The notes below the pieces were generated by a model. The model saw only the letters and a program-made list of their open reading frames with translations, searched no databases and was not told the DNA's origin. DNA of 64,000 bases from Nitratireductor sp. B36 (lineage in GTDB: Bacteria; Pseudomonadota; Alphaproteobacteria; Rhizobiales; Rhizobiaceae), in the NCBI RefSeq assembly GCF_020833685.1, contig NZ_JACKZY010000002.1, positions 992,001-1,056,000 on the forward strand. The letters are read 5' to 3'. The position numbers and the translations under genes are program-made. Positions 1 through 64,000 of this stretch are shown piece after piece (the stretch's first letter is position 1; each line of letters opens with the position of its first letter).

Positions 1-1
1 C

Positions 2-589
2 TGGATCGGTGATCGCACGCGCCAGCCCGATCATGCTCATGTGGAATACTGCCGTGGCATCAAGAATCCGCTTGGGCTGAAATGCGGTCCCTCGCTATCG
101 CCGGACGGCCTGCTCGAACTGATTGATATTCTCAACCCGGAAAATGAGCCCGGCCGCCTGACCCTGATCGCACGTTTCGGCGCGGACAAGGTCGCAGACC
201 ATCTGCCGAAGCTCATTCGGGCGGTGGAAAAGGAAGGCCGCAAGGTCGTGTGGTCCTGCGATCCTATGCACGGCAACACCGTCACTGCCGCCGGCTACAA
301 GACGCGACCCTTCGACCGCATTCTCAAGGAGGTCCAGACCTTCTTCGAGGTGCACCGCGCCGAGGGCTCGCACCCGGGCGGCTTGCATGTGGAGATGACC
401 GGCAAAAACGTTACCGAGTGCACGGGCGGCGCGCGCGCCATCCGCGACGAGGAACTGCAGGATCGATACCACACGCATTGTGACCCGCGTCTCAATGCCG
501 ATCAGGCGCTGGAACTGTCTTTCCTGGTGGCGGAGCTCTTGAAGAAAGACCGAGAGTCATTGCCGGCAGGCAAGGTCGCCAACGGCTGA
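2..589 (+). CDS. Class II DAHP synthase (C-terminal part)
   Basis: 3-Deoxy-7-phosphoheptulonate synthase of the plant-like class II type, the first step of the shikimate pathway, joining phosphoenolpyruvate and erythrose 4-phosphate. Only the last 195 codons lie in the window; the frame is open from base 2 and reads [16 protein letters not shown], so the start is upstream. Family motifs visible are [13 protein letters not shown], the metal/phosphate-site stretch [11 protein letters not shown] and a [15 protein letters not shown] segment near the end. These are hallmarks of class II enzymes, not of the AroF/G/H class I type. The gene stands alone; the next gene begins about 100 bases downstream. 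The identification is firm; the N-terminal domain cannot be judged. Confidence 0.95.
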
Positions 590-688
590 AACGGATTGAG
601 CCATAGCTTCAGCGATAGTTGATGTCGCTTGGGGCGTGCCACTGATAAACATGGTCTCCATACGACTTGGTCGCGTTGGGAGAGAACC

Positions 689-1120
689 ATGACAAACGAA
701 TGCAGCGGATCGTGCCTGTGCGGTGCGGTCCGTTTTCGCACCAAGGGCTCATTGCGTGGTGTGGTCTATTGCCATTGTTCGCAGTGCCGCAAGCAGACGG
801 GGCTTTACTATGCGGCGACGGATGTCGACGTCTCGAACGTGATGCTCGAAGGCGAGGATCAACTCACCTGGTATGCGGCGTCCGATTTTGCGCGACGTGG
901 ATTTTGCAAGACATGCGGCTCAGCCTTGTTCTGGAGACGGCTTGGCGCGGATAAGATCTCAATACTGGCCGGTGCGTTCGACCTGCCGTCCGGGCTCACC
1001 GCCGAAAGCCATATTTTCGTGGCGGACAAGGGCGATTTCTATGATATCGCGGATGGGTTGCCTCAGTATCAGCGCGGCAGCCCTGGTGTCATTGTCGCGG
1101 AGGAACGTGAGCAGGAATGA
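689..1120 (+). CDS. GFA-family zinc-binding protein
   Basis: A 143-residue protein of the GFA (glutathione-dependent formaldehyde-activating enzyme / CENP-V-like) family. Cysteines expected to bind zinc are visible: C9 and C11 in SGSCLCGAV, C28, C30 and C33 in YCHCSQC, and C73 and C76 in FCKTCGSALFW. The ATG at 689 is preferred over upstream in-frame starts because a GGGAGAG sits just before it and the conserved domain begins at once. Its stop overlaps the next start in an ATGA, so it is translationally coupled to the hemerythrin gene. Many family members have no proven formaldehyde activity, so the substrate is not assigned. Confidence 0.88.
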   Translation: MTNECSGSCLCGAVRFRTKGSLRGVVYCHCSQCRKQTGLYYAATDVDVSNVMLEGEDQLTWYAASDFARRGFCKTCGSALFWRRLGADKISILAGAFDLPSGLTAESHIFVADKGDFYDIADGLPQYQRGSPGVIVAEEREQE

Positions 1121-1710
1121 CTGACATTTCGGACGCCCTCAAACTCGAGACACGTGTCGGCCTCCCGGCAGACCTGCTTTATCTCGTGGAGAAATATCCG
1201 CGCGAGGTCTGGCATGGGCATCCCAATCTCGGTGAAATGGCCCGGTTCTGGCTGCAGCGACACGACATGTTCCGCGAGTTGGGGGACATGCTGAAGACGG
1301 GAATGGTCGACTACCGGGAAGAGAGGCTTGCACCGCGCGATTTTGCTGGCTGGTTTGCGCCGCGCCTGCGTTTCTTCCTGCAGCAACTCCACGGGCATCA
1401 TCAGATAGAGGATATGCACTATTTCCCGGTTTTCGCGAAAGCCGAGCCGCGCATGAAGCGCGGATTTGATCTGCTCCACAGTGATCATCATGTGATCCAT
1501 GACGCCTTGGAGCGCAATGCACAGGCGGGTACAGCCTTCCTGCAGGCGCTGCAGACTAACAATGCGCGCGAGCGCTTCGCTGCGGATGCCTATGCACGCG
1601 AGAATGAGGCGCTGCTTGGCATGCTTCTTCGGCACCTGGACGATGAGGAAGATCTGATCATCCCGCTCATTCTGGACCGCAGCGAGGAGGGGCTTGGCGT
1701 GGGTGTCTGA
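1117..1710 (+). CDS. Hemerythrin HHE-domain protein
   Basis: A 197-residue, soluble, mostly helical protein with the spaced histidines and acids of a hemerythrin-like di-iron four-helix bundle: EVWHGHPNLGE near the N-terminus, LHGHHQIEDMHYFPVF in the middle, LLHSDHHVIHDAL, and LRHLDDEEDLIIPLIL at the C-terminus. Such proteins bind a non-haem di-iron centre and are linked to oxygen or nitric-oxide sensing or iron handling, but no specific role follows from sequence. The start overlaps the GFA-gene stop by four bases, implying coupled expression. The C-terminus is followed within 90 bases by nadE on the same strand. Confidence 0.85.
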   Translation: MTDISDALKLETRVGLPADLLYLVEKYPREVWHGHPNLGEMARFWLQRHDMFRELGDMLKTGMVDYREERLAPRDFAGWFAPRLRFFLQQLHGHHQIEDMHYFPVFAKAEPRMKRGFDLLHSDHHVIHDALERNAQAGTAFLQALQTNNARERFAADAYARENEALLGMLLRHLDDEEDLIIPLILDRSEEGLGVGV

Positions 1711-1796
1711 CCAGTGCGGCAGTGTTGCCAGCGGGGGGTGCAAAGGCTACACGCTTAAGGCACTTCGCTTCCTCAGACATATCGAACAGGAACGTC

Positions 1797-3482
1797 ATGG
1801 TACCCCAATCTGCCCCTTCCGACATTCTGCGCATCGCCACCGCTCAGCTCAATCCGGTTGTGGGGGATGTCACGGGAAATCTGGCAAAAGCGCGCGAGGC
1901 CAGGGCAGAGGCCGCGCGCCATGGTGCCGATCTCGTTCTGTTCACGGAGCTGTTCATCGCCGGTTATCCGCCGGAAGATCTGGTCCTCAAACCGGCCTTC
2001 GTCGACGCGTGCGAGAGGGCTGTCCGCGAGCTTGCCGAAGACACCAAGGATGAGGGGCCGGGTGTCATCATCGGGGTGCCGCTCAAACGTGAGAGCGGGC
2101 TGCACAATGCGGTGATGGTCCTCGATGGTGGTGAGGTGATCGCCGAACGCTTCAAGCTTGATCTTCCCAATTACGGAGAATTCGACGAGAAGCGTGTTTT
2201 CCAGCCGGGACCGCATATGCCGGGGCCTGTCAACTTCCGTGGTGTTCGCATCGGCATCCCCGTCTGCGAGGACATTTGGGGGGAACTCGGCGTTTGCGAG
2301 ACGCTGGCCGAATCGGGGGCCGAGATGCTTCTGGTGCCGAACGGCTCGCCTTATTATCGCGGCAAGGTCGAAGTGCGCCATCAGGTGGTCATTCGCCAGG
2401 TGATAGAGAGCGGTCTGCCGATCCTGTATGCCAATCAGCTCGGCGGGCAGGATGAACTTGTCTTCGACGGCGCATCCTTTGCCATCCAGGCCGACAAATC
2501 CCTTGCCTTTCAAATGAGCCAGTTCGAGGAAGTCGTCTCGATATCGACCTGGAAGCGCGAGGGAGAGGGGTGGCGCTGCGATGACGGTCCCATGTCGAAG
2601 ATCCCGGAGAAGGAAGAAGCCGATTATCGTGCCTGCATGCTGGGCCTGCGCGACTATGTGAACAAGAACGGCTTCAAGAATGTGGTTCTTGGCCTATCGG
2701 GCGGCATCGATTCTGCCATCTGTGCTGCGCTGGCAGTGGATGCTTTGGGGGAGGAGCGGGTTCGCTGCATCATGATGCCATACCACTACACCTCCAAGGA
2801 TTCGCTCAAGGATGCGGAAGACTGCGCGCGGGCGCTGGGTTGCCGTTACGACATCGTTCCGATCTTCGAACCGGTCGAAGGGTTCTCGAACGCTCTCGGC
2901 CAGCTTTTTGAAGGCACCAAGGAAGGGGTGACGGAGGAAAACCTGCAAAGCCGCACCCGCGGCACCATCCTCATGGCTGTCTCGAACAAGTTCGGCTCCA
3001 TGGTTGTCACCACGGGCAACAAGTCGGAAATGTCCGTCGGTTACGCCACGCTCTACGGCGATATGAATGGCGGCTTCAATCCTATCAAGGATGTGTACAA
3101 GATGCAGGTCTATGCCCTGTCGGCCTGGCGCAACACGACCGTTCCGCCTGGCGCGCTGGGGCCTTCGGGAGAGGTCATTCCGCAAAACATCATCGACAAG
3201 GCGCCGTCTGCCGAGCTGCGTCCGGATCAGACGGATCAGGATTCCCTGCCGCCCTATCCAGTGCTCGACGATATTCTGGAATGTCTCGTCGAAGGGGAAA
3301 TGAGTGTCGACGCGATCGTCGCGCGCGGGCACGATCGCGAAACGGTCCATAGGGTCGAGCATCTCCTCTACATTGCCGAATACAAGCGTCGGCAGGCTGC
3401 ACCCGGTGTGAAGATTACCAAGAAGAATTTCGGGCGGGACCGTCGTTACCCGATCACGAACAGATTCAGGGATCGATCCTAA
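1797..3482 (+). CDS. nadE: Glutamine-dependent NAD+ synthetase
   Basis: Makes NAD+ from nicotinic acid adenine dinucleotide with glutamine as the nitrogen donor. It has 561 residues, normal for the two-domain form. The N-terminal nitrilase-like glutaminase shows the Glu in [16 protein letters not shown], the Lys in [15 protein letters not shown] and the nucleophile in [11 protein letters not shown]. The synthetase domain carries the pyrophosphatase P-loop SGGIDS at residues 301-306. The frame is open further upstream from a TTG at 1722, but the ATG at 1797 has a nearby AGGA and the conserved domain starts right after it. The last four bases overlap the stop of the convergent clpP-like gene. 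Together with pncB at 36 kb it covers two steps of NAD synthesis. Confidence 0.97.
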
Positions 3483-4141
3483 GTTTCTGTTTTTTCAGGA
3501 TTTTCTTTGATTTTTTCTTGCTGTTTTCCCGTCCGGGCCTCCAGGTCCTTTCGGGTTGAATAGACCCGGTCGACCAAGCCCCAGGCACAGGCTTCCTGCG
3601 CTGTCATAAAGAAGTCTCGGTCGAGCGTTCGCTCCACCTCCTCTTCCGCGCGCCCGCAATGTTCTGCATAGAGCCGGATCAGCCTGCGCTTCAGCTTCAA
3701 AATATCTTCTGCGTGGCGCTGCACGTCGGATGCCTGGCCACGAAATCCGCCGGAAGGCTGGTGTAGGACGATGCTGGCATTGGCAAGGGCCGCACGCCGG
3801 CCAGGCGCGCCCGCCATCAGCAGAAACGATCCCATGGAACCGGCCGTCCCCATGCAGACGGTCGCCACGGGGCTGTTGATGAAATTCATCGTGTCATAGA
3901 TGGCAAACCCGCTCGAGACGACGCCGCCCGGCGAGTTGATGTAGAAGGAGATTTCCCGTTCCGGGTTCTCCGATTCCAGATAGAGAAGCTGCGCGCAGAT
4001 GAGCGCCGCCGAATCGTCATTCACCTCGCCGTTCAGAAAGATGATCCGCTCCCGCAGGAGCCTCGAATAGATGTCGAAGGAGCGTTCACCTCGGGGTGAT
4101 TGCTCCACAACCATGGGGACGAGCGCCATCGTGTCGCGCAT
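3479..4141 (-). CDS. clpP: ClpP-family serine protease subunit
   Basis: A proteolytic subunit of the ATP-dependent Clp protease, expected to form barrels that degrade proteins fed by ClpX or ClpA. The full catalytic triad is present, counted from the ATG at 4141: S102 in GTAGSMGS, H127 in VLHQPSGG and D176 in [11 protein letters not shown]. The N-terminal [20 protein letters not shown] stretch is typical. The context around the serine differs from the usual GQAASMGA, and there is no clpX or lon next door, so this is probably a second, divergent copy rather than the main ClpP; that is inference. Two further in-frame ATGs lie up to 21 bases upstream. The charged C-terminal tail is about 15 residues long. 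Confidence 0.88.
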
Positions 4142-4180
4142 GCGCGATCTCCTTGTCATCAATGTCGTTTGGTATGGGCC

Positions 4181-4537
4181 TTAGGCAGCGAGCGCCGTGG
4201 GCCTCCAATTGCCGTTCGCAGCCATGCGGGGTAGGGCGCGCGGGCTGTGCGTCAGTCGGAACCAGGTCTTGCCGCCAGGCGCTGCGCCGATCTCAAAAGT
4301 CACGAGGGTCTGCGGTGTGTCCGTCTCGATGTCGTGCAAGGTGTAGCGCACTCTGGAAAACGGTACCGTGTCGAGCATTTCGTATTCCGGCATGCCTGTG
4401 CTTCCGTCCGGTTTACCAAGCCAGCTTTCAGCCAGCTCGGCAATGGTGAGCGCACGCCAGACCTTCTCGGGAGACGATTCCAGAAGATATTCCAAGACAA
4501 TGGTTTCATGTTCTTTTTCGTCTTTGGCTTCGCTCAT
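4181..4537 (-). CDS. SRPBCC (AHSA1-like) domain protein
   Basis: A 118-residue single-domain protein of the START/AHSA1 fold, recognised from the opening ESSPEKVWRALTIAELAESW and the TLVTFEIGAAPGGKTWFRLTH strand region. These proteins form a hydrophobic ligand pocket; a specific ligand cannot be named. Its start codon overlaps the stop of the ArsR-type regulator in an ATGA, so the two are one transcript and coupled. AHSA1-like genes are commonly co-transcribed with ArsR regulators in proteobacteria, which matches what is seen here. The C-terminus is a little short compared with many members (about 140-160 residues). Confidence 0.85.
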   Translation of the reverse strand: MSEAKDEKEHETIVLEYLLESSPEKVWRALTIAELAESWLGKPDGSTGMPEYEMLDTVPFSRVRYTLHDIETDTPQTLVTFEIGAAPGGKTWFRLTHSPRALPRMAANGNWRPTALAA

Positions 4538-4848
4538 TGGTCCATCTCCCTGAGCAGTGTTTGGAGCTTCTCGACCCTTTCTGGCCAGAAGGCGCGATAT
4601 CGTGTCAGCCAGCTCACCGCAGGCTCCATTCCACCGGCCCTGATGCGGTAGCGCATCTGCCGGCCCAGTTTTTGCTCTTCAATCAGTCCTGCCGCACGCA
4701 ACACAGCGAGATGCTGCGACACTGCCGGCTGGGATATGGCCAACCCTTCGCGCAATTCCGTCGCGTTGCGCTCGCCGCTGCTCAACCGTTCCAGGATCTG
4801 CCGGCGCGTCGGATCGGCAAGTGCTTTGAAGATTTCCGCTTCTGTCAT
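4534..4848 (-). CDS. ArsR-family transcriptional regulator
   Basis: A 104-residue winged-helix repressor. The HTH is clear in ALADPTRRQILERLSSGE and the recognition region ISQPAVSQHLAVLRAAGLI, with the wing in EEQKLGRQMRYRI. No metal-binding ELCVC-type cysteine motif is present; the only candidate ligands are scattered, so this belongs to the non-metal-sensing SdpR/AHSA-associated group rather than to arsenic sensors. It is the first gene of a two-gene unit with the SRPBCC protein. A perfect hexamer inverted repeat lies just upstream of the start and could be its own operator. Confidence 0.92.
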   Translation of the reverse strand: MTEAEIFKALADPTRRQILERLSSGERNATELREGLAISQPAVSQHLAVLRAAGLIEEQKLGRQMRYRIRAGGMEPAVSWLTRYRAFWPERVEKLQTLLREMDQ

Positions 4849-4856
4849 GCCAAAAA

Positions 4857-4874
4857 CATAAGTCGATTCTTATG
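4857..4874. promoter_or_regulatory. Inverted repeat, candidate ArsR operator
   Basis: CATAAG and CTTATG form a perfect 6-bp inverted repeat spaced by six bases, placed nine bases upstream of the ArsR start codon. ArsR-family repressors usually bind short AT-rich dyads that overlap their own promoter, so autoregulation is plausible. No binding is shown; the role is inferred from position and symmetry. Confidence 0.5.
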
Positions 4875-4993
4875 CGTTTTGCAAGGGGCCTTGTCGGGAC
4901 TGGCCCATTGCGCAATCGTGTTGGCGGGCTAGGATGCACCAAACCGCGTCCGCGGGGAGTCCACGGCCATTCGGCCAAACATCAGAGCTTTTC

Positions 4994-6211
4994 ATGTCTT
5001 ATCTGAATTTTCTTCGCGAGAACGCGCGCTGGCTTGCGGGCGGATTTCTTCTCACGTTGTTTTCATCTTTCGGGCAGACATTCTTCATTTCGCTTTCTGC
5101 AGGTGAGATCCGCGCGGAATATGGCCTTTCCCACGGCACGTTCGGCACGCTCTACATGGTGGCCACACTGGCCAGTGCATTCACCCTTCCACGGCTGGGA
5201 CAGATCGTGGACCGCTATTCGGCGCGCAAGGTCACCTTCATCATCATTCCTCTGCTGGCGCTGGCCTGCATCTCCATGGCGCTATCGCATTCGTTGCTCG
5301 TACTGGTGGTGACGATTTACATGCTGCGCCTGTTCGGGCAGGGGATGATGACGCACAATTCACTGACGGCGATGGGGCGCTGGTTTTCTGCGCAGCGCGG
5401 GCGCGCGGTGTCTGTGGCGACCCTCGGCCACAATGTGGGCGAGGCAATTCTGCCACTGGCCTTCGTTGCGGTAGCTGCTCTCGTCGGCTGGCGCAACAGC
5501 TGGTTCATCGCCGCCGCCCTGCTTCTGCTGTTTGCCTTGCCGGTCATTTCCGGCTTGATCGCCGTTGAGCGGGCGCCGCGCGCCAGCGATCCAACGGAAC
5601 GCCGCAGCACCGCCCGTGACTGGACGCGCAGCGAGGTCCTGCGCGATCCCGTGTTCTACCTGCTTCTGCTCGGTGTGATGGCGCCGGGCTTTATCGGCAC
5701 CACGATCTTCTTTCATCAAATCTATCTGGTGGAATTGCGTGGCTGGTCGCTGGAGGTGTTTGCCTCTTCCTTCACCTTCATGGCCTCGATGACGGTTGTA
5801 TTCGCGCTGATTTCCGGACAGTTGATCGATCGGTTTTCAGCGGTTTCACTTCTTCCCGGTTTCTTGATCCCTCTCGGCTCGGCCTGTCTCATACTCGCGG
5901 CCAGCAATGCCCAGTGGAGCGCGTTTGTTTTTATGGGCCTGATGGGCGTTTCCTATGGTTTCTCATCCACTCTTTTTGGAGCGTTGTGGCCGGAGGTCTA
6001 CGGCATCAGGCATCTGGGCTCCATCCGTGCGCTCACCGTCGCCATCATGGTCTTTGCAACAGCCATGGGTCCGGGCATTACCGGATTCCTGATTGATCGC
6101 GGCGTCAGCTATCCGTTTCAAATCGGGATAATGGGGATTTATTGTCTTGCAGCCTGCGTGATGCTTCTGTTTGTATCCCGTGGCCTCGCTGCCCGTCAGC
6201 TAGCTGCATAG
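4994..6211 (+). CDS. MFS transporter
   Basis: An inner-membrane carrier of the major facilitator superfamily, 405 residues with about twelve hydrophobic segments. The loop 2-3 signature reads [13 protein letters not shown] and a related one recurs in the second half as [13 protein letters not shown]. Other landmarks are [13 protein letters not shown] in helix 5 and [13 protein letters not shown] near the end. The substrate cannot be told from sequence. The ATG at 4994 is chosen since [13 protein letters not shown] leads directly into helix 1; an alternative ATG at 4934 would add 20 residues without an obvious domain. The gene is divergent from the ArsR gene and lies 46 bases before gltX, with which it may be co-transcribed. 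Confidence 0.88.
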
Positions 6212-6257
6212 CCGGTTCTCCTTGCCAATTGCAGCGCTTTTGGATAGGCCCGCACCC

Positions 6258-7631
6258 ATGACAGTCACCGTTCGTTTCGCGCCGTCTCCGACCGGCCATA
6301 TCCATATCGGCAACACGCGCACCGCGCTCTTCAACTGGCTCTACGCAAAGAAAAAGGGCGGGCGCTTCATTCTGCGTTTCGACGACACGGATGTTGAGCG
6401 CTCGCGCAAGGAGTATGCCGATGGCATCTCCCGCGATCTTGAATGGCTCGGCATCAAACCGGATTTGACCGTCGCGCAGTCGCAGAGGTTCAGCCTCTAC
6501 GACGCGGCGGTGGAAAAGCTCAAGGCCGCAGGGCTTCTCTATCCTTGCTACGAGACGCCGGAGGAACTGGAGCGTCGGCGCAAGATCCGCCTGTCACGCC
6601 GTCTGCCACCCGTTTACGGCCGCGAGGCGTTGAAGCTGACGGATGAGGAAAGGGCCGCGCTGGAGGCTGAGGGCCGCAAGCCCCACTGGCGCTTTCTCCT
6701 GCCCAATTATCAGGGTGATCCCTTTACGACCGAACGCACGGAAGTCCAGTGGGACGACGTGGTGCGTGGTCCCCAGACGGTGGATCTCGCTTCCATGTCG
6801 GATCCGGTTCTGATCCGCGCCGATGGCACTTATCTCTACACGCTGCCCTCGGTGGTCGATGATATTGATCTTGGCGTCACGCATATCATCCGCGGCGACG
6901 ACCATGTGACAAACACGGGCGCGCAGATTGCGTTGTTTAGGGCGCTTTCAGCGGAACCGCCGGCTTTTGGACACCACAATCTGTTGACAACCGTTTCGGG
7001 TGAGGGACTGTCAAAACGTACAGGTTCCCTTTCCGTCGCCAGCCTGCGCGATGCCGGAATAGAACCCATGGCGGTCGCTTCGCTTGCCGTGCTAATCGGC
7101 ACCTCAGAGAACGTGACCGCGGCCTCCTCAATGGAAGAGCTGGCCACGCTTTTCGAGCCGACGTCAACGTCCCGGTCGGCGGCGAAATTCGACCCCGCCG
7201 AACTATCGGGCCTCAGCCGACACCTCATTCAGACGTTGCCATTCGGCGAGGTCGCGGATCGCCTGTCGCTGTTGGGCATCGCCGGGGACGATGCCGAGGC
7301 ATTCTGGATCGCCGTGCGCGGCAATCTAGAAACAGTTTCCGAAGCAGAAGACTGGTGGCGGATCGTAAAGAAACGCCCGGCCAAGGATGCGGATCTATCG
7401 ACAGAGGACCGTGATTTCGTTCGGGCTGCCGCAAAACATTTGCCTGAGGAGCCGTGGGACGCGGATACCTGGCGCGCCTGGACTGGGGCCGTCAAAGCGG
7501 AAACCGGCCGTAAGGGGCGCAGCCTCTTCATGCCGTTGCGTATCGCCCTCACGGGGCGGGAGCAGGGTCCGGAGCTCGCAGGTCTATTGCCTCTTTTGGG
7601 TCGGGAAGAAACGCTGGCCCGACTATCCTGA
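6258..7631 (+). CDS. gltX: Glutamate--tRNA ligase
   Basis: Charges tRNA-Glu, and in many alphaproteobacteria a GluRS also mischarges tRNA-Gln for later amidation. At 457 residues it is a normal bacterial length. The class I HIGH-type signature is [11 protein letters not shown] (residues 9-19) and the KMSKS-type loop is LSKRTGS starting at residue 251. Alphaproteobacteria often carry two gltX copies with different tRNA preference; this one cannot be placed from the window alone. The amidotransferase subunit gene gatB lies 44 kb downstream. The ATG at 6258 is preferred over the upstream in-frame start at 6222 because [13 protein letters not shown] is the family N-terminus. The last 83 bases overlap the convergent DUF2865 gene. 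Confidence 0.96.
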
Positions 7632-8649
7632 CACGTCGCTGGGCTGCTTCATCGTCGAATGAGCGGGCTGGAGGGACGGTCTTGTTCAGTACCGGTTCCG
7701 GGATTTCACTTTGTTCGACTTCCTGTTTCGGAGGCACTGCCACATAAAAGCTTGGGGTCGTGTCGGAGGTCTTTTCGTTTGCGATCAATTGGGGCTCCGG
7801 CGCGTTCGTGGTCTCCTCGTCTGAGAAAGCTCGCGCGTCTACTGCTTTTTCCCCTGCCAAGATGGTGAAACGTCTGTCCTTTCGGCAACTGCAGGTTTCG
7901 CGGGATACGCCTGTGCGACGGTAGCTGAACGCTTTTGGAAGCTCACGATACGGGGTGCCATCCACCGTCGAAACCATGTCTTCGGCCTCCTCGTTCAAAA
8001 CGTCATGTGCATAGAGCGCCACCTCCGCTCCTGGACACCGCGCCATACAGGTCTTTTCGTCCCTGGAAAATTTGTCCTTGGATACGGAAAAGGAGATTGG
8101 GAAATAATACCCGTCGCACGTCCGCACGCACATGGTTTGAAAAACCGTGCTGGGACGATGCCGCTTGCGGGGCGCTGACGTCGCGCTTTTCTTTGCTGTT
8201 TCTCTGGTGCTCTTGCGCGCTTGTGCGGCGCCCTTATCGTGGCAATTGTTGGCCCTCAGCCTTGCCTGAATTCGCGAGCGTTGCGCCTGAGAGCCGCCAC
8301 CGATGCGGCCTTGCTGCCGGCGCAGTTTCGCGAGGTTGTTCTCCATGCTTGCGGCAGATTTTCTTAGCTGCGCACATTCAGGAATCCGGTTGCCAAAAAT
8401 ACCGAAGCCACACCTTGCCTGCTTCATGCGCGCCCGCACGATGCCGAGTTGCTGCTGCTGCTTTGCTATGGCGCCAGCGTAGTTCCGGCTTTTTTTGGAT
8501 GGGCCCGACGGCAATGCCGCGAGTTGCGCCTCGAGTGTTTTGCAGATGCGCGATGTTGCTTGGGAAGGCAAAACTGTGATTGCAACGATTGGCATGGCTG
8601 TAAAAGCCAGCAAAATCAATCGCAACAGGTGTTTTCCAACCAGACGCAT
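7549..8649 (-). CDS. DUF2865 domain secreted protein
   Basis: A protein of about 366 residues with an N-terminal hydrophobic signal ([18 protein letters not shown]). It then has a coiled, glutamine- and basic-rich region ([19 protein letters not shown]) and a conserved block with paired cysteines: [29 protein letters not shown] and the closing RETCSCRKD. This arrangement is typical of the DUF2865 family known mainly from Hyphomicrobiales. The function is unknown; the export signal and cysteines suggest a disulphide-bonded periplasmic protein. The C-terminal 100 residues are proline-rich and variable. Its 3' end runs 83 bases into gltX on the other strand. A GTG at 8667 is an alternative start. 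Confidence 0.85.
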
Positions 8650-8816
8650 TTTGTGCCCCGCCTGCACTTTCCGGCTGACGCGCGAGCAGATCGCATCGCA
8701 CTTCGGTATACATCGCCGGTTGAACGGCGAAGTTAAGGCAACCAGGTTAAGCTAGGGTTAGAGACAACAGTTTTTCACCGGCTCGCATTCTATTCATTCT
8801 CCGACCCGACTGGCAG

Positions 8817-11132
8817 TCAGCCGGTCATGACCGCCTTGCTTTTTTGCAGGGCCTCCACGGCTGCGAGAGCAGTCATGTTCACGACGCCGCGTGAGGTCAC
8901 CGAAGGTGTCAGAATATGTGCAGGCATGGCCGTTCCAAGGAGAATTGGGCCGACATGCAGCGCATCTGTCATAATCTTCAATGTGGTCAGCGTGATGTTG
9001 GCTGCGTCGAGGGTGGGGAAGACGAGAAGGTTGGCCTCTCCGGTGAGCGATGCCTGTGGGTAGACGCGCTGGCGCAGTACCTCAGAGAGCGCGGAATCGC
9101 CGTGCATCTCACCATCGGACACAAGATCCGGCGCGATGCGCTTCAGCGTCAATGCGGCTTCGCGCATCTTGATCGAGCTCTCAGAATCGCGTGAGCCAAA
9201 ATTGGAGTGCGACAGCAGCGCCGCCTTGGGTTCGATACCAAACCGCCGGATTTCTTCGGCTGCCAGAATGGTGGTTTCCACGATCTCGGAAGCCGTGGGG
9301 CATAGCGTGACGTAGGTGTCGGTGAAGAATGTCACGCCAAACTGCGAGATCAACATGGAAAGGGTGGAGAGATCGCACACCCCTTCGCGTTTGCCGATGA
9401 TCATGTCGACATAGCGCAGATGCTTTTCAAAGCGCCCTTCGAGGCCGCAAATCATGGCGTCGGCTTCATCGCGCATCATGGCGATGGCGGCAATGACCGT
9501 TGTGTTGGTGCGAACCAGTGTTCTGGCCGCTTCGGGCGTCACACCGCGTCGGCCGGCCAGTTGCACCAGCAGATCCACATAGTCGCGATAGCGCGGGTCA
9601 TCTTCCGGGTTGATGATGGCGAAGTCCTCGCCAGGTCGAATACGCAGGCCATAACGCTTCAGTCGTGTTTCCACCACGTGCGGGCGGCCGATGATGATGG
9701 GCTCTGCAATGCCTTCCTCAATCACAACCTGGGCAGCGCGCAGCACGCGCTCATCTTCTCCATCGGCGTAGATCACGCGCTTGGTTCCCGCGCCCTTGGC
9801 CGCGGAGAAGACAGGTTTCATCACCAGACCCGAGCGGAACACGAAACGGTTCAGCCGATCAAGGTACTGGTCCATGTCCTCAATGGGGCGTGCGGCAACG
9901 CCGCTCTTCATAGCCGCTTTTGCAACAGCCGGAGCGATGCGCAGGATGAGACGTGGGTCGAAGGGTGAAGGGATAAGGAAATCCGGACCGAAGATCGGTG
10001 TCTCAGCGGAATAGGCACGCGCCGCGACATCAGAGGGTTCTTCGCGAGCCAGGCCGGCGATTGCCTTCACAGCGGCACGTTTCATTTCCTCGTTGATGGC
10101 GGTCGCCCCGACATCGAGTGCTCCTCTGAAGATGTAGGGGAAGCACAAAACGTTGTTCACCTGGTTTGGGAAATCCGAGCGCCCGGTGCAGATCATGGCG
10201 TCGGGCCGTGCTTCGCGCGCCACGTCCGGCATGATTTCGGGCACGGGATTGGCGAGCGCAAGTATCAGCGGCTTTTCGGCCATGTTCGCCAACATTTCCG
10301 GCTTCAAAACACCGGCTGCCGAAAGCCCGAGGAAAACATCCGCACCACCAATCACTTCGGCCAGCTTGCGGGCCTTAGTGTCCTTCACATAGGGCGCTTT
10401 CCAGCGATCCATCTCCTCCTTGCGGCCTTCGTAGACAACACCGTGCCGGTCTGTCAGCCAGATGTTGTCGGTTTTTGCGCCGAGCGAAACAAGCAGATTG
10501 AGGCAGGCGAGCGCAGCAGCTCCCGCACCAGACGAAACGATCTTGGCCGAAGCTATGTCCTTGCCTGCCAGTTCGAGACCGTTCAGAACGGCGGCGGCGA
10601 CGATGATTGCAGTGCCATGTTGATCGTCGTGGAACACGGGGATGCCCATGCGCGCCTTCAACTGCTCCTCTACCTCGAAGCATTCAGGCGCTTTGATATC
10701 TTCCAGGTTGATGCCGCCGAAGGTGGGTTCGAGGGCAGCGACGGTTTCCACCATGCGATCGATTTCAGGCGCATCGATCTCGATGTCGAATACGTCGATG
10801 CCGGCGAATTTCTTGAAAAGGACGGCCTTTCCCTCCATCACCGGCTTGGATGCAAGTGGACCGATATTGCCGAGCCCCAGCACTGCCGAACCGTTCGAGA
10901 CCACGGCCACGAGGTTTGCACGGGCCGTATAATCGGCAGCGCACTTCGGATCATCATGGATGGCCATGCAGGGGGCGGCGACACCGGGTGAATACGCCAA
11001 TGCCAGATCGCGCTGGTTGCCCAAAGGCTTGGTTGCTTGGATTTCCAGCTTGCCGGGGGTTGGGTGACGGTGAAAGAAGAGCGCAGCTTCGTCGAATTCT
11101 GATCGCTGCGGCTTCTTGTTGTCGGACGACAT
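8817..11132 (-). CDS. maeB: NADP-dependent malic enzyme, PTA-like C-terminus
   Basis: Converts malate to pyruvate and CO2 with reduction of NADP+. At 771 residues it is the long bacterial form: a malic-enzyme N-terminal domain ([29 protein letters not shown]), an NAD(P)-binding domain ([15 protein letters not shown]), and a C-terminal phosphotransacetylase-like domain of about 330 residues beginning near [17 protein letters not shown]. In this class the PTA-like part is regulatory rather than catalytic. The ATG at 11132 ([18 protein letters not shown]) is preferred; the open frame continues 37 codons upstream but without family similarity. Rhizobia often have one NAD- and one NADP-type enzyme of the same build, so the cofactor call is likely rather than proven. 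Confidence 0.92.
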
Positions 11133-11441
11133 TGGCTGCTCCACATTATGGCTCTGGCGGCGTGGCCGTTTGGCTTGCGGCATTGCATCCAAGCGTCGCG
11201 CAATTCTGTGAAAAGGCTCCGACGCTCGCACGGCCTGATTCATCTCCTGTGCTTAGGCGCTCGCAGAGGCTTTTTCCAGCGTTGAATGTCGCGAAGCAGT
11301 TTCATGCGCTGGAATCATGCCGCGACCGGATATTTTGCGGTCTGCTGGAGCCGATTTTCCGTATTGAAACGGTAGTCGTCATATGTCTGTGACATGAATC
11401 GGGCCATAGAATGCGCGACTTAACAAGGCTCAGGCGGGACA
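11133..11441. other. Divergent intergenic region
   Basis: About 310 bases between the divergent starts of the malic enzyme and the LpxH-like phosphatase. No convincing gene is seen. It should hold both promoters. A small dyad (GACCG / CGGTC flanking an AT-rich centre, near 11327-11340) is visible but not strong enough to call. Confidence 0.5.
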
Positions 11442-12272
11442 ATGACCGGCGCTGAACACCGCAGATTTCGCGCACTCTTCATTTCAGACGTTCACCTCGG
11501 CTCGAAACCGGCAAAGGCCGAGTTTCTGATCGATTTTCTGCGCTATCACGATGCAGACAAGATCTATCTGGTCGGTGACATCGTCGATGGTTGGCGCCTC
11601 AGGCGATCATGGCACTGGCCGGCGGCACATAACGACGTGGTGCAGAAGCTTTTACGCAAAGCGCGCAAGGGTGCCGAGATCACATATATCGCCGGGAACC
11701 ACGACGAGTTTCTTCGCTCGTTTCAAGGGATCCATTTTGGTGGAATCGTCGTGGCTGACCGGGTGGTTCATGAGACGGTCGACGGGCGAAAGTTCCTCGT
11801 CATTCACGGTGACCAGTTTGATCAGGTCGTGCACAACGTACGCTGGCTCGCCTATCTCGGCGACAAGGCGTACGATCTGGCCATTGTCGTCAACCGCGTG
11901 ATCGGGCGCGTGCGGCGTGTGCTGGGACGACCTTACTGGTCCTTCTCCTCATGGGCGAAGATCAAGGTCAAGAAGGCGGTCAAATTCATTAGCTCCTTCC
12001 AGGACGTGCTTGCGCAGGAAGCCCAGCGTTCCGAAGTTGACGGTGTTATCTGCGGTCATATCCACCATGCTGCGATGGAGGATATCGGCGGGGTCACCTA
12101 CATGAACACGGGCGACTGGGTGGAAAGCTGCACGGCCCTTGTCGAGCATTTCGACGGGCGCTTTGAAATCATCACCTGGGCACAGGTTCTCGGTGCGAAC
12201 CCTGCGGTCGCCGAGGTCCGGGAAAAGGGGGTGGTGACTGCATTTCAAAGAAATCGGATCAAAGCCGCCTGA
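11442..12272 (+). CDS. LpxH-like UDP-diacylglucosamine phosphatase
   Basis: A 276-residue calcineurin-like metallophosphoesterase. All metal-binding blocks are visible in order: ISDVHLGS, LVGDIVDGW, IAGNHDEF, VIHGDQFD and CGHIHHAAMED. The spacing, and WHWPAAHNDVVQKLL between blocks 2 and 3, match the family annotated as UDP-2,3-diacylglucosamine diphosphatase, which cleaves the pyrophosphate in lipid A synthesis. Many alphaproteobacteria use the unrelated LpxI for that step, so this LpxH-like protein could act on another lipid or nucleotide; the assignment to lipid A is inference. No signal peptide is seen, so it should act at the cytoplasmic face of the membrane. Confidence 0.85.
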   Translation: MTGAEHRRFRALFISDVHLGSKPAKAEFLIDFLRYHDADKIYLVGDIVDGWRLRRSWHWPAAHNDVVQKLLRKARKGAEITYIAGNHDEFLRSFQGIHFGGIVVADRVVHETVDGRKFLVIHGDQFDQVVHNVRWLAYLGDKAYDLAIVVNRVIGRVRRVLGRPYWSFSSWAKIKVKKAVKFISSFQDVLAQEAQRSEVDGVICGHIHHAAMEDIGGVTYMNTGDWVESCTALVEHFDGRFEIITWAQVLGANPAVAEVREKGVVTAFQRNRIKAA

Positions 12273-12296
12273 GCACGTTCGATACCCGGAAGGCAT

Positions 12297-13280
12297 TTAC
12301 CCCCAGAGCTGCGGTGAGGGCGGTGAGACCAGCGAACCGGAATAGGAGAGCCCATGAGGGCGATCCTTGGCCAGAAGCAGTGGCCCGTCCAGATCCACGT
12401 AATCGGCGCCCTGGGCAAGCAATACAGCGGGCGCCATGGCGAGCGACGTCCCGACCATGCATCCCACCATCACGCCGAAGCCCATTTCACGTGCGCGGTC
12501 TCGCAATTCCAGCGCTGCGGTCAGGCCGCCCGTCTTGTCCAGTTTGATGTTGACGAAGTCATAAAGCCCCGCAAGGTCGGGGAGGCTTTCGGCGGTGTGC
12601 ACGCTTTCGTCCGCGCAGATCGGCACAGGATGCGGGATTTCGCGCAGGAGCTCATCCTTGCCGGCGGGCAGGGGCTGTTCAATCAGAGCAACGTGGAATT
12701 CCGCCGCCGCCAGAATGTTCTCGCGGATATTCTTTTCCGTCCAGCCTTCATTCGCATCCACGATAAGGCGGCTGTCGGGGGCCGCGCCTGCCACCGCATG
12801 AATGCGCGCCGCGTCGTTTTCTCCGCCCAGTTTCACTTTCAAAAGCGGACGGGTTGCATGTGCGCGCGCCTGGGCGGCCATTTCCTCAGGCTCAGCGAGA
12901 GAAATCGTGTAGGCGGTTTGAAGGGGGCGCGGGGGGATGGTGCACGCAGTTACGGAAACGCGCCGACCGGAGAGTTTCGCTTCCAGATCCCACAGTGCGC
13001 AGTCGACGGCATTGCGCGCCGCTCCGGCCGGCATGGATTTGGCGAGATCAGCGCGGCTGATACCGTTGACGATGTCCTCTCGCATCGCTTCAATCTGGCT
13101 GATCACGCTCTCCTCGGACTCGCCATAACGGGGGTAGGGCACACATTCTCCCTGCCCACGGACACCGTTTTCGCTCACCGTGCAGGTGACGACTCGCGCC
13201 TCCGTTCGCGAGCCTCTGGAGATCGTGAAAACGCCAGCTATGGGAAAGCTCTCGGTGCCTGTGGCCAATTCGCGTGTCAT
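12297..13280 (-). CDS. Dipeptide epimerase / DgcA-like racemase (enolase family)
   Basis: An enolase-superfamily enzyme of 327 residues. The catalytic lysine pair is visible as LLKVKLGG and FVNIKLDKTGG, and the metal ligands in VDANEGW, ALIEQPLP and CADESVHT. This set is that of muconate-lactonizing-type L-Ala-D/L-Glu epimerases, which act on murein-derived dipeptides. In Hyphomicrobiales some closely similar proteins are N-acetyl-D-glutamate racemases (DgcA), normally beside dgcN; no dgcN is seen here, so the substrate stays open. The ATG at 13280 starts the conserved capping domain; the open frame extends 61 codons upstream without support. It is convergent with the phosphatase gene and divergent from the Mla operon. 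Confidence 0.85.
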   Translation of the reverse strand: MTRELATGTESFPIAGVFTISRGSRTEARVVTCTVSENGVRGQGECVPYPRYGESEESVISQIEAMREDIVNGISRADLAKSMPAGAARNAVDCALWDLEAKLSGRRVSVTACTIPPRPLQTAYTISLAEPEEMAAQARAHATRPLLKVKLGGENDAARIHAVAGAAPDSRLIVDANEGWTEKNIRENILAAAEFHVALIEQPLPAGKDELLREIPHPVPICADESVHTAESLPDLAGLYDFVNIKLDKTGGLTAALELRDRAREMGFGVMVGCMVGTSLAMAPAVLLAQGADYVDLDGPLLLAKDRPHGLSYSGSLVSPPSPQLWG

Positions 13281-13394
13281 TTCCGCCCTTCTTCTCGCAA
13301 AAATCTGAATTATCAGAGGAACATGCCTTATATGGAGGCTGTGTGAGCCGGCAAGCGGTTCCCTTTGGACCTGCTCCGAACTAATGATGGTGCC

Positions 13395-14585
13395 ATGTTG
13401 ACCAATTCCGTTGACGACGCAAGCGACGCGGGGCGCCCGAGCGGCCAGAGTGAGGAACCTCACCTGGAGACAGGCATCGAAGATGGCGTGCTCTCATGCC
13501 GCCTTAGAGGCGCGTGGAACACGCGCACCGTGGCTCGGGTCGACGCGCGTATGCGTAAGCTGGAAGCGCAGGATGAGCCGCAGCATGTCCGGATGGATCT
13601 TTCCGGGGTGACAAGCCTCGATACGGCAGGGGCGTGGATTATAGAACGTCTTGTCTATGCACATCAAAGGCGCGGTGCCGAGGTCGTGATCAGCGGGGAA
13701 AGCGAGGCGGCCAAGATACTTTTGCCAGCGGTGCGGGATGCGGTCGAACAGGATAGCGAAAGCAAGCCCCCGAAAAAAAACGCGCTGTTTCTCAACATGT
13801 TGGAGCGTATCGGCCACGCCATGTACGAGGCGCGGGACGATATCATCTATGGTGCTCATATTCTGGGGGCTACCATCGGCGGCGCCCAGATGAAACTTGG
13901 CCGCGCGCATGCCATCAATCCTGCCGCCATCGTCAACCAGATTGACCGGATGGGGGTGGGTGCAGTCCCGATTATCGTGCTGATGTCGGCCATCGTCGGC
14001 GCCATCATCGCCCAACAGGGGGCGTTCCAGCTGCGGTATTTCGGGGCTGAAATCTTCGTTGTCGACCTGGTCGGAATTCTCATTCTGCGCGAACTCGGCG
14101 TGCTGATGACCGCGATTATGATCGCTGGCCGTTCCGGCAGCGCGATCACCGCTGAAATCGGCTCGATGAAGATGCGCGAAGAAGTGGATGCGCTGACCGT
14201 GATCGGTCTTAATCCGGTCGGTGTTCTCGTCTTTCCACGTCTCGTGGCACTCATGGTGGCAGTTCCCTGTCTCACCATCGTTGCCAACTTTGCAGCGCTC
14301 GGTGGCGCGATGCTGATCGCCTGGCTTTACTCGGGGATCCCGCCGGAGGCCTTTATTGACCGGTTGAGAGATTCCATCGATCTTTCAACGATCTTTGCCG
14401 GTTTGATCAAGGCGCCCTTCATGGCTCTGATCGTCGGAATCATTGCTTCCATCGAGGGAATGAAAGTGGGGGGAAGTGCCGAGTCTTTGGGAACCCACGT
14501 CACCGCGTCGGTGGTCAAGGCGATTTTCGTGGTGATCGTTGTGGATGGGATGTTTGCCATCTTTTACGCGGCAATCGACTTTTAG
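13395..14585 (+). CDS. mlaE: MlaE-type permease with N-terminal STAS domain
   Basis: The membrane subunit of an Mla-type lipid ABC transporter, 396 residues. The first 100 or so residues form a STAS domain (MDLSGVTSLDTAGAWIIERL), the part supplied by separate MlaB in enterobacteria. The remaining 270 are the MlaE permease, with GVGAVPIIVLMSAIVGAIIA, GREL-like ILRELGVLMTAIMIAGRSGS, and MKMREEVDALTVIGLNP. It therefore combines MlaB and MlaE. It heads an operon with the ATPase (8-base gap), the MCE protein and a lipoprotein. The start is uncertain: ATG at 13395 or TTG at 13365. Such systems move phospholipids between the inner and outer membranes. Confidence 0.9.
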   Translation: MLTNSVDDASDAGRPSGQSEEPHLETGIEDGVLSCRLRGAWNTRTVARVDARMRKLEAQDEPQHVRMDLSGVTSLDTAGAWIIERLVYAHQRRGAEVVISGESEAAKILLPAVRDAVEQDSESKPPKKNALFLNMLERIGHAMYEARDDIIYGAHILGATIGGAQMKLGRAHAINPAAIVNQIDRMGVGAVPIIVLMSAIVGAIIAQQGAFQLRYFGAEIFVVDLVGILILRELGVLMTAIMIAGRSGSAITAEIGSMKMREEVDALTVIGLNPVGVLVFPRLVALMVAVPCLTIVANFAALGGAMLIAWLYSGIPPEAFIDRLRDSIDLSTIFAGLIKAPFMALIVGIIASIEGMKVGGSAESLGTHVTASVVKAIFVVIVVDGMFAIFYAAIDF

Positions 14586-14593
14586 GTGGCGGG

Positions 14594-15406
14594 ATGGTGC
14601 TGACCCAAGAACGACAGGAAGAGCAGGTGGCGCAGTCGCGCGATGTGGTTCTCTCCGTGCGCGATGTAACAGTCGGGTTTGGTGACACGCTGGTGCTCGA
14701 TGGCCTTTCGCTTGATGTGTACCGCGGTGAAATTCTTGGCTTTGTCGGGGCCTCGGGCGCGGGAAAGTCCGTGTTGCTGCGTACCATCCTCGGTCTCGTG
14801 CGAAAGCAGTCGGGATCCATTCACCTGTTGGGGCAGGATCTCGACGCGGCGACTGATGAAGAGCGGCTGAAAGTCGATATGCATCAGGGTGTGCTGTTTC
14901 AGCACGGTGCGTTGTTTTCGGCCCTCACGGTCCTTGAGAACATACAGGTGCCGATGCGTGAATATCTGGATCTGCCGCGCGCGCTGATGGATGAACTGGC
15001 CTATCTGAAACTCGAACTCGTGGGATTGCCGCGCAACGCTGCGCCGAAATATCCCTCCGAGCTCTCCGGTGGCATGATCAAACGCGCAGCGCTTGCACGC
15101 GCGCTGGCGCTTGATCCGGACATCGTATTTCTCGATGAGCCGACTTCCGGCCTTGACCCGATCGGCGCGGCCGAGTTCGATGAGCTGGTCGGGAAACTGC
15201 GCGACACGATGGGTCTGACCGTCTATATGGTCACGCACGATCTCGACAGTCTCTTGACGGCGTGTGACCGCATTGCCGTTCTCGGTGGCAAACGTGTGCT
15301 CGTGGAAGGCACGGTCGAGGACATGCTTGCATGCGACGATCCTTGGGTGAAAGCCTATTTCAGGGGAAAGCGTGCACGGCAAATCGACCGTACCGCGAGA
15401 GGTTAG
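14594..15406 (+). CDS. mlaF: Mla-type lipid ABC transporter ATPase
   Basis: The nucleotide-binding subunit, 270 residues. Walker A is GASGAGKS at residues 52-59, the Q-loop is QHGALF, the signature is LSGGM and Walker B is IVFLDEPTSGLDP, followed by the switch histidine in MVTHDLDSL. The sequence after the signature (IKRAALARALALDPD) is typical of MlaF-type rather than drug-exporter ATPases. It lies between the permease and the MCE protein with gaps of 8 and 9 bases, so the three are certainly one operon. It is cytoplasmic, bound to the permease. Confidence 0.93.
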   Translation: MVLTQERQEEQVAQSRDVVLSVRDVTVGFGDTLVLDGLSLDVYRGEILGFVGASGAGKSVLLRTILGLVRKQSGSIHLLGQDLDAATDEERLKVDMHQGVLFQHGALFSALTVLENIQVPMREYLDLPRALMDELAYLKLELVGLPRNAAPKYPSELSGGMIKRAALARALALDPDIVFLDEPTSGLDPIGAAEFDELVGKLRDTMGLTVYMVTHDLDSLLTACDRIAVLGGKRVLVEGTVEDMLACDDPWVKAYFRGKRARQIDRTARG

Positions 15407-15415
15407 CAGGTTATC

Positions 15416-16789
15416 ATGGAAACCAGAGCCAACTACGTTCTTGTCGGCTTCTTCACCGTGCTGGTCATTCTGGCTGCATTCGGTTTCGTCTATTGGAGCG
15501 CAAATATCGGTGACCGGGGAGAGACGGCAGTCCTGCGGTTTCGGATTCCCGGTTCCGCGTCAGGTCTCTCGCGTGGCAGCGCGGTTCTCTTCAATGGCGT
15601 GAAGGTGGGCGATGTTCGACGGGTTTATCTGGACCTTTCGAACCCCAGCGTGGCGATTGCTGACGCGGAGGTCGACCGCCTGACACCGATCACGCGGTCC
15701 ACCAAGGCGGATGTGGGCTTGGCCGGATTGACCGGCACCGCCAATATCGAGCTGACGGGGGGCGATCCAACGGAGCCTAATCTCTTCGATCTGGCAGAAG
15801 AACAGGACACGGTCGCGGAAATCCAGGCGAGTCCTTCAGCGGTGACCAATCTTCTTCAGACCGCGCAGAGCCTGCTGACGCGCGCCGACAATGTGGTGTC
15901 CCAGCTTGAGGGATTTACCAAGGACGCCCGGCAGCCGCTGACCGACACGGTCAAAAACGTCCAGCGTTTCTCTGAAGCCTTGGAGCGCAATGCGTCGGGC
16001 ATCGATTCCTTTCTCGCGAATGTGAGCTCTCTTTCCGAGACGATCTCCAACGTATCGGGCCAGCTCGACAGCACCCTGAAGGCGGCTGAAGAACTGATCA
16101 CGTCGGTGGATCGCGACAAGATTTCGTCCATGGTGAGCAATTTTGACGAGTTTTCCGGTCGACTCGAAAAGGCGAGCCGCAACATCGACACGGTCATGTC
16201 CAGCGTCGAAGAAACGGTGCGCTCGATCGGTACGTTCTCGACCAACGCTAATCAAACGCTGGCCAAGCTCGACGGTGTTCTGGACAGTGTGGATCCCGCC
16301 ACGGTGAAATCTGCCGTCGGAAATTTCGAAGAAGCAAGCGCTACGGTGAACCGGGCAGCCAAAAGCATCGCCGATGTCAGCGAAACTGTGGACAAGCGCA
16401 AAGAAGATATCGATCAGTTCATCACCAATGCCAGCGAACTGGCCAGCCAGTTGAACAAGTCGTCGGTGCGGCTCGATTCGGTTCTCGCCAAGCTCGACGG
16501 CATGCTCGAATCCGGTGACGGCGAAGGCCTCATGGCTGATGCGCGTGAAACACTCAAATCGTTTCGCAAGATGGCTGAAACACTTACGGTTCGGGTCGAT
16601 GCGATCTCCGGAAACCTCGAGCGCTTTTCGGGCGGCGGATTGCGAGAAGTCGAGTCGCTGGTTCGCGATGCACGGCGCTCCATCAACCGGATTGAAAGCG
16701 CTGTCACGGACTTCGAGCAGAACCCGCAGCGCATCATAACCGGCGGAGAGGGCACGATTCGTCGTTATGACGGCCGGGTGCGACGTTGA
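15416..16789 (+). CDS. mlaD: MCE-domain protein MlaD
   Basis: The membrane-anchored substrate-binding subunit, 457 residues. One N-terminal transmembrane helix (YVLVGFFTVLVILAAFGFVY, residues 7-26) is followed by an MCE domain to about residue 120 (GLSRGSAVLFNGVKVGDVRR, GLTGTANIELTGG). A long helical tail of about 300 residues follows, with heptad-like Ser/Thr/Asp-rich repeats such as VSQLEGFTKDAR and LDSVLAKLDGML. Enterobacterial MlaD is only about 180 residues, so this is the long alphaproteobacterial form, whose tail may help span the periplasm. The ATG follows the ATPase stop by nine bases. Confidence 0.92.
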   Translation: METRANYVLVGFFTVLVILAAFGFVYWSANIGDRGETAVLRFRIPGSASGLSRGSAVLFNGVKVGDVRRVYLDLSNPSVAIADAEVDRLTPITRSTKADVGLAGLTGTANIELTGGDPTEPNLFDLAEEQDTVAEIQASPSAVTNLLQTAQSLLTRADNVVSQLEGFTKDARQPLTDTVKNVQRFSEALERNASGIDSFLANVSSLSETISNVSGQLDSTLKAAEELITSVDRDKISSMVSNFDEFSGRLEKASRNIDTVMSSVEETVRSIGTFSTNANQTLAKLDGVLDSVDPATVKSAVGNFEEASATVNRAAKSIADVSETVDKRKEDIDQFITNASELASQLNKSSVRLDSVLAKLDGMLESGDGEGLMADARETLKSFRKMAETLTVRVDAISGNLERFSGGGLREVESLVRDARRSINRIESAVTDFEQNPQRIITGGEGTIRRYDGRVRR

Positions 16790-16895
16790 CATTCATGCAG
16801 CATCATCCCAAACCAGATGAGATAAGGTCGTTGGTTTTTTAACGATTTCAGGGGCTGGTCCCGCCGGGTTCACCGGCGTTCGGATTGAGGAGCGT

Positions 16896-17501
16896 TTGTT
16901 GAGGACGAGGGCGAGGATTATAGCGCTGCTGGCGCTGGGGGGCGTTCTGTCCGGCTGTGCTGCCTTGCCAGGCGGCGGGCCTGCGCCCGTCGATGCATTT
17001 GACCTCACCACACCCTCCGTATCGCAGGATGGGCGTCGTGTTAGCCGAAAACAAATTCTGGTGACCGAGCCCACAGCGATAAAGATGCTCGACGGGCAGG
17101 ACATCGTCGTGAAAACGTCGAGCGGTGCCATTCAGTATCTTGGCGGCGTGCGGTGGGCAGATCGCCTGCCGCGAATTGTCCAGACGCGTATGGCTGATCT
17201 CTACCAGCGCTCGGGTCGCTTCGGTGGTGTGGGTATGCCAGGCGAAGGACTGGCAATCGATTACCAGATCCTGGCAGACTTGCGCGCCTTCAATGTCCGT
17301 GTGGACGGGCAGGATCGTGCTGAAGTCGAGATCTTCGTTCGCATTCTGAATGATCGAAACGGGGTGGTGCGGGCTTCCCGCATCTTCAGTGCTTCGGTGC
17401 CCGTGGGCGGGAGCGGCGGGCAAGCATTTGCTTCGGCGCTCGACCGTGCCTTCGGCACGGCCATGGCCGGACTGGTGGACTGGACTGTGGCGAACATCTG
17501 A
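16896..17501 (+). CDS. ABC-type transport auxiliary lipoprotein (PqiC/DUF330-like)
   Basis: A 201-residue outer-membrane-type lipoprotein. The signal ends in the lipobox VLSGC with the lipidated cysteine at residue 21. The rest shows the ABC-transport auxiliary pattern (DLTTPSVSQDGRRV, GVRWADRLPRIVQTRMADLY, AIDYQILADLRAFNVRVDG). This family is usually last in MCE/Pqi/Mla-type operons and is thought to be the outer-membrane partner. The start is a TTG, chosen because GAGGAG precedes it by a good distance and it lies directly ahead of the signal peptide. About 100 bases separate it from mlaD. Confidence 0.87.
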   Translation: MLRTRARIIALLALGGVLSGCAALPGGGPAPVDAFDLTTPSVSQDGRRVSRKQILVTEPTAIKMLDGQDIVVKTSSGAIQYLGGVRWADRLPRIVQTRMADLYQRSGRFGGVGMPGEGLAIDYQILADLRAFNVRVDGQDRAEVEIFVRILNDRNGVVRASRIFSASVPVGGSGGQAFASALDRAFGTAMAGLVDWTVANI

Positions 17502-17520
17502 AGTTTTGGACGAGGCTGCT

Positions 17521-18561
<1,041 letters not shown>

Positions 18562-18723
18562 ATGGATCTCTCAAAGGCTGAAATCTTGAGGGCTGGATCA
18601 CCAGGGCTGTTGATGATGTGCCAGGGGCAGAGGGATTGTCTTGTTCCTGCGGGCATTGTGCTTTGGCGCAAATAGTGTCCGGCCGCTGGGTGCGCGGACC
18701 TGAATGCCGCTACCGCGAAAGAA

Positions 18724-18746
18724 AACGGGCCCTGATGGGGCCCGTT
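18724..18746 (-). terminator. Rho-independent terminator after GPR-like gene
   Basis: AACGGGCCC and GGGCCCGTT form a perfect 9-bp stem with a 5-base loop, about 26 bases past the stop of the 1601-residue gene. Read on the minus strand it is followed at once by TTTTCTTT, so it fits an intrinsic terminator for that gene. Confidence 0.8.
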
Positions 18747-18771
18747 CGCCATTTCAAATCTGCGCCGGTTG

Positions 18772-21700
18772 TTAGCGCAGGCGGCCACTGGCATGAGCCA
18801 GCATCGTGTAGACCTTGCCGGTGTCGGAGGTCAGATAGGTCTGGGTCATCATATTGTCGCGATCGGAACGGGAGACATCCCGCAACAGTTTCTCGAAATC
18901 ACGGCAGTACAAATCGACAGCGGCATGAAATTCAGGATCAGAACGATATTTGTTCTGAATCTCGTCGAATGTCTGCTGCCCCTTCAACGTATAGAGGCGG
19001 CGCGTGAAGACGTTCCGTTCGCCGCGACGATACCGGTCCCAAAGATCGATCGAGGCTTCATGATCGATTGCCCGAGCAATATCCACGGAGAGCGAGTTCA
19101 GTGATTCCACCACATGCAGGGCTGACCGGTCTTCCTTCTGAACGGATGAGGCCGGGCGTTCACGTTCGTTGCGACCTTCTTCGTTGGAAGCGCTGCGCAG
19201 GAGGTCGCGAATCCAGCCACCGCCAGCCGCTGGCTGGCTTGCCTGCTGGGGTGCGCGTGTGGGCTCTACCGGACGCGACGCCGGTGCCGCGGACTGACGC
19301 GGTCTTTCAATGACCGGCTGTGCCGCTGCTGAGGGCGCCTGCGGAGCAGGTGCTGGCGCCGGCTGGCGCAATGGAGGTGTATCGGTGGGCAGGCGATTCT
19401 CGCTTGCTCGATCACGACCGGGCATCCGGCCGGATTTCGATACGATATCCGAAAGCTCTTTCAGCGCGTTCACCTGTTCTGTAATCGCGTTGCGCATTGC
19501 CGAGGTCGACTGTTTGGCTTCAGCCGGCAGTTCGGCAATTCCGCGTTTCACATCACTGCGCGTCTGCTCGAGCTCGTTGCGGATTTCGGCAGCCGTCCGA
19601 CGAATTTCATCCGTTGCTCCGCTAAAGCGGCTTGTAGCCGCTTCCACGACTTCGGCGATCGACTGTCGAATACCTTCGACTGACTGCTGCGTGCGTCCCT
19701 CGGCGGTGGTGAGGGTTCGCGCCACAAAATCCTCGAACGCGTTCATTGTGCGCTCGATATGCTCGGATTTCTCAGCCAGGCCGGAGGCCAGGGCCTCCAG
19801 CGCCTTCTGACGGTCCTCAAGATTCCCGCTCAAGCCCGATTGCGCGCGCTCCAGCAACTCTGATGCTGTCTCCAGAACCTTGCTGTGATCTTCGAACCGG
19901 CTCGCAATCGCTGAAATTTCGCGAAGGGTCCTGTCGGAGAAGTCAGCCAGACGGCCGGAGTTTGCATTGATGAGGCTCGCTGAGTTGGAGAAGGTCTCGG
20001 CAGCCTTTTCCGCGTTCTCGGCAAAGCTGGTGGCTGTGGTGCTGAGGCGCTCGTCCACCTCGGAGAGATTCTTGGACGCCGTGGAAATCAACGCGCCCAA
20101 ACGCTGGCCGGAAACGCCGAGTTTCTGAAGAAGCTCGTCGATGTGCCCGGTCAGGTTCGACTGCACATTTTCGAAAGCAGATAGAGCTTCGTTCGTTCGG
20201 TTGGTCAGCGCATTGAGCAGAGCAGCGTTCTCTGACTGCAGACGCTGCGTCGTTTCCGTCGTGATTGCCTGAATGCTTTCGCGCAGCTCGCCGCCGCTGG
20301 CGGCGAAACGCTCCACGAGCGGTTTCGCCGTCTCGTCCAGAATACGCGACATCTCCGCTGTACGGCCCGCCAAGATGGAATTGAGTTCGCGGGTGCGCTC
20401 TTCCAGGCTTGAAACGGTTTCGTTCGTACGTTTGCCGATGTGTTCGTCCACCGACGCAAAGGTCTGAGCGATCGTGTCGGCAGTGGAGACGAGACGGGCC
20501 TGCGTGGTGGAGAGTTGCTGGTTGACGTGTTGGGCAACCGACTCTGCGCTTTCCCGCAGGCGCGCATCTGCGTCGTTGATGCCGCCGGAGATGGCGCTGG
20601 CGATCATGCTGGCACTGTTCGACAGGCGTTCCTGAAGTTGCGAAAGCGATTCGCTCATGGCACTGGCGCGTGCGTCGAGCTCGGCCGATGTCTGGTGAGT
20701 CCGGGCGATGACACGCTGGTCAAAGTCCTCGAAAGTCTTGGAAAGATCTTCCGTGCGCGCCGTGAGCTGTTCCGTGGTCTGATCGACCCGGCTCAGGATC
20801 TTGCGATCCGCTGCATCAAAGGTGTCGGTGATTGCCTTGGTGTGTTGCGACAATGTCTCTGCGGTCGTCTCCAGGCGCGCAGCGATGCGGCCATCAACTT
20901 CGGCAAAGGTCTGCGCGAAGACGCCGGCACGCTCGGTGAAGCGCGCCGAAGCGTCGTCAAATGTCCGGTCGATGTCCTCGATGCGTGCGCCGAGGGTCGA
21001 TGCGGTTTGTTCGGCGCGCGCGGCAATGCGCTTGTCTGCGTCCTCGAACACCTTCGCTGCTTCCTCGTTCAGCGTCGAGGTTGCCTCGATGACTTTGTCG
21101 CGCAGGGCGCCCGCGACGACAACGGCGCTGTTCTCCAGTGTGCTGCGGACATTTTCCACGCCGATCGATAGCGCTTTTTCCATAGTCTGGGTGCGCTCTT
21201 CGATGATCCCCGTCTGCTTGGTGAAGATCTCGTTGACGCGCATGGCTTCGTCTTCGATCACGGCATTGAGTGCAGTGCGGTGTTCATCGATCTTGGCAAT
21301 GTTGGCGTCGAGGGCTTCGCCGAAACTGTCACGCGTTTTGGCAAGCTGCTGCACCTGCTCGCCGATTCCGGCTTCGAAGGTTGCGCGCGCCAGATCGAGT
21401 TTCTCCATATCCGCGCTGAATGCGCCGGAGAGCCGCTGGTGCGTTTCCTCGAACGCCTGGATCTGACGCTGTGCGGCCTCGCTCATGCGCGACTGGGTCG
21501 CGTCGATACGTTCAATGCCTTCGTCGAACTGAGCGGCCATCTGCGACCAGTTCTGGTCGAGACGTTTGCCAAACTCACCAGCTGTGTTTTCCAGCATGAT
21601 GCTGGTCGAAGCCACAAGGTCTGACAGCTCGCTGCTAAGAGCGGTTTTGCCTGCCTCGACAGCTGCGGAGACTTCATCCTTGCCCTGAGCGAAGGTGTTG

Positions 21701-23577
21701 GCGATTTCGCGGGTACGTTCAACGAGTGTTTCGTTGATGCTGCGCGCCCGCGCTTCCAGAGCTGAGTTCAGCTTCTGCGTGCCGGCGTCGAGCGCTTCGG
21801 CACGCGTGGTAAACTCGGCGATGAGAGCGCGGCCCCGCTCGGTGACGGCATTTTCGAGCTGGCCAAGGCGGGTGTCGAATTCACCGGTCAGGGATTCAGT
21901 GGCCTCGCCCAAGGAAGACATAAGAGCGGAGCTGCGGGTCTCGAACAGCGAACTGAGCGAGCGCGTCGTCTGATCGGTGCGTTCGGCGAGCGTCGCCATG
22001 CGCTCATCGAACAGGTTGCCGAGTGTCTGCGCCGCTTCCTGGGTTTCCTTTGTGAGCGTGCCCAGACGCGAATCGAGAACCTTGGTCAGGGTCTGTTCTG
22101 CATCTTGCGTGTTCTGGCTGAAGGCAGAGATGCGCGAGTCAAGCACATTGCCCAGCTTGGTGGCTGCTTCTTCAGCGCCATCGGCAAGGGCGGAGACACG
22201 CGAATCGAGCAGGCCACCAATCTTCTCGGTGGCTTCGTCGGTTCTTTGCGCGAGCGTGGCCATCCGCGTGTCAAACAAGGTGGCGAGATTCTGGGTTGCA
22301 TCCTCCGTCCCCTTGGTCAGGGAGGCAATGCGGGTATCGAGCAGGCTTGCCACGGCGTCGCCAGACGTGGTGATGCGCTCCGAAAGGCTTTGGATGCGAT
22401 CGTCGATCCCCTTATGAAGGGTGCCGCCAGTGCCTTCGAGCTGCTTCAGCAATGCTTCACTCGACGCGTTCACCGATGCCGCAAGTTGGCGGGATGCATC
22501 GGCAATCGTTGCGCGTATGCGCTCGCCGGCCGTGTCCAGCTCATCTTTCAGTATCTCGTGTGCGCCGGCTATGGACGCACGAACACGCTCGGCATGGCCT
22601 ACTATGCCCTCGCGCTCAGACCCCAGCCCATCAACCAGATGGCGAATACGCGTTTCGTTCTCCGAATAGGCACGCTCGAGTTCGCTCACCTCGGTGTGAA
22701 CCAGCGTTTCAAGCTCCACCGCGCGGGAGAGGGTGCGATCCATGCCGTCCCCCATCGCCTGAACTTCGCGGCGAACGGCCTGGCCAACGGTCATGATGCG
22801 TTCGTGGGCGAGGTTTTCAGGTTCGGCGAGGCGGAAGGCTGCCTCTGCCATGGATTGCGCGGCAAGCCTCATTTCCTGGGCGCGGCGCACCATAACTGCA
22901 AAGCCCCAGAACAGGATAACCGGAACGACAATGCCAACCAGCAGGGCGATCGCGTGCGGAGCCGCCAAAAGGGCGTCGGTCGAGCGGATCTGCCAGATTT
23001 CGGGACCGTAAAGCATCTGGCCAAGGAGCAGGCCGCCGCCGATCCACAGTGCCGAGAGAATGGCAACCAGCCAATAGGCGGTGTTGGGGGCGCGTCGGTC
23101 GAATTTGCGCATCACCGCACTGAAGTCGCCGGCACGGTCGTCGTTGGCGGGCGCGAATGACGGGGCGGCAGTGTTCTCGGGGGCAGGTTCGACCGGGGTG
23201 AGGTTCTTCCGGTTGGCGAGCGTATCCTCTGATTTCTCGGGTTTGGAGGCGGTGCTGGTGGCCTTTTCCGGCGCAGCTGCGGTGGAAACCGGGGAGCTCG
23301 CCTTTGCGGCCGGGGCGGGTTCAGCCTTTCCCTTGGAGGATGGCGCAGTGTCTTTCTTCTCGCTCACGGCGACTTTCTCGTCTCCGTTCTGATCGCGATT
23401 TTCGCGCGCGAGTTCCTCAGCCGCTGCAGAAATCTGCGCTTCCAGGTCCTCCATGGAGGCGGCGAGGTCCAGGTCGCCATTCTCCAAGCCGTCTGCAAGC
23501 TCCAGGTCGAGGGCATCCTCGAGTTCCTTCGCAAAATCGCGCTTGGGTTGATTCTTCTTTGCTACTGTACGCGCCAT
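18772..23577 (-). CDS. Giant membrane-anchored coiled-coil protein, GPR-like
   Basis: A 1601-residue protein. Order: charged N-terminus; Ala/Pro/Lys-rich linker (about 60-150); two transmembrane helices (about 168-190 and 206-230); over 1100 residues of almost pure helix; Pro/Gln/Ala-rich linker; and a compact C-terminal domain of about 100 residues with LWDRYRRGERNVFTRRLYTL. It contains ten tandem 22-residue repeats (390-609) and a set of 29-residue repeats (843-1067). This layout matches the growth pole ring protein of Agrobacterium (about 2100 residues, apolipoprotein/kinesin-like in automatic annotations), needed for polar growth and rod shape. Orthology is inferred from architecture and lineage. 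It is monocistronic, ends in a good terminator, and is divergent from an Hpt gene. Confidence 0.82.
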   Translation of the reverse strand: MARTVAKKNQPKRDFAKELEDALDLELADGLENGDLDLAASMEDLEAQISAAAEELARENRDQNGDEKVAVSEKKDTAPSSKGKAEPAPAAKASSPVSTAAAPEKATSTASKPEKSEDTLANRKNLTPVEPAPENTAAPSFAPANDDRAGDFSAVMRKFDRRAPNTAYWLVAILSALWIGGGLLLGQMLYGPEIWQIRSTDALLAAPHAIALLVGIVVPVILFWGFAVMVRRAQEMRLAAQSMAEAAFRLAEPENLAHERIMTVGQAVRREVQAMGDGMDRTLSRAVELETLVHTEVSELERAYSENETRIRHLVDGLGSEREGIVGHAERVRASIAGAHEILKDELDTAGERIRATIADASRQLAASVNASSEALLKQLEGTGGTLHKGIDDRIQSLSERITTSGDAVASLLDTRIASLTKGTEDATQNLATLFDTRMATLAQRTDEATEKIGGLLDSRVSALADGAEEAATKLGNVLDSRISAFSQNTQDAEQTLTKVLDSRLGTLTKETQEAAQTLGNLFDERMATLAERTDQTTRSLSSLFETRSSALMSSLGEATESLTGEFDTRLGQLENAVTERGRALIAEFTTRAEALDAGTQKLNSALEARARSINETLVERTREIANTFAQGKDEVSAAVEAGKTALSSELSDLVASTSIMLENTAGEFGKRLDQNWSQMAAQFDEGIERIDATQSRMSEAAQRQIQAFEETHQRLSGAFSADMEKLDLARATFEAGIGEQVQQLAKTRDSFGEALDANIAKIDEHRTALNAVIEDEAMRVNEIFTKQTGIIEERTQTMEKALSIGVENVRSTLENSAVVVAGALRDKVIEATSTLNEEAAKVFEDADKRIAARAEQTASTLGARIEDIDRTFDDASARFTERAGVFAQTFAEVDGRIAARLETTAETLSQHTKAITDTFDAADRKILSRVDQTTEQLTARTEDLSKTFEDFDQRVIARTHQTSAELDARASAMSESLSQLQERLSNSASMIASAISGGINDADARLRESAESVAQHVNQQLSTTQARLVSTADTIAQTFASVDEHIGKRTNETVSSLEERTRELNSILAGRTAEMSRILDETAKPLVERFAASGGELRESIQAITTETTQRLQSENAALLNALTNRTNEALSAFENVQSNLTGHIDELLQKLGVSGQRLGALISTASKNLSEVDERLSTTATSFAENAEKAAETFSNSASLINANSGRLADFSDRTLREISAIASRFEDHSKVLETASELLERAQSGLSGNLEDRQKALEALASGLAEKSEHIERTMNAFEDFVARTLTTAEGRTQQSVEGIRQSIAEVVEAATSRFSGATDEIRRTAAEIRNELEQTRSDVKRGIAELPAEAKQSTSAMRNAITEQVNALKELSDIVSKSGRMPGRDRASENRLPTDTPPLRQPAPAPAPQAPSAAAQPVIERPRQSAAPASRPVEPTRAPQQASQPAAGGGWIRDLLRSASNEEGRNERERPASSVQKEDRSALHVVESLNSLSVDIARAIDHEASIDLWDRYRRGERNVFTRRLYTLKGQQTFDEIQNKYRSDPEFHAAVDLYCRDFEKLLRDVSRSDRDNMMTQTYLTSDTGKVYTMLAHASGRLR
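20377..21051 (-). repeat. 29-residue coding repeats
   Basis: Within the GPR-like protein, units of 29 residues start at 843 (VFEDADKRIAAR), 890 (TFAEVDGRIAAR), 919 (TFDAADRKILSR), 948 (TFEDFDQRVIAR) and 1039 (TFASVDEHIGKR). The pattern is a hydrophobic/Phe start, an acidic D, a basic R/K, then TTAETL- or QTTEQL-like and a charged end. Three units are directly joined (890-976); the others are separated by divergent stretches. Confidence 0.75.
21751..22410 (-). repeat. Ten tandem 22-residue (66-bp) coding repeats
   Basis: Residues 390-609 of the GPR-like protein divide without gaps into ten 22-mers. They begin GIDDR, LLDTR, LFDTR, LLDSR, VLDSR, VLDSR, LFDER, LFETR, EFDTR and EFTTR. Each has the pattern hydrophobic-hydrophobic-D-S/T-R, a second hydrophobic patch near position 9, and a T-x-x-A-T/A-x-x-L block near the end. 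The 22-residue period is that of apolipoprotein A-type amphipathic helices, which explains the usual automatic name. Confidence 0.85.
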
Positions 23578-23725
23578 ACCGCCAAACCTCAGCTACTCTC
23601 AGCCGGAGCCTCATACGCAAACCAGAGGAACCTCGTACTCCGACACTATGCCCAAAATGAGCCAAGCGTATCGTAATGGGACAAGGCTCTGTTGAAAACA
23701 CGCAATCGGCTCGATGTGTAAAAGT

Positions 23726-23742
23726 TTAAACATAAGGTTAAC
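23726..23742. promoter_or_regulatory. Paired TTAA half-sites, CtrA-like
   Basis: Two TTAA tetramers (23726-23729 and 23738-23741, the second followed by C) lie between the divergent GPR-like and Hpt genes. CtrA boxes are TTAA-N7-TTAAC; here the spacer is eight, so it is off consensus. Further TTAACCC and ATTAATA stretches lie at 23781-23807. A weak, position-based suggestion only. Confidence 0.25.
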
Positions 23743-23840
23743 GACGTTTATGGTGAAACAGTCACTTTGCAGCAATCCCATTAACCCGTTGTCCATCCGG
23801 CATTAATAGGGTGTGAAGATTGACGTAGAGGAAGCCGGAG

Positions 23841-24200
23841 ATGAATGGTCAGGTTGTTTCAGAGGGGCTTTTCGACGAGCGAGGCGCAGGCACGGGTCCA
23901 ACCCCGTTCGATCTCGCACATTTGGCCCGTCAAACCATGGGGGATCCGGCTCTGGCGCTCGAAGTTCTTGGCATGTTTCAAACCCAGACCGGGGGCATGC
24001 GCGAACGTATGCTCTCGTCCGACCTTCAATCGAGACGCGAGATGGCCCATGCGCTTGTCGGCTCAGCGCGTGGGGTAGGGGCGCAGGCAATTGCTGCCTG
24101 TGCTGCGGTCATCGAAAAGAAACCTGACGATGATGACAGCATAAGGCAACTCGCGAAATTGATCACGGAAGCCAATGATTTCATTTCGAAATTGCGGTGA
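23841..24200 (+). CDS. Hpt-domain protein
   Basis: A 119-residue, single-domain histidine phosphotransfer protein. The phosphorylatable histidine is H70 in the helix MAHALVGSARGVGA, a variant of the usual HxLKGSA. The surrounding sequence, DPALALEVLGMFQTQTGGM before and AIAACAAVIEKKP after, fits the four-helix Hpt bundle. It would relay phosphate between receiver domains; no kinase or response regulator is adjacent, so the partner is unknown. The hybrid kinase CckA, 9 kb away, normally uses ChpT, which is a different fold. GGAG just precedes the ATG. The gene is divergent from the GPR-like gene. Confidence 0.82.
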   Translation: MNGQVVSEGLFDERGAGTGPTPFDLAHLARQTMGDPALALEVLGMFQTQTGGMRERMLSSDLQSRREMAHALVGSARGVGAQAIAACAAVIEKKPDDDDSIRQLAKLITEANDFISKLR

Positions 24201-24350
24201 TTTTCCTCTCCACTGGAAGACACGGATTGCCTTTCAGGTCCAAAAACCATAAGTGAAGCGCTGAAGTTGAGCGTGAGCGCCCCAGGGGCGGCTGCGCCCA
24301 TATTATTGCCGCACAATCCGCGACCATTTCACCAAAAGCCGAGTGACCGC

Positions 24351-24671
24351 ATGCCGAAGATCACCTATATCGTCCCCGATGGAACGCGCTTCGATGTCGA
24401 TGCCGCCAATGGGTCCACGGTCATGGAAAACGCAATTCGCAATGCTGTACCGGGCATCGAGGCGGAATGTGGCGGGGCCTGCGCCTGTGCCACTTGCCAC
24501 GTATATGTGGACGAAGAGTGGGCTGGCACAGTCGGCCAACCTGAGGCAATGGAAGAGGATATGCTGGACTTCGCCTACGAGGTTCAGCCGACTTCGCGTC
24601 TGTCTTGTCAGATCATTGTGCGCGATGAACTGGACGGTTTGATCGTTCGCATTCCCGAGCGACAAGCCTGA
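24351..24671 (+). CDS. 2Fe-2S ferredoxin, adrenodoxin type
   Basis: A 106-residue electron carrier. The cluster ligands are C40, C46, C49 and C86, in [16 protein letters not shown] and RLSCQIIV, giving the C-x5-C-x2-C-x36-C spacing of adrenodoxin/ISC-type ferredoxins. In alphaproteobacteria these serve Fe-S assembly or P450-like reductases; no such partner gene is nearby. The frame is open 28 codons upstream, but the family begins at [11 protein letters not shown]. The gene is monocistronic as far as can be seen and is convergent with the DUF922 gene. Confidence 0.94.
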
Positions 24672-24710
24672 AGAGACAAGTTTTGCATGCGGCGCAACTG
24701 ACCATGCGCC

Positions 24711-25325
24711 TCAACCGGGGTTCCGCCCTTTTTCAAGCTGCTCCAGGCGGTAGTTTAGCAGGCGCATCAACCGCCATTCGAAGTTGCCGCTTTCGATACG
24801 GTCGAATCGCACCTGTGCGGCATCGTGCTCATCAAGTTTCTTCTGTGCCACGCGCTCCGCGCGCGCCTGAAGTGTCTTGCAATCGGAATGGGGCGCGAGT
24901 TTTCCAATTTCGCTTTCAATGCTGCGCGCGTAGCGTTTGGCAATGCCCAGATGGCTCTCTTCATGGCGTTTGATGTCCTTAGAGAGCGTGTCCCAGATGA
25001 GAGCGGTTTCCGGGCCTGCGGTCTTGCGGTTGCGCCAGCGTGGCAGGAATACGCGCGCATCAACTGAAACCTTGACATCCGCAATGCGGCAGCGGCGCTT
25101 TTCCTCCTCATAGGTGATCTTGGTCTTGAACTCCATGCGCGTCGCGCCGGGGTGGCGCTGCCCGGTGCTTTGCACATGAGGGCCGCGCGAGCGAAGCTGT
25201 TGTTCTATTTCGCTCAGCGTGTTTCCACCGATCGAGAAATAACTGTAGGTACGGGAAATGTCGGCGCTTGTGGCGGAACTCGTGGCGAGGGCCAGCAGGG
25301 CGAAGGTCAGCGTGATGTGTTTCAT
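24711..25325 (-). CDS. DUF922 secreted zinc-protease-like protein
   Basis: A 204-residue protein with a signal peptide (ITLTFALLALATSSATSA) and a gluzincin-like HEESH motif at residues 121-125, followed by YARSIESEIG. It matches the DUF922 family of predicted secreted zinc proteases. Only the two histidines and glutamate are directly visible; a third ligand is not obvious, and protease activity has not been established for this protein. GGGAG precedes the ATG at 25325 by about eight bases, which fixes the start against a longer frame reaching 25442. Confidence 0.82.
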   Translation of the reverse strand: MKHITLTFALLALATSSATSADISRTYSYFSIGGNTLSEIEQQLRSRGPHVQSTGQRHPGATRMEFKTKITYEEEKRRCRIADVKVSVDARVFLPRWRNRKTAGPETALIWDTLSKDIKRHEESHLGIAKRYARSIESEIGKLAPHSDCKTLQARAERVAQKKLDEHDAAQVRFDRIESGNFEWRLMRLLNYRLEQLEKGRNPG

Positions 25326-25477
25326 ATTGTCTCCCAAAAACACCCTGCGACCTGAGACGCACGATGACAAGCCTGACCTGAATGGTTTCCGACGCGTTCC
25401 ATAGAACACATTGCGGTTGATTTTGGCGGCAATGAGCCGCAAAAACGCCTCACAGTGATCCGGAGGCTCAAAGCCCT

Positions 25478-26314
25478 ATGACTTTTCCTGTCTGGCGACT
25501 TGCGCATGGGCGCGACCTTGTTCTCGGACCAGATGCCATCATTATGGGCATTTTGAACGTCACACCGGACAGTTTTTCCGATGGGGGCGCTTTTGTCAGT
25601 CTCGATTCCGCGCTTCGCCAAGCCGACACGTTGATCGGCGAGGGAGCTCACATCATCGATATCGGCGGGGAATCGACCCGGCCGGGTGGTATTCCGGTGA
25701 CAGCAATGGAAGAGCAGGATCGGATTTTACCGGTGTTCGAAGCGCTTGCCGGTCGTGATGATGTCTTACTCTCCGTAGATACTTACCGGGCTGAGACGGC
25801 CCGGCTTGCGGTCGCTGCAGGCGCACATATCGTCAATGATGTCTGGGGGCTTCAGCGCGAACCGGACATTGCGGCTGTTGCTGCGAAAACCGGAGCAGGG
25901 CTTGCCATCATGCACACGGGACGCGAGCGGGAGAAGCTTCCCGATGTGATCGCCGATCAGTTCTCGTTTCTGCGTCGCTCTCTTGAGATCGCTCGTCAGG
26001 CAGGCGTGAGCGATGATCAGATCATGCTGGATCCGGGTTTTGGTTTTGCCAAGGACACGGCAGAGAACATCGAAATCATGGCCCGTTTTGAAGAACTGAG
26101 GGGGCTTGCCTTCCCTCTTCTTGTCGGTACATCGCGCAAGCGTTTCGTTGGGGCGGTCACCGGCCGGGAAAATGCGGAGGCGCGGGACGCGGGAACGGCT
26201 GCGACCAGTGCGCTGCTGAGAATGAAAGGCGCGGCCGTTTTTCGTGTGCACAATGTCGCAATCAACAGGGACTGCCTGAGAGTTGCGGATGCTATTCTTG
26301 CAGCTCAGAGATAG
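25478..26314 (+). CDS. folP: Dihydropteroate synthase
   Basis: Joins 6-hydroxymethyl-dihydropterin pyrophosphate to p-aminobenzoate in folate synthesis; the target of sulphonamides. At 278 residues it has a normal length. Visible signatures are ILNVTPDSFSDGG, DIGGESTRPGG, DVWGLQREPD, LDPGFGFAKD and VGTSRKRFVG. It is first in the operon folP-folB-folK; folB follows after 12 bases. The start ATG is preceded by GGAG at a good distance. Confidence 0.97.
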   Translation: MTFPVWRLAHGRDLVLGPDAIIMGILNVTPDSFSDGGAFVSLDSALRQADTLIGEGAHIIDIGGESTRPGGIPVTAMEEQDRILPVFEALAGRDDVLLSVDTYRAETARLAVAAGAHIVNDVWGLQREPDIAAVAAKTGAGLAIMHTGREREKLPDVIADQFSFLRRSLEIARQAGVSDDQIMLDPGFGFAKDTAENIEIMARFEELRGLAFPLLVGTSRKRFVGAVTGRENAEARDAGTAATSALLRMKGAAVFRVHNVAINRDCLRVADAILAAQR

Positions 26315-26326
26315 GCCGGTGAGGCG

Positions 26327-26689
26327 ATGATGTATGTTATCCGGATGAAGAATTGTGCTTTCTTCGCACGCCATGGCGTGCATGACGAAGAGGAGCGCCT
26401 GGGGCAGCGTTTTTATGTGGACGCGGAGCTCACCGTAGAGCCCGGGCGGGCTTTGAGCGACGATTCCCTTGAAGGGACAGTTGATTACGGCGCAGCCTTC
26501 AAGGTCATCGAAGAGATCATTTCCGGCAAACGCCGCTTTCTGATCGAGGCATTGGCACTTGAGGTGGCAAAGGCGCTGGCGTCCCGCTTTCCACAGATCG
26601 CGCGATCTGAAATCACGATACGCAAGCCCAATGCACCCGTTCCAGGAGTGCTGGACTATGTCGAGGTTTCACTGGCCTGGCCCCAATAA
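26327..26689 (+). CDS. folB: Dihydroneopterin aldolase
   Basis: Cleaves 7,8-dihydroneopterin to the hydroxymethyl-pterin used by folK. It has 120 residues. The family pattern is clear: MKNCAFFARHGVHDEEERLGQ at the start (with a catalytic Glu), TVDYGAAFKVIEEI and the closing KPNAPVPGVLDYVEV, which includes the catalytic Lys-Pro. A second ATG directly follows the first, so the start may be at 26330. It sits between folP and folK, with one base between its stop and the folK start. Confidence 0.95.
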   Translation: MMYVIRMKNCAFFARHGVHDEEERLGQRFYVDAELTVEPGRALSDDSLEGTVDYGAAFKVIEEIISGKRRFLIEALALEVAKALASRFPQIARSEITIRKPNAPVPGVLDYVEVSLAWPQ

Positions 26690-26690
26690 G

Positions 26691-27212
26691 ATGCAGGATG
26701 TCTTTCTGGGGTTGGGTGGTAATGTCGGCGATCCACGTCGTGCAATGCAGATGGTCTTATCCACGTTGGATGCGAGGGATGACACTGAAGTTCGTTCGGT
26801 TTCCTCGCTTTACCGGACGCCGCCCTGGGGCAAGCTTGATCAGCCTGATTTCCTCAACGCTGTTGCCTGGGTGCGCACCAATCTTGCTCCGCACCCGCTC
26901 CTCGAACAGTGCCTGACGATTGAACGTGCTCTCAAGCGTGTGCGTCAGGAACGTTGGGGGCCGCGCCCCATTGACGTGGACATATTGATTTACGGGGATT
27001 TGGTGGTGGATGAAGCGGGGCTGACGATACCACATCCGCGCATGGCCGAGCGCGCGTTTGTCCTGGCTCCGCTGGCCGAGATCGCGCCGGCGCAGGAGAT
27101 CGCCGGAAGGTCGATCAAGACGCTTCTGGAACCGCTTGATCAAAGCGGTATGGAACGGATCACACCGGACGGATCCTGGTGGCGTATCAATGAAGACAAG
27201 AAAAGCGACTGA
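26691..27212 (+). CDS. folK: HPPK, folate pyrophosphokinase
   Basis: 2-Amino-4-hydroxy-6-hydroxymethyldihydropteridine diphosphokinase, 173 residues. Signatures: FLGLGGNVGDPRRAM, SSLYRTPPWG, DFLNAVAWV, and the ATP-site block RWGPRPIDVDILIYGD followed by IPHPRMAERAFVLAPL. The longer open frame upstream (from 26559) overlaps folB and has no homology; the ATG at 26691 is one base after the folB stop. Last gene of the fol operon; a hairpin spanning its stop codon should end the transcript. Confidence 0.96.
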   Translation: MQDVFLGLGGNVGDPRRAMQMVLSTLDARDDTEVRSVSSLYRTPPWGKLDQPDFLNAVAWVRTNLAPHPLLEQCLTIERALKRVRQERWGPRPIDVDILIYGDLVVDEAGLTIPHPRMAERAFVLAPLAEIAPAQEIAGRSIKTLLEPLDQSGMERITPDGSWWRINEDKKSD

Positions 27213-27225
27213 TAGCCGCTTTTCT
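27199..27225. terminator. Bidirectional terminator at end of folK
   Basis: AGAAAAGCG and CGCTTTTCT form a perfect 9-bp stem around a nine-base loop that holds the folK stop codon. The A/T-rich arms supply a U-run on both strands, so it can also serve the convergent gene that ends at 27278. Confidence 0.65.
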
Positions 27226-27277
27226 ATCCAGAGAACCTGGAAACATTATCGGGTTAGCGCGCTGGAGGGACCGGCTG

Positions 27278-27823
27278 CTACTGCCGAGCGATGGCTTCGA
27301 TGCCGCCGGAATCCGTGCGCTTCAGCTTCATTCCGATGACAGGAACCATGTCGTCGTTCACCTGTACAGAAATGGTGATGTGCATGGTGTTCTTGTCACT
27401 GATGCGCGCGCGCATGGCACCGCTCAGTGATGAACGGTGAAGTGCGAAAACCACGTCATTCCCAATGACTTTGCCCCCGGTAACATCGAGGCCTTTTCCA
27501 GCCGCGCCGTCAAGGAATGTGCCACGGTAGCCGCCCTTTTCGCGGACCACGCTGGCTTTCATGGGCTGCGTGAAAACCCCAACCCGGCAACTTCCGTCCA
27601 GTGCCATGCCAATGTTCTTTTCGGGCGTGCCGCCGTCGAAGTTGCAGACGAATTTCGTGCCCTTGTATTTCCCGGCGACAATCTCACCCGGCCCCGACCA
27701 GCTTCCTTCGACTGACTGGAAAAAACGCCTCTCGCTTTCCGAGGCTTCCGCCGAGCCGGCCAGTCCGGACATCGGGGCAGCGGCAGCGGCCAGAAGGGCA
27801 AGCTTGAGCGCGAATTTCAGCAT
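27278..27823 (-). CDS. Conserved secreted protein of unknown function
   Basis: A 181-residue protein with a clear signal peptide (LKLALLAAAAAPMSGLAGSAEA). The mature part begins ERRFFQSVEGSWSGPGEIV, with a later GGYRGTFLDGAAGKGLDV and a C-terminal VNDDMVPVIGMKLKRTDSG. The GSWSGPGEI opening recalls small lipocalin-like or THAP4-like beta-barrel families found in rhizobial genomes, but I cannot name a domain with confidence. Two cysteines (FVCNFD, GSCRVG) could form a disulphide in the periplasm. It is convergent with the fol operon. Confidence 0.7.
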   Translation of the reverse strand: MLKFALKLALLAAAAAPMSGLAGSAEASESERRFFQSVEGSWSGPGEIVAGKYKGTKFVCNFDGGTPEKNIGMALDGSCRVGVFTQPMKASVVREKGGYRGTFLDGAAGKGLDVTGGKVIGNDVVFALHRSSLSGAMRARISDKNTMHITISVQVNDDMVPVIGMKLKRTDSGGIEAIARQ

Positions 27824-28022
27824 GAGCTAAAGAACCAAGTCTGGTTGAAACGAAATCTGACGGAAATCCTGCCGCAGATTGGTTAAGGCTTTGTCTACCA
27901 TATCGCGGCGATTCGGTGCAGCCGCCGTTCGCATCAAACCCTGGTTCCCGGACATCATAATTGGCGGGTGTGTCTTTTGAGACTCACCTGACTGGCTCGC
28001 GGGCACAGAAGAGTCGCTCCGC

Positions 28023-29081
28023 CTAAGCGCTGTCTTTGCCCGCATTCTTGGTGGCGGCGAAACTCGTTAACGCTTTCAGAAAATCTCCTACGCCAGGCCT
28101 GGGAACGCTGTTGAAGGGAAGCGGCCGGGCTGCTTCCATGGCGGCAATGCCGATGCGCGCCGTCATCATGCCATTGACCACGCCTTCGCCGAGTTTGGCA
28201 GAGAGGCGCGCAGCCAATCCGTGGCCGACGACTTGCTGCACAAGCGTTTCACCTGCGGCCATGGAACCGGTGATGGCAAGATGTGTGAGAATGCTGCGCA
28301 CGAGGCGCATAAAACCGAGGAACCCGGGACGCGCGCCATAGAGGTCGGCGATGCGCCTTGTCAGCCGTGCAGCCTCGAAGAGTACATAGACAATATCCAC
28401 CAACGCCCTTGGGGATACGGCAGTCACCACCGAAACACGCTTGGCGGCGTTCAGAACCTGGATGCGGGCCATCGTATCGAGAGGGGCAAGAAGTTCCTTT
28501 TCGGCAACCGCAAGCAGGTCCGCCCCATCGATCACCTCATCTTTCAAACTCTCGAGCGTTCTGCGGCCGGCAGCCGTCTCGGGCTTGTGCGCGAGCAGGC
28601 CCACAAGATGCTCCACGGTTTTTCGCGCCTCTCTGGTGTCGTTCCCAAGGATTGCCTCCATCGCATCCCGGCGGAGCGTCTCAATGGAAGCGAGCCGCAG
28701 GATGCCGAGCACCTCCCGTACGATGATTGCCACCAATGCTATCAGCGCGATGGCCGCCACGCCCAGCGCCAGCCAACCCAGCCAGTCGGCTCGGCTGAAA
28801 AGATCGCGGATCAAACGGTCGGTCCACAGGCCAATCGCCAGTGAAATGAGAATTCCGAAGGCTGCAAAAAATACACGCCCGAGCAGGGATCGGCGGCGAG
28901 GGGGGACCGGTGGCGGATCATAGAATGCAGGATCCGGATTGGCGAAAAAATCATCGCTCTCTGCGACCACCACTCCGGCCTCGCCGGGTTCGATTGACCG
29001 CGGTTTCCGTTTCGCCGCCGGTTTGTCGGCACTGGCGGATTTTGGTGGATCCATACGAAATGAAGCGGGCGCTCTCTTCAT
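28023..29081 (-). CDS. YcjF / TIGR01620-family membrane protein
   Basis: A 352-residue inner-membrane protein. The first 90 residues are cytoplasmic, charged and proline-rich (FYDPPPVPPRRRSL). Two transmembrane helices follow (VFFAAFGILISLAIGLW and LGWLALGVAAIALIALVAII), then a helical DUF697-type domain (AKRVSVVTAVSPRALVDI, GFLGFMRLVRSILTHLAITG). Its start overlaps the stop of the YcjX gene by four bases, so the pair is coupled. YcjX/YcjF pairs are widespread in proteobacteria and stress-linked in enterobacteria; the molecular role is unknown. Confidence 0.88.
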   Translation of the reverse strand: MKRAPASFRMDPPKSASADKPAAKRKPRSIEPGEAGVVVAESDDFFANPDPAFYDPPPVPPRRRSLLGRVFFAAFGILISLAIGLWTDRLIRDLFSRADWLGWLALGVAAIALIALVAIIVREVLGILRLASIETLRRDAMEAILGNDTREARKTVEHLVGLLAHKPETAAGRRTLESLKDEVIDGADLLAVAEKELLAPLDTMARIQVLNAAKRVSVVTAVSPRALVDIVYVLFEAARLTRRIADLYGARPGFLGFMRLVRSILTHLAITGSMAAGETLVQQVVGHGLAARLSAKLGEGVVNGMMTARIGIAAMEAARPLPFNSVPRPGVGDFLKALTSFAATKNAGKDSA

Positions 29082-30559
29082 GCGAGGTGGTCTCCGACGA
29101 GGAACTGAAGAGCCCGGTCGAGCCTGATATGGGGTAGGGACAGGGTAATGCCTTCCGCGGTGCGTTCCAGTCGCGGAGGGCGAAAGCGCACAAAGCGGAG
29201 CGTTTCTTCCGCAAAGGGATCGCCACCGTCCTTACCCGGTTTGGGCTGTTGAAAGATCAAGCCGGGCTTTTCAGGCAGGTCACCCGGAAAGATCGCCGTT
29301 TCCGTATCGCCATCGAAGATGTCACCCGCGATGGTTTCGCCCTTGAGAGGTGTCCCGATAATGACAGGCAAGGTTTCCTTGCCTTGCCTCACCGTTCCTT
29401 CGCGTGTGGCCCGCACGGCGGCCATGGCGAGGACATCCACCGCGGCGCCCGAGAAATCGGCCCTGGCAATGGCCCGGTCGGCGAGCCTTCTTACAATTGC
29501 CTGCAACCGGTCATGGCTCTCGTGATGAATGTGATCGGCCTTGGTGGCCGCCACGAGTATCCGGTCGATGCGATGGGAAAACAGGCTGGTCAGAATATTT
29601 CCCCGCCCCTGTCGAAAACAGGACAGAATTTCGGTCAAAGCCTGCTCGAGGTCGGTAACTGCCTCGGTACCAGCGTTCATGGCCTGCATCGCGTCGATCA
29701 GTACGATCTGACGGTCGAGCCGGGCGATATGCTCCCGAAAGAACGGGCGAATGACATGTGTCTTGTACGCCTCATAACGCCGCTCCATCATGGCATGCAG
29801 TGAGCCGGGCTGTGCCTTTGTGCCGGGTTGGACGTTGAGAGGAGCAAATGTCAGGGCTGGAGAACCTTCAAGCTCGCCAGGCATCAAGAACCGGCCGGGC
29901 GGCAGTGTCGAAAGAGCCCTTTGATCAGATTTGCACGCACGCAGATAGGAGGAGAAAGCCTCGAAGAGCTTGCGAGCAGTCATTTCGTCGGCTGGTTGGC
30001 CAGGGTCGCAATCGTGGGTCTGATCACGCCACTCCTTTGAGAGATCGGCGCGTCCCGGTAGGGCTGACAACTCCAATGCTTCACGGCTGAAGGTCTCGAA
30101 ATCCTTTAGGAGAAGTGGAAGGTCGAGCAGCCATTCTCCCGGATAATCAACGATATCGAAGGATAGTTTTCCGCGAGACAACAACCGATTCCAGGCCGAC
30201 GCGGATTCGAACTCGACGGTCAGGCGGAGTTCGGAGATGGCGCGGGTCGATTCAGGCCAAATGCGACTTTCCACCAGCGCGGCGATATGGTCTTCGTACT
30301 GGAAACGGGGCACCGCATCATCGGGCTGATGCTCCAGGTAAGCTTTGGATATCCGGCCCGAATTTTGTGCGTCGAAGAGGGGCAGGCGCCCTCCATGCAG
30401 CAGATTGTGCACGAACGCGGTGATGAACACGGTTTTGCCCGCGCGTGACAGCCCTGTCACGCCGATTCTGAGTGATGGCGACATGAGACCGGCGGCACGT
30501 CCGGCCAGTGTGTCGAAAGCGATCCGTGCTTCGTCGGTGTAAGTGGTCAATGAAGCCAA
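29078..30559 (-). CDS. YcjX-family P-loop protein
   Basis: A 493-residue protein of the YcjX (DUF463) family. The Walker A motif is GLSRAGKT at residues 36-43, in IGVTGLSRAGKTVFITAF. Other conserved blocks are FDIVDYPGEWLLDLPLL, LIDAMQAMNAG and VAATKADHIHHE, the last resembling a GTPase TKxD motif. It is thus a predicted nucleotide-binding protein, probably GTPase-like and related to dynamin-type folds. It is the first gene of the pair with the YcjF-like membrane protein; the SixA-like gene lies 70 bases upstream on the same strand. Confidence 0.9.
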   Translation of the reverse strand: MASLTTYTDEARIAFDTLAGRAAGLMSPSLRIGVTGLSRAGKTVFITAFVHNLLHGGRLPLFDAQNSGRISKAYLEHQPDDAVPRFQYEDHIAALVESRIWPESTRAISELRLTVEFESASAWNRLLSRGKLSFDIVDYPGEWLLDLPLLLKDFETFSREALELSALPGRADLSKEWRDQTHDCDPGQPADEMTARKLFEAFSSYLRACKSDQRALSTLPPGRFLMPGELEGSPALTFAPLNVQPGTKAQPGSLHAMMERRYEAYKTHVIRPFFREHIARLDRQIVLIDAMQAMNAGTEAVTDLEQALTEILSCFRQGRGNILTSLFSHRIDRILVAATKADHIHHESHDRLQAIVRRLADRAIARADFSGAAVDVLAMAAVRATREGTVRQGKETLPVIIGTPLKGETIAGDIFDGDTETAIFPGDLPEKPGLIFQQPKPGKDGGDPFAEETLRFVRFRPPRLERTAEGITLSLPHIRLDRALQFLVGDHLA

Positions 30560-30629
30560 GTGGCGAAATCCTCAAAAATCGCAAGACCTTGCATATAGGA
30601 AACCGACGCTGCGATAGAAGAGCGCTTTC

Positions 30630-31136
30630 TCAGCGACCCGGTTTCAGGAAGGTTTCCAGCCGCCCGCCATTGCGTCTCAGATCAGCCAGAGGACCCTCGA
30701 AGCTGATGACGGCGAGACCGCATGTGGGGAAGCCCGAGCCCGCCGCTTGAAACGCTTGCTGGTCGCTTTCGCTCGGCAGTTCAAACGCAAGATCCTCCAT
30801 CATCGGATTGTGTCCCACCACCAACAATGTATCGGCGGCGGGCGCTTCTCGCACGGCCTGGAGGTAATCCGCCGCGTCGGAGTTGTATAATTCCCGCACC
30901 ATGTCGGTTTTGGGAGGCTGATCGAAAAGTGTGGAAGCGAGGTGCTCAAGGGTCTCGACAGCGCGCCTGGCCGGTGAGCAAAGGACCAAATCGGGAATCA
31001 ATCCACTGGAACGCATGCGCTGACCGAGTTTTCGGGCGTCATTTTGCCCTGATTGGGTTAGGCCTCGGTCATAATCTGACACGCCAGGCGCGCCCCAACC
31101 GGCCTTTGCGTGACGAAGCAAAAGAAGCCGAGACAT
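30630..31136 (-). CDS. SixA-like histidine phosphatase
   Basis: A 168-residue phosphatase of the histidine-phosphatase superfamily. The catalytic histidine is in LLLLRHAKAGWG (residue 9), and a second conserved histidine is in VVGHNPMMEDLAFEL. Arginines in LVLCSPARRAVET fit the phosphate pocket. SixA-type members can dephosphorylate Hpt domains, which is of note because a lone Hpt protein is encoded 7 kb away; any link is inference. It precedes the ycjX-ycjF pair and may be co-transcribed. Confidence 0.88.
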   Translation of the reverse strand: MSRLLLLRHAKAGWGAPGVSDYDRGLTQSGQNDARKLGQRMRSSGLIPDLVLCSPARRAVETLEHLASTLFDQPPKTDMVRELYNSDAADYLQAVREAPAADTLLVVGHNPMMEDLAFELPSESDQQAFQAAGSGFPTCGLAVISFEGPLADLRRNGGRLETFLKPGR

Positions 31137-31402
31137 CAGAAAAATCCGGAAAAAAATGAAGAAAACCTGTCTGAACGCCTCTGAAATAAGCGAAAAATGC
31201 GCGGTTTCTCTATCATCTTACCCTCGTCAAAAACCTTTTGCGGCGCTTTCGGGAGTTTATACGCTTCGCGCGTCTGAGGTAGGAGATATCCACTTTTTCC
31301 GCTGCAATTAACAAAAGCGTGAAGCAGGTGGCCTTTGTGCTTGTGGTTGTGGGGGTGCGTGAATATATAGGCGCGGGCGTCACAATATCTCAGGGTGACT
31401 CG

Positions 31403-31819
31403 ATGAATGAGCTCAGCAATGCCGAATACGTGCCCACCGAGGACGAGCCCTTCATGAATGAGCGCCAACGTTCATATTTCCGTGCGAAATTGCTGCGTTG
31501 GAAGAGCGATATTCTGAAAGAGGCGCGTGAGACCCTCGAGGCACTGCAACAGGAAAGTGCAAACCACCCGGACCTCGCTGATCGAGCGTCGTCCGAAACC
31601 GATCGCGCAATCGAACTGCGCGCGCGTGACCGTCAGCGGAAGCTGATCTCCAAAATCGATGCTGCACTCCAGCGGATCGAGGAGGGGACTTACGGGTATT
31701 GCGAAGAGACGGGTGAACCCATCTCGCTGAAACGTCTCGATGCACGCCCTATCGCAACCTTGTCGATCGAGGCTCAGGAACGTCATGAACGACGTGAGAA
31801 AGTCTATCGCGACGATTAA
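31403..31819 (+). CDS. dksA: DksA, RNA polymerase-binding regulator
   Basis: Binds RNA polymerase through its secondary channel and works with ppGpp in the stringent response. It has 138 residues. The coiled-coil (KLLRWKSDILKEARETLEAL) and the C-terminal globular block (GTYGYCEETGEPISLKRLD) are clear. Of the four zinc cysteines of E. coli DksA, only C100 remains; the others are T103, S121 and A124 at matching positions. The low-cysteine form is usual in alphaproteobacteria, so zinc binding is not expected. The ATG at 31403 is taken over an upstream frame start at 31319. It is followed by a terminator. Confidence 0.94.
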   Translation: MNELSNAEYVPTEDEPFMNERQRSYFRAKLLRWKSDILKEARETLEALQQESANHPDLADRASSETDRAIELRARDRQRKLISKIDAALQRIEEGTYGYCEETGEPISLKRLDARPIATLSIEAQERHERREKVYRDD

Positions 31820-31858
31820 TCTTATTACAGGCTTGGACGGAAGTTTGTCTTGTTTGTA

Positions 31859-31889
31859 CGCGCCACCCCCCGGGTTGGCGCTTTTTTTC
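31859..31889 (+). terminator. Rho-independent terminator after dksA
   Basis: A GC-rich stem made from GCGCCACCC and GGGTTGGCGC, with one bulged base, is followed directly by CTTTTTTTCT. It lies 40 bases past the dksA stop. Confidence 0.8.
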
Positions 31890-31928
31890 TTGCCCTGAGC
31901 GTACTCGAGAATGGTCGAACGCCAATTG

Positions 31929-32774
31929 TTAGTGCTTCTGCTCCGACAGTTCTTCCAGCAGCTTGCTCATCTCATCCTCAAGGGTGTGATCGCTGCTCTT
32001 GCTTGGAGCGCTGGACCGTTCGGTCCGCGATACGTCCAGATCCACCACAGGGGCCTCACGGGTGTGCGCTGCTTCCGCTTCGTCCGCTTCTTGCAGGTTT
32101 TCAATGCGCTGCTCAATTTCCGGCTCCCGTTTTGGGACGGATGGCGACACGGCAGCCAGTGATGCAGTTGACGTCGAAGCCACGGTGGGGCGCGAAGAGA
32201 TCGGTGTGACCGAATCACGGACAGGCTGCATCGCCTCTGTCGGGTAGCGGCGCGGGGCGGACGTCGGGGCTGGTGCCGGGCGGCTCGCGATCTGGATCTC
32301 AGGGTTTGGCGTTGCGGGTCGGCGCTCCGGTAGCGGCGTTCCCCGTTCTTCCGAACGAGGCAGGGGGCGGGGTTCATCTCGCCCATTGTCCGGTTCTTCG
32401 ACGTTCTCGATTTCCCTGTCCCTCGGCGAAGGCCGCCCTTGGCTGCCGGGAAGTTTGCGTTCAGCCTGCTCCGGATGTGCGCGCCCGATATTGGTTTCAA
32501 CGACCAGGTCCGTCGGGCCGCCGATGAGAATGAGGTGCTCCACCTCATCACGACGAACCAGAACAAGACGTCGATTGTTGTCCACAGGAGTGGCGTCCAT
32601 CACGGCCAGACGCGGCTGCTTACCGCGGGAGCTCGAAATAAAGGTCCCGGTCGTAAAACGACGATTGACCCGTACAAAGACGAGCAGAACAATCGCGACG
32701 GCAACGAGAATGATCGTCCAGAAGGCCGCGGTCGCGTACGCCTCTCCAAATATTCCCACAAGCCAATCGCGCAT
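31929..32774 (-). CDS. FliO-like membrane protein
   Basis: A 281-residue protein with one N-terminal transmembrane helix (AFWTIILVAVAIVLLVFV, about 18-36), and a short cytoplasmic domain with RLAVMDATPVDNNRRLVLVR and LILIGGPTDLVVETNI. A long Pro/Glu/Arg-rich, probably disordered tail follows. The core matches FliO-type flagellar biosynthesis proteins, which help assemble the FliPQR export gate. In rhizobia such a gene often stands apart from the flagellar clusters, as here, where no other flagellar genes are nearby; a non-flagellar role is possible. It is convergent with dksA and divergent from cckA. Confidence 0.8.
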   Translation of the reverse strand: MRDWLVGIFGEAYATAAFWTIILVAVAIVLLVFVRVNRRFTTGTFISSSRGKQPRLAVMDATPVDNNRRLVLVRRDEVEHLILIGGPTDLVVETNIGRAHPEQAERKLPGSQGRPSPRDREIENVEEPDNGRDEPRPLPRSEERGTPLPERRPATPNPEIQIASRPAPAPTSAPRRYPTEAMQPVRDSVTPISSRPTVASTSTASLAAVSPSVPKREPEIEQRIENLQEADEAEAAHTREAPVVDLDVSRTERSSAPSKSSDHTLEDEMSKLLEELSEQKH

Positions 32775-33015
32775 TCGTTCACTCCAGTCTCAATTTGATC
32801 TGCCAAAATATGCGTCTCGCAGGTGAGCGGCAACCCATGGAAGCCATGCCACCTGAAAGCACCGTGGTTTTCAGCAGCAAAATTCGCGCAAAGGATGGCG
32901 ATTTGCGGTTCGATTACACGTGTACGCTTGCAGATGCCGGGAGCCCTGATATATCCCGATGAGGCTGGGTTCGCGTGGAACCCGGCAGGAATTGGGCGCG
33001 ACAGACGGGAAACGC

Positions 33016-35598
33016 ATGGCCAAGCAGACCGGGGGAGAAATCCACGCAGCACCGATCGTCGACCAGAGTTCTCGACCTGGTGCCATTACGCGCCTGATCA
33101 TCTTCATTGTCATTCTCACGCTTTCCGCGGTTGCTTTTTCTGTTTTCCGCGAACGTCTCGGGGATCCGTTTCTGCTCGGTCTTCTTGGCGTTTTGGCGAT
33201 GATTGGCGTGGGGTTTCTGTTCGCGACAGCGATCGGTTTCGTGCAGGTCGCCCCGCGTTCGGCAGGAAGTGAGCTCTCCAGGGCTTTTGTCGATTCCATG
33301 GAGGAGGGCCTCGTGGTTGCGGACGCCAAGGGCCGCATCCTTTACGCCAACAATGCTTATGCACAAATGACGGGCGCCACATCGGTGGCAGATGTCAAAA
33401 CGGTCGATGCGCTGCTGGCAGATAATCCGGAAGCCGCACCGGTGGTCGAAAAACTTTCAGCGGGTCTGCGTGACGGACGCGCGGGCGATGGAGAATTTCG
33501 CCTCGCGCGCTCGATCCGTCCCGGCGGTGCCTTGGGCGCGCGCTGGTACAGAACGTGGGCGCGTATTTTCAAGCTGCCGGGCTATCGCCAGCCGGTCTCG
33601 GCTTGGCAAATTGCGGATATTTCGGAAGAACGCGCGGAACAGGAACGCTTTTTCCTGGATCTGCAGAAGGCCATTGACCATCTGGACCATGCACCAGCCG
33701 GTTTTTTTGCAGCCGATCCGGACGGGCGTGTCACCTATATCAATGCGACCCTGGCAGAATGGCTTGGCATCGACCTTGCCAATTTTGTGCCGGGCGCGGT
33801 CCGCTTGCCCCAAATCGTTGCGGGTGATGGCATGGCGTTGATAAACGCGGTGAAGGCCGACCCAGGGACGGCGCGCAATGCGGTGATCGACCTTGACTTG
33901 TCGACCGTGGGTGGCGAGGTGCTGCCTGTCCGGTTCATGCATCGAGTGACAGCCAGCCGCGAGGGAACGCCAGGGGCGACCCGCACGATTGTTCTGAACC
34001 GCCAACTGGGTGAAGACGCTTCTGCGGACCTTCGTGCCTCCGAAGTGCGTTTCACCCGCTTCTTTAACTCCACACCGATGGCGATCGCATCCGTGGATCA
34101 TGAAGGGCGAATTCTGCGAACGAATGCGCCGTTCCTCTCGCTTTTCTCGCGTGTCGTCGACAGTGATGCGGTTGAACGCCATATCAAGCTCGATACCGTC
34201 ATCCACGAAAACGATCGCGAGGCATTTGCAGCAGCGCTCGAAAGGGCGAAGCAGCGCCAGGCAGAAATCGCGCCAATCGATACCATGCTGCCCGATGACG
34301 CTGAACGGCATGTGCGTTTCTACGTCAATCCTGTGGTCGATCACGAAGGAGGCGAGGGGGCTGAGGAAGCCGCAATTGTCTATGCGGTTGAAACCACGGA
34401 GCAGAAGGCGCTTGAGGCGCAGATGGCGCAGAGTCAGAAAATGCAGGCCGTGGGGCAACTCGCCGGTGGCATCGCCCACGACTTTAACAACGTGTTGACG
34501 GCCATCATCATGGCCTCGGACCTGTTGCTGACCAATCACCGTCCATCCGATCCGTCCTTTCCGGACATCATGAACATCAAGCAGAACGCCAATCGCGCAG
34601 CCTCGCTCGTGCGGCAACTTCTTGCGTTCTCTCGCCGGCAGACCCTGCGTCCGGAGGTGCTCAATCTAACGGATGTGCTTGCGGATCTGAGAATGTTGCT
34701 TGCCCGCCTTGTCGGCAGCGAAATCTCCCTCTCCATTGAACATGGCCGAGACCTCTGGCCGGTAAAGGCAGATATCGGTCAGTTTGAGCAGGTGGTGGTC
34801 AATTTGACGGTCAATGCACGCGATGCCATGCCCGAAGGCGGCAAGCTGGCAGTCAGGACCCGCAATATTTCGGCTGAAGAATGTGCTCAATTCCCGTATC
34901 GCGAGATGGTGGCCGCCGACTATGTGGCAGTTGAGGTCAGCGACACGGGTACCGGCATCGATCCCGATACTATCAAGAAGATTTTCGAGCCCTTCTTCAC
35001 CACCAAAGAGGTGGGCAAGGGAACCGGGCTCGGCCTTTCCATGGTCTATGGCATTGTGAAACAGACCGGCGGTTATATCTTCTGCGATTCTGAACTGGGT
35101 GAAGGCACCACATTCCGGATTTTCCTGCCACGACACATTCCAAGCGAAGCTGAAAAATCGGCCGAAGAAGCTGCTGCGCGGGGGAATGACGCAGCGAAGG
35201 CGAAAGAGGAGAAACGCGATCTTTCCGGCTCCGCGCGCGTGCTGCTCGTGGAGGATGAGGATGCTGTGCGCATGGGTAGCGTGCGCGCTCTTTCCTCACG
35301 AGGTTACGAGGTGCATGAGGCGAGTTCGGGCATTGAGGCGCTTGAGATATTCGAGGAACTGGACGGTAAGATCGATATCGTCGTTTCCGACGTGGTGATG
35401 CCTGAAATGGACGGCCCGACGCTGCTCGGTGAACTGCGCAAGGCGCAACCCGACATCAAGTTCATCTTTGTGTCTGGTTATGCAGAGGATGCATTCGCCA
35501 AGAACTTGCCAGAGGATGCGCAGTTCGGCTTCCTGCCCAAGCCTTTCTCTCTGAAACAGCTTGCGACTGTCGTGAAGGAAATGCTCGAGGAAACCTGA
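33016..35598 (+). CDS. cckA: CckA hybrid histidine kinase
   Basis: The cell-cycle kinase that in alphaproteobacteria feeds phosphate through ChpT to CtrA and CpdR. It has 860 residues: two N-terminal transmembrane helices (25-44 and 51-74), PAS-type sensor regions, the HisKA box with H488 in AGGIAHDFNN, the HATPase (VNLTVNARDAMP, DTGTGIDP, GTGLGLSMVYGI) and a C-terminal receiver with D792 in VVSDVVMPEMDG. This order matches CckA. The ATG at 33016 is chosen; the frame is open 19 codons upstream. A strong hairpin follows the stop. It is near dksA, as in other Hyphomicrobiales. No chpT or ctrA lies in the window. Confidence 0.93.
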   Translation: MAKQTGGEIHAAPIVDQSSRPGAITRLIIFIVILTLSAVAFSVFRERLGDPFLLGLLGVLAMIGVGFLFATAIGFVQVAPRSAGSELSRAFVDSMEEGLVVADAKGRILYANNAYAQMTGATSVADVKTVDALLADNPEAAPVVEKLSAGLRDGRAGDGEFRLARSIRPGGALGARWYRTWARIFKLPGYRQPVSAWQIADISEERAEQERFFLDLQKAIDHLDHAPAGFFAADPDGRVTYINATLAEWLGIDLANFVPGAVRLPQIVAGDGMALINAVKADPGTARNAVIDLDLSTVGGEVLPVRFMHRVTASREGTPGATRTIVLNRQLGEDASADLRASEVRFTRFFNSTPMAIASVDHEGRILRTNAPFLSLFSRVVDSDAVERHIKLDTVIHENDREAFAAALERAKQRQAEIAPIDTMLPDDAERHVRFYVNPVVDHEGGEGAEEAAIVYAVETTEQKALEAQMAQSQKMQAVGQLAGGIAHDFNNVLTAIIMASDLLLTNHRPSDPSFPDIMNIKQNANRAASLVRQLLAFSRRQTLRPEVLNLTDVLADLRMLLARLVGSEISLSIEHGRDLWPVKADIGQFEQVVVNLTVNARDAMPEGGKLAVRTRNISAEECAQFPYREMVAADYVAVEVSDTGTGIDPDTIKKIFEPFFTTKEVGKGTGLGLSMVYGIVKQTGGYIFCDSELGEGTTFRIFLPRHIPSEAEKSAEEAAARGNDAAKAKEEKRDLSGSARVLLVEDEDAVRMGSVRALSSRGYEVHEASSGIEALEIFEELDGKIDIVVSDVVMPEMDGPTLLGELRKAQPDIKFIFVSGYAEDAFAKNLPEDAQFGFLPKPFSLKQLATVVKEMLEET

Positions 35599-35600
35599 GA

Positions 35601-35630
35601 CCCCAAAGGCCGCAATAGCGGCCTTTGGGG
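35601..35630. terminator. Hairpin between convergent cckA and pncB
   Basis: CCCCAAAGGCCGC and GCGGCCTTTGGGG form a perfect 13-bp stem with loop AATA, starting two bases after the cckA stop and 20 bases before the pncB end. There is no U-run on either side, so it may act as a 3' stabiliser or a weak bidirectional terminator. Confidence 0.65.
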
Positions 35631-35649
35631 GGGCAGGCTGGATGGCGTC

Positions 35650-36954
35650 TCAGACTGAGACTTTGCGACTGACACGGTTTTGCGCACCGAACAGCTCGAT
35701 GTAGCGTTCGATCTCAGCAGGATCGCCTGTCGCTTTTTCCGGATTATCAGACAGCTTGACCGCCGGTCTGCCGTTGGCCTTGCTGACTTTGCAAACAACC
35801 GAAATCGCCTTAAGGCCGTTCACTTCGGTCGGCGCGCAATTCTCGAAATCATTGGTGAGATTTGTGCCCCAACCGAATGCCATGCGCACATTCCCTTCGA
35901 AGTGCCGGTAGGTGTTCTCGATCGTGTCCACGTCCAGACCGTCCGAAAAGATCAGCAGTTTATCGCGAGGATCTTTTCCGTGCTTGCGCCAGAATTCCAT
36001 GATGCGTTCTCCACCCTCGATGGGGGGAGCGCTGTCGGGGCGGAAGCCCGTCCAGTCTGCCACCCATGGTGGCGCGTTGCGCAGAAACGTCTCAGTGCCG
36101 AACGCATCGGGAAGCACGATCAGCAGATTGCCACCGTAGTAGCTCTGCCAGTCTTCGAGCACCCGGTAAGGAGCCCGCAGCAACTCTTCGTCGGTTTTGG
36201 CCAAGGCGGCCAGCACCATCGGCAACTCGTGCGCGTTGGTGCCAAGTGCTTCAAGATCCGTGTCCATGGCGAGGAGGACATTGGATGTGCCTGTGAATGA
36301 ATCTCCGATGCCCTCTTTGAGTGCTTCCACACACCAGCGCTGCCAGAGGAAGGAGTGCCGACGCCTTGTGCCGAAATCGGATATCTTCAGTTCGGGTAGC
36401 GTTTTTAGACGCTCGACCTTCGACCACACCTTGGCCTTGGCGCGCGCGTAGAGCACGTCAAGCGCGAAGGGGCCGAGTGAGCGCATGGCAGCCCGCGACC
36501 GCAACTCGTTGATAATGGCCAGGGCAGGGATTTCCCACATGGTGGTTTCCATCCATTTGCCGTGGAAATGCAGCTCGTATTGACCGCCACGACGGGTGAG
36601 TTCGTATTCGGGTAACCGGAAATCCGCGAGCCAGTTGAGGAATTCGGGCTGAAAGATCTGCTTGCGACCGTAGAACGTGTTGCCGGCGAGCCAGATCATT
36701 TCCTTTTTTGTGAACCGGATTGCACGGGCGTGATCCAATTGTTCGCGCAGTTCTCCTTCATCGATCTCGTCTGCCAGAAGAACAGTTTTGTTTCGATTGA
36801 TGAGGGAAAAGGTTGCATCCACATTGGGATACAGACCCCAGATCATCTGCAGCATCAGCAGCTTGTAGAAATCCGTGTCGAGAAGGCTGCGACAGATAGG
36901 GTCCAACTTCCAGGCGTGGTTGTAGACGCGACGCGCGATATCGGTTTTCGGCAT
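35650..36954 (-). CDS. pncB: Nicotinate phosphoribosyltransferase
   Basis: Salvages nicotinate to nicotinate mononucleotide, using PRPP and ATP. At 434 residues it is of usual length. The start [20 protein letters not shown], the block [31 protein letters not shown] (with the phosphorylated histidine) and [20 protein letters not shown] identify PncB rather than eukaryotic NAPRT-only types. With nadE at the other end of the window it covers salvage and the final step of NAD synthesis. Single gene, convergent with cckA. Confidence 0.96.
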
Positions 36955-37135
36955 GGGATGCGTTTCCTGAGTGTGTCATTCACCGGTTCGCGGCGTTTGA
37001 TCGGCAGACCACACCGGCAGACCGGAATTGTCAACGACCGCCGGCGCCAAACTTGTCTCAATTGGCCGCGATCTCTGGGGGAATATCTTCTGTCATCGCC
37101 ATTCTTCAGCTTTGAGGCAATTGCGATTTGGATGG

Positions 37136-37150
37136 TTAAAGCTTCGTTAA
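37136..37150 (+). promoter_or_regulatory. TTAA-N7-TTAA, possible CtrA box
   Basis: Two TTAA tetramers separated by exactly seven bases, lying 48 bases upstream of the small secreted-protein gene start. The spacing is that of CtrA sites, but the final base is T instead of the preferred C. It lies between pncB and that gene, the likely promoter region. Confidence 0.35.
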
Positions 37151-37197
37151 TGGATGCGGCGGAGACTGTTTGCGGGAGGAGTCTCGAGGAGATGAGT

Positions 37198-37536
37198 ATG
37201 ATCTACTCTGGCTTTTCCAAACGACGTCTGGCTTGTTGTGGTGTTTTTCTATTGGGGCTTTTGACGTCATTCTGGACCGTAGCCGTCGCGCACGAAGCGC
37301 AGAGCGGGTGGCGGTATCCCTACGCTTGTTGTTCTGATCAGGACTGTCAGCAGGTCTCCGACGCAGCCATCGAGGAGGGACCTGAGGGCTACGTGGTCAA
37401 GGTCACCGGCGAAGTTCTGCCTTACACGGATAAACGGGTGCGGAACTCACCTGACGGCGTGTTTCACTGGTGCTCCGTGGCAGGCAAGAAGGATGGGCGG
37501 ACCATCTGCCTGTTCGTGCCGCCGCGCAGCTTCTGA
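37198..37536 (+). CDS. Small cysteine-rich secreted protein
   Basis: A 112-residue protein with a signal peptide (CCGVFLLGLLTSFWTVAVAH) and a mature part of about 80 residues with RYPYACCSDQDCQQV, a central EGYVVKVTGEVLPYTD, and FHWCSVAGKKDGRTICLFVPP. The five mature cysteines suggest disulphides in the periplasm. I recognise it as a type of hypothetical protein common in rhizobia, but no function is known. Start choice: ATG at 37198 has GAGGAG six bases before it; an ATG at 37192 is too close. The open frame runs far upstream (from 36730), overlapping pncB on the other strand, and is not coding there. Confidence 0.75.
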   Translation: MIYSGFSKRRLACCGVFLLGLLTSFWTVAVAHEAQSGWRYPYACCSDQDCQQVSDAAIEEGPEGYVVKVTGEVLPYTDKRVRNSPDGVFHWCSVAGKKDGRTICLFVPPRSF

Positions 37537-37569
37537 TGGATCGTGGGACCCGCCGTGCAGCGCGGAACC

Positions 37570-39102
37570 TCAAAGCGGGATGTTGTCGTGCTTCTTCCAG
37601 GGATTTTTGAGATCCTTGTTGCGCAGCATCCGTAAGGCCCGCGCAATGCGCATCCGGGTGGAATGAGGCATGATCACCTCGTCCACATAGCCGCGCTCGG
37701 CTGCCACGAAGGGAGAAAGAAAGCGGTCCTCGTACATTTTTGTGTGGGCTGCGATCTTTTCTGGATCATCGATATCCTTGCGGAAAATGATTTCCACCGC
37801 ACCTTTGGCGCCCATCACGGCAATCTGGGCGGAGGGCCAGGCGTAGTTGATGTCGCCGCGAAGATGCTTCGAGGCCATGACGTCGTAGGCTCCACCGAAC
37901 GCCTTGCGCGTGATGAGGGTGATTTTGGGCACGGTTGCTTCGGCGTAGGCAAAAAGCAGTTTTGCGCCGTGCTTTATAAGACCACCATATTCCTGGGCGG
38001 TGCCGGGCAGAAAACCGGGAACGTCCACATAGGTGACGATCGGAATATTGAAGCAATCACAGAACCGGACGAAGCGGGCGGCCTTTCTGGAAGCGTCTGA
38101 ATCCAGAACGCCCGCCAAAACCATGGGTTGGTTGGCCACGAACCCAACGGTTCGCCCTTCGACACGACCAAACCCCGTGACGATGTTTTTGGCGAAGGAC
38201 GCCTGGATTTCAAAGAAATCCGCTTCATCGCAGGTCTTCAGGATCAGTTCGCGAATGTCGTAGGGCTTGTTGGCATTGTCCGGGACGAGCCGGTCAAGAG
38301 AATAGTCGGGGTCGGACACTGACTGGAAACATTCGAGCTCCGGTAGTTCGCCTGTGTTCGAGGTGGGCAGAAAGTCGATAAGGCGACGCATCTGCAGAAG
38401 GGCTTCAACGTCGTTGTCATAGGCACCGTCGGCAATGGACGATTTGACGGTATGAACGGATGCGCCGCCGAGCTCTTCTGCTGTCACGGTTTCGTTGGTC
38501 ACGGTCTTGACCACGTCCGGACCGGTGACAAACATGTATGATGTGTCGCGGACCATGAAGATAAAGTCGGTCATGGCGGGGGAATAGACATCGCCGCCCG
38601 CGCAGGGCCCCATGATCACGGATATCTGGGGAATGACGCCGGAGGCGAGGACGTTGCGTTGAAAAATTTCAGCGTAGCCGCCGAGCGCTGCCACCCCCTC
38701 CTGAATGCGCGCACCACCCGCGTCGTAAAATCCGATGATGGGCGCACGGTTCTTGAGCGCCATCTCCTGCACCTTCACCACCTTTTCCGCATGCGCCTCG
38801 GAAAGAGAGCCGCCGAAAACGGTAAAATCCTTGGCGAAGACAAAGACCGTGCGGCCATTGACCGTCCCCCAGCCTGTCACAACACCATCGCCGGATATGC
38901 GCGTTTTCTCCATACCGAAATCGGTGGATCGGTGTTCGACGAACATGTCGAATTCTTCGAAAGACCCTTCGTCCAGAAAGATCTCGATGCGCTCTCGCGC
39001 CGTCAACTTTCCTTTGGCGTGCTGGGCATCAATGCGCCGCTGGCCACCCCCCTCGCGCGCGGCGGCGCGACGGCGTTCCAACTCGAGAAGAACCTCTTTC
39101 AT
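37570..39102 (-). CDS. pccB: Acyl-CoA (propionyl-CoA) carboxylase beta subunit
   Basis: The carboxyltransferase subunit, moving carboxyl from biotin to an acyl-CoA, most likely propionyl-CoA, feeding the methylmalonyl-CoA pathway. It has 510 residues, the normal PccB size, with [55 protein letters not shown] and [20 protein letters not shown]. The ATG at 39102 has GGGGGGAG upstream; a longer frame reaches 39318. The biotinylated alpha subunit (pccA) is not in the window. It is preceded by gloA on the same strand, 112 bases away. Confidence 0.92.
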
Positions 39103-39214
39103 GCTTGTCTCCCCCCAAAGGCGATCAATCAACGGCTCCAATGCTGTTAGCATGGTGTCAACGACGCGGAAATACGCCGTGCATCTCATATGACGCACGG
39201 CGCGTTTGCAGAAT

Positions 39215-39655
39215 TTACCAGCTTCCGGTGTTTTCCATGGAGGCCCACGGCTCGGCCGGTTCCTTCGCGCCACCCTTTTGAAGAAGCTCGATGGAGATCC
39301 CATCCGGGGAACGAACAAAAGCCATACGACCGTCGCGAGGGGGGCGGTTTATGGTGATACCTGCCTTCATCAACCGGTCGCAGAGAGCGTAAATGTCATC
39401 AACCTCATAGGCGAGGTGTCCGAAATTGCGGCCGCCGTCATACTTTTCCGGGTCCCAGTTATATGTGAGCTCGACAAGCGGCGCCTGTTCCTCTTTGGCG
39501 CGGTCTTGATCCGCAGGCGCGGCAAGGAAAACCAGAGTGTAGCGTCCTTTTTCATTCTCCGAGCGGCGAACTTCGGTCAAGCCGAGCTTGTTACAATAGA
39601 AATCGAGCGATTCATCAATGTCTTTTACACGGACCATGGTGTGCAGATAACGCAT
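39215..39655 (-). CDS. gloA: Lactoylglutathione lyase (glyoxalase I)
   Basis: Detoxifies methylglyoxal by converting its glutathione hemithioacetal to S-lactoylglutathione. A 146-residue VOC-fold protein. The first metal histidine is in [20 protein letters not shown], a Glu in [10 protein letters not shown], a second His in [16 protein letters not shown], and the last Glu in [10 protein letters not shown]. This set of H-E-H-E ligands is that of the nickel/zinc glyoxalase I family. The gene is divergent from the cold-shock gene and lies upstream of pccB. Confidence 0.92.
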
Positions 39656-39881
39656 CTTGTCTCTCGCTTGCTGGTTTACGTATACGGTACGGGGTGTCTA
39701 CCCGTTCTATTCGGCAATGTTGCACGTTAACCGGTTGTGCCATTTCGCCGAAATCTCTCAAATCCGGCTGATTTCACCTGCTGTTGAAAATCAGAAACTG
39801 GGTCTTGCTATGCCACAAAGCGCCAATGCTATCTTTGAAACACACAGTGAGTCGGGCGGACTTGAGAAAAGGCTTGATGGG

Positions 39882-40478
39882 ATGGACGACAAGTCCTCGA
39901 CAACCAAGAGGTACGAGGCTGGCGACAAGGCGCCCAAGGCGGATGACGCTGCGGAAGCCGGGGAACTGGTAGAAATCTCTGGCGCCATTAAATGGTTCGA
40001 CGTGGCGAAAGGCTATGGCTTTATCCTCCCTGACGATGAAGAGCATGGTGATGTGCTACTTCACGTAACCTGCCTGCGCAAGGATGGGTTCCAAACTGCG
40101 CTGGAGGGGGCCAGGATTGAGTGTCTTGCCCGCCAGGGCGATAAAGGCCTGCAAGCCTTCAAGGTGGTCTCTATCGACCTTTCGACCGCGATTCATCCGA
40201 GCGAGGACCAGGCACCGCGCACCCATGTTTCGGTGGTTGCGGAAAGCGGCTTGGAGCGAGCGCTCGTCAAATGGTTCAACCGCACCAAAGGCTTTGGTTT
40301 CCTGACCCGGGGTGAGGGCACCGAGGATATCTTTGTCCACATGGAGACACTGCGCCGCTACGGGCTAACGGAGTTGCGGCCTGGGCAAGTGGTGATTGTG
40401 CGCTTCGGTCGCGGCGAAAAGGGCCTCATGGTTGCCGAAATTTATCCGGATAATGGCACACCTCCTCCCACGCATTAG
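39882..40478 (+). CDS. Two-domain cold-shock protein
   Basis: A nucleic-acid-binding protein of about 198 residues with two cold-shock domains in tandem. The first has IKWFDVAKGYGFILPDD and DVLLHVTCL; the second has VKWFNRTKGFGFLTRG and DIFVHMETLR. Both carry the aromatic RNP1-type patch (KGYGFI, KGFGFL). Two-domain forms of this kind are typical of Hyphomicrobiales. The ATG at 39882 has AAAAGG upstream; ATG at 39810 is also in frame and would add 24 residues. The long 5' region would allow cold-responsive control, which is not shown. Confidence 0.85.
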   Translation: MDDKSSTTKRYEAGDKAPKADDAAEAGELVEISGAIKWFDVAKGYGFILPDDEEHGDVLLHVTCLRKDGFQTALEGARIECLARQGDKGLQAFKVVSIDLSTAIHPSEDQAPRTHVSVVAESGLERALVKWFNRTKGFGFLTRGEGTEDIFVHMETLRRYGLTELRPGQVVIVRFGRGEKGLMVAEIYPDNGTPPPTH

Positions 40479-40511
40479 CGCTTGTAACCTGCGCCCCGGA
40501 GAGTGCTGAGA

Positions 40512-41018
40512 ATGCCGAGTTTCCTTTCACGCCTGCCATTTTGCATCCGTTCGTTCGGTCTTATGGCGATGTTTCTGCTGATCGCGATCAACACCGGTTT
40601 TGCTCAGACCTCTGCAATGCGCTTGCCAGTAGACCCTGACCCTTTGGTGGTTTTGACATCGGCTGGGGAAGTCGCTTTCAATATCGAGATTGCCGATGAG
40701 CCGGCGGAGCGTCAGCGAGGCTTGATGTTCCGTCAGTCCATGCCAGTCGATCGAGGCATGCTCTTCATCTTCCCGGCGGAAAGCAGACAGGGGTTCTGGA
40801 TGCAGAACACACCGCTGGCGCTTGATCTTCTTTTCGTAAGCGCGGATGGAGAGGTTCGGGCAATCGCACCGGGGACGCCATTCTCGACGGCATCGATTTC
40901 GCCGAATGTCGAATCCCAATTCGTGCTTGAACTGCTGGCCGGAACCGCGCAGAAGATGGGTATCGAGGTCGGTGATCGTCTGCGTCATCCGCGGATTGAG
41001 GCTGCCGGCGCACAATAG
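40512..41018 (+). CDS. DUF192 secreted protein
   Basis: A 168-residue protein with a signal peptide (FGLMAMFLLIAINTGFAQ). The DUF192 core is visible as FNIEIADEPAERQRGLMFRQ, GMLFIFPAESRQGFWMQNTP, LDLLFVSADGEVRAI and QFVLELLAGTAQKMGI. The family is widespread, secreted, and of unknown biochemical role. The start ATG at 40512 follows GTGCTGAGA; a GTG at 40503 is in frame as well. It follows the cold-shock gene by 33 bases and may be expressed with it. Confidence 0.88.
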   Translation: MPSFLSRLPFCIRSFGLMAMFLLIAINTGFAQTSAMRLPVDPDPLVVLTSAGEVAFNIEIADEPAERQRGLMFRQSMPVDRGMLFIFPAESRQGFWMQNTPLALDLLFVSADGEVRAIAPGTPFSTASISPNVESQFVLELLAGTAQKMGIEVGDRLRHPRIEAAGAQ

Positions 41019-41041
41019 TCAGCAACGGCGTTTTCCAGAAC

Positions 41042-41806
41042 ATGCAATCTTTCAACCATGACGGGTGCGACCTCTCCTTCATTGATGAGGGGCAAGGTGT
41101 TCCTATTCTTCTGATACACGGTTTTGCTTCCACACATTATGTGAACTGGGTGGCCCCCGGCTGGGTGAAAACTCTGCGTGATGCCGGCTTCCGCGTGATC
41201 GCACTGGACAACCGCGGCCACGGGCGCTCGACCAAAAGCCATGATAAGAAGGATTACACGCCGCAAAAAATGGCCAGCGATGCAGCGGCACTGCTTGATC
41301 ATCTAGGCATCGCGAAGGCCCATGTTATGGGCTACTCGATGGGAGCGCGCATCTCCGCATTCTTGGCTCTGGCCCACCCGGAAAAGGTCGCCACCTTGAT
41401 CCTCGGGGGACTAGGGTTGGGTATGATCGAGGGGGTCGGCGAGTGGGATGAGATCGCGGAGGCGCTGTTGGCGAGCGATCCAGAGACCATTCTGTCGGAA
41501 CGTGGACAGATGTTCCGCAAATTCGCTGATCAGACGAAGAGTGACAGAAAGGCGCTGGCTGCCTGTATTGCAACGTCGCGCACGCTTTTAACTGCACAGG
41601 ATGCAGGCAGGATTACAGCGCCGACGCTCGTTGCGGTGGGGACCCGCGATGACATCGCCGGCTCGCCCGAAGGCCTGGCGGATCTGTTGCCCAATGGCGC
41701 CGCGTTTGCCATTGAGAGAAGGGATCATATGCTGGCAGTCGGCGATCGAACATTTAAGGCTCGCGTGCTGGCATTTTTGGAGGAGCACCCTCTTGATCGA
41801 ACCTGA
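41042..41806 (+). CDS. Alpha/beta hydrolase
   Basis: A 254-residue alpha/beta-hydrolase-fold enzyme. The oxyanion region is ILLIHGFAST, the nucleophile is S99 in VMGYSMGAR, an acidic residue is in VGTRDDIAG, and the histidine is in ERRDHMLAVGDRTF. The DNRGHGRSTK turn is typical of peroxidase/esterase-like members. The substrate is unknown. It follows DUF192 on the same strand, and its last 14 bases overlap the start of a second hydrolase, with which it should be co-translated. Confidence 0.88.
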   Translation: MQSFNHDGCDLSFIDEGQGVPILLIHGFASTHYVNWVAPGWVKTLRDAGFRVIALDNRGHGRSTKSHDKKDYTPQKMASDAAALLDHLGIAKAHVMGYSMGARISAFLALAHPEKVATLILGGLGLGMIEGVGEWDEIAEALLASDPETILSERGQMFRKFADQTKSDRKALAACIATSRTLLTAQDAGRITAPTLVAVGTRDDIAGSPEGLADLLPNGAAFAIERRDHMLAVGDRTFKARVLAFLEEHPLDRT

Positions 41807-42662
41807 AGCGATTTCATTTGTCGGCGCAGAAGACAATCGCCTGACCGGCGACATCTGGGACGGTGGCGGCCAGCCTGTCGTTTTTCTCCACGGTGGCGGG
41901 CAGACCCGTCGCGCATGGGATGCCACTGCGCGGGATGTGGCCAGCCGTGGAATGCGCGCAATAGCTGTCGATCAGCGCGGTCACGGCGAAAGCGCCTGGG
42001 TGGAAAGCGGGCATTATGGCTTTCACCATTACGGCGCGGACGCAGCGGCAATTTTTCGCCAGGTTCAAGAGCGTTTTCATACCCGGCCGGCAGCCGTTGG
42101 CGCATCGCTTGGAGGACTTGCTTCGCTGACGGCTGAAATGCGCGAAGGCCCGCTGCTGGATGCACTGGTTCTGGTCGATATCACGCCGCGACTTGATCCG
42201 GCGGGCGTGAACAAAATTCAGGGTTTCATGGGCGAGCGGATGGAAGAGGGGTTCGCGTCTCTCGAAGAAGCGGCTGACGCCATAGCGGCCTATCTTCCAC
42301 ATCGCGCGCCCCGCCGATCACTGGAGGGCTTACGCAAGAATCTGCGACAGGATGAAGATGGCCGCTATCGTTGGCACTGGGATCCAGCCTTTATCAAAGG
42401 GGCGGCAAACATCAATTCCGGCGCGGAAGCGTTGATGCAGGAACTTATTGCGGGTTTGCCGCGACTACATCTGCCTGTTCTTCTGGTCCGTGGGATGCGT
42501 TCCGAGTTGGTGCAGGAAGCACATGCCCGGGAATTTGTGACGCTTGCTCCAGCAGCATCCTATGTGGATGTCGGCGGAGCCGGGCACATGGTTGCAGGCG
42601 ACCGAAATGACGTGTTTGCGACCGAAATTTTGAAGTTTCTGGGCCGAGACAAGGCAGCCTGA
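41793..42662 (+). CDS. Alpha/beta hydrolase, TTG start
   Basis: A 289-residue alpha/beta hydrolase. The nucleophile is S105 in AVGASLGGLAS, the oxyanion turn is VVFLHGGGQTRRAWD, the strand-4 motif is AVDQRGHGESAW, and the catalytic histidine is in GAGHMVAGDRND. It is not a near copy of the preceding hydrolase. No ATG or GTG lies at the right place; a TTG at 41793 is preceded by GGAGGAG at seven bases and gives a normal N-terminus, so TTG is the likely start, overlapping the previous gene. Confidence 0.83.
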   Translation: MIEPEAISFVGAEDNRLTGDIWDGGGQPVVFLHGGGQTRRAWDATARDVASRGMRAIAVDQRGHGESAWVESGHYGFHHYGADAAAIFRQVQERFHTRPAAVGASLGGLASLTAEMREGPLLDALVLVDITPRLDPAGVNKIQGFMGERMEEGFASLEEAADAIAAYLPHRAPRRSLEGLRKNLRQDEDGRYRWHWDPAFIKGAANINSGAEALMQELIAGLPRLHLPVLLVRGMRSELVQEAHAREFVTLAPAASYVDVGGAGHMVAGDRNDVFATEILKFLGRDKAA

Positions 42663-42666
42663 ACGC

Positions 42667-43467
42667 TTACCGACCCCGAAAGCGCGCAGGGCGGCGCTCG
42701 CGGAATGCCGCACGACCCTCCGCATAATCAGCGCTTTCGAAGGTGATGTCACCCAGCTCCTGGGCGCGCGAGATATCCTCGGAGCGGCATGTGAGTGCCG
42801 CGGTGATGGACGCTTTGGATGCATGGATGGATAAGGGGGCGTTGACGGCGAGCATCGCTGCGATGGCATCAGCTCTGCTCACCAGAACGTCGGTTGGAAC
42901 GATCTCGAGGATAAAGCCGCAGTCTCTTGCCCGGGCCGCATCGATTCGGGCGCCGGTGAATGTGAGATAGCGGGCCATTTGTGCGCCAGTGGTTGCTACA
43001 ATATCTCCCATAGCCTCGACCGGATAGGCGAGGCCGAGGCGCGCTGCGGGGATTGCAAAGAGCGCATCGGGTGTTGAAATGCGCAGATCGCACGCGGCTG
43101 CCAAACCGAAGCCGCCTCCAAAACAGACACCGGAAATTGCAGCAATGGTGGGCAGGCGTGTGTTGCGGATGGTGGCGAATGCCTTCGCATTCAGACGTTC
43201 ATAGACTCGCGCCGTTTCGGCGTTCCGCCGCACGGTATCGAACTCTGCAATGTCGGCGCCTGCGCAAAAATTATCGCCTGCGCCCCGCAATATGACGGCG
43301 CGGACGGTTTCATCAGCCTCAAGATCTTCAATAGCCTTGATCAGATCGTGCCACATCGCCTGAGAAACCGCATTCATCTTTCCCGGGCGCGAGAGGAGAA
43401 TTGTGGCGACACCGTTTGCGCAGGAAACGCGCAAGGCTGGCTCAGTGGATTGCGCAGGCACGGTCAT
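42667..43467 (-). CDS. Enoyl-CoA hydratase/isomerase family protein
   Basis: A crotonase-fold enzyme of 266 residues. The oxyanion blocks are GAGDNFCAGADIAEF and SGVCFGGGFGLAAACDLRIS. The usual catalytic glutamate pair is only partly recognisable: the second position region reads ARLGLAYPVEAMGDI, with its Glu in PVEAMG. The substrate is unknown. The gene ends four bases after the second hydrolase, convergent. The N-terminal ATG is at the family boundary (RVSCANGVATILLSRPGKMN). Confidence 0.88.
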   Translation of the reverse strand: MTVPAQSTEPALRVSCANGVATILLSRPGKMNAVSQAMWHDLIKAIEDLEADETVRAVILRGAGDNFCAGADIAEFDTVRRNAETARVYERLNAKAFATIRNTRLPTIAAISGVCFGGGFGLAAACDLRISTPDALFAIPAARLGLAYPVEAMGDIVATTGAQMARYLTFTGARIDAARARDCGFILEIVPTDVLVSRADAIAAMLAVNAPLSIHASKASITAALTCRSEDISRAQELGDITFESADYAEGRAAFRERRPARFRGR

Positions 43468-43676
43468 ACATCAATTTTCCTGTATCTATGCTCACGGATT
43501 TTTGCGGTTCAACTACCTTGGCTTCTGACGTATGTTGGCGTGCAAGGCAAGCTTGTGCCTTTGTGAGTTTTCTGGCGGAGGTGCCAGGTGAAAGCCGCAC
43601 CAATGTGGGAAATGATGAAATGGAGCGTCCTTCACAGGTTGGGAGAGACGTGTGTTGCTCCGGATGGAGAAATCCA

Positions 43677-44513
43677 ATGAACGCACACAATGCAATTCGC
43701 CAACGCAGTTCCGGGAAAAGCACACCGCAGCCCGTCGATCCGATCTGGTATGCCGTGCGCGAGGAGGCAGAGGCTGCCGTCGCCAATGATCCGCTTCTCG
43801 CAGCGTTTCTTTATGCGACGATCCTCAACCATGACGATCTTGAAAACGCGGTCATACACAGGGTGGCAGAGCGGCTCGACCATCCGGATATGGGTGCGGA
43901 CCTCATCCGTCAGACCTTCCATGCCATGCTGGGTTCACAGCCTGAATGGCGAACAGCTGTGCGCGTCGATATTCAGGCGTATTATGATCGGGATCCGGCC
44001 TGCGACCGTTTTCTGATGCCGGTGTTATACTTCAAGGGGTTTCACGCGATCCAGACACACCGTTTGGCGCATTGGCTCTGGAATGAAGGGCGCCGGGATT
44101 TCGCCCTCTACCTGCAAAGCCGTTCCTCCGCAGTTTTTCAGACCGACATTAATCCGGCAGCCCGCATGGGCAAGGGGATCTTCATTGATCATGCGACGGG
44201 AATCGTGATCGGCGAGACAGCTGTGGTTGAGGACGACGTTTCTCTGTTGCATGGTGTGACACTCGGCGGCACCGGCAAGGAAACGGGTGACCGGCATCCG
44301 AAAATTCGGCGTGGTGTTCTGATCGGTGCCGGTGCGAAAATCCTCGGCAATATCGAAGTTGGTCATTGTGCTCGGGTGGCCGCGGGATCGGTCGTGCTGA
44401 ACGACGTGCCCCCCGCGAAGACGGTTGCAGGCGTTCCTGCGAGAGTGGTCGGCGAATCCGGCTGTAGCGAACCCTCTCGCTCCATGGATCAGATCGTGCA
44501 CGGTGGAGCCTGA
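43677..44513 (+). CDS. cysE: Serine O-acetyltransferase
   Basis: Makes O-acetylserine, the precursor of cysteine. It has 278 residues: an N-terminal helical domain (AVREEAEAAVANDPLLAAFL) and a left-handed beta-helix made of hexapeptide repeats (DINPAARMGKGIFIDHATGI, GVLIGAGAKILGNIEVG). The GETAVVEDDVSLLHGVTLGG block with its histidines is the CysE signature. GGAG precedes ATG 43677 by seven bases. The frame is open upstream to 43401 but that part overlaps the divergent enoyl-CoA hydratase. The C-terminus lacks nothing obvious. Confidence 0.95.
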   Translation: MNAHNAIRQRSSGKSTPQPVDPIWYAVREEAEAAVANDPLLAAFLYATILNHDDLENAVIHRVAERLDHPDMGADLIRQTFHAMLGSQPEWRTAVRVDIQAYYDRDPACDRFLMPVLYFKGFHAIQTHRLAHWLWNEGRRDFALYLQSRSSAVFQTDINPAARMGKGIFIDHATGIVIGETAVVEDDVSLLHGVTLGGTGKETGDRHPKIRRGVLIGAGAKILGNIEVGHCARVAAGSVVLNDVPPAKTVAGVPARVVGESGCSEPSRSMDQIVHGGA

Positions 44514-44807
44514 ACAGCTTTCCGAAGCTACCAGAGAGACTTTTCTCCAGTGCGAAGACGCCGTGGTCGGTTGTGGCTTGCCTCTCCGAATGAGGAGGAA
44601 GCGGTTCACCCCCGGGGCTTTCCGACTGAAATTCCCGTTTCAGGGTTTACAGTGGCGGCGGGCTCATGTCAGAAGCGCGCGACCGCAGCATTGCCGCCGG
44701 TCCGCCCCTCGGGTTAGATGGCGGTACTGCACGAAATTTGAAGCCGCGCATCAGAGCGTCTCACTCGATGTTCATAACTGCGTTGGGCAATGCACTGGAG
44801 ATGTCTC

Positions 44808-45014
44808 TTGAATCCTGAGGAAATCAGAAAGCTGGAAGCGTATTTCAAACGCACCTTCAACAATCCCGCATTGAGCGTGAAGGCACGTCCTCGCAAGGAC
44901 GATTCCTGTGAGCTCTATCTTGGCGACGAGTTTCTCGGGATCATCTTCAAGGATGAGGACGAGGGAGAACTGTCTTACAATTTCTCGATGGCCATTCTCG
45001 ACATCGACTTGTGA
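44808..45014 (+). CDS. DUF3126 small protein, TTG start
   Basis: A 68-residue protein of the alphaproteobacterial DUF3126 family: NPEEIRKLEAYFKRTFNNP at the start, KARPRKDDSCELYLGDEF and LSYNFSMAILDIDL at the end. The function is unknown. The first residue is taken as TTG at 44808, because GGAG lies at eight bases and the family starts with M-x-P-E-E-I; an in-frame ATG at 44790 lacks a ribosome-binding site. It is followed by a good terminator. The 290 bases before it, after cysE, hold no gene I can support. Confidence 0.8.
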   Translation: MNPEEIRKLEAYFKRTFNNPALSVKARPRKDDSCELYLGDEFLGIIFKDEDEGELSYNFSMAILDIDL

Positions 45015-45041
45015 TATTCTCTAACGAGAAGAAGTCTTTAT

Positions 45042-45074
45042 AGGCCTGCACACCCTGCTGTGCGGGCCTTTTTC
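45042..45074 (+). terminator. Rho-independent terminator after DUF3126 gene
   Basis: AGGCCTGCACA and TGTGCGGGCCT pair over 11 bases (one G-U) around a six-base loop, followed by TTTT. It lies 27 bases past the stop. Confidence 0.85.
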
Positions 45075-45104
45075 TTGCGTGAGAGCATTCGGGAATGTCC
45101 GCTT

Positions 45105-45863
45105 TCAGTCGGGCGTGTTGAGGAGGCGAGACGCTTTCTGCCTTATCGCCCTGTCGAGAACCTGCCACTCGCTGAGCAGTGCGGCGGGAAAGCGATAGGT
45201 CAAGCTTAGGCGGTTGCCTATGTTGATATCCCGTTCGCAGGGTGCCAGGGCCTCTTTTGCGGCAGTGCCCGTCAAGCAGCGGGCCACGAAGGGTTGCTCG
45301 GCGTTGTCGGTCTCCGCGATTGCGAGCACTTCGCCCGCAAAACCCGACTCCTTCTTGAAGCGGTGGAAGCGGACATTGCTCGGGCCGGCAACAGAGCGGG
45401 CTTCGATGATTTGCCGATAGACCGGCTCCAACCGACTGCTCATGTCCCGAGACATGACCTGCTCTTCGAATGTGAGGAATATGATTTCGCGGGAGCCGTC
45501 GACATGATTGAACGCGTCCCGCCGCTCGGAGGCATATCCTTCGAGCTCGGGCCAGGAGAGATAAAGGTCAAGACGCAGCGTCACACCGTCCATGCGCGCG
45601 CTCTTAAAGCGTATGGCGTTTTCAGGGACTGTCAGCACGTTGTTTCGGATCACGATTTCGCGGAGCCGATCCGACGTGGTGTGTCCCGCATCGGATAGGG
45701 AAGCCCCATACCAGCGCCCGAAACCGAGAATTCCCAGAGACAGCACCAAAAGAAGCAGGCAAAACTGGAAAACGCGGAACGCAAAACGGTTTCTGCGTGC
45801 ATCCAGCCCCGGGCGGGGATCTCCTGTGGTTTCGTCGGTCGACAGTATTGTGCCCTCACACAT
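45105..45863 (-). CDS. Membrane-anchored protein of unknown function
   Basis: About 252 residues with one N-terminal transmembrane helix (FQFCLLLLVLSLGILGFG) after a short charged cytoplasmic start. The periplasmic part has LREIVIRNNVLTVPENAIRF, DGVTLRLDLYLSWPELEGY and FLTFEEQVMSRDMSSRLEPV. I recognise it only as a conserved rhizobial hypothetical (DUF6030-like); no function is assigned. The start is uncertain: ATG at 45863 gives a short leader before the helix; the frame is open up to 46025, close to the divergent carbonic-anhydrase-like gene. Confidence 0.7.
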   Translation of the reverse strand: MCEGTILSTDETTGDPRPGLDARRNRFAFRVFQFCLLLLVLSLGILGFGRWYGASLSDAGHTTSDRLREIVIRNNVLTVPENAIRFKSARMDGVTLRLDLYLSWPELEGYASERRDAFNHVDGSREIIFLTFEEQVMSRDMSSRLEPVYRQIIEARSVAGPSNVRFHRFKKESGFAGEVLAIAETDNAEQPFVARCLTGTAAKEALAPCERDINIGNRLSLTYRFPAALLSEWQVLDRAIRQKASRLLNTPD

Positions 45864-46054
45864 GCCTTTCGTACGGGAAAGAATCAGCATCAAGCTCGCG
45901 AACAAGAATGGAGCCTTGGATAGACATGGTAAAGAGAGTGTAAAATCAGGTTCAGGGATACCCTTAGGGTTGCAGGAGGGGTTTTGTCCGCTCACCGTAT
46001 TCTGATTTGCGGTTGGATGTTGCACAGTGCGCGTTCATCGAACTGGAGTGAACT

Positions 46055-46582
46055 ATGCCGATTTATGCATTGGCGGGCGAAAGCCCGATTTTCGAAGACA
46101 GGGAAACCAACTGGATCGCGCCGGATGCATCGGTCATCGGTCGGGTACGCCTTGGCCGCAACGCCGGCATCTGGTTCGGTGCGGTGCTGCGTGGCGACAA
46201 CGAGCCCATCGAAATCGGCGAGAACACCAACATTCAGGAACATTCGGTGCTGCATACGGATATGGGGTTCCCGCTGACCATTGGGCGTGGCTGCACCATC
46301 GGCCACAGGGCGATATTGCATGGCTGCAGGATTGGCGAGAACAGTCTGATCGGCATGGGCGCTATCGTCCTCAACGGAGCCGAAATCGGCAAAAATTGCC
46401 TTGTAGGCGCGGGCGCTCTGGTGACGGAAAACAAGAAGATCCCCGACAATTCGCTTGTCGTTGGTTCGCCTGCGAAAGTGGTGAGAGAACTCGATGACGA
46501 GGCCATACGCAACCTCCAATGGTCATCGGCTCATTATGTTGAAAATGGAAAGCGCTTCCTGAAAGATCTGAAGCCGCTCTGA
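46055..46582 (+). CDS. Gamma-carbonic-anhydrase-family protein
   Basis: A 175-residue left-handed beta-helix protein. Hexapeptide repeats run through [20 protein letters not shown] to [20 protein letters not shown]. The three histidines that would bind zinc are in [11 protein letters not shown] and [11 protein letters not shown]. This is the YrdA/PaaY-like group, called gamma-carbonic anhydrase family; carbonic anhydrase activity is not certain. The [20 protein letters not shown] end is typical. It is divergent from the membrane protein and followed by strong secondary structure in the 3' region. Confidence 0.9.
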
Positions 46583-46600
46583 TGTTCCGTGGAAAAAGGC

Positions 46601-46673
46601 GGAGCCGACCCATGGGGTGGGCCGGCTCCTGAACCCGGTCGTTGGGGACGGGGAGGTGGGGACTCGACCGGGT
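46601..46673 (+). other. Two adjacent hairpins after carbonic-anhydrase-like gene
   Basis: A 12-bp stem with one mismatch (GGAGCCGACCCA with TGGGCCGGCTCC, 46601-46629) is followed by a second inverted repeat (ACCCGGTCG at 46633-46641, CGACCGGGT at 46665-46673) with a G-rich centre. There is no U-run. This may be a stable 3' UTR or a small RNA. Confidence 0.5.
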
Positions 46674-46782
46674 GTCCCAAAGCGGACCCGCCTGCGTGGA
46701 GGTCATAAATGCAGGAAGGTCCGTTGGATGTCAGCCTGTCATGGGCGCGCTCCGTCCATCGCGCCCACGATTATGAGATGTT

Positions 46783-47397
46783 TCAGCGGCTCGAAGCAAC
46801 GCTGCCGACGGCGATGGAGCGCCCATCATTGATGGTGACCCATTTGCCGGAATGAGATGCCGACTGGCGTTTCAGATAGGTGTAGTCCGTATCCGTCCAG
46901 ACGGAAACACGCGCCTCCAGATTGTCCAGTATATAGTCCCCCATGCTGGTGACGACCGTCAGAACAGCGTGACCATCGCCGTTGGGCTGACGCACAACTG
47001 TAATCAGAAGATTGCCGGCCGGAACACCCGCGCGAATGAGGCGCCGACGCTTCTCAAGGACATAGTCCTCGCAGTCGCCATAAGCCTGTGGGTAGGACCA
47101 GTACTCTTCAATACCCCACATTTCCATGTCTGTGCGCGGCATAACCGTCGAGTTGACCGCGTTGTTGACGTCGATCATGGTCTGCCAGAGCTTGCGCGTC
47201 AGTTTGACCGGCCGCGGACGCGCCGTGGTCTGGCGGCACTCTTCCGTCTCGCGCTGGCACAGTTCGTAATGTCCGATCGGCTGGCTGGTCAGTCCGCCAA
47301 CTTTCATGAAATTGGGTGTGGCGAACGCGCTCGTGCTGAGCGCTCCGATCACCATTGATGCTGCGGCGATGAGCCGTGCGCCTTTTGAAAGCCCCAT
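46783..47397 (-). CDS. Transglutaminase-like cysteine peptidase
   Basis: A 204-residue secreted protein of the bacterial transglutaminase-like cysteine proteinase (BTLCP) family. The signal peptide is AASMVIGALSTSAFA. The catalytic triad is C109 in YPQAYGDCEDYVL, H143 in GDGHAVLTV and D158 in YILDNLEA. In relatives (the LapG group) such proteases cleave surface adhesins under c-di-GMP control; the substrate here is not known. A PilZ protein is encoded 540 bases away, on the same strand. The AT-rich stretch upstream should hold its promoter. Confidence 0.9.
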   Translation of the reverse strand: MGLSKGARLIAAASMVIGALSTSAFATPNFMKVGGLTSQPIGHYELCQRETEECRQTTARPRPVKLTRKLWQTMIDVNNAVNSTVMPRTDMEMWGIEEYWSYPQAYGDCEDYVLEKRRRLIRAGVPAGNLLITVVRQPNGDGHAVLTVVTSMGDYILDNLEARVSVWTDTDYTYLKRQSASHSGKWVTINDGRSIAVGSVASSR

Positions 47398-47940
47398 TGT
47401 CTTAACTCCCCGTTTGAGGAGACAATGACAGAGGGGAATTTATTCCAGGCAAAATTGCACAGTATAAATCGCGCTAAATGCGAATTGTATTTGGTTTTAA
47501 TAAGAATAGATTTTGAGTTTTATTTGAGGAAAATTTGTCTAAAATTGTAGCGAATTCCACAATCATACCGAAGTGCCCGGGCTGTCACGGTTTTTGGCGT
47601 TGCCGATGCGGTGTTGAGGGGGGGGGCTGCACCTCGGCGCGGTGGCGAGGTTGTCGCGAGTGTGTACGAGCTGGCGCTTTGACCCGCCCGGGAACACTAG
47701 ACCTGGTCGGTGCGAGTGAGCATGGAAGCGAGGCGGTGCCTCATTCGCGCCAGTGCGCCGTGATGGCATGTAGGTGCGCGCCAACGACGATATCGGAGTT
47801 GACCGCAGCCGTCGTGCTATGTGAGCTTGCAAGGCTCACTCACTTCATTTCAGGCCTGGAAGCCTCTCGTCGCCCGAGAGAGGGAGGTCATTGCTGGAAA
47901 ATCAGAAAGCCAGGAGGCGTGGATCGGCGCCCTACGGAAA
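47398..47940. other. Long gene-free region
   Basis: About 540 bases without a gene I can support. The first 170 are AT-rich (47440-47570), fitting a promoter for the protease gene. The remainder is GC-rich, with a run of nine Gs near 47619 and small hairpins such as GTGAGC / GCTCAC (47821-47839) and CCTCTCG / CGAGAGAGG (near 47854-47880). An open frame over it has no protein-like features. Confidence 0.55.
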
Positions 47941-48558
47941 TCAGACTTCCGCCGGCAGGGAGAACTCTGCCTCTAGGGCCTGGCGATCCTGAATGCTGGC
48001 GAATTCGATGGCGACGCCGTCGTCGAAGTGACGGACCACCTGACCTCGCATTGTGCCAATATGAACCTGCGTGCCACGTTCGGGCCTGACTTCGCTCTCA
48101 ATGGCGGCCCCGGAGAGCGATAGGTCGATAATGCGGCAACGATACTCGCGACCGTCCGGCAGACGCAGGACGCTGATCGGATTGCGTGGCGCGATGCGCT
48201 CGTGACGGCGATCTTCAGGCAGATCCAGTTCGTGCTTGTTGGCCAGCCAGGTAAGCTGGGCCGCGAGTTTATCACGCTTGCGCTCCGAGGCGACCACCGT
48301 CATGGCGAAACCATCACGGTTGACCCGGATAATTTCACCTTCAATGCGACCGACATGATCGAGATAGGCGATCACGCGCTCACCCTGTCGTCCGGATCGC
48401 TGGGCAATCAGGCAGACATCACCCGGCGACATATCTGTCACCCGGCAAGCATGCTCGCTACGGTCTTCCAGCATGAAGCGGCCGTAGATCGACACTTTCA
48501 CGCGCTGAAAACTGCGTCGCTCATCGTCCAGATTGGACCGGTTTATCGCCGCTGACAT
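47941..48558 (-). CDS. Two-PilZ-domain protein
   Basis: A 205-residue cytoplasmic protein with two PilZ-type domains. The first has RRSFQRVKVSIYGRFML and VTDMSPGDVCLIA; the second has RRHERIAPRNPISVLRL and IIDLSLSGAAIES. In both the RxxxR and (D/N)xSxxG motifs for c-di-GMP are present, although the first has D-M-S-P-G with one residue less. It is thus a likely c-di-GMP effector. The domain order, two near repeats, is common in Hyphomicrobiales. No diguanylate cyclase is in the window. Confidence 0.88.
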   Translation of the reverse strand: MSAAINRSNLDDERRSFQRVKVSIYGRFMLEDRSEHACRVTDMSPGDVCLIAQRSGRQGERVIAYLDHVGRIEGEIIRVNRDGFAMTVVASERKRDKLAAQLTWLANKHELDLPEDRRHERIAPRNPISVLRLPDGREYRCRIIDLSLSGAAIESEVRPERGTQVHIGTMRGQVVRHFDDGVAIEFASIQDRQALEAEFSLPAEV

Positions 48559-48650
48559 GGTGGTATGCGCTCTTCGCTCTGGCGGTTCTTGCTGCCCTAA
48601 ACAGGCAGCGCAATGTTATGCCTAAGCGGTTAACAAGCGGTAAGAGGCAA

Positions 48651-49289
48651 CTATGCGTTGCGTCCCCCGTCAAAAACCACCAGATGGCGGAAGCGTCGCC
48701 CTTGTCCAGGTTCGATCAGGCTGTCCGTGATGGAGCGTTTTTCGGGAACCAGCGGGGGAACCTCAACCGCGGGCCGGTTTTTAAGAAGCACTGGTTCGCG
48801 ATCGGCATCTATGAGACGAAGAGACGTTACTTCGCAGTCAACGAGACTCTCTGCGCCCAGCCAGAAAGGCTTTTCGCAGGCGAGGAGGGAGCCCATGGCG
48901 CGGGGGCTTTCCATGCCGCCTTCCAAAGGCAGCATCAAAAGCTCGAAGGCTGCTTTGTCGCCGGCCTTGTTCTTTCCGTCGAATGTTAGGATGACGACGG
49001 ATTTCATGTCGAAGACACTGCGCGCGAGCTTCCCCACGACAGTCTGATCGCGGCCGGCCCATAAAGATGCAAAGGAAAGGCCCTTCAGCTCTTTTCCAAA
49101 TGTGGCACACAGTCTGGTGCCGGCGAGGCGGAACACGGCTTCGCCCCGTGCATCCTTCTCGAGAATAAATGTATCTGCCAGAAGGGATTTGATCTCTGCC
49201 GGCTCAACTTCCGTGCGCCTGGGGGCCGGACGATTGCCACGCAACCTGTTCCAATATTGGAACAACGTTACCGAACCATCATGTCTCAT
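48651..49289 (-). CDS. PAS-domain protein (PAS_5 family)
   Basis: A 212-residue soluble protein with a single PAS-like domain of the type found as stand-alone proteins in rhizobia. It opens with SVTLFQYWNRLRGNRPAPRR and has FILEKDARGEAVFRLAGTRL and LSFASLWAGRDQTVV. The family is typical of alphaproteobacteria; its ligand and partner are unknown. The ATG at 49289 has GGAG and AAGAGG upstream; the frame extends 40 codons further without homology. It is 92 bases upstream of the PilZ gene on the same strand, so they may be one transcript. A perfect 18-bp palindrome lies at codons 9-14. Confidence 0.83.
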   Translation of the reverse strand: MRHDGSVTLFQYWNRLRGNRPAPRRTEVEPAEIKSLLADTFILEKDARGEAVFRLAGTRLCATFGKELKGLSFASLWAGRDQTVVGKLARSVFDMKSVVILTFDGKNKAGDKAAFELLMLPLEGGMESPRAMGSLLACEKPFWLGAESLVDCEVTSLRLIDADREPVLLKNRPAVEVPPLVPEKRSITDSLIEPGQGRRFRHLVVFDGGRNA

Positions 49290-49628
49290 GCCTCTTGGCT
49301 CCTTACTTTCGGCCCGGGCCTGTCTCATAGGCGGACAGGTGCGGGCATTTTCAATAGCGACATGTGGATGGGGTGCAGGTTGCGTGCCAAAGCGCCCGAG
49401 GTTGTTCACCTCACCGTTTTGTTAAGGTTAAAAAAGAGTTTCATTTGTAGGGATTCGCCGAAGCTGGCAGGGTTTTGGGAGATAGCAAGGCCGAATCATT
49501 GGCAGGCAGATACGGGCAGGACCGAAGTTCTGAATAGAACAAGAACCGGCAGGGGGGCTCGGCAAAGCCGTTCAGGTTGTTTGACCTGAACGGCTTTTTT
49601 CCTTCAGACAGGTCTGCTAGGCAAAATC
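49290..49628. other. Intergenic region with an unassigned structured RNA
   Basis: About 340 bases between the divergent PAS and rhomboid genes. The right half carries a small hairpin (GTTCT / AGAAC with a GAAT loop, 49527-49540) and then a strong terminator, both on the plus strand. No open reading frame is convincing. Candidate for a small RNA or a regulated leader. Confidence 0.5.
49564..49597 (+). terminator. Strong terminator upstream of rhomboid gene
   Basis: AAAGCCGTTCAGGT and ACCTGAACGGCTTT form a perfect 14-bp stem with a six-base loop, followed by TTTT. It ends 30 bases before the rhomboid start, and no plus-strand gene precedes it in this interval. It must end a small transcript or an attenuated leader. 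Confidence 0.85.
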
Positions 49629-50378
49629 ATGAACAGTGAAGAAGACCGCCGCGCGGAGCTGTCTGCGCAAAACGAGACCCTACCGCATCACAGCGATGAC
49701 GGACGCGAACCGGTGTTCAATCTGGCGCCTGTAGTGACGGGCCTAGGCCTTCTGTGCATCGCCATCTACGCGGTGGAAGCGTTCTGGCTTAACTTCGATC
49801 AGCAGATTTGGCTGATGGTCCACTTCGCGTTCATTCCCTTTCGCTACACGGGGCCGGTGGCGACGGATCTCTATGCCCTGACCAGTCCTGTCACCTATTC
49901 GTTTCTGCATGGGAGCTGGGGCCATCTGCTCGTGAACATGGTGTGGCTCGCCGCGTTCGGCTCTCCGCTTGCCAACCGGATTGGTGCGATCAGATTCCTT
50001 TGTTTCTGGGTGGCCGGAGCTTTGGCCGCAGTGGCGCTTCACTTTTTCCTTTACCCTTCATCGATGGTTCCGCTCGTGGGGGCTTCCGGTTCGATCTCGG
50101 CGATGATGGGAGCAGCAGCTCGGTTTGCCTTCCGGGTCGATCGCCGGGCGCAGAAGCCGGCGTTCACCGGCCCGGTCCTGCCGGTATCAGTGGTTTTGAG
50201 GTCGCGCATGGTGCTGGTCTTTCTTGGTGTTTGGATGGTTGCAAACCTCGTGACGGGCCTATTCAGCGGGACCGCGGTCGATGGGCCACAGATCGCATGG
50301 GAGGCCCATATCGGTGGCTTTCTTCTGGGATTTTTTGGCGTTCGGGCATTCGAACCCGGTCAGGCTGCCCGTTACTAG
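49629..50378 (+). CDS. Rhomboid-family intramembrane protease
   Basis: A 249-residue multi-span membrane protein. The catalytic serine is S153 in VGASGSISAMM and the catalytic histidine H227 in AWEAHIGGFLLGFF. The HGSWGHLLVNMVWLAAFGSP block supplies the oxyanion residues. About six to seven membrane helices follow a 30-residue soluble start. Rhomboids cut membrane proteins within the bilayer; the substrate is unknown. It is preceded by a strong terminator and followed, after about 97 bases, by the CBS gene. Confidence 0.93.
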   Translation: MNSEEDRRAELSAQNETLPHHSDDGREPVFNLAPVVTGLGLLCIAIYAVEAFWLNFDQQIWLMVHFAFIPFRYTGPVATDLYALTSPVTYSFLHGSWGHLLVNMVWLAAFGSPLANRIGAIRFLCFWVAGALAAVALHFFLYPSSMVPLVGASGSISAMMGAAARFAFRVDRRAQKPAFTGPVLPVSVVLRSRMVLVFLGVWMVANLVTGLFSGTAVDGPQIAWEAHIGGFLLGFFGVRAFEPGQAARY

Positions 50379-50475
50379 ATTCGGCTACTTGTTGAGCGCC
50401 TGATGGAATTGCGACACTTGCCAAGCCGTCTTGCTCGGCGCAACATTGGCTTGTTGCGAGGAGAAGGAGATTGCC

Positions 50476-50907
50476 ATGACGGTGAAGGCCATTCTGGACG
50501 CCAAAGGGCGCAATGTCGTCACCATTGCCCCAGATATGAAGCTCGCGGACGCAGCAAAGCTTCTGTCGGAACGCGGTATCGGTGCCGTCGTGGTGACCGA
50601 GCGCGATGGCCGTATTGCCGGCATATTGTCGGAACGCGACATTGTGCGCGTTGTCGGCAGGGATGGTGCTGTTGCTCTCGATCAGCCGATTTCCAGGGTT
50701 ATGACGTCGAAGGTGCAGCGCTGTCATGAGCAGAACACCATCAACGAGGTCATGCAGATCATGACCACGGGACGTTTTCGCCATCTCCCAGTGGAAGAAA
50801 ACGGCAAGATTGCCGGCATCATTTCCATCGGAGACGTGGTCAAGAAGCGGATCGAGGATGTGGAGCGTGAGGCGGAAGACATCCGCAGCTACATCGCCAC
50901 AGCCTGA
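50476..50907 (+). CDS. Two-CBS-domain protein
   Basis: A 143-residue cytoplasmic protein with a pair of CBS domains (a Bateman module). The first runs through NVVTIAPDMKLADAAKLL to GILSERDIVRVVG, the second through RCHEQNTINEVMQIM to GIISIGDVVKKRIEDV. These modules sense adenine nucleotides and similar ligands; no effector domain is attached, so it may regulate a partner. GAAGGAGA precedes ATG 50476. It is common in alphaproteobacteria beside housekeeping genes. Confidence 0.92.
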   Translation: MTVKAILDAKGRNVVTIAPDMKLADAAKLLSERGIGAVVVTERDGRIAGILSERDIVRVVGRDGAVALDQPISRVMTSKVQRCHEQNTINEVMQIMTTGRFRHLPVEENGKIAGIISIGDVVKKRIEDVEREAEDIRSYIATA

Positions 50908-50914
50908 AAAATGA

Positions 50915-50936
50915 GAGGCTGCCTTTCGGCAGCCTC
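50915..50936. terminator. Hairpin between CBS and YjhX-like genes
   Basis: GAGGCTGCC and GGCAGCCTC form a perfect 9-bp stem with loop TTTC. It lies seven bases past the CBS gene stop and seven bases from the convergent YjhX-like gene end. There is no clear U-run, so it may be a bidirectional but weak terminator. Confidence 0.6.
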
Positions 50937-50943
50937 GCCCAAC

Positions 50944-51201
50944 CTAGCGGTTGTCACCTTGTGAGCGAACCAATTCCAGTCCGCGTCTTGTAATGCGGTA
51001 AGGTCCGCCATTGCGCGACTTGATTGCGCGTTTGCGTTTGATTTTTCTGAAGATGATCATGTCGAGGCCGGGGAAATACCAGCCATCGCGGGTGATGCAG
51101 TTCAGTTCGATGATCTGGCCGCGGTCATCTTTCTCAATGTCTATGCGGCCGCCCTGCGCCAATATGTGCAGGATGCGCTGTTCTGCGCGGGAAATGTCCA
51201 T
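50944..51201 (-). CDS. YjhX/TopAI-family toxin
   Basis: An 85-residue protein that matches the YjhX (UPF0386) family over its whole length: MDISRAEQRILHILAQGG, DIEKDDRGQIIELNCITRDG and KSRNGGPYRITRRGLELV. In E. coli the homologue TopAI inhibits topoisomerase I and is paired with the antitoxin YjhQ, a GNAT-type protein. Here no gene is adjacent on the same strand. Two GNAT genes lie 1.8-2.8 kb away on the other strand beyond gatB. A perfect palindrome lies 25 bases upstream of the start. Toxicity is inferred from the family. Confidence 0.85.
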   Translation of the reverse strand: MDISRAEQRILHILAQGGRIDIEKDDRGQIIELNCITRDGWYFPGLDMIIFRKIKRKRAIKSRNGGPYRITRRGLELVRSQGDNR

Positions 51202-51225
51202 TTCTTGAAGTCCTGGAAAAAACCA

Positions 51226-51241
51226 GTGGCCAAATGGCCAC
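51226..51241. promoter_or_regulatory. Palindrome upstream of YjhX-like gene
   Basis: GTGGCCA and TGGCCAC form a perfect dyad with a two-base centre, 25 bases upstream of the YjhX-like start codon. Toxin-antitoxin operons are often autoregulated at such sites, but no DNA-binding partner is visible. Confidence 0.4.
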
Positions 51242-51489
51242 AAAACATCGCCGCGCCATCTCTGGATGGTGCGGGGGTTTCAAGGTTTTCTCGCCCCGAC
51301 CCTGTCTTCGTTCAGGTTCGGGGCCTTACCGGGCCTCAAGGCTGATGGACATAAAAACTCCGTTGGTTCGGAGGTTTCATAATGCAAACTTCGGCAGGAA
51401 TAAAGCGCTTGGCTTGCCACACGAGAGTGTTTGGTCTAGCGAATGCGCATCCAACTTCGAACCATCCGACTGCACGGCACCGTGAACCC

Positions 51490-52984
<1,495 letters not shown>

Positions 52985-52992
<8 letters not shown>

Positions 52993-53494
52993 TAACGGCA
53001 TGGATTTTTTCGTACGCACGGCAAGCGAGCGGGACTTGCCCGCCGTGCGTGCGCTTCTCGTGCAGACGTGGCACGACACCTATGACCCGATCTATGGGCG
53101 CGAGCGTGTGGTTGAAATTACCGATAGTTGGCATTCTCTGGATGCACTGAGCGCGCGTCTGAAACGGCCACACTCGGAATTCGTTCTGGCAGACAATGGC
53201 CGGCTGATTGGCGGCATGGCGTTTGCGGTGGCCGGAAAAGACGGCAAGGAAATCCAGCTGCACCAGCTCTATGTGCATCCTGAATGCCAGGGACAAGGCA
53301 TCGGAATGGCGCTTTTCTCCGAGATCGCTCAATGCTTTCCGGAAGCGCGTGAAATCACGCTCGAGGTTGAAGAGGCGAACAGCAGGGCAAGAGCCTTTTA
53401 CGCACATCTGGGATTTGAGGAGGTTGGGAGAAGCGGCGACTGCGGTGGTGCGGGCTTCGAGCTGCCGGCGCTCATTTATCGCCGGGGGCTTTGA
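52985..53494 (+). CDS. GNAT-family N-acetyltransferase
   Basis: A 169-residue acetyltransferase. The acetyl-CoA pocket is in [20 protein letters not shown], the Q/R-x-x-G-x-G/A motif, and the C-terminal strand region is in [19 protein letters not shown]. The substrate is unknown. It overlaps gatB by eight bases; a second start (ATG at 53000) is possible. Its last codons overlap a second GNAT gene in TTGA, so the three are likely one operon. Confidence 0.88.
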
Positions 53495-53979
53495 AGGTGA
53501 CGGGTGAGGGAGCGCGCACCGAAGGACTGTTGATACGAATCGCTGAAAGGCGTGATGTGGGGGCCATTGTCGCTCTCTTCGCTGCAGATGCGTTGGGTGG
53601 CCACGGCGATACGACCGAAGCGGAAGCGGCAGGGGCTTATCTTGCGGCATTCGAGCGCATCAGCCGTAGCCCGAACGATACGCTTTATGTGGCAGAACTG
53701 AACGGCGAGATCGTCGGTACATTCCAGACAACGCTCATTCCGGGAATGCCGGGTCGCGGTGGTACAAGCTTTCAGATCGAGGCTGTGCAGACGCGGCAGG
53801 ATATGCGCGGCCGTGGAATAGGCGCGTTGATGATCAACCACGCCGTTTCAAAGGCGAGGGCGGCCAATGCACGTCTGGTACAGCTTATGTCCAATGAGAC
53901 GCGCGAGCGCGCGCACGGGTTTTATGAGCGGCTTGGCTTTGCCAAAAGTCATGTCGGTTTCAAGATGAAGCTGAAATGA
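53491..53979 (+). CDS. GNAT-family N-acetyltransferase
   Basis: A 162-residue acetyltransferase with the acetyl-CoA motif in QTRQDMRGRGIGALMINHAV and the closing ETRERAHGFYERLGFAKSHV. It differs from the preceding GNAT and is not a recent duplicate. The start is uncertain: TTG at 53491, overlapping the upstream stop as TTGA, or GTG at 53497. The substrate is unknown. It is followed by about 100 bases and then the complex I subunit gene. Confidence 0.87.
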   Translation: MKVTGEGARTEGLLIRIAERRDVGAIVALFAADALGGHGDTTEAEAAGAYLAAFERISRSPNDTLYVAELNGEIVGTFQTTLIPGMPGRGGTSFQIEAVQTRQDMRGRGIGALMINHAVSKARAANARLVQLMSNETRERAHGFYERLGFAKSHVGFKMKLK

Positions 53980-54081
53980 CTCTGGAGGATCGACTGGAGG
54001 TCTTGCCTTCCGGCGCAGCGGACGCCATAACGCCAACCACGAGCCATCTGTGACGATGACAGCGAGCGACTTGAGGACGCC

Positions 54082-54480
54082 ATGAAGAAGTTTTTGCTTC
54101 AGTTTTTCACCTGGTGGAACGGCCAGACGCTGGGCACGCGCTTCCACACGTGGCGCAAGGGCACACGCGTCGGTGAAGACGAATTCGGAAACATCTATTA
54201 TGAAGGTGGTAAGGATTCCGAGGGACGCACGCGCCGCTGGGTGATCTATAATGGCATTTCCGATGCTTCGCTCGTTCCGCCCGGTTGGCATGGCTGGCTG
54301 CACCACCGTGTCGACGTGGCGCCTGTCGACGAGAACTACACGCCGCGCGAGTGGCAGAAACCGCATCTTCCTAATCTGACCGGCTCCCCCGCAGCCTACC
54401 GTCCGAAAGGTTCGATTGCCACTGGGGCGGATCGCCCGCGTGTGACTGGCGACTATGACGCCTGGACGCCCGGCGGCTGA
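54082..54480 (+). CDS. Complex I NDUFA12-like subunit
   Basis: A 132-residue accessory subunit of NADH:ubiquinone oxidoreductase, related to mitochondrial NDUFA12 (B17.2). Visible conserved blocks are TLGTRFHTWRKGTRVGEDE, GNIYYEGGKD, RRWVIYNGISDASLVPPGWH and GWLHHRVDVAP. This subunit is known from alphaproteobacteria and mitochondria; the main nuo operon is not in the window. The order of NDUFA12, DUF2155, aat, accC, accB is a familiar Hyphomicrobiales arrangement. Confidence 0.93.
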   Translation: MKKFLLQFFTWWNGQTLGTRFHTWRKGTRVGEDEFGNIYYEGGKDSEGRTRRWVIYNGISDASLVPPGWHGWLHHRVDVAPVDENYTPREWQKPHLPNLTGSPAAYRPKGSIATGADRPRVTGDYDAWTPGG

Positions 54481-54563
54481 GGCTGATCGCTGATCTCGCC
54501 ACAATTGCGCAGTAGATTGCTGTTCGTCCATACGGACGCACAAAGGACGATCTGAACCATCGA

Positions 54564-54617
54564 TAGAGCATCGGAACCAGCCGAATACCGGATTCCACTT
54601 TTCGGTCTGATGCTCTA
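54564..54617. repeat. Palindromic intergenic repeat
   Basis: TAGAGCATC and GATGCTCTA form the outer stem, CCGAA and TTCGG an inner stem, around GATTCCAC. The form (an AGAGCATC arm with a CCACTTTTC centre) resembles the extragenic palindromes scattered over rhizobial genomes. It lies between the complex I gene and the DUF2155 gene. No second copy was seen in this window. Confidence 0.6.
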
Positions 54618-54696
54618 GTCGTAAGCTTGACCGGGTTCTGGGCGATTCCGTCTGGTTGTCAGAGCTTGCAAGCGAACAAAACGGGTGTGGAGCCAT

Positions 54697-55119
54697 ATGA
54701 AGTCAGGCCAGAAGAAAAACGCCAGTTTCGGGCTGCTTATGGCGATGGGACTGGCGATAATGGCGACTGCGCCGGTCCAGGCTGCCAGAATCAAGCATCC
54801 GGTTGCCGAATTTACGGGTATCGACAAGATTACCGGACGAATCATCGCCTTTGATGTTTACATGGACGAGACAGTTCAGTTCGGAGCGCTGCAGGTCACG
54901 CCGCGGGTTTGTTACACGTCCGAGGAAACCGAAGAGCCACGCACCGACGCGTTTGTGGAAGTGGATGAGATCACCCTGGACCGGGAGATTCGACGCATCT
55001 TCACGGGCTGGATGCTTGCCGAGAGCCCTGGTCTGAACGCCGTCGAGCATGCGGTCTACGATGTCTGGCTCAAGGGCTGCAAGGAAGACACTGACGTACC
55101 CCCGCCGGAAACCAACTGA
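54697..55119 (+). CDS. DUF2155 secreted protein
   Basis: A 140-residue protein with an N-terminal signal (FGLLMAMGLAIMATAPVQA). The core of the DUF2155 family is visible in DKITGRIIAFDVYMDETVQF, VTPRVCYTSEETEEPRTDAF, IFTGWMLAESPGLNAVEH and YDVWLKGCKE. The family is of unknown function and alphaproteobacterial. Two cysteines may form a disulphide. The ATG at 54697 has GGAG just before it; the frame is open four codons upstream. It is convergent with aat, 11 bases between the stops. Confidence 0.88.
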   Translation: MKSGQKKNASFGLLMAMGLAIMATAPVQAARIKHPVAEFTGIDKITGRIIAFDVYMDETVQFGALQVTPRVCYTSEETEEPRTDAFVEVDEITLDREIRRIFTGWMLAESPGLNAVEHAVYDVWLKGCKEDTDVPPPETN

Positions 55120-55130
55120 TCTGAGCTCCG

Positions 55131-55751
55131 TTACGGATTGAAGCGGGCTTCACCGCTCTGCAGGGCCTCCTGCAAGAGCTGCTCGTAGCGGGCTCTGGGG
55201 ACATCTATCGCCCCAAATTGCTTCAGATGCGGCGTGGTGAATTGCGTATCGAGGAGCATGAAGCCCTGTGCGCGCAGGCGCTCCACAAGGTGAGCAAGAC
55301 AGATTTTTGACGCGTCGGTGCGGCGCGAGAACATGCTCTCACCAAAGAAAGCGCGCCCCAAGGTCACCCCGTACAGCCCGCCGACCAACCCTTCATCCGT
55401 CCAGGCTTCCACGGTGTGGCAATGGTCATTTTCAAACAAAAGCCCGTAGGCTTCGCGGATCGGAGCATTGATCCACGTTTCATCGCTGTCGCGCCTCGCT
55501 TCTGCACAGCCTTCAATGACCCCGTCAAAGTCTGTGTCGAAAGCAATGCGAAAAGGGTTGCGACGCAGGCGCTTTGCCAGGCTTTTGGGAACGTGAAACG
55601 CATCCAGTGGGATGATGCCACGCGTCTCTGGCCGCACCCAAAAAACCTCCGGATCCTCCGCGCTTTCCGCCATCGGGAAAACCCCGGTGGCGTATGCCCG
55701 AAGAAGAAGATCCGGAGGAATCCGAAATCCTGGTGCGAAAGGTCGTGCCAT
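55131..55751 (-). CDS. aat: Leucyl/phenylalanyl-tRNA--protein transferase
   Basis: Adds Leu or Phe to N-terminal Arg/Lys of proteins, marking them for ClpAP degradation (N-degron path). About 206 residues. The blocks [59 protein letters not shown] and [20 protein letters not shown] are all present. The ATG at 55751 is chosen over a TTG three codons upstream. It is the last gene of the accB-accC-aat set on the minus strand. Confidence 0.95.
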
Positions 55752-55798
55752 CGTGTCCAACCGGCGCGGCGCCGGAGAATCACAGCGAGCGGCGAGCC

Positions 55799-57142
55799 TC
55801 AGCTCGTCTTTGCCAGGTAATTCTCCAGCCAGTGGATGTCGTAATCGCCATTGGCGATGTCAGGATTGCCGACCAGATCCTGGAACAGCGGCAGGGTGGT
55901 CTTGATGCCATCCACCACAAATTCGTCCAGAGCGCGGCGCAGACGCATCATGCACTCAACGCGATTGCGCCCATGCACGATCAGCTTGCCGATCAGGCTG
56001 TCGTAGTAAGGCGGGATGCGGTAGCCCGAATAGACGCCCGAATCGACGCGGATGCCAAGACCGCCCGGCGTGTGGAAATGCGAGATGGTGCCGGGTGAGG
56101 GCGTGAAGGTGCGCGGGTCTTCGGCATTGATGCGGCACTCAATGGCGTGGCCCTCGAAGCGAACCTCATCCTGTGTGCAGGAAAGACCGCCGCCAGAGGC
56201 AACACGAATCTGTTCGTGCACCAGATCGATGCCGGTGATGGCTTCGGTGACCGGATGCTCCACCTGGAGACGGGTGTTCATTTCGATGAAGTAGAATTCA
56301 CCGTTCTCGTAGAGAAACTCAATCGTACCGGCGCCCGAATAGCCGAGATCGGCGATCGCCTTTGAGACGACTTCGCCGATGCGGTTGCGCTGTTCGACAT
56401 TGAGAGCGGGAGAGTTGGCCTCTTCCCAAACTTTCTGATGGCGGCGCTGGAGCGAGCAGTCACGTTCGCCCAGATGGATGGCATTTCCAGCACCGTCGCC
56501 CATCACCTGAACCTCGATGTGGCGCGGCTTTTCGAGATATTTCTCGATATACACCGCGTCGTCGCCGAAGGCTGCACCAGCTTCCGAGCGCGCTGTTGAA
56601 AGCGCCTCAGCGAGATCGGCCTCGGTGCGTGCGACCTTCATGCCGCGGCCGCCGCCGCCGGCAGAGGCCTTGATCAGAACCGGGTATCCGATGTCAGCGG
56701 CAATCCGCTTGGCTTCCACATCGTCGGTAACGGCGCCATCGGAGCCCGGAACGACGGGAATGCCAAGCTCTTTCACGGTTTTCTTGGCCGTGATCTTGTC
56801 GCCCATAATCCGGATATGTTCCGCAGAAGGCCCGATGAAGGTGAGGTTGTGGGCTGCCAGAATCTCGGAGAACTTGGCGTTTTCGGAGAGAAAACCGTAA
56901 CCGGGATGAACGGCATCCGCACCGGTGATCTCGCATGCAGCCAGAATTTGATGAATGTTCAGATAGCTGTCGCGCGAGGGTGGTGGCCCGATGCATACAC
57001 TTTCGTCGGCAAGGCGCACATGCATCGCATCCGCGTCGGCCGTGGAATGGACGGCGACGGTCTGGATGCCGAGCTCCTTGGCGGCGCGCAGAACGCGCAG
57101 GGCGATTTCGCCGCGATTGGCGATGAGGATTTTGTGAAACAT
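55799..57142 (-). CDS. accC: Biotin carboxylase subunit of acetyl-CoA carboxylase
   Basis: Carboxylates the biotin on AccB in the first step of fatty-acid synthesis. It has 447 residues, the normal length. [20 protein letters not shown] begins the domain; ATP-grasp features are [17 protein letters not shown], with [34 protein letters not shown] and [20 protein letters not shown] following. It follows accB by 16 bases, so the two are one operon. Confidence 0.98.
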
Positions 57143-57158
57143 GCGCGCCTGTCCCGGA

Positions 57159-57626
57159 CTACTCGATCACAACCAGCGGCTCGCCGAACTCGACCGGCTG
57201 GGCATCCTCAAAGAGGATCGCCGTCACGGTGCCGGAGCGGGGAGCGGGGATCTGGTTCATGGTTTTCATCGCTTCGATGATGAGAAGCGTCTGGCCCTCC
57301 TTCACGGACTGACCGACCTGGATGAAGGGGCTCGCGCCTGGCGCAGGCGCCGCATAGGCGGTTCCGACCATCGGGGAGGGCACGGCATTCTTTGAATCAG
57401 CCGGATTTGCGGTGGGAGCCTCTTCCTTGGGCGAAACCGCGGGTGCAGCAGGAGCGGGAGCGGGGGCTGGCGCCGCGTAGGTCTGCACCGCCGCAGCGGC
57501 CTGTTTGGCCACGCGAATCCGCAGGTCGTCCTGCTCGACCTCGATTTCAGTGAGGTTGGTGTCGTTCAAGATCGTCGCAAGCTCGCGAATGAGTTGCTGA
57601 TCGACCCCCGTCTTTTTTGTCGACAT
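57159..57626 (-). CDS. accB: Biotin carboxyl carrier protein
   Basis: Carries the biotin shuttled between AccC and the carboxyltransferase. It has 155 residues: an N-terminal domain ([20 protein letters not shown]), an Ala/Pro-rich linker ([17 protein letters not shown]), and the C-terminal biotinyl domain with the acceptor K121 in [13 protein letters not shown]. The EAMKTMN form in place of EAMKMMN is common in rhizobia. aroQ is 21 bases upstream and accC 16 downstream, so all are likely co-transcribed. Confidence 0.96.
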
Positions 57627-57647
57627 ATTCTTATTCCTGCCTTGTTC

Positions 57648-58091
57648 TCAATCGGGCTGGCTTGCGGCCAACGCATCCAGCGCGAGTACATAACCGATTG
57701 TGCCCAAACCGCAAATCATGCCTTTTGCGGCCGGAGCAATCATCGAAACGTGGCGAAAGGCCTCGCGTGCGTGAATGTTGGAGATATGCACCTCGATCAC
57801 CGGTAGCGGGCTGACGGCGCGGATCGCATCGTGAAGGGCAATGGACGTGTGCCCATAGGCACCGGGATTGATGACGACGCCAATCGCGCTTTCCCCTGCT
57901 TCATGGATCCAGTCAACGAGGTCGCCTTCGTGGTTGGACTGGCGAAACTCGACCTGCATTCCAAGAACCGAGGCCTTTTCCTGGCATGATGCTTCGATCC
58001 CCGCCAGGGTATCGCCGCCGTAGATGCCGGGCTCCCGTTTGCCGAGCGCATTTAGATTGGGCCCGTTCAATATGAAGACTGTTTTCGCCAT
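57648..58091 (-). CDS. aroQ: 3-Dehydroquinate dehydratase, type II
   Basis: Third step of the shikimate pathway. It has 147 residues. FILNGPNLNALGKREPGIYG opens the protein, with the catalytic tyrosine near its end; the histidine is in NPGAYGHTSIALHDAI, and the substrate-binding EVHISNIHAREAFRHVS follows. It is first in the aroQ-accB-accC(-aat) set; together with the DAHP synthase at the other end of the window it belongs to aromatic amino-acid synthesis. The start ATG is well placed. Confidence 0.97.
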   Translation of the reverse strand: MAKTVFILNGPNLNALGKREPGIYGGDTLAGIEASCQEKASVLGMQVEFRQSNHEGDLVDWIHEAGESAIGVVINPGAYGHTSIALHDAIRAVSPLPVIEVHISNIHAREAFRHVSMIAPAAKGMICGLGTIGYVLALDALAASQPD

Positions 58092-58210
58092 GAAATTGTC
58101 CCCTGGCCCTTCGCAACACGCTCCGTATGCTCCTCTATAGAGGGCTTAGACCGTGCCGCAAAGATGGCAAGGGGCTTCTTTGTCTGTCCACAGCGCGCTC
58201 GAGGCGCCGA

Positions 58211-58978
58211 TCAATTGCTTTGCGAGCGTGCCTGGTCGATTTTCTCGGCAAGAACATCCTTGCCAAGGGCGCCGAACACCACTTCATCGCCGATGACATA
58301 AGCGGGTGTACCGGTGACCGCAAGCTGATTCGCCAGTTCATAAGTCTCGGCAAAAATCTTTTGAATGGCGGGGTTCTCCATTTCCTTGCGCAACTCGGTC
58401 TCGTCGATCCCTGCCTCCTTAGCAATCTTGATTGCCAAATTGCCATCGGCGCGCGTTTCTGCACCTAGGAGCTGCTGATGAAACTCGGCGTATTTTTCCG
58501 GCGCGATGGCGTGCACAGCCATCGACACCACGTGAGCTTCACGGGATTGGGCGGAAAGGATGGGAAACTCCTTGAGAACGAAGCGAACATCATCATTCTC
58601 TTCCACCAGTGCCTGCATATCGGCCATGGCCCGTTTGCAGTATCCGCAATTGTAGTCAAAGAATTCAACCACAGTGATGGCTGCGTCCGGATTGCCGACC
58701 ACACCGTCATAGGGACTATTGAAAAGCTGGTCTTTCTTTTCTTCCATGACAGCTTGCTGAGCCATTTTTTGCTCTTCACGCTGCTTGGCCTCAAGCGCAT
58801 CCTGAACCTCCAGAAGGAGTTCGGGATTGTTGAGCAGGTAGTCGCGAACAATCTGTTCCACTTCTGGCTTGCCAAGCGGTGCCGCAGTCTCGGCTTGTGC
58901 AGCAACGCTGAACAGCGTGAAGGGCGCAAGCACAGCGGCCGTGGCGGCGAGCACTCGGATTTTTCTCGTGAAGATCAT
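58211..58978 (-). CDS. DsbA-family thioredoxin-like protein
   Basis: A 255-residue periplasmic protein with a signal peptide (VLAATAAVLAPFTLFSVAAQA). A helical stretch rich in Glu/Gln (EEQKMAQQAVMEEKKDQLF) precedes a DsbA-like domain with the active-site C111-G-Y-C114 in FFDYNCGYCKRAMADM and the cis-proline loop region AVTGTPAYVIGD. It resembles the Com1/BdbD group. It would act in disulphide formation or isomerisation. The start at 58978 is chosen; the frame extends 13 codons upstream. aroQ begins 120 bases downstream. Confidence 0.9.
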   Translation of the reverse strand: MIFTRKIRVLAATAAVLAPFTLFSVAAQAETAAPLGKPEVEQIVRDYLLNNPELLLEVQDALEAKQREEQKMAQQAVMEEKKDQLFNSPYDGVVGNPDAAITVVEFFDYNCGYCKRAMADMQALVEENDDVRFVLKEFPILSAQSREAHVVSMAVHAIAPEKYAEFHQQLLGAETRADGNLAIKIAKEAGIDETELRKEMENPAIQKIFAETYELANQLAVTGTPAYVIGDEVVFGALGKDVLAEKIDQARSQSN

Positions 58979-59061
58979 GTCATGTTCCGATTCATCTGTT
59001 TGGTTGAGCGGGTGCACTCATGCATCACTCATGGGTGCGGACGGGGCCGCAAAGGTTCATC

Positions 59062-60432
59062 CTAACCCGGTTTCTTGAACTGAATGATGTCCTGCGCACG
59101 CAGCCAGCCGGGCGTGCCGCGTTTCATGCGCTTTTGCGCTCTGGTGGCAAAGATTTTCGCATCCTGATACTGGCCGAGATGGAAATAGCCTTCTGCGGTG
59201 GCCAGTTCGGCAGCAGCGATTTCGCCGATCTGGCCATAAGCCTGGGCAAGATACCGATAGCCATTGGCATATTCGGGCTCGCGCGACAGGCCGGTTTGCA
59301 GCTCCGAAGCAGCTTTTCTCACCAGGTCCGGCTTGCCAGTCGCAAGCAGGGCCTGTCCGTAGCCCACCTGCAGAAGGCCCGGGGTTCCAGGCGCAAGGGA
59401 AAGTGCGCGCGCATACGCATTGGCGGCGTCTTCAGGCCGGTTGGCTTTGATGAGGATATCTCCACGAAGTTCCTGGAGATAGGGGTTGCCTGGCATTTGA
59501 GAAATCAGCGCGTCAACCTTTTGCAAGGCGGTACGCGGATTGCCAGTAAGATATGTGGAGATCGCATCGCCATAGCGTGCAGGGATGCCTCGAGGATCGT
59601 TGCGGAACAGGCGCTGCACAGCCTGGCCGCCCTCCATGTAGGCGGCAATCTTGGCGCGCATCATGTCATGACGCAGCTGCAGTTCCGGCGGATCCTTGCG
59701 ATCGAAGTGGCTGCTCTTGCGGGCGAGCTCCTCCAGATTGGCGATGCGTTCACGCGGCATGGGATGGCTAATCTGGTAGGGGTCGACATTGACCCCGGCG
59801 AGTGCCATGCCCCCTGCCAAACGTTCGAACGTTTTAAGCATCCCTCTGGCCGACTGTCCGGTCCGATTGAGGTATTCAATAGCGGTCCGGTCCGCAGTGG
59901 CTTCTTCGGAGCGCTGATAGCCAAGCAGGCTGCGGCGCGCCATTTCGGCGCCTCCAGCCGCCATGCCAACGCCAGCAGACGCCAGCCCGCGAGAGTCAGA
60001 GGCCGCGCCTGCGACGCCCGCACCGATTCCGATCAGGGCAGAAACGATCGCCATGGTTTGGGCCCGCTGCAACTGTTGGCGCAAACGCTCCTGGTGGCCG
60101 CCCGCGATATGGCCGGCTTCATGGGCGATCACGCCGATCACCTCGTTGGGGGTCTCCGCATCCGTCAGAGCGCCAGTGTGAATGAAGATACGGCGTCCAT
60201 CCACAAACGCATTGAAGCTGCGATTGTTGACCAGGACAATATCGATACCAGATCTCGCAAGCCCAGCGGCCTTGAGAATCGGGCGAGCGTATTCCGAGAT
60301 AAGCGCTTCAATTTCCGCGTCGCGGACAACGGTCACGCGGGCCTGTGCAAATGCGGCAGGGGCCGTGACCACGGTCAGATAAGCGGCAGCTAGGAAGAAG
60401 GCAATCGTTCGCGTCACAGTCATGTAGGCCAT
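59062..60432 (-). CDS. M48-family metalloprotease with TPR repeats
   Basis: A BepA-like periplasmic zinc protease of about 456 residues. It has a signal peptide (AFFLAAAYLTVVTAPAAFA), the zinc motif HEAGH at 104-108 in VIAHEAGHIAGGH, a downstream Glu in YQRSEEATADRTAIEYL, and a C-terminal TPR-rich half (ANAYARALSLAPGTPGLLQV). In E. coli the BepA relative degrades misfolded outer-membrane assembly substrates. Start choice is open: ATG at 60432, 60423 or 60450. It is downstream of rne on the same strand, with a hairpin between them. Confidence 0.9.
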   Translation of the reverse strand: MAYMTVTRTIAFFLAAAYLTVVTAPAAFAQARVTVVRDAEIEALISEYARPILKAAGLARSGIDIVLVNNRSFNAFVDGRRIFIHTGALTDAETPNEVIGVIAHEAGHIAGGHQERLRQQLQRAQTMAIVSALIGIGAGVAGAASDSRGLASAGVGMAAGGAEMARRSLLGYQRSEEATADRTAIEYLNRTGQSARGMLKTFERLAGGMALAGVNVDPYQISHPMPRERIANLEELARKSSHFDRKDPPELQLRHDMMRAKIAAYMEGGQAVQRLFRNDPRGIPARYGDAISTYLTGNPRTALQKVDALISQMPGNPYLQELRGDILIKANRPEDAANAYARALSLAPGTPGLLQVGYGQALLATGKPDLVRKAASELQTGLSREPEYANGYRYLAQAYGQIGEIAAAELATAEGYFHLGQYQDAKIFATRAQKRMKRGTPGWLRAQDIIQFKKPG

Positions 60433-60546
60433 GGGGTTTCTCACAAGCATTGCCGAAGTGGTAGACGAGCATAAGGGCAATGGGAAGGCAGAACCGCGTG
60501 TGATCATGGAGTTGTGATCCATCGCGTCGCTATGTCCCGAACGCAA

Positions 60547-60571
60547 GAAGCCGGCGCGGGGCGCCGGCTTC
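60547..60571 (-). terminator. Hairpin after rne
   Basis: GAAGCCGGCGC and GCGCCGGCTTC form a perfect 11-bp stem with a three-base loop, about 95 bases past the rne stop. On the minus strand it is followed by TTGCGTT, so it is a moderate intrinsic terminator, placed between rne and the M48 gene. Confidence 0.65.
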
Positions 60572-60665
60572 CAAGGATGAAAGAACGAAGGCTGGAAGCG
60601 GATTTCGGTGTTCTCCAGTCGTCGATCAAAAAGTTGAGCGTCTCACGTTCTTCCAGGTTCGCGGC

Positions 60666-63404
60666 CTAGAAGAAACTTTTACGTTGCCACCAGCCGGTTT
60701 TGCGCGGTCGATCAGTTTCCGATGATTCTGACGACGACACCACGGGTTCGGCTTCTGCCGCGACACCGTCTCTGGCAGGACGTTCGTTTTCCTCTGCCTT
60801 GGCTTTTGTTGACGTCCGCCGGGTGGAGGTTCGACGTTTTTTCGTAGCCGCGGTCACACTCTCTGCAGATGCAACCGTCTCGGTGGACCCGTCCTCGGCA
60901 GCCTTCTCCTCTGCAGGGGGTGTTGCGCCATTGCTCGTGTCTTCCGGCGTATGGGCTTCGGTTGCAGAAGTCGACGTCTTGCGTGCACGACGGCGCGGTT
61001 TCTTGGCCGGCTTCTCATCCGTTGCAGCTTCCTGCTGGGCGTCGGCCGGTGTTTCCTGTTGTACCGCCTCTGCCGATGCTTCGATGTTGTCCGAATTGTC
61101 GGCCTGCACCGTTTCGGAAGCGACGGTTTCGCCGTCCTGATTCACATCCTGGGATTGGCTCTCTCGGCGGTTTTTCCGCCCGCCCCGTTTTCCGCGATGG
61201 CGCTTCTTGCGTTCGCCTTCACCGGCTTCGGCGGTCGCGGTGTCGAGAGTTTCCTCGGCGGTCGCAATCTCGTCTTTTGCGTTCCCGTCGGTCGCGGTGG
61301 CGTCAACTGCGCTGTGCTCTGTGCTTTCAGCTGTGCTCTGCTCGGTCGCAGCCTCGCCATTGTTGTTGCGATTGCGACCACCGCGCCGCTTGCGCTTGCG
61401 CCGACGTTTGCGAGGCTCGCCATCCTCACCATTGGTGGCTTCGTGGGAAGGAGCGGCGGCTTCTTCCGGTTCCGAAATTTCGATCGGAGCGGTCGGGGCA
61501 GGCTGTTCCATACCGGACTTGTCCGCTGGTTGCTGCCTTGTGATCGCAAAATGCTGCGCGCCGACTTCATCATCCGCTTCAACGGTGATGCTCACGCCGA
61601 AGCGGTTTTCCATCTCAACGAGGTTGGCGCGCTTGTGGTTGAGGAGATAGAGCGCTGTGGGTGTGGGGGTCCTTACAGCGATGTTGTTGCGGGAATCCTT
61701 GAGAAGATATTCCTCAATGGAGCGGACCACGAACAATGCCACCGAGGAATCGGAACGAATATGCCCCGTGCCACCGCAATGTGGGCAGGGCTGCATCGTG
61801 CTTTCAAGAACGCTTGCACGAATGCGCTGACGCGACATTTCCAGAAGTCCGAAATGCGAGATCCGCCCCACCTGAATGCGTGCGCGATCATTCTTGAGGC
61901 AATCCTTGAGCCGCTTTTCGACGGCACGGTTGTTTCGGTTTTCCTCCATATCGATGAAATCGATCACGATCAGGCCTGCAAGATCCCGCAAGCGCAACTG
62001 ACGCGCAACTTCTTCCGCGGCTTCCAGATTGGTCTGGAGCGCGGTGTCTTCAATGGAGTGTTCCTTCGTGGAACGGCCGGAATTGACATCGATCGCGACC
62101 AGCGCTTCCGTCTGGTTGATGATGATGTAGCCACCTGATTTCAATGTCACCTGGGGTTGCAGCATCCGGTCCAGCTGCGCTTCGATGCCATTGCCTGCGA
62201 AGATCGGCGTGACCTCACGATAGGGCTGCACAACCTTTGCGTGGCTCGGCATGAGCATCCGCATGAAATCCTTGGCTTCGCGATAACCCTCCTCGCCAGC
62301 GACCAGAACTTCGCCGATATCCTTGTTGTAGAGGTCGCGTACGGATCGTTTGATCAGGCTCCCTTCCTCATAAACCAGGGCAGGGGCCGTTGATTCCAGC
62401 GTCAGGGTGCGGACCTTTTCCCAAAGACGCATCAGATAATCGTAGTCGCGCTTGATTTCCGCCTTGGTGCGGTTGGCGCCGGCTGTACGCAGGATCACTC
62501 CCATGCCCTGCGGGACATCGAGCTGCTTTACCACATCCTTCAGGCGTTTGCGGTCCTGAACATTGGTGATCTTCCGCGAGATGCCGCCGCCGCGAGCGGT
62601 GTTTGGCATCAGGACAGAGTAACGTCCGGCGAGCGAAAGATAGGTGGTCAACGCCGCGCCCTTGTTGCCGCGTTCTTCCTTGACCACCTGGACCAGAAGT
62701 ATCTGGCGGCGCTTTATGACTTCTTGGATCTTGTAATTTTTGCGGGCAGCACGACGCGGGGGCTGAACCTCTTCAAGCGCGTCATCGGCGCCTACAGTGT
62801 CGACGTTCTCTTCCTCGTCGTCGCCGTTGCTTTCGTCGACGTCGCCATCGTCCTTGGAGCGGCCGCGGCGGGAGCGTTTGGCACGGGGTTCTTCCGAAAC
62901 GACGTCTCCTGCCGCTTCGGCAGCCATGGATGCGGGCTTGTCCTCGCCTTCATCTTCGACGGTGTCGTCGTCACCGGACGAATCATTTTTTTCTTCGTCG
63001 CCGACGCTTTCGTCCTGCTTCGCAGATTTCTTGCGGGTGTTGGCGCGGCGACGCTTCCGTCCGTTCTTCTGTGACTGACGCTGTTCGCCTTCCTCCTCGT
63101 CTTCATCCGCCTTGGCTTCTGCAGCCTCGGCTTCGATGAGCGCTTGGCGGTCCGCTACGGGGATTTGATAATAATCAGGATGAATCTCGCTGAAGGCGAG
63201 AAAGCCGTGCCTGTTTCCACCATATTCGACGAATGCCGCCTGAAGCGAAGGTTCGACACGTGTCACACGCGCAAGATAGATATTTCCGCGAAGCTGCTTC
63301 TTATCCTGAGATTCGAAATCGAATTCTTCGATGCGATTACCGCGAAGGACGACAACCCTTGTTTCCTCCGGATGGGAGGCATCTATTAGCATTTTGTTCG
63401 GCAT
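60666..63404 (-). CDS. rne: Ribonuclease E
   Basis: The endoribonuclease that heads the RNA degradosome. It has 912 residues. The S1 domain opens with RGNIYLARVTRVEPSLQAAF and is split by an acidic/basic insert (about residues 90-222), before the sequence resumes with IQEVIKRRQILLVQV. The DNase-I-like catalytic core has the two metal aspartates in VAIDVNSG and IVIDFIDMEENRN; the zinc link is PCPHCGGTG. The last 270 residues are Ala/Glu/Arg-rich and disordered, the site of partner binding. The S1 insert is usual in alphaproteobacterial RNase E. Confidence 0.97.
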   Translation of the reverse strand: MPNKMLIDASHPEETRVVVLRGNRIEEFDFESQDKKQLRGNIYLARVTRVEPSLQAAFVEYGGNRHGFLAFSEIHPDYYQIPVADRQALIEAEAAEAKADEDEEEGEQRQSQKNGRKRRRANTRKKSAKQDESVGDEEKNDSSGDDDTVEDEGEDKPASMAAEAAGDVVSEEPRAKRSRRGRSKDDGDVDESNGDDEEENVDTVGADDALEEVQPPRRAARKNYKIQEVIKRRQILLVQVVKEERGNKGAALTTYLSLAGRYSVLMPNTARGGGISRKITNVQDRKRLKDVVKQLDVPQGMGVILRTAGANRTKAEIKRDYDYLMRLWEKVRTLTLESTAPALVYEEGSLIKRSVRDLYNKDIGEVLVAGEEGYREAKDFMRMLMPSHAKVVQPYREVTPIFAGNGIEAQLDRMLQPQVTLKSGGYIIINQTEALVAIDVNSGRSTKEHSIEDTALQTNLEAAEEVARQLRLRDLAGLIVIDFIDMEENRNNRAVEKRLKDCLKNDRARIQVGRISHFGLLEMSRQRIRASVLESTMQPCPHCGGTGHIRSDSSVALFVVRSIEEYLLKDSRNNIAVRTPTPTALYLLNHKRANLVEMENRFGVSITVEADDEVGAQHFAITRQQPADKSGMEQPAPTAPIEISEPEEAAAPSHEATNGEDGEPRKRRRKRKRRGGRNRNNNGEAATEQSTAESTEHSAVDATATDGNAKDEIATAEETLDTATAEAGEGERKKRHRGKRGGRKNRRESQSQDVNQDGETVASETVQADNSDNIEASAEAVQQETPADAQQEAATDEKPAKKPRRRARKTSTSATEAHTPEDTSNGATPPAEEKAAEDGSTETVASAESVTAATKKRRTSTRRTSTKAKAEENERPARDGVAAEAEPVVSSSESSETDRPRKTGWWQRKSFF

Positions 63405-64000
63405 AAATTCTTGTCTCCCCGGCAGGGAACGATTGTCGGGCCGGACTCCACGTGGGTCGCCGCAAGCCAGTGTGACAATCTGTGCCGGATAATCTGAGGT
63501 TCGTCGGCGTTGAAGGCCGCGCGAAATTGGGCCGGAACACCGATTTCGCGGTGCGCTTTAATCCGGATCTATTTCCAATCGCGCCTGAAGCCATTCCATC
63601 GCCCGGCAGAACCGTTTCAACCAAAGCCCGGATTTACGGGCCAGCTTTTGCTCATAGCGAGCCGGCACGGACGTTTCTTAAGGTCCGGCCGTTTCCTACG
63701 TCAGAGCTCTCATGTCTGGAGATTGCCCTGAAAAATTCCTTCTGAATCACCGCCCGTTCCGGTTTGCGGCGGCGGAAAAGGTTCGCCCCATTGCTCATCG
63801 CCGTTTGTCAGCAGGGACTCAAACCAAGGACGCTTATCGCGATGATTCATAGATGCTTTTATGATTTGACAGTTGTATTGGCAACCCTGATTTCCATCGG
63901 CGGGCTGCACTGAAGGCTGATGGAGAAGCGTGTCATCAATTGCCCAACGGTTGCCGACAGCGCATAAAAACTGGGAATTTTCCGGCGATTCGAAAGAAAA
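63405..64000. other. Long leader / gene-free region upstream of rne
   Basis: About 600 bases up to the window end with no gene that I can support. It probably holds the rne promoter and a long 5' leader; a nested hairpin (AAAGC / GCTTT around CCCG / CGGG, near 63622-63647) is visible. Open frames here have low-complexity composition and no homology. The end of the window may fall close to an upstream gene. Confidence 0.5.

Follow-up and report, generated by a model that had tools for sequence, protein, structure and literature searches.

A putative GPR/RgsE-type pole scaffold of Nitratireductor and its resemblance to TipN

Is the giant coiled-coil protein encoded at this locus the Nitratireductor counterpart of GPR, the growth pole ring protein of Agrobacterium, and if so, has it become some 500 residues shorter through loss of repeats? 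Both ideas come from a first-pass annotation of the window, i.e. the whole stretch of 64,000 nucleotides from Nitratireductor sp. B36 that was analysed here. The host is a relative of the root-nodule bacteria. The protein is very probably an orthologue of GPR and RgsE, that is, a cytoplasmic scaffold anchored in the inner membrane at the growing pole, and one member of a wider alphaproteobacterial family that includes TipN.

The gene, its neighbourhood and its orthology to RgsE

The annotated frame of 1601 residues was confirmed: it starts with ATG on the minus strand, and the plus-strand reading of the same interval contains 16 stops. Since the frame is open, has a 97% identical counterpart in Nitratireductor sp. 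pb3 and encodes 22-residue repeats (Table 1), it does not represent a chance ORF. A promoter and terminator scan at the gene gave no signal exceeding shuffles.

The build proposed in the annotation is likewise borne out. Hydropathy over the whole protein recovers two adjacent transmembrane helices near the N-terminus and no further membrane segments (a close pair is present in 140 of 145 family ORFs), the linker holds 14 prolines within residues 1401-1450, and the claim of more than 1100 helical residues fits a region with only three prolines (253, 1086 and 1351). The C-terminal 117 residues (A5) are predicted to form the compact domain that had been claimed, and this is all-helical (pLDDT 85.6, pTM 0.81), while the model of A3 was poor (pLDDT 59). 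No PDB entry matched the whole protein by sequence at 1e-3. Foldseek gave no match to the predicted C-terminal fold at 1e-3 (best 0.19) and VIA-align a best Z of 5.9, scores that are uninformative for helical bundles.

Table 1. Features of the gene, its product and the adjoining genes in the window
Feature	Position	Strand	Basis or remark
GPR/RgsE orthologue (putative), 1601 aa, whole ORF including stop	18772..23577	(-)	ORF, relatives, S. meliloti RgsE neighbourhood
Transmembrane helix 1, residues 167-185	23023..23079	(-)	Hydropathy, N-terminal family model
Transmembrane helix 2, residues 210-228	22894..22950	(-)	Hydropathy, N-terminal family model
Hendecad helix, near-uninterrupted, residues 230-1385, three prolines only	19423..22890	(-)	Periodicity, PF01442 124.5 bits
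Seven consecutive 22-residue repeats, residues 406-559	21901..22362	(-)	Repeat comparison
Pro-rich linker, about residues 1390-1450	19228..19410	(-)	Proline count
Conserved C-terminal helical domain, residues 1485-1601	18775..19125	(-)	Common to RgsE and TipN-like proteins
Hpt phosphotransfer protein, 119 aa, phospho-accepting His retained, divergent	23841..24200	(+)	Pfam PF01627
2Fe-2S ferredoxin, conserved neighbourhood	24267..24671	(+)	Pfam PF00111
ABC-type transport auxiliary lipoprotein, convergent with the gene	16896..17501	(+)	Pfam PF03886
MlaD-type protein	15416..16789	(+)	Pfam PF02470
ABC ATPase, MlaF-type by position between MlaE and MlaD	14594..15406	(+)	Pfam PF00005
MlaE permease with STAS domain	13365..14585	(+)	Pfam PF02405

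In all comparisons RgsE of Sinorhizobium meliloti (SMc00190, 2089 aa), reported to be 42% identical to GPR (PMC7327166), stands in for the Agrobacterium protein, which was compared by description only. The orthology to GPR/RgsE is supported at the level of sequence and gene order, because the gene occupies a single place in its genome, shares the upstream order of RgsE and encodes the conserved C-terminal domain. Homology in this domain, on which the annotated assignment hinged, is strong, and the domain model matches only once in the Nitratireductor genome, so that no better GPR orthologue was found there. The assignment is thus borne out through RgsE, by way of which GPR itself is reached. 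A full-length BLAST against RgsE gave only 29% identity over 1357 aa, largely coiled coil. The two proteins also have the transmembrane pair, the three-proline hendecad helix and the Pro-rich linker in common, but the Nitratireductor protein is 488 residues shorter and its spans between the fixed prolines measure 833 and 265 residues, against 1193 and 429 in RgsE. GPR of Agrobacterium tumefaciens (Atu1348, 2115 aa) is longer by about 500 residues; as described in PMC8262873, it has two N-terminal transmembrane domains, PF01442 matches, a Pro-rich region and a helix of about 1,700 residues, and its function requires the C-terminus.

The C-terminal domain is 67-81% identical to the Nitratireductor sequence in the 12 other rows of alignment A1 from this order, and each of 20 genomes, counting that of the window, has a match. 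The C-terminal model A1 gave no match in three genomes (G071, G252 and G172), and model A2 matched 11 of 21 genomes around G252. Residues 1485-1601, a C-terminal domain found across the class Alphaproteobacteria, drew no Pfam or NCBIfam match.

Upstream, the window and the S. meliloti RgsE locus have the order Hpt, ferredoxin, DUF922, folP-B-K and YcjF/YcjX in common. The divergent Hpt gene adjoins the family gene in all 44 named loci of the order having 1.5 kb upstream, and the phospho-accepting histidine is kept in 67 of 72 Hpt proteins; the Hpt protein might conceivably correspond to ShpA of Caulobacter. Among 47 named loci the ferredoxin is found in 44, the lipoprotein in 43 and MlaD in 42. 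Both flanks are common to the window, Shinella and most other named relatives. The lipoprotein also lies downstream in 17 of 101 other loci but not in S. meliloti, where an IS110 transposase and cytochrome bc1 genes stand in place of the Mla side, which is likewise missing at three further loci (L033, L035 and L043).

A hendecad helix with an apolipoprotein-like signature

The helix has a period of 3.646, with autocorrelation peaks at 22 and 11. Its seven consecutive 22-mers share a mean pairwise identity of 0.34 (2000 shuffles: mean 0.089, maximum 0.141), and no tandem array was found at the DNA level within the gene. Some NCBIfam matches, namely ZorA, SpiroCoCo and a mycoplasma family below their cut-offs and LA_3659 marginally above (36.8 vs 36), were rejected as coiled-coil resemblance.

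The 22-mers of apolipoproteins are amphipathic and punctuated by proline. The Nitratireductor protein shows the same 22-residue periodicity and matches the apolipoprotein A1/A4/E family (PF01442) in eight stretches with 124.5 bits, over the cut-off of 90. It could hence be imagined as a lipid carrier, with 22-mer helices that rest against membrane or lipid and sequester lipid at the pole. This reading comes near what the Agrobacterium study proposed, and it might draw on the Mla-type lipid-transport genes, which adjoin the gene at 42 of the 47 named loci, as judged by MlaD, and in other families as well. We regard this as very improbable. The seven 22-mers contain no proline and the whole helix of about 1150 residues only three, and 35 of the order's 44 proteins likewise have exactly three; the Caulobacter vibrioides member has no PF01442 match. 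Moreover, in residues 406-560 the hydrophobic residues occupy hendecad positions 0, 3(4) and 7, and insertions and deletions keep this seam in phase, which suits a coiled coil. The protein also differs from true apolipoproteins, with their 250-400 residues (PMC8262873), in being membrane-anchored and several times longer.

Relationship to TipN and the role at the pole

Judged by sequence models, a single alphaproteobacterial family appears to embrace GPR/RgsE and TipN, since both ends of the protein, the transmembrane pair and the C-terminal domain, match an 882-aa Caulobacter protein. A C-terminal model built without Caulobacteraceae rows scores 15.4-51.3 bits at the very C-terminal end of all 16 TipN-like proteins, against 5.7 for the best of 336 decoys, and the transmembrane-pair model also matches all 16 (30.1-57.1 bits; best decoy 6.2). 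The species assignment to C. vibrioides follows from 100% GcrA identity over 159 residues, and the name TipN from that assignment together with the build and the length, which is 882 aa from ATG as published for TipN (PMC13170164). That GPR has 'similarity to' TipN is stated in PMC8546619 with reference to a 2019 paper, indicating that the resemblance had been noticed earlier. A full-text literature search found no published test of homology between GPR/RgsE and TipN, the wording in the passages concerned being 'analogous' or 'similar'.

Convergence, in which coiled-coil membrane proteins would share their build and not their ancestry, seems most unlikely to explain the match. Both models are small and helical and the E-values were computed for 16 sequences; at genome scale genus g66 shows weak C-terminal matches (3e-9 to 5e-6), with none in four of 13 genomes. 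However, two independent domains match in the correct order in all 16 proteins, decoys as well as crossed pairs of the two profiles fail, and a bridging family (f148, loci L236/L237, E about 1e-21) retains the adjoining MlaE-F-D-lipoprotein block. Two intensively studied pole organisers, described separately in different model bacteria, can accordingly be handled as members of a single family whose two end domains are homologous, and direct tests can then tell the part that marks the pole from the part that recruits the growth machinery. TipN of Caulobacter crescentus is about half as long, its helix has no PF01442 match, and no Hpt gene was found in the 6-12 kb read around the genes of genus g66. 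TipN is a new-pole landmark that contacts Tol-Pal (PMC7403779), a position in which the Nitratireductor protein would resemble it; for RgsE an interaction with TolQ has been published.

For A. tumefaciens and for S. meliloti, published work describes rings or foci at the growing pole on which rod shape depends (PMC8262873, PMC7327166). In this order the growth pole is marked by GPR, RgsE and Brucella abortus RgsE alike (PMC8262873, PMC7327166, PMC9938171). RgsE is nevertheless described as dispensable in S. meliloti (PMC7327166), hence the role varies in strength. The two N-terminal helices would pin the Nitratireductor protein at the new pole, and the hendecad helix may self-associate into long coiled-coil rods with three fixed prolines and a Pro-rich tether. 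The C-terminal domain might form a head through which the protein binds its partners or the assembly is closed, and the resulting ring would organise polar peptidoglycan and envelope synthesis in contact with Tol-Pal.

MreB was not found in the Nitratireductor genome at 1e-40, the two best matches turning out to be DnaK and FtsA when the ORFs were read. Caulobacter, in contrast, retains MreB (as the control), as do 85 of the 92 genomes carrying the C-terminal domain. This distribution suggests that the family is probably older than its growth role, having originated as a pole landmark in MreB-bearing cells and been put in charge of growth by the Rhizobiales once these had lost MreB. The orthologue could also act here as a landmark only, in the manner of TipN (PMC7403779), placing flagellum and ParA and stabilising the pole without directing growth. 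The many MreB-bearing carriers, in which growth is presumably organised otherwise, speak for such a role, but we think it unlikely for a protein whose genome yielded no MreB and whose order holds three growth-pole markers.

Variation in helix length

The idea of an unusually short protein was rejected, as lengths differ among and within the genera examined. Family ORFs range from about 510 to 2743 aa, and in the sample of the class the protein, at 1601 aa, is among the longer ones (median 1052; 13 of 89 closed ORFs reach this length). As an orthologue the Nitratireductor protein is ordinary, with a length in the middle range of its order.

Within several genera the helix length shifts by 11, 22, 29 or 62 residues, and recent tandem duplications are visible in the Hoeflea helix. 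Without a flank filter only 91 of 314 helical insertions and deletions are multiples of 11 (28.5 expected), and the P1-P2 spans of Mesorhizobium/Aquamicrobium fall off the 11-residue steps (nine distinct values; 1, 10, 4, 9, 1, 1, 2, 6 and 1 modulo 11). Total helix length modulo 11 shows no order across distant genera, order being confined to groups, with the Mesorhizobium group excepted. Duplication or deletion of units that preserve the phase of the seam would lengthen or shorten the helix, and this would explain how 1601 residues could do the job of about 2100. We further propose, quite tentatively and as a doubtful extension, that a single ancestral pole landmark of the Alphaproteobacteria, its gene lying next to an Mla-type lipid-transport operon and a divergent Hpt phosphorelay gene, gave rise to both GPR/RgsE and TipN. 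Its hendecad rod, controlled by a phosphorelay, would act as an adjustable ruler in which seam-preserving units (11, 22, 29 and 62 residues), added or removed in the various lineages, set ring size or depth of the pole, and the landmark would have been promoted to growth organiser when the Rhizobiales lost MreB. Unit-wise variation in any case provides a set of naturally occurring rods that share their ends but vary in length, in which it can be asked whether length matters.

The suggestion that repeats were lost holds in part: the changes are repeat-sized and duplications are seen, but simple loss as the cause of the shorter helix is rejected by the proline-anchored spans. The distal span is 265 residues in all eight Nitratireductor proteins and 264-265 in all 11 Mesorhizobium/Aquamicrobium-type proteins measured, whereas that of S. 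meliloti is 429, two 62-residue steps above 305. Part of the difference therefore seems to lie in the Rhizobium line, and the gap of about 500 residues to RgsE is best read as including a gain there. Soft, one-pass estimates on a midpoint-rooted tree give a helix of about 1420 residues for the node that unites the Rhizobiaceae-type genera, with 1150 for Nitratireductor, 1600 for Rhizobium, Sinorhizobium and Shinella, and 1740 for one Mesorhizobium group.

Build, orthology and neighbourhood of the window protein

The first-pass annotation described the GPR-like protein of the window as 1601 residues with two N-terminal transmembrane (TM) helices, more than 1100 residues of helix and a compact C-terminal domain, and our analysis agrees with this build. 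The TM helices lie at residues 167-185 and 210-228, after an N-terminal part with many charged and small residues, and the long helix, from about residue 230 to 1385, has just three prolines (253, 1086 and 1351). A proline-rich stretch (about 1390-1450) is followed by the C-terminal domain, modelled over the last 117 residues together with 33 relatives as seven helices (pLDDT 85.6, pTM 0.81); a structure-library search with this model gave no usable match. The closest named relative is that of Nitratireductor sp. pb3 (97% identity). Eight Nitratireductor proteins read whole, the window protein included, measure 1557-1641 aa, a count without L008 (broken frame), L038 (cut) and L018, a MAG of that label whose 1476-aa protein is placed elsewhere in the tree.

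Orthology to the Agrobacterium growth pole ring protein (GPR) was also proposed, and is probable from sequence comparison with Sinorhizobium meliloti RgsE as a stand-in for GPR. The published length of RgsE is 2089 aa (PMC7327166), and an ORF of 2089 aa, annotated as ‘kinesin’, is present in the S. meliloti PLSDB record CP090106.1 (3.7 Mb). Upstream of it are Hpt, ferredoxin, a hypothetical gene, DUF922 protease, folP, folB, folK, a hypothetical gene, YcjF and YcjX, and Pfam assignments in the window give the same order: Hpt, ferredoxin, DUF922, folP (PF00809), FolB, HPPK, DUF697 and DUF463 (YcjX). In pairwise BLAST the two proteins match at 29% over 1357 aa, with identical residues at most of the last 117 positions. 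A whole-protein search of the genome holding the window (on its contig 2) found a single place, the ORF itself, and hence no better orthologue elsewhere. CP090106.1 (strain Ak57) is labelled pSymB, but with rgsE, fol and cytochrome bc1 genes aboard it looks like a mislabelled chromosome.

Features of the window discussed in the text
Feature	Position	Strand	Remarks
Mla-type lipid-transport operon	13365-17501		convergent with the GPR-like gene
Zinc-type alcohol dehydrogenase	17524-18561	-	PF00107, PF08240; between lipoprotein and GPR-like gene
GPR-like ORF	18772-23577	-	1601 aa from ATG
Hpt gene	23841-24200	+	upstream of the GPR-like gene
Additional ORF	27278-27823		upstream block

The genes downstream in the window encode an auxiliary lipoprotein, MlaD, an ABC ATPase and MlaE, whereas the S. 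meliloti record has an IS110 element just downstream of rgsE, and cytochrome bc1 genes; in Shinella (L059) both flanks are as in the window. Counts among the 47 named loci, the window included, are 43 for the lipoprotein, 42 for MlaD, 41 for MlaE and 42 for MlaF (including an S. meliloti gene 7.2 kb off that is probably a different ABC transporter); upstream they are 44 for ferredoxin, 41 for folP and 30 for YcjX. The Mla block is absent in L033, L035 and L043, while other incomplete loci are truncated in part where the contig or flank stops. Lipid traffic may be functionally connected with the pole scaffold. Mla-type operons also adjoin family genes outside the order (L094, L096, L098, L099, L100, L101, L104, L171, L159, L236 and L237). 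The alcohol dehydrogenase gene looks like a recent insertion, because a relative at the same place is confined to Nitratireductor (5 of 47 named loci: the window, L002, L003, L004 and L038).

Length steps in the long helix

The hydrophobic periodicity of the helix is 3.646 in the window protein and 3.666 in RgsE; power at 3.5 is low, and in both proteins the autocorrelation of residues peaks at 22. Residues 406-559 of the window protein are seven 22-mers with hydrophobic residues at positions 0, 3 (4) and 7 of an 11-residue unit, which we take to be the hendecad pattern. In 169 close pairs we counted 145 distinct indels of at least 5 aa among the gaps whose flanks match well; 94 of them are multiples of 11, against 13 expected, and the most frequent other sizes are 29 and 58. 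When the flank filter is dropped the signal weakens to 91 of 314 (28.5 expected); because the events depend on one another, the nominal probability should not be read literally. In the same pairs, phase coherence at 3.64 is 0.53 for the helix versus 0.13 for the N-terminal region and 0.22 for the linker region. Hoeflea-type proteins contain adjacent near-identical copies (91-100%) of 11, 22, 29 and 44 residues.

As an alignment-free length check, we used three helix prolines in fixed contexts (P1, P2 and P3). Exactly three prolines occur in the helix as cut in 35 of 44 proteins; anchors were chosen by context in L025, L030 and L059, which have more, and the spans omit L018, L033, L035 and L043 (four of the 44). 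P2-P3 is 265 in all eight Nitratireductor, 264 or 265 in all 11 Mesorhizobium/Aquamicrobium-type proteins and 287 in both Oricola; it takes the values 294, 323, 352 and 381 (steps of 29) in 15 Hoeflea-like proteins and 305, 367 and 429 (steps of 62) in four Rhizobium-like ones. For P1-P2, 12 of the 13 distinct values in Hoeflea agree modulo 11 (none of 20000 random draws was as good), the Nitratireductor values are 789, 811, 833 and 880, and nine Mesorhizobium-type values show no order modulo 11.

RgsE exceeds the window protein by 360 residues in P1-P2 and by 164 in P2-P3. The earlier suggestion of shortening by repeat loss therefore holds in part: length does shift in repeat-sized units in several groups, but the 164-residue difference would best be read as a gain in the Rhizobium line, because 264-265 is common to Nitratireductor and all Mesorhizobium-type proteins measured.

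By analogy with published homologues, the TM pair would most likely anchor the protein in the inner membrane, the rod would extend into the cytoplasm (1150 helix residues at 0.15 nm each, about 170 nm fully extended), and the proline-rich tether would bear the conserved head, the assembly concentrating the building of the envelope at the new pole. For Nitratireductor, the location of the protein, the ring and the partners are all inferred from these homologues.

Distribution in the class, MreB and TipN

The 14-row C-terminal model (A1) matches in 92 of 241 evenly drawn Alphaproteobacteria, as a single copy in 91. The remaining genome, G213, is the only one with two GPR-like genes (L152 and L182; 1600 and 1842 aa). 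The 89 closed ORFs range from 324 to 2743 aa (quartiles 805, 1052 and 1379), with 13 of at least 1601 aa and five of at least 2000 aa; the shortest (G231) is a weak match (2.5e-5), followed by ORFs of 508 and 525 aa. Of the 145 family ORFs with 450 aa or more, 140 have a close N-terminal TM pair, the exceptions being 5'-cut (L037, L131 and L179), with a second peak just below threshold (L119) or with a single peak (L156).

MreB is detected at E 1e-40 in 225 of the 241 genomes and in none of the four drawn from the window's order, the window's genome included; there, the ORFs behind the two top hits for the MreB family identify them as DnaK and FtsA, and the third hit is below the cut-off. The GPR-like family is no marker of MreB loss, because 85 of the 92 carriers have MreB and seven do not. 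Three carriers outside the order without an MreB match at 1e-40 (G054, G176 and G203) are possibly independent polar growers, or have genome gaps.

In three class-sample genomes with the GcrA nearest that of Caulobacter (G071, G252 and G172), A1 found no match. A broader model (A2), built on 49 rows of which none is from Caulobacteraceae, matches in 11 of 21 genomes around G252: nine of the 13 from genus g66 (E 3e-9 to 5e-6), both of family f148 (E about 1e-21) and none of six in families f135, f146 and f147. The g66 ORFs measure 833-932 aa (seven of eight read, the eighth being cut at a contig end) and have one or two above-threshold TM segments near the N-terminus. In f148 the family gene has the MlaE-F-D-lipoprotein genes next to it, as in most of the window's order; no Hpt, Mla or ferredoxin relatives were found in 6-12 kb around the g66 genes.

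A full-length alignment of six g66 ORFs (A4) finds one TipN-like protein in each of 16 genomes, selected from 119 Caulobacteraceae genomes mostly as nearest Caulobacter by GcrA. In G353, one of the 16, GcrA and the solved C. vibrioides protein are identical over the 159 residues used. A2 matches at the extreme C-terminus of all 16 proteins (15.4-51.3 bits, with 40.7 bits for residues 806-880 of the G353 protein). All 16 are likewise matched (30.1-57.1 bits) by a 140-row model that covers the TM pair and 75 further residues. E-values here are computed for 16 sequences. The top scores among 336 shuffled or reversed decoys are 5.7 bits for the C-terminal and 6.2 bits for the N-terminal model. In profile-profile comparison of the named relatives with Caulobacteraceae, like ends match at 92.9% (C) and 92.8% (N), and crossed ends at below 1%.

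Overproduction of TipN gives ectopic poles. That of RgsE is described to cause branching, and in two-hybrid and pulldown assays RgsE interacts with TolQ (PMC7327166); TipN interacts with Tol-Pal (PMC7403779). The TipN-like protein of G353 has 882 aa from its first ATG, the length given for TipN (PMC13170164). The same source terms GPR/RgsE and TipN ‘analogous’, another describes GPR ‘with similarity to’ TipN (PMC8546619), and according to a review from 2015 TipN is Caulobacter-specific (PMC4460556).

The Hpt gene beside the GPR-like gene

Upstream of the family gene, every one of the 44 named loci that extend 1.5 kb or more in that direction has a divergent Hpt gene, as do 10 of 11 further genomes fetched from the order. 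Outside the order an Hpt match is found in 19 of 89 loci, two of these matches being a same-strand hybrid histidine kinase. Over all loci an upstream Hpt match is present in 74 of 148, the two hybrid kinases included. The phospho-accepting histidine is present in 67 of 72 stand-alone Hpt proteins and replaced in L060, L092, L095, L097 and L170. L060, an 880-kb plasmid of Sphingomonas parapaucimobilis, has a divergent Hpt-like gene without the histidine beside a 774-aa family member (6081-8405) with two TM helices and the C-terminal domain. In family f76 (L143:857-3475 and L148:849-3506), the same-strand upstream gene encodes a hybrid histidine kinase, whose receiver and Hpt domains were assigned by a Pfam run on L143.
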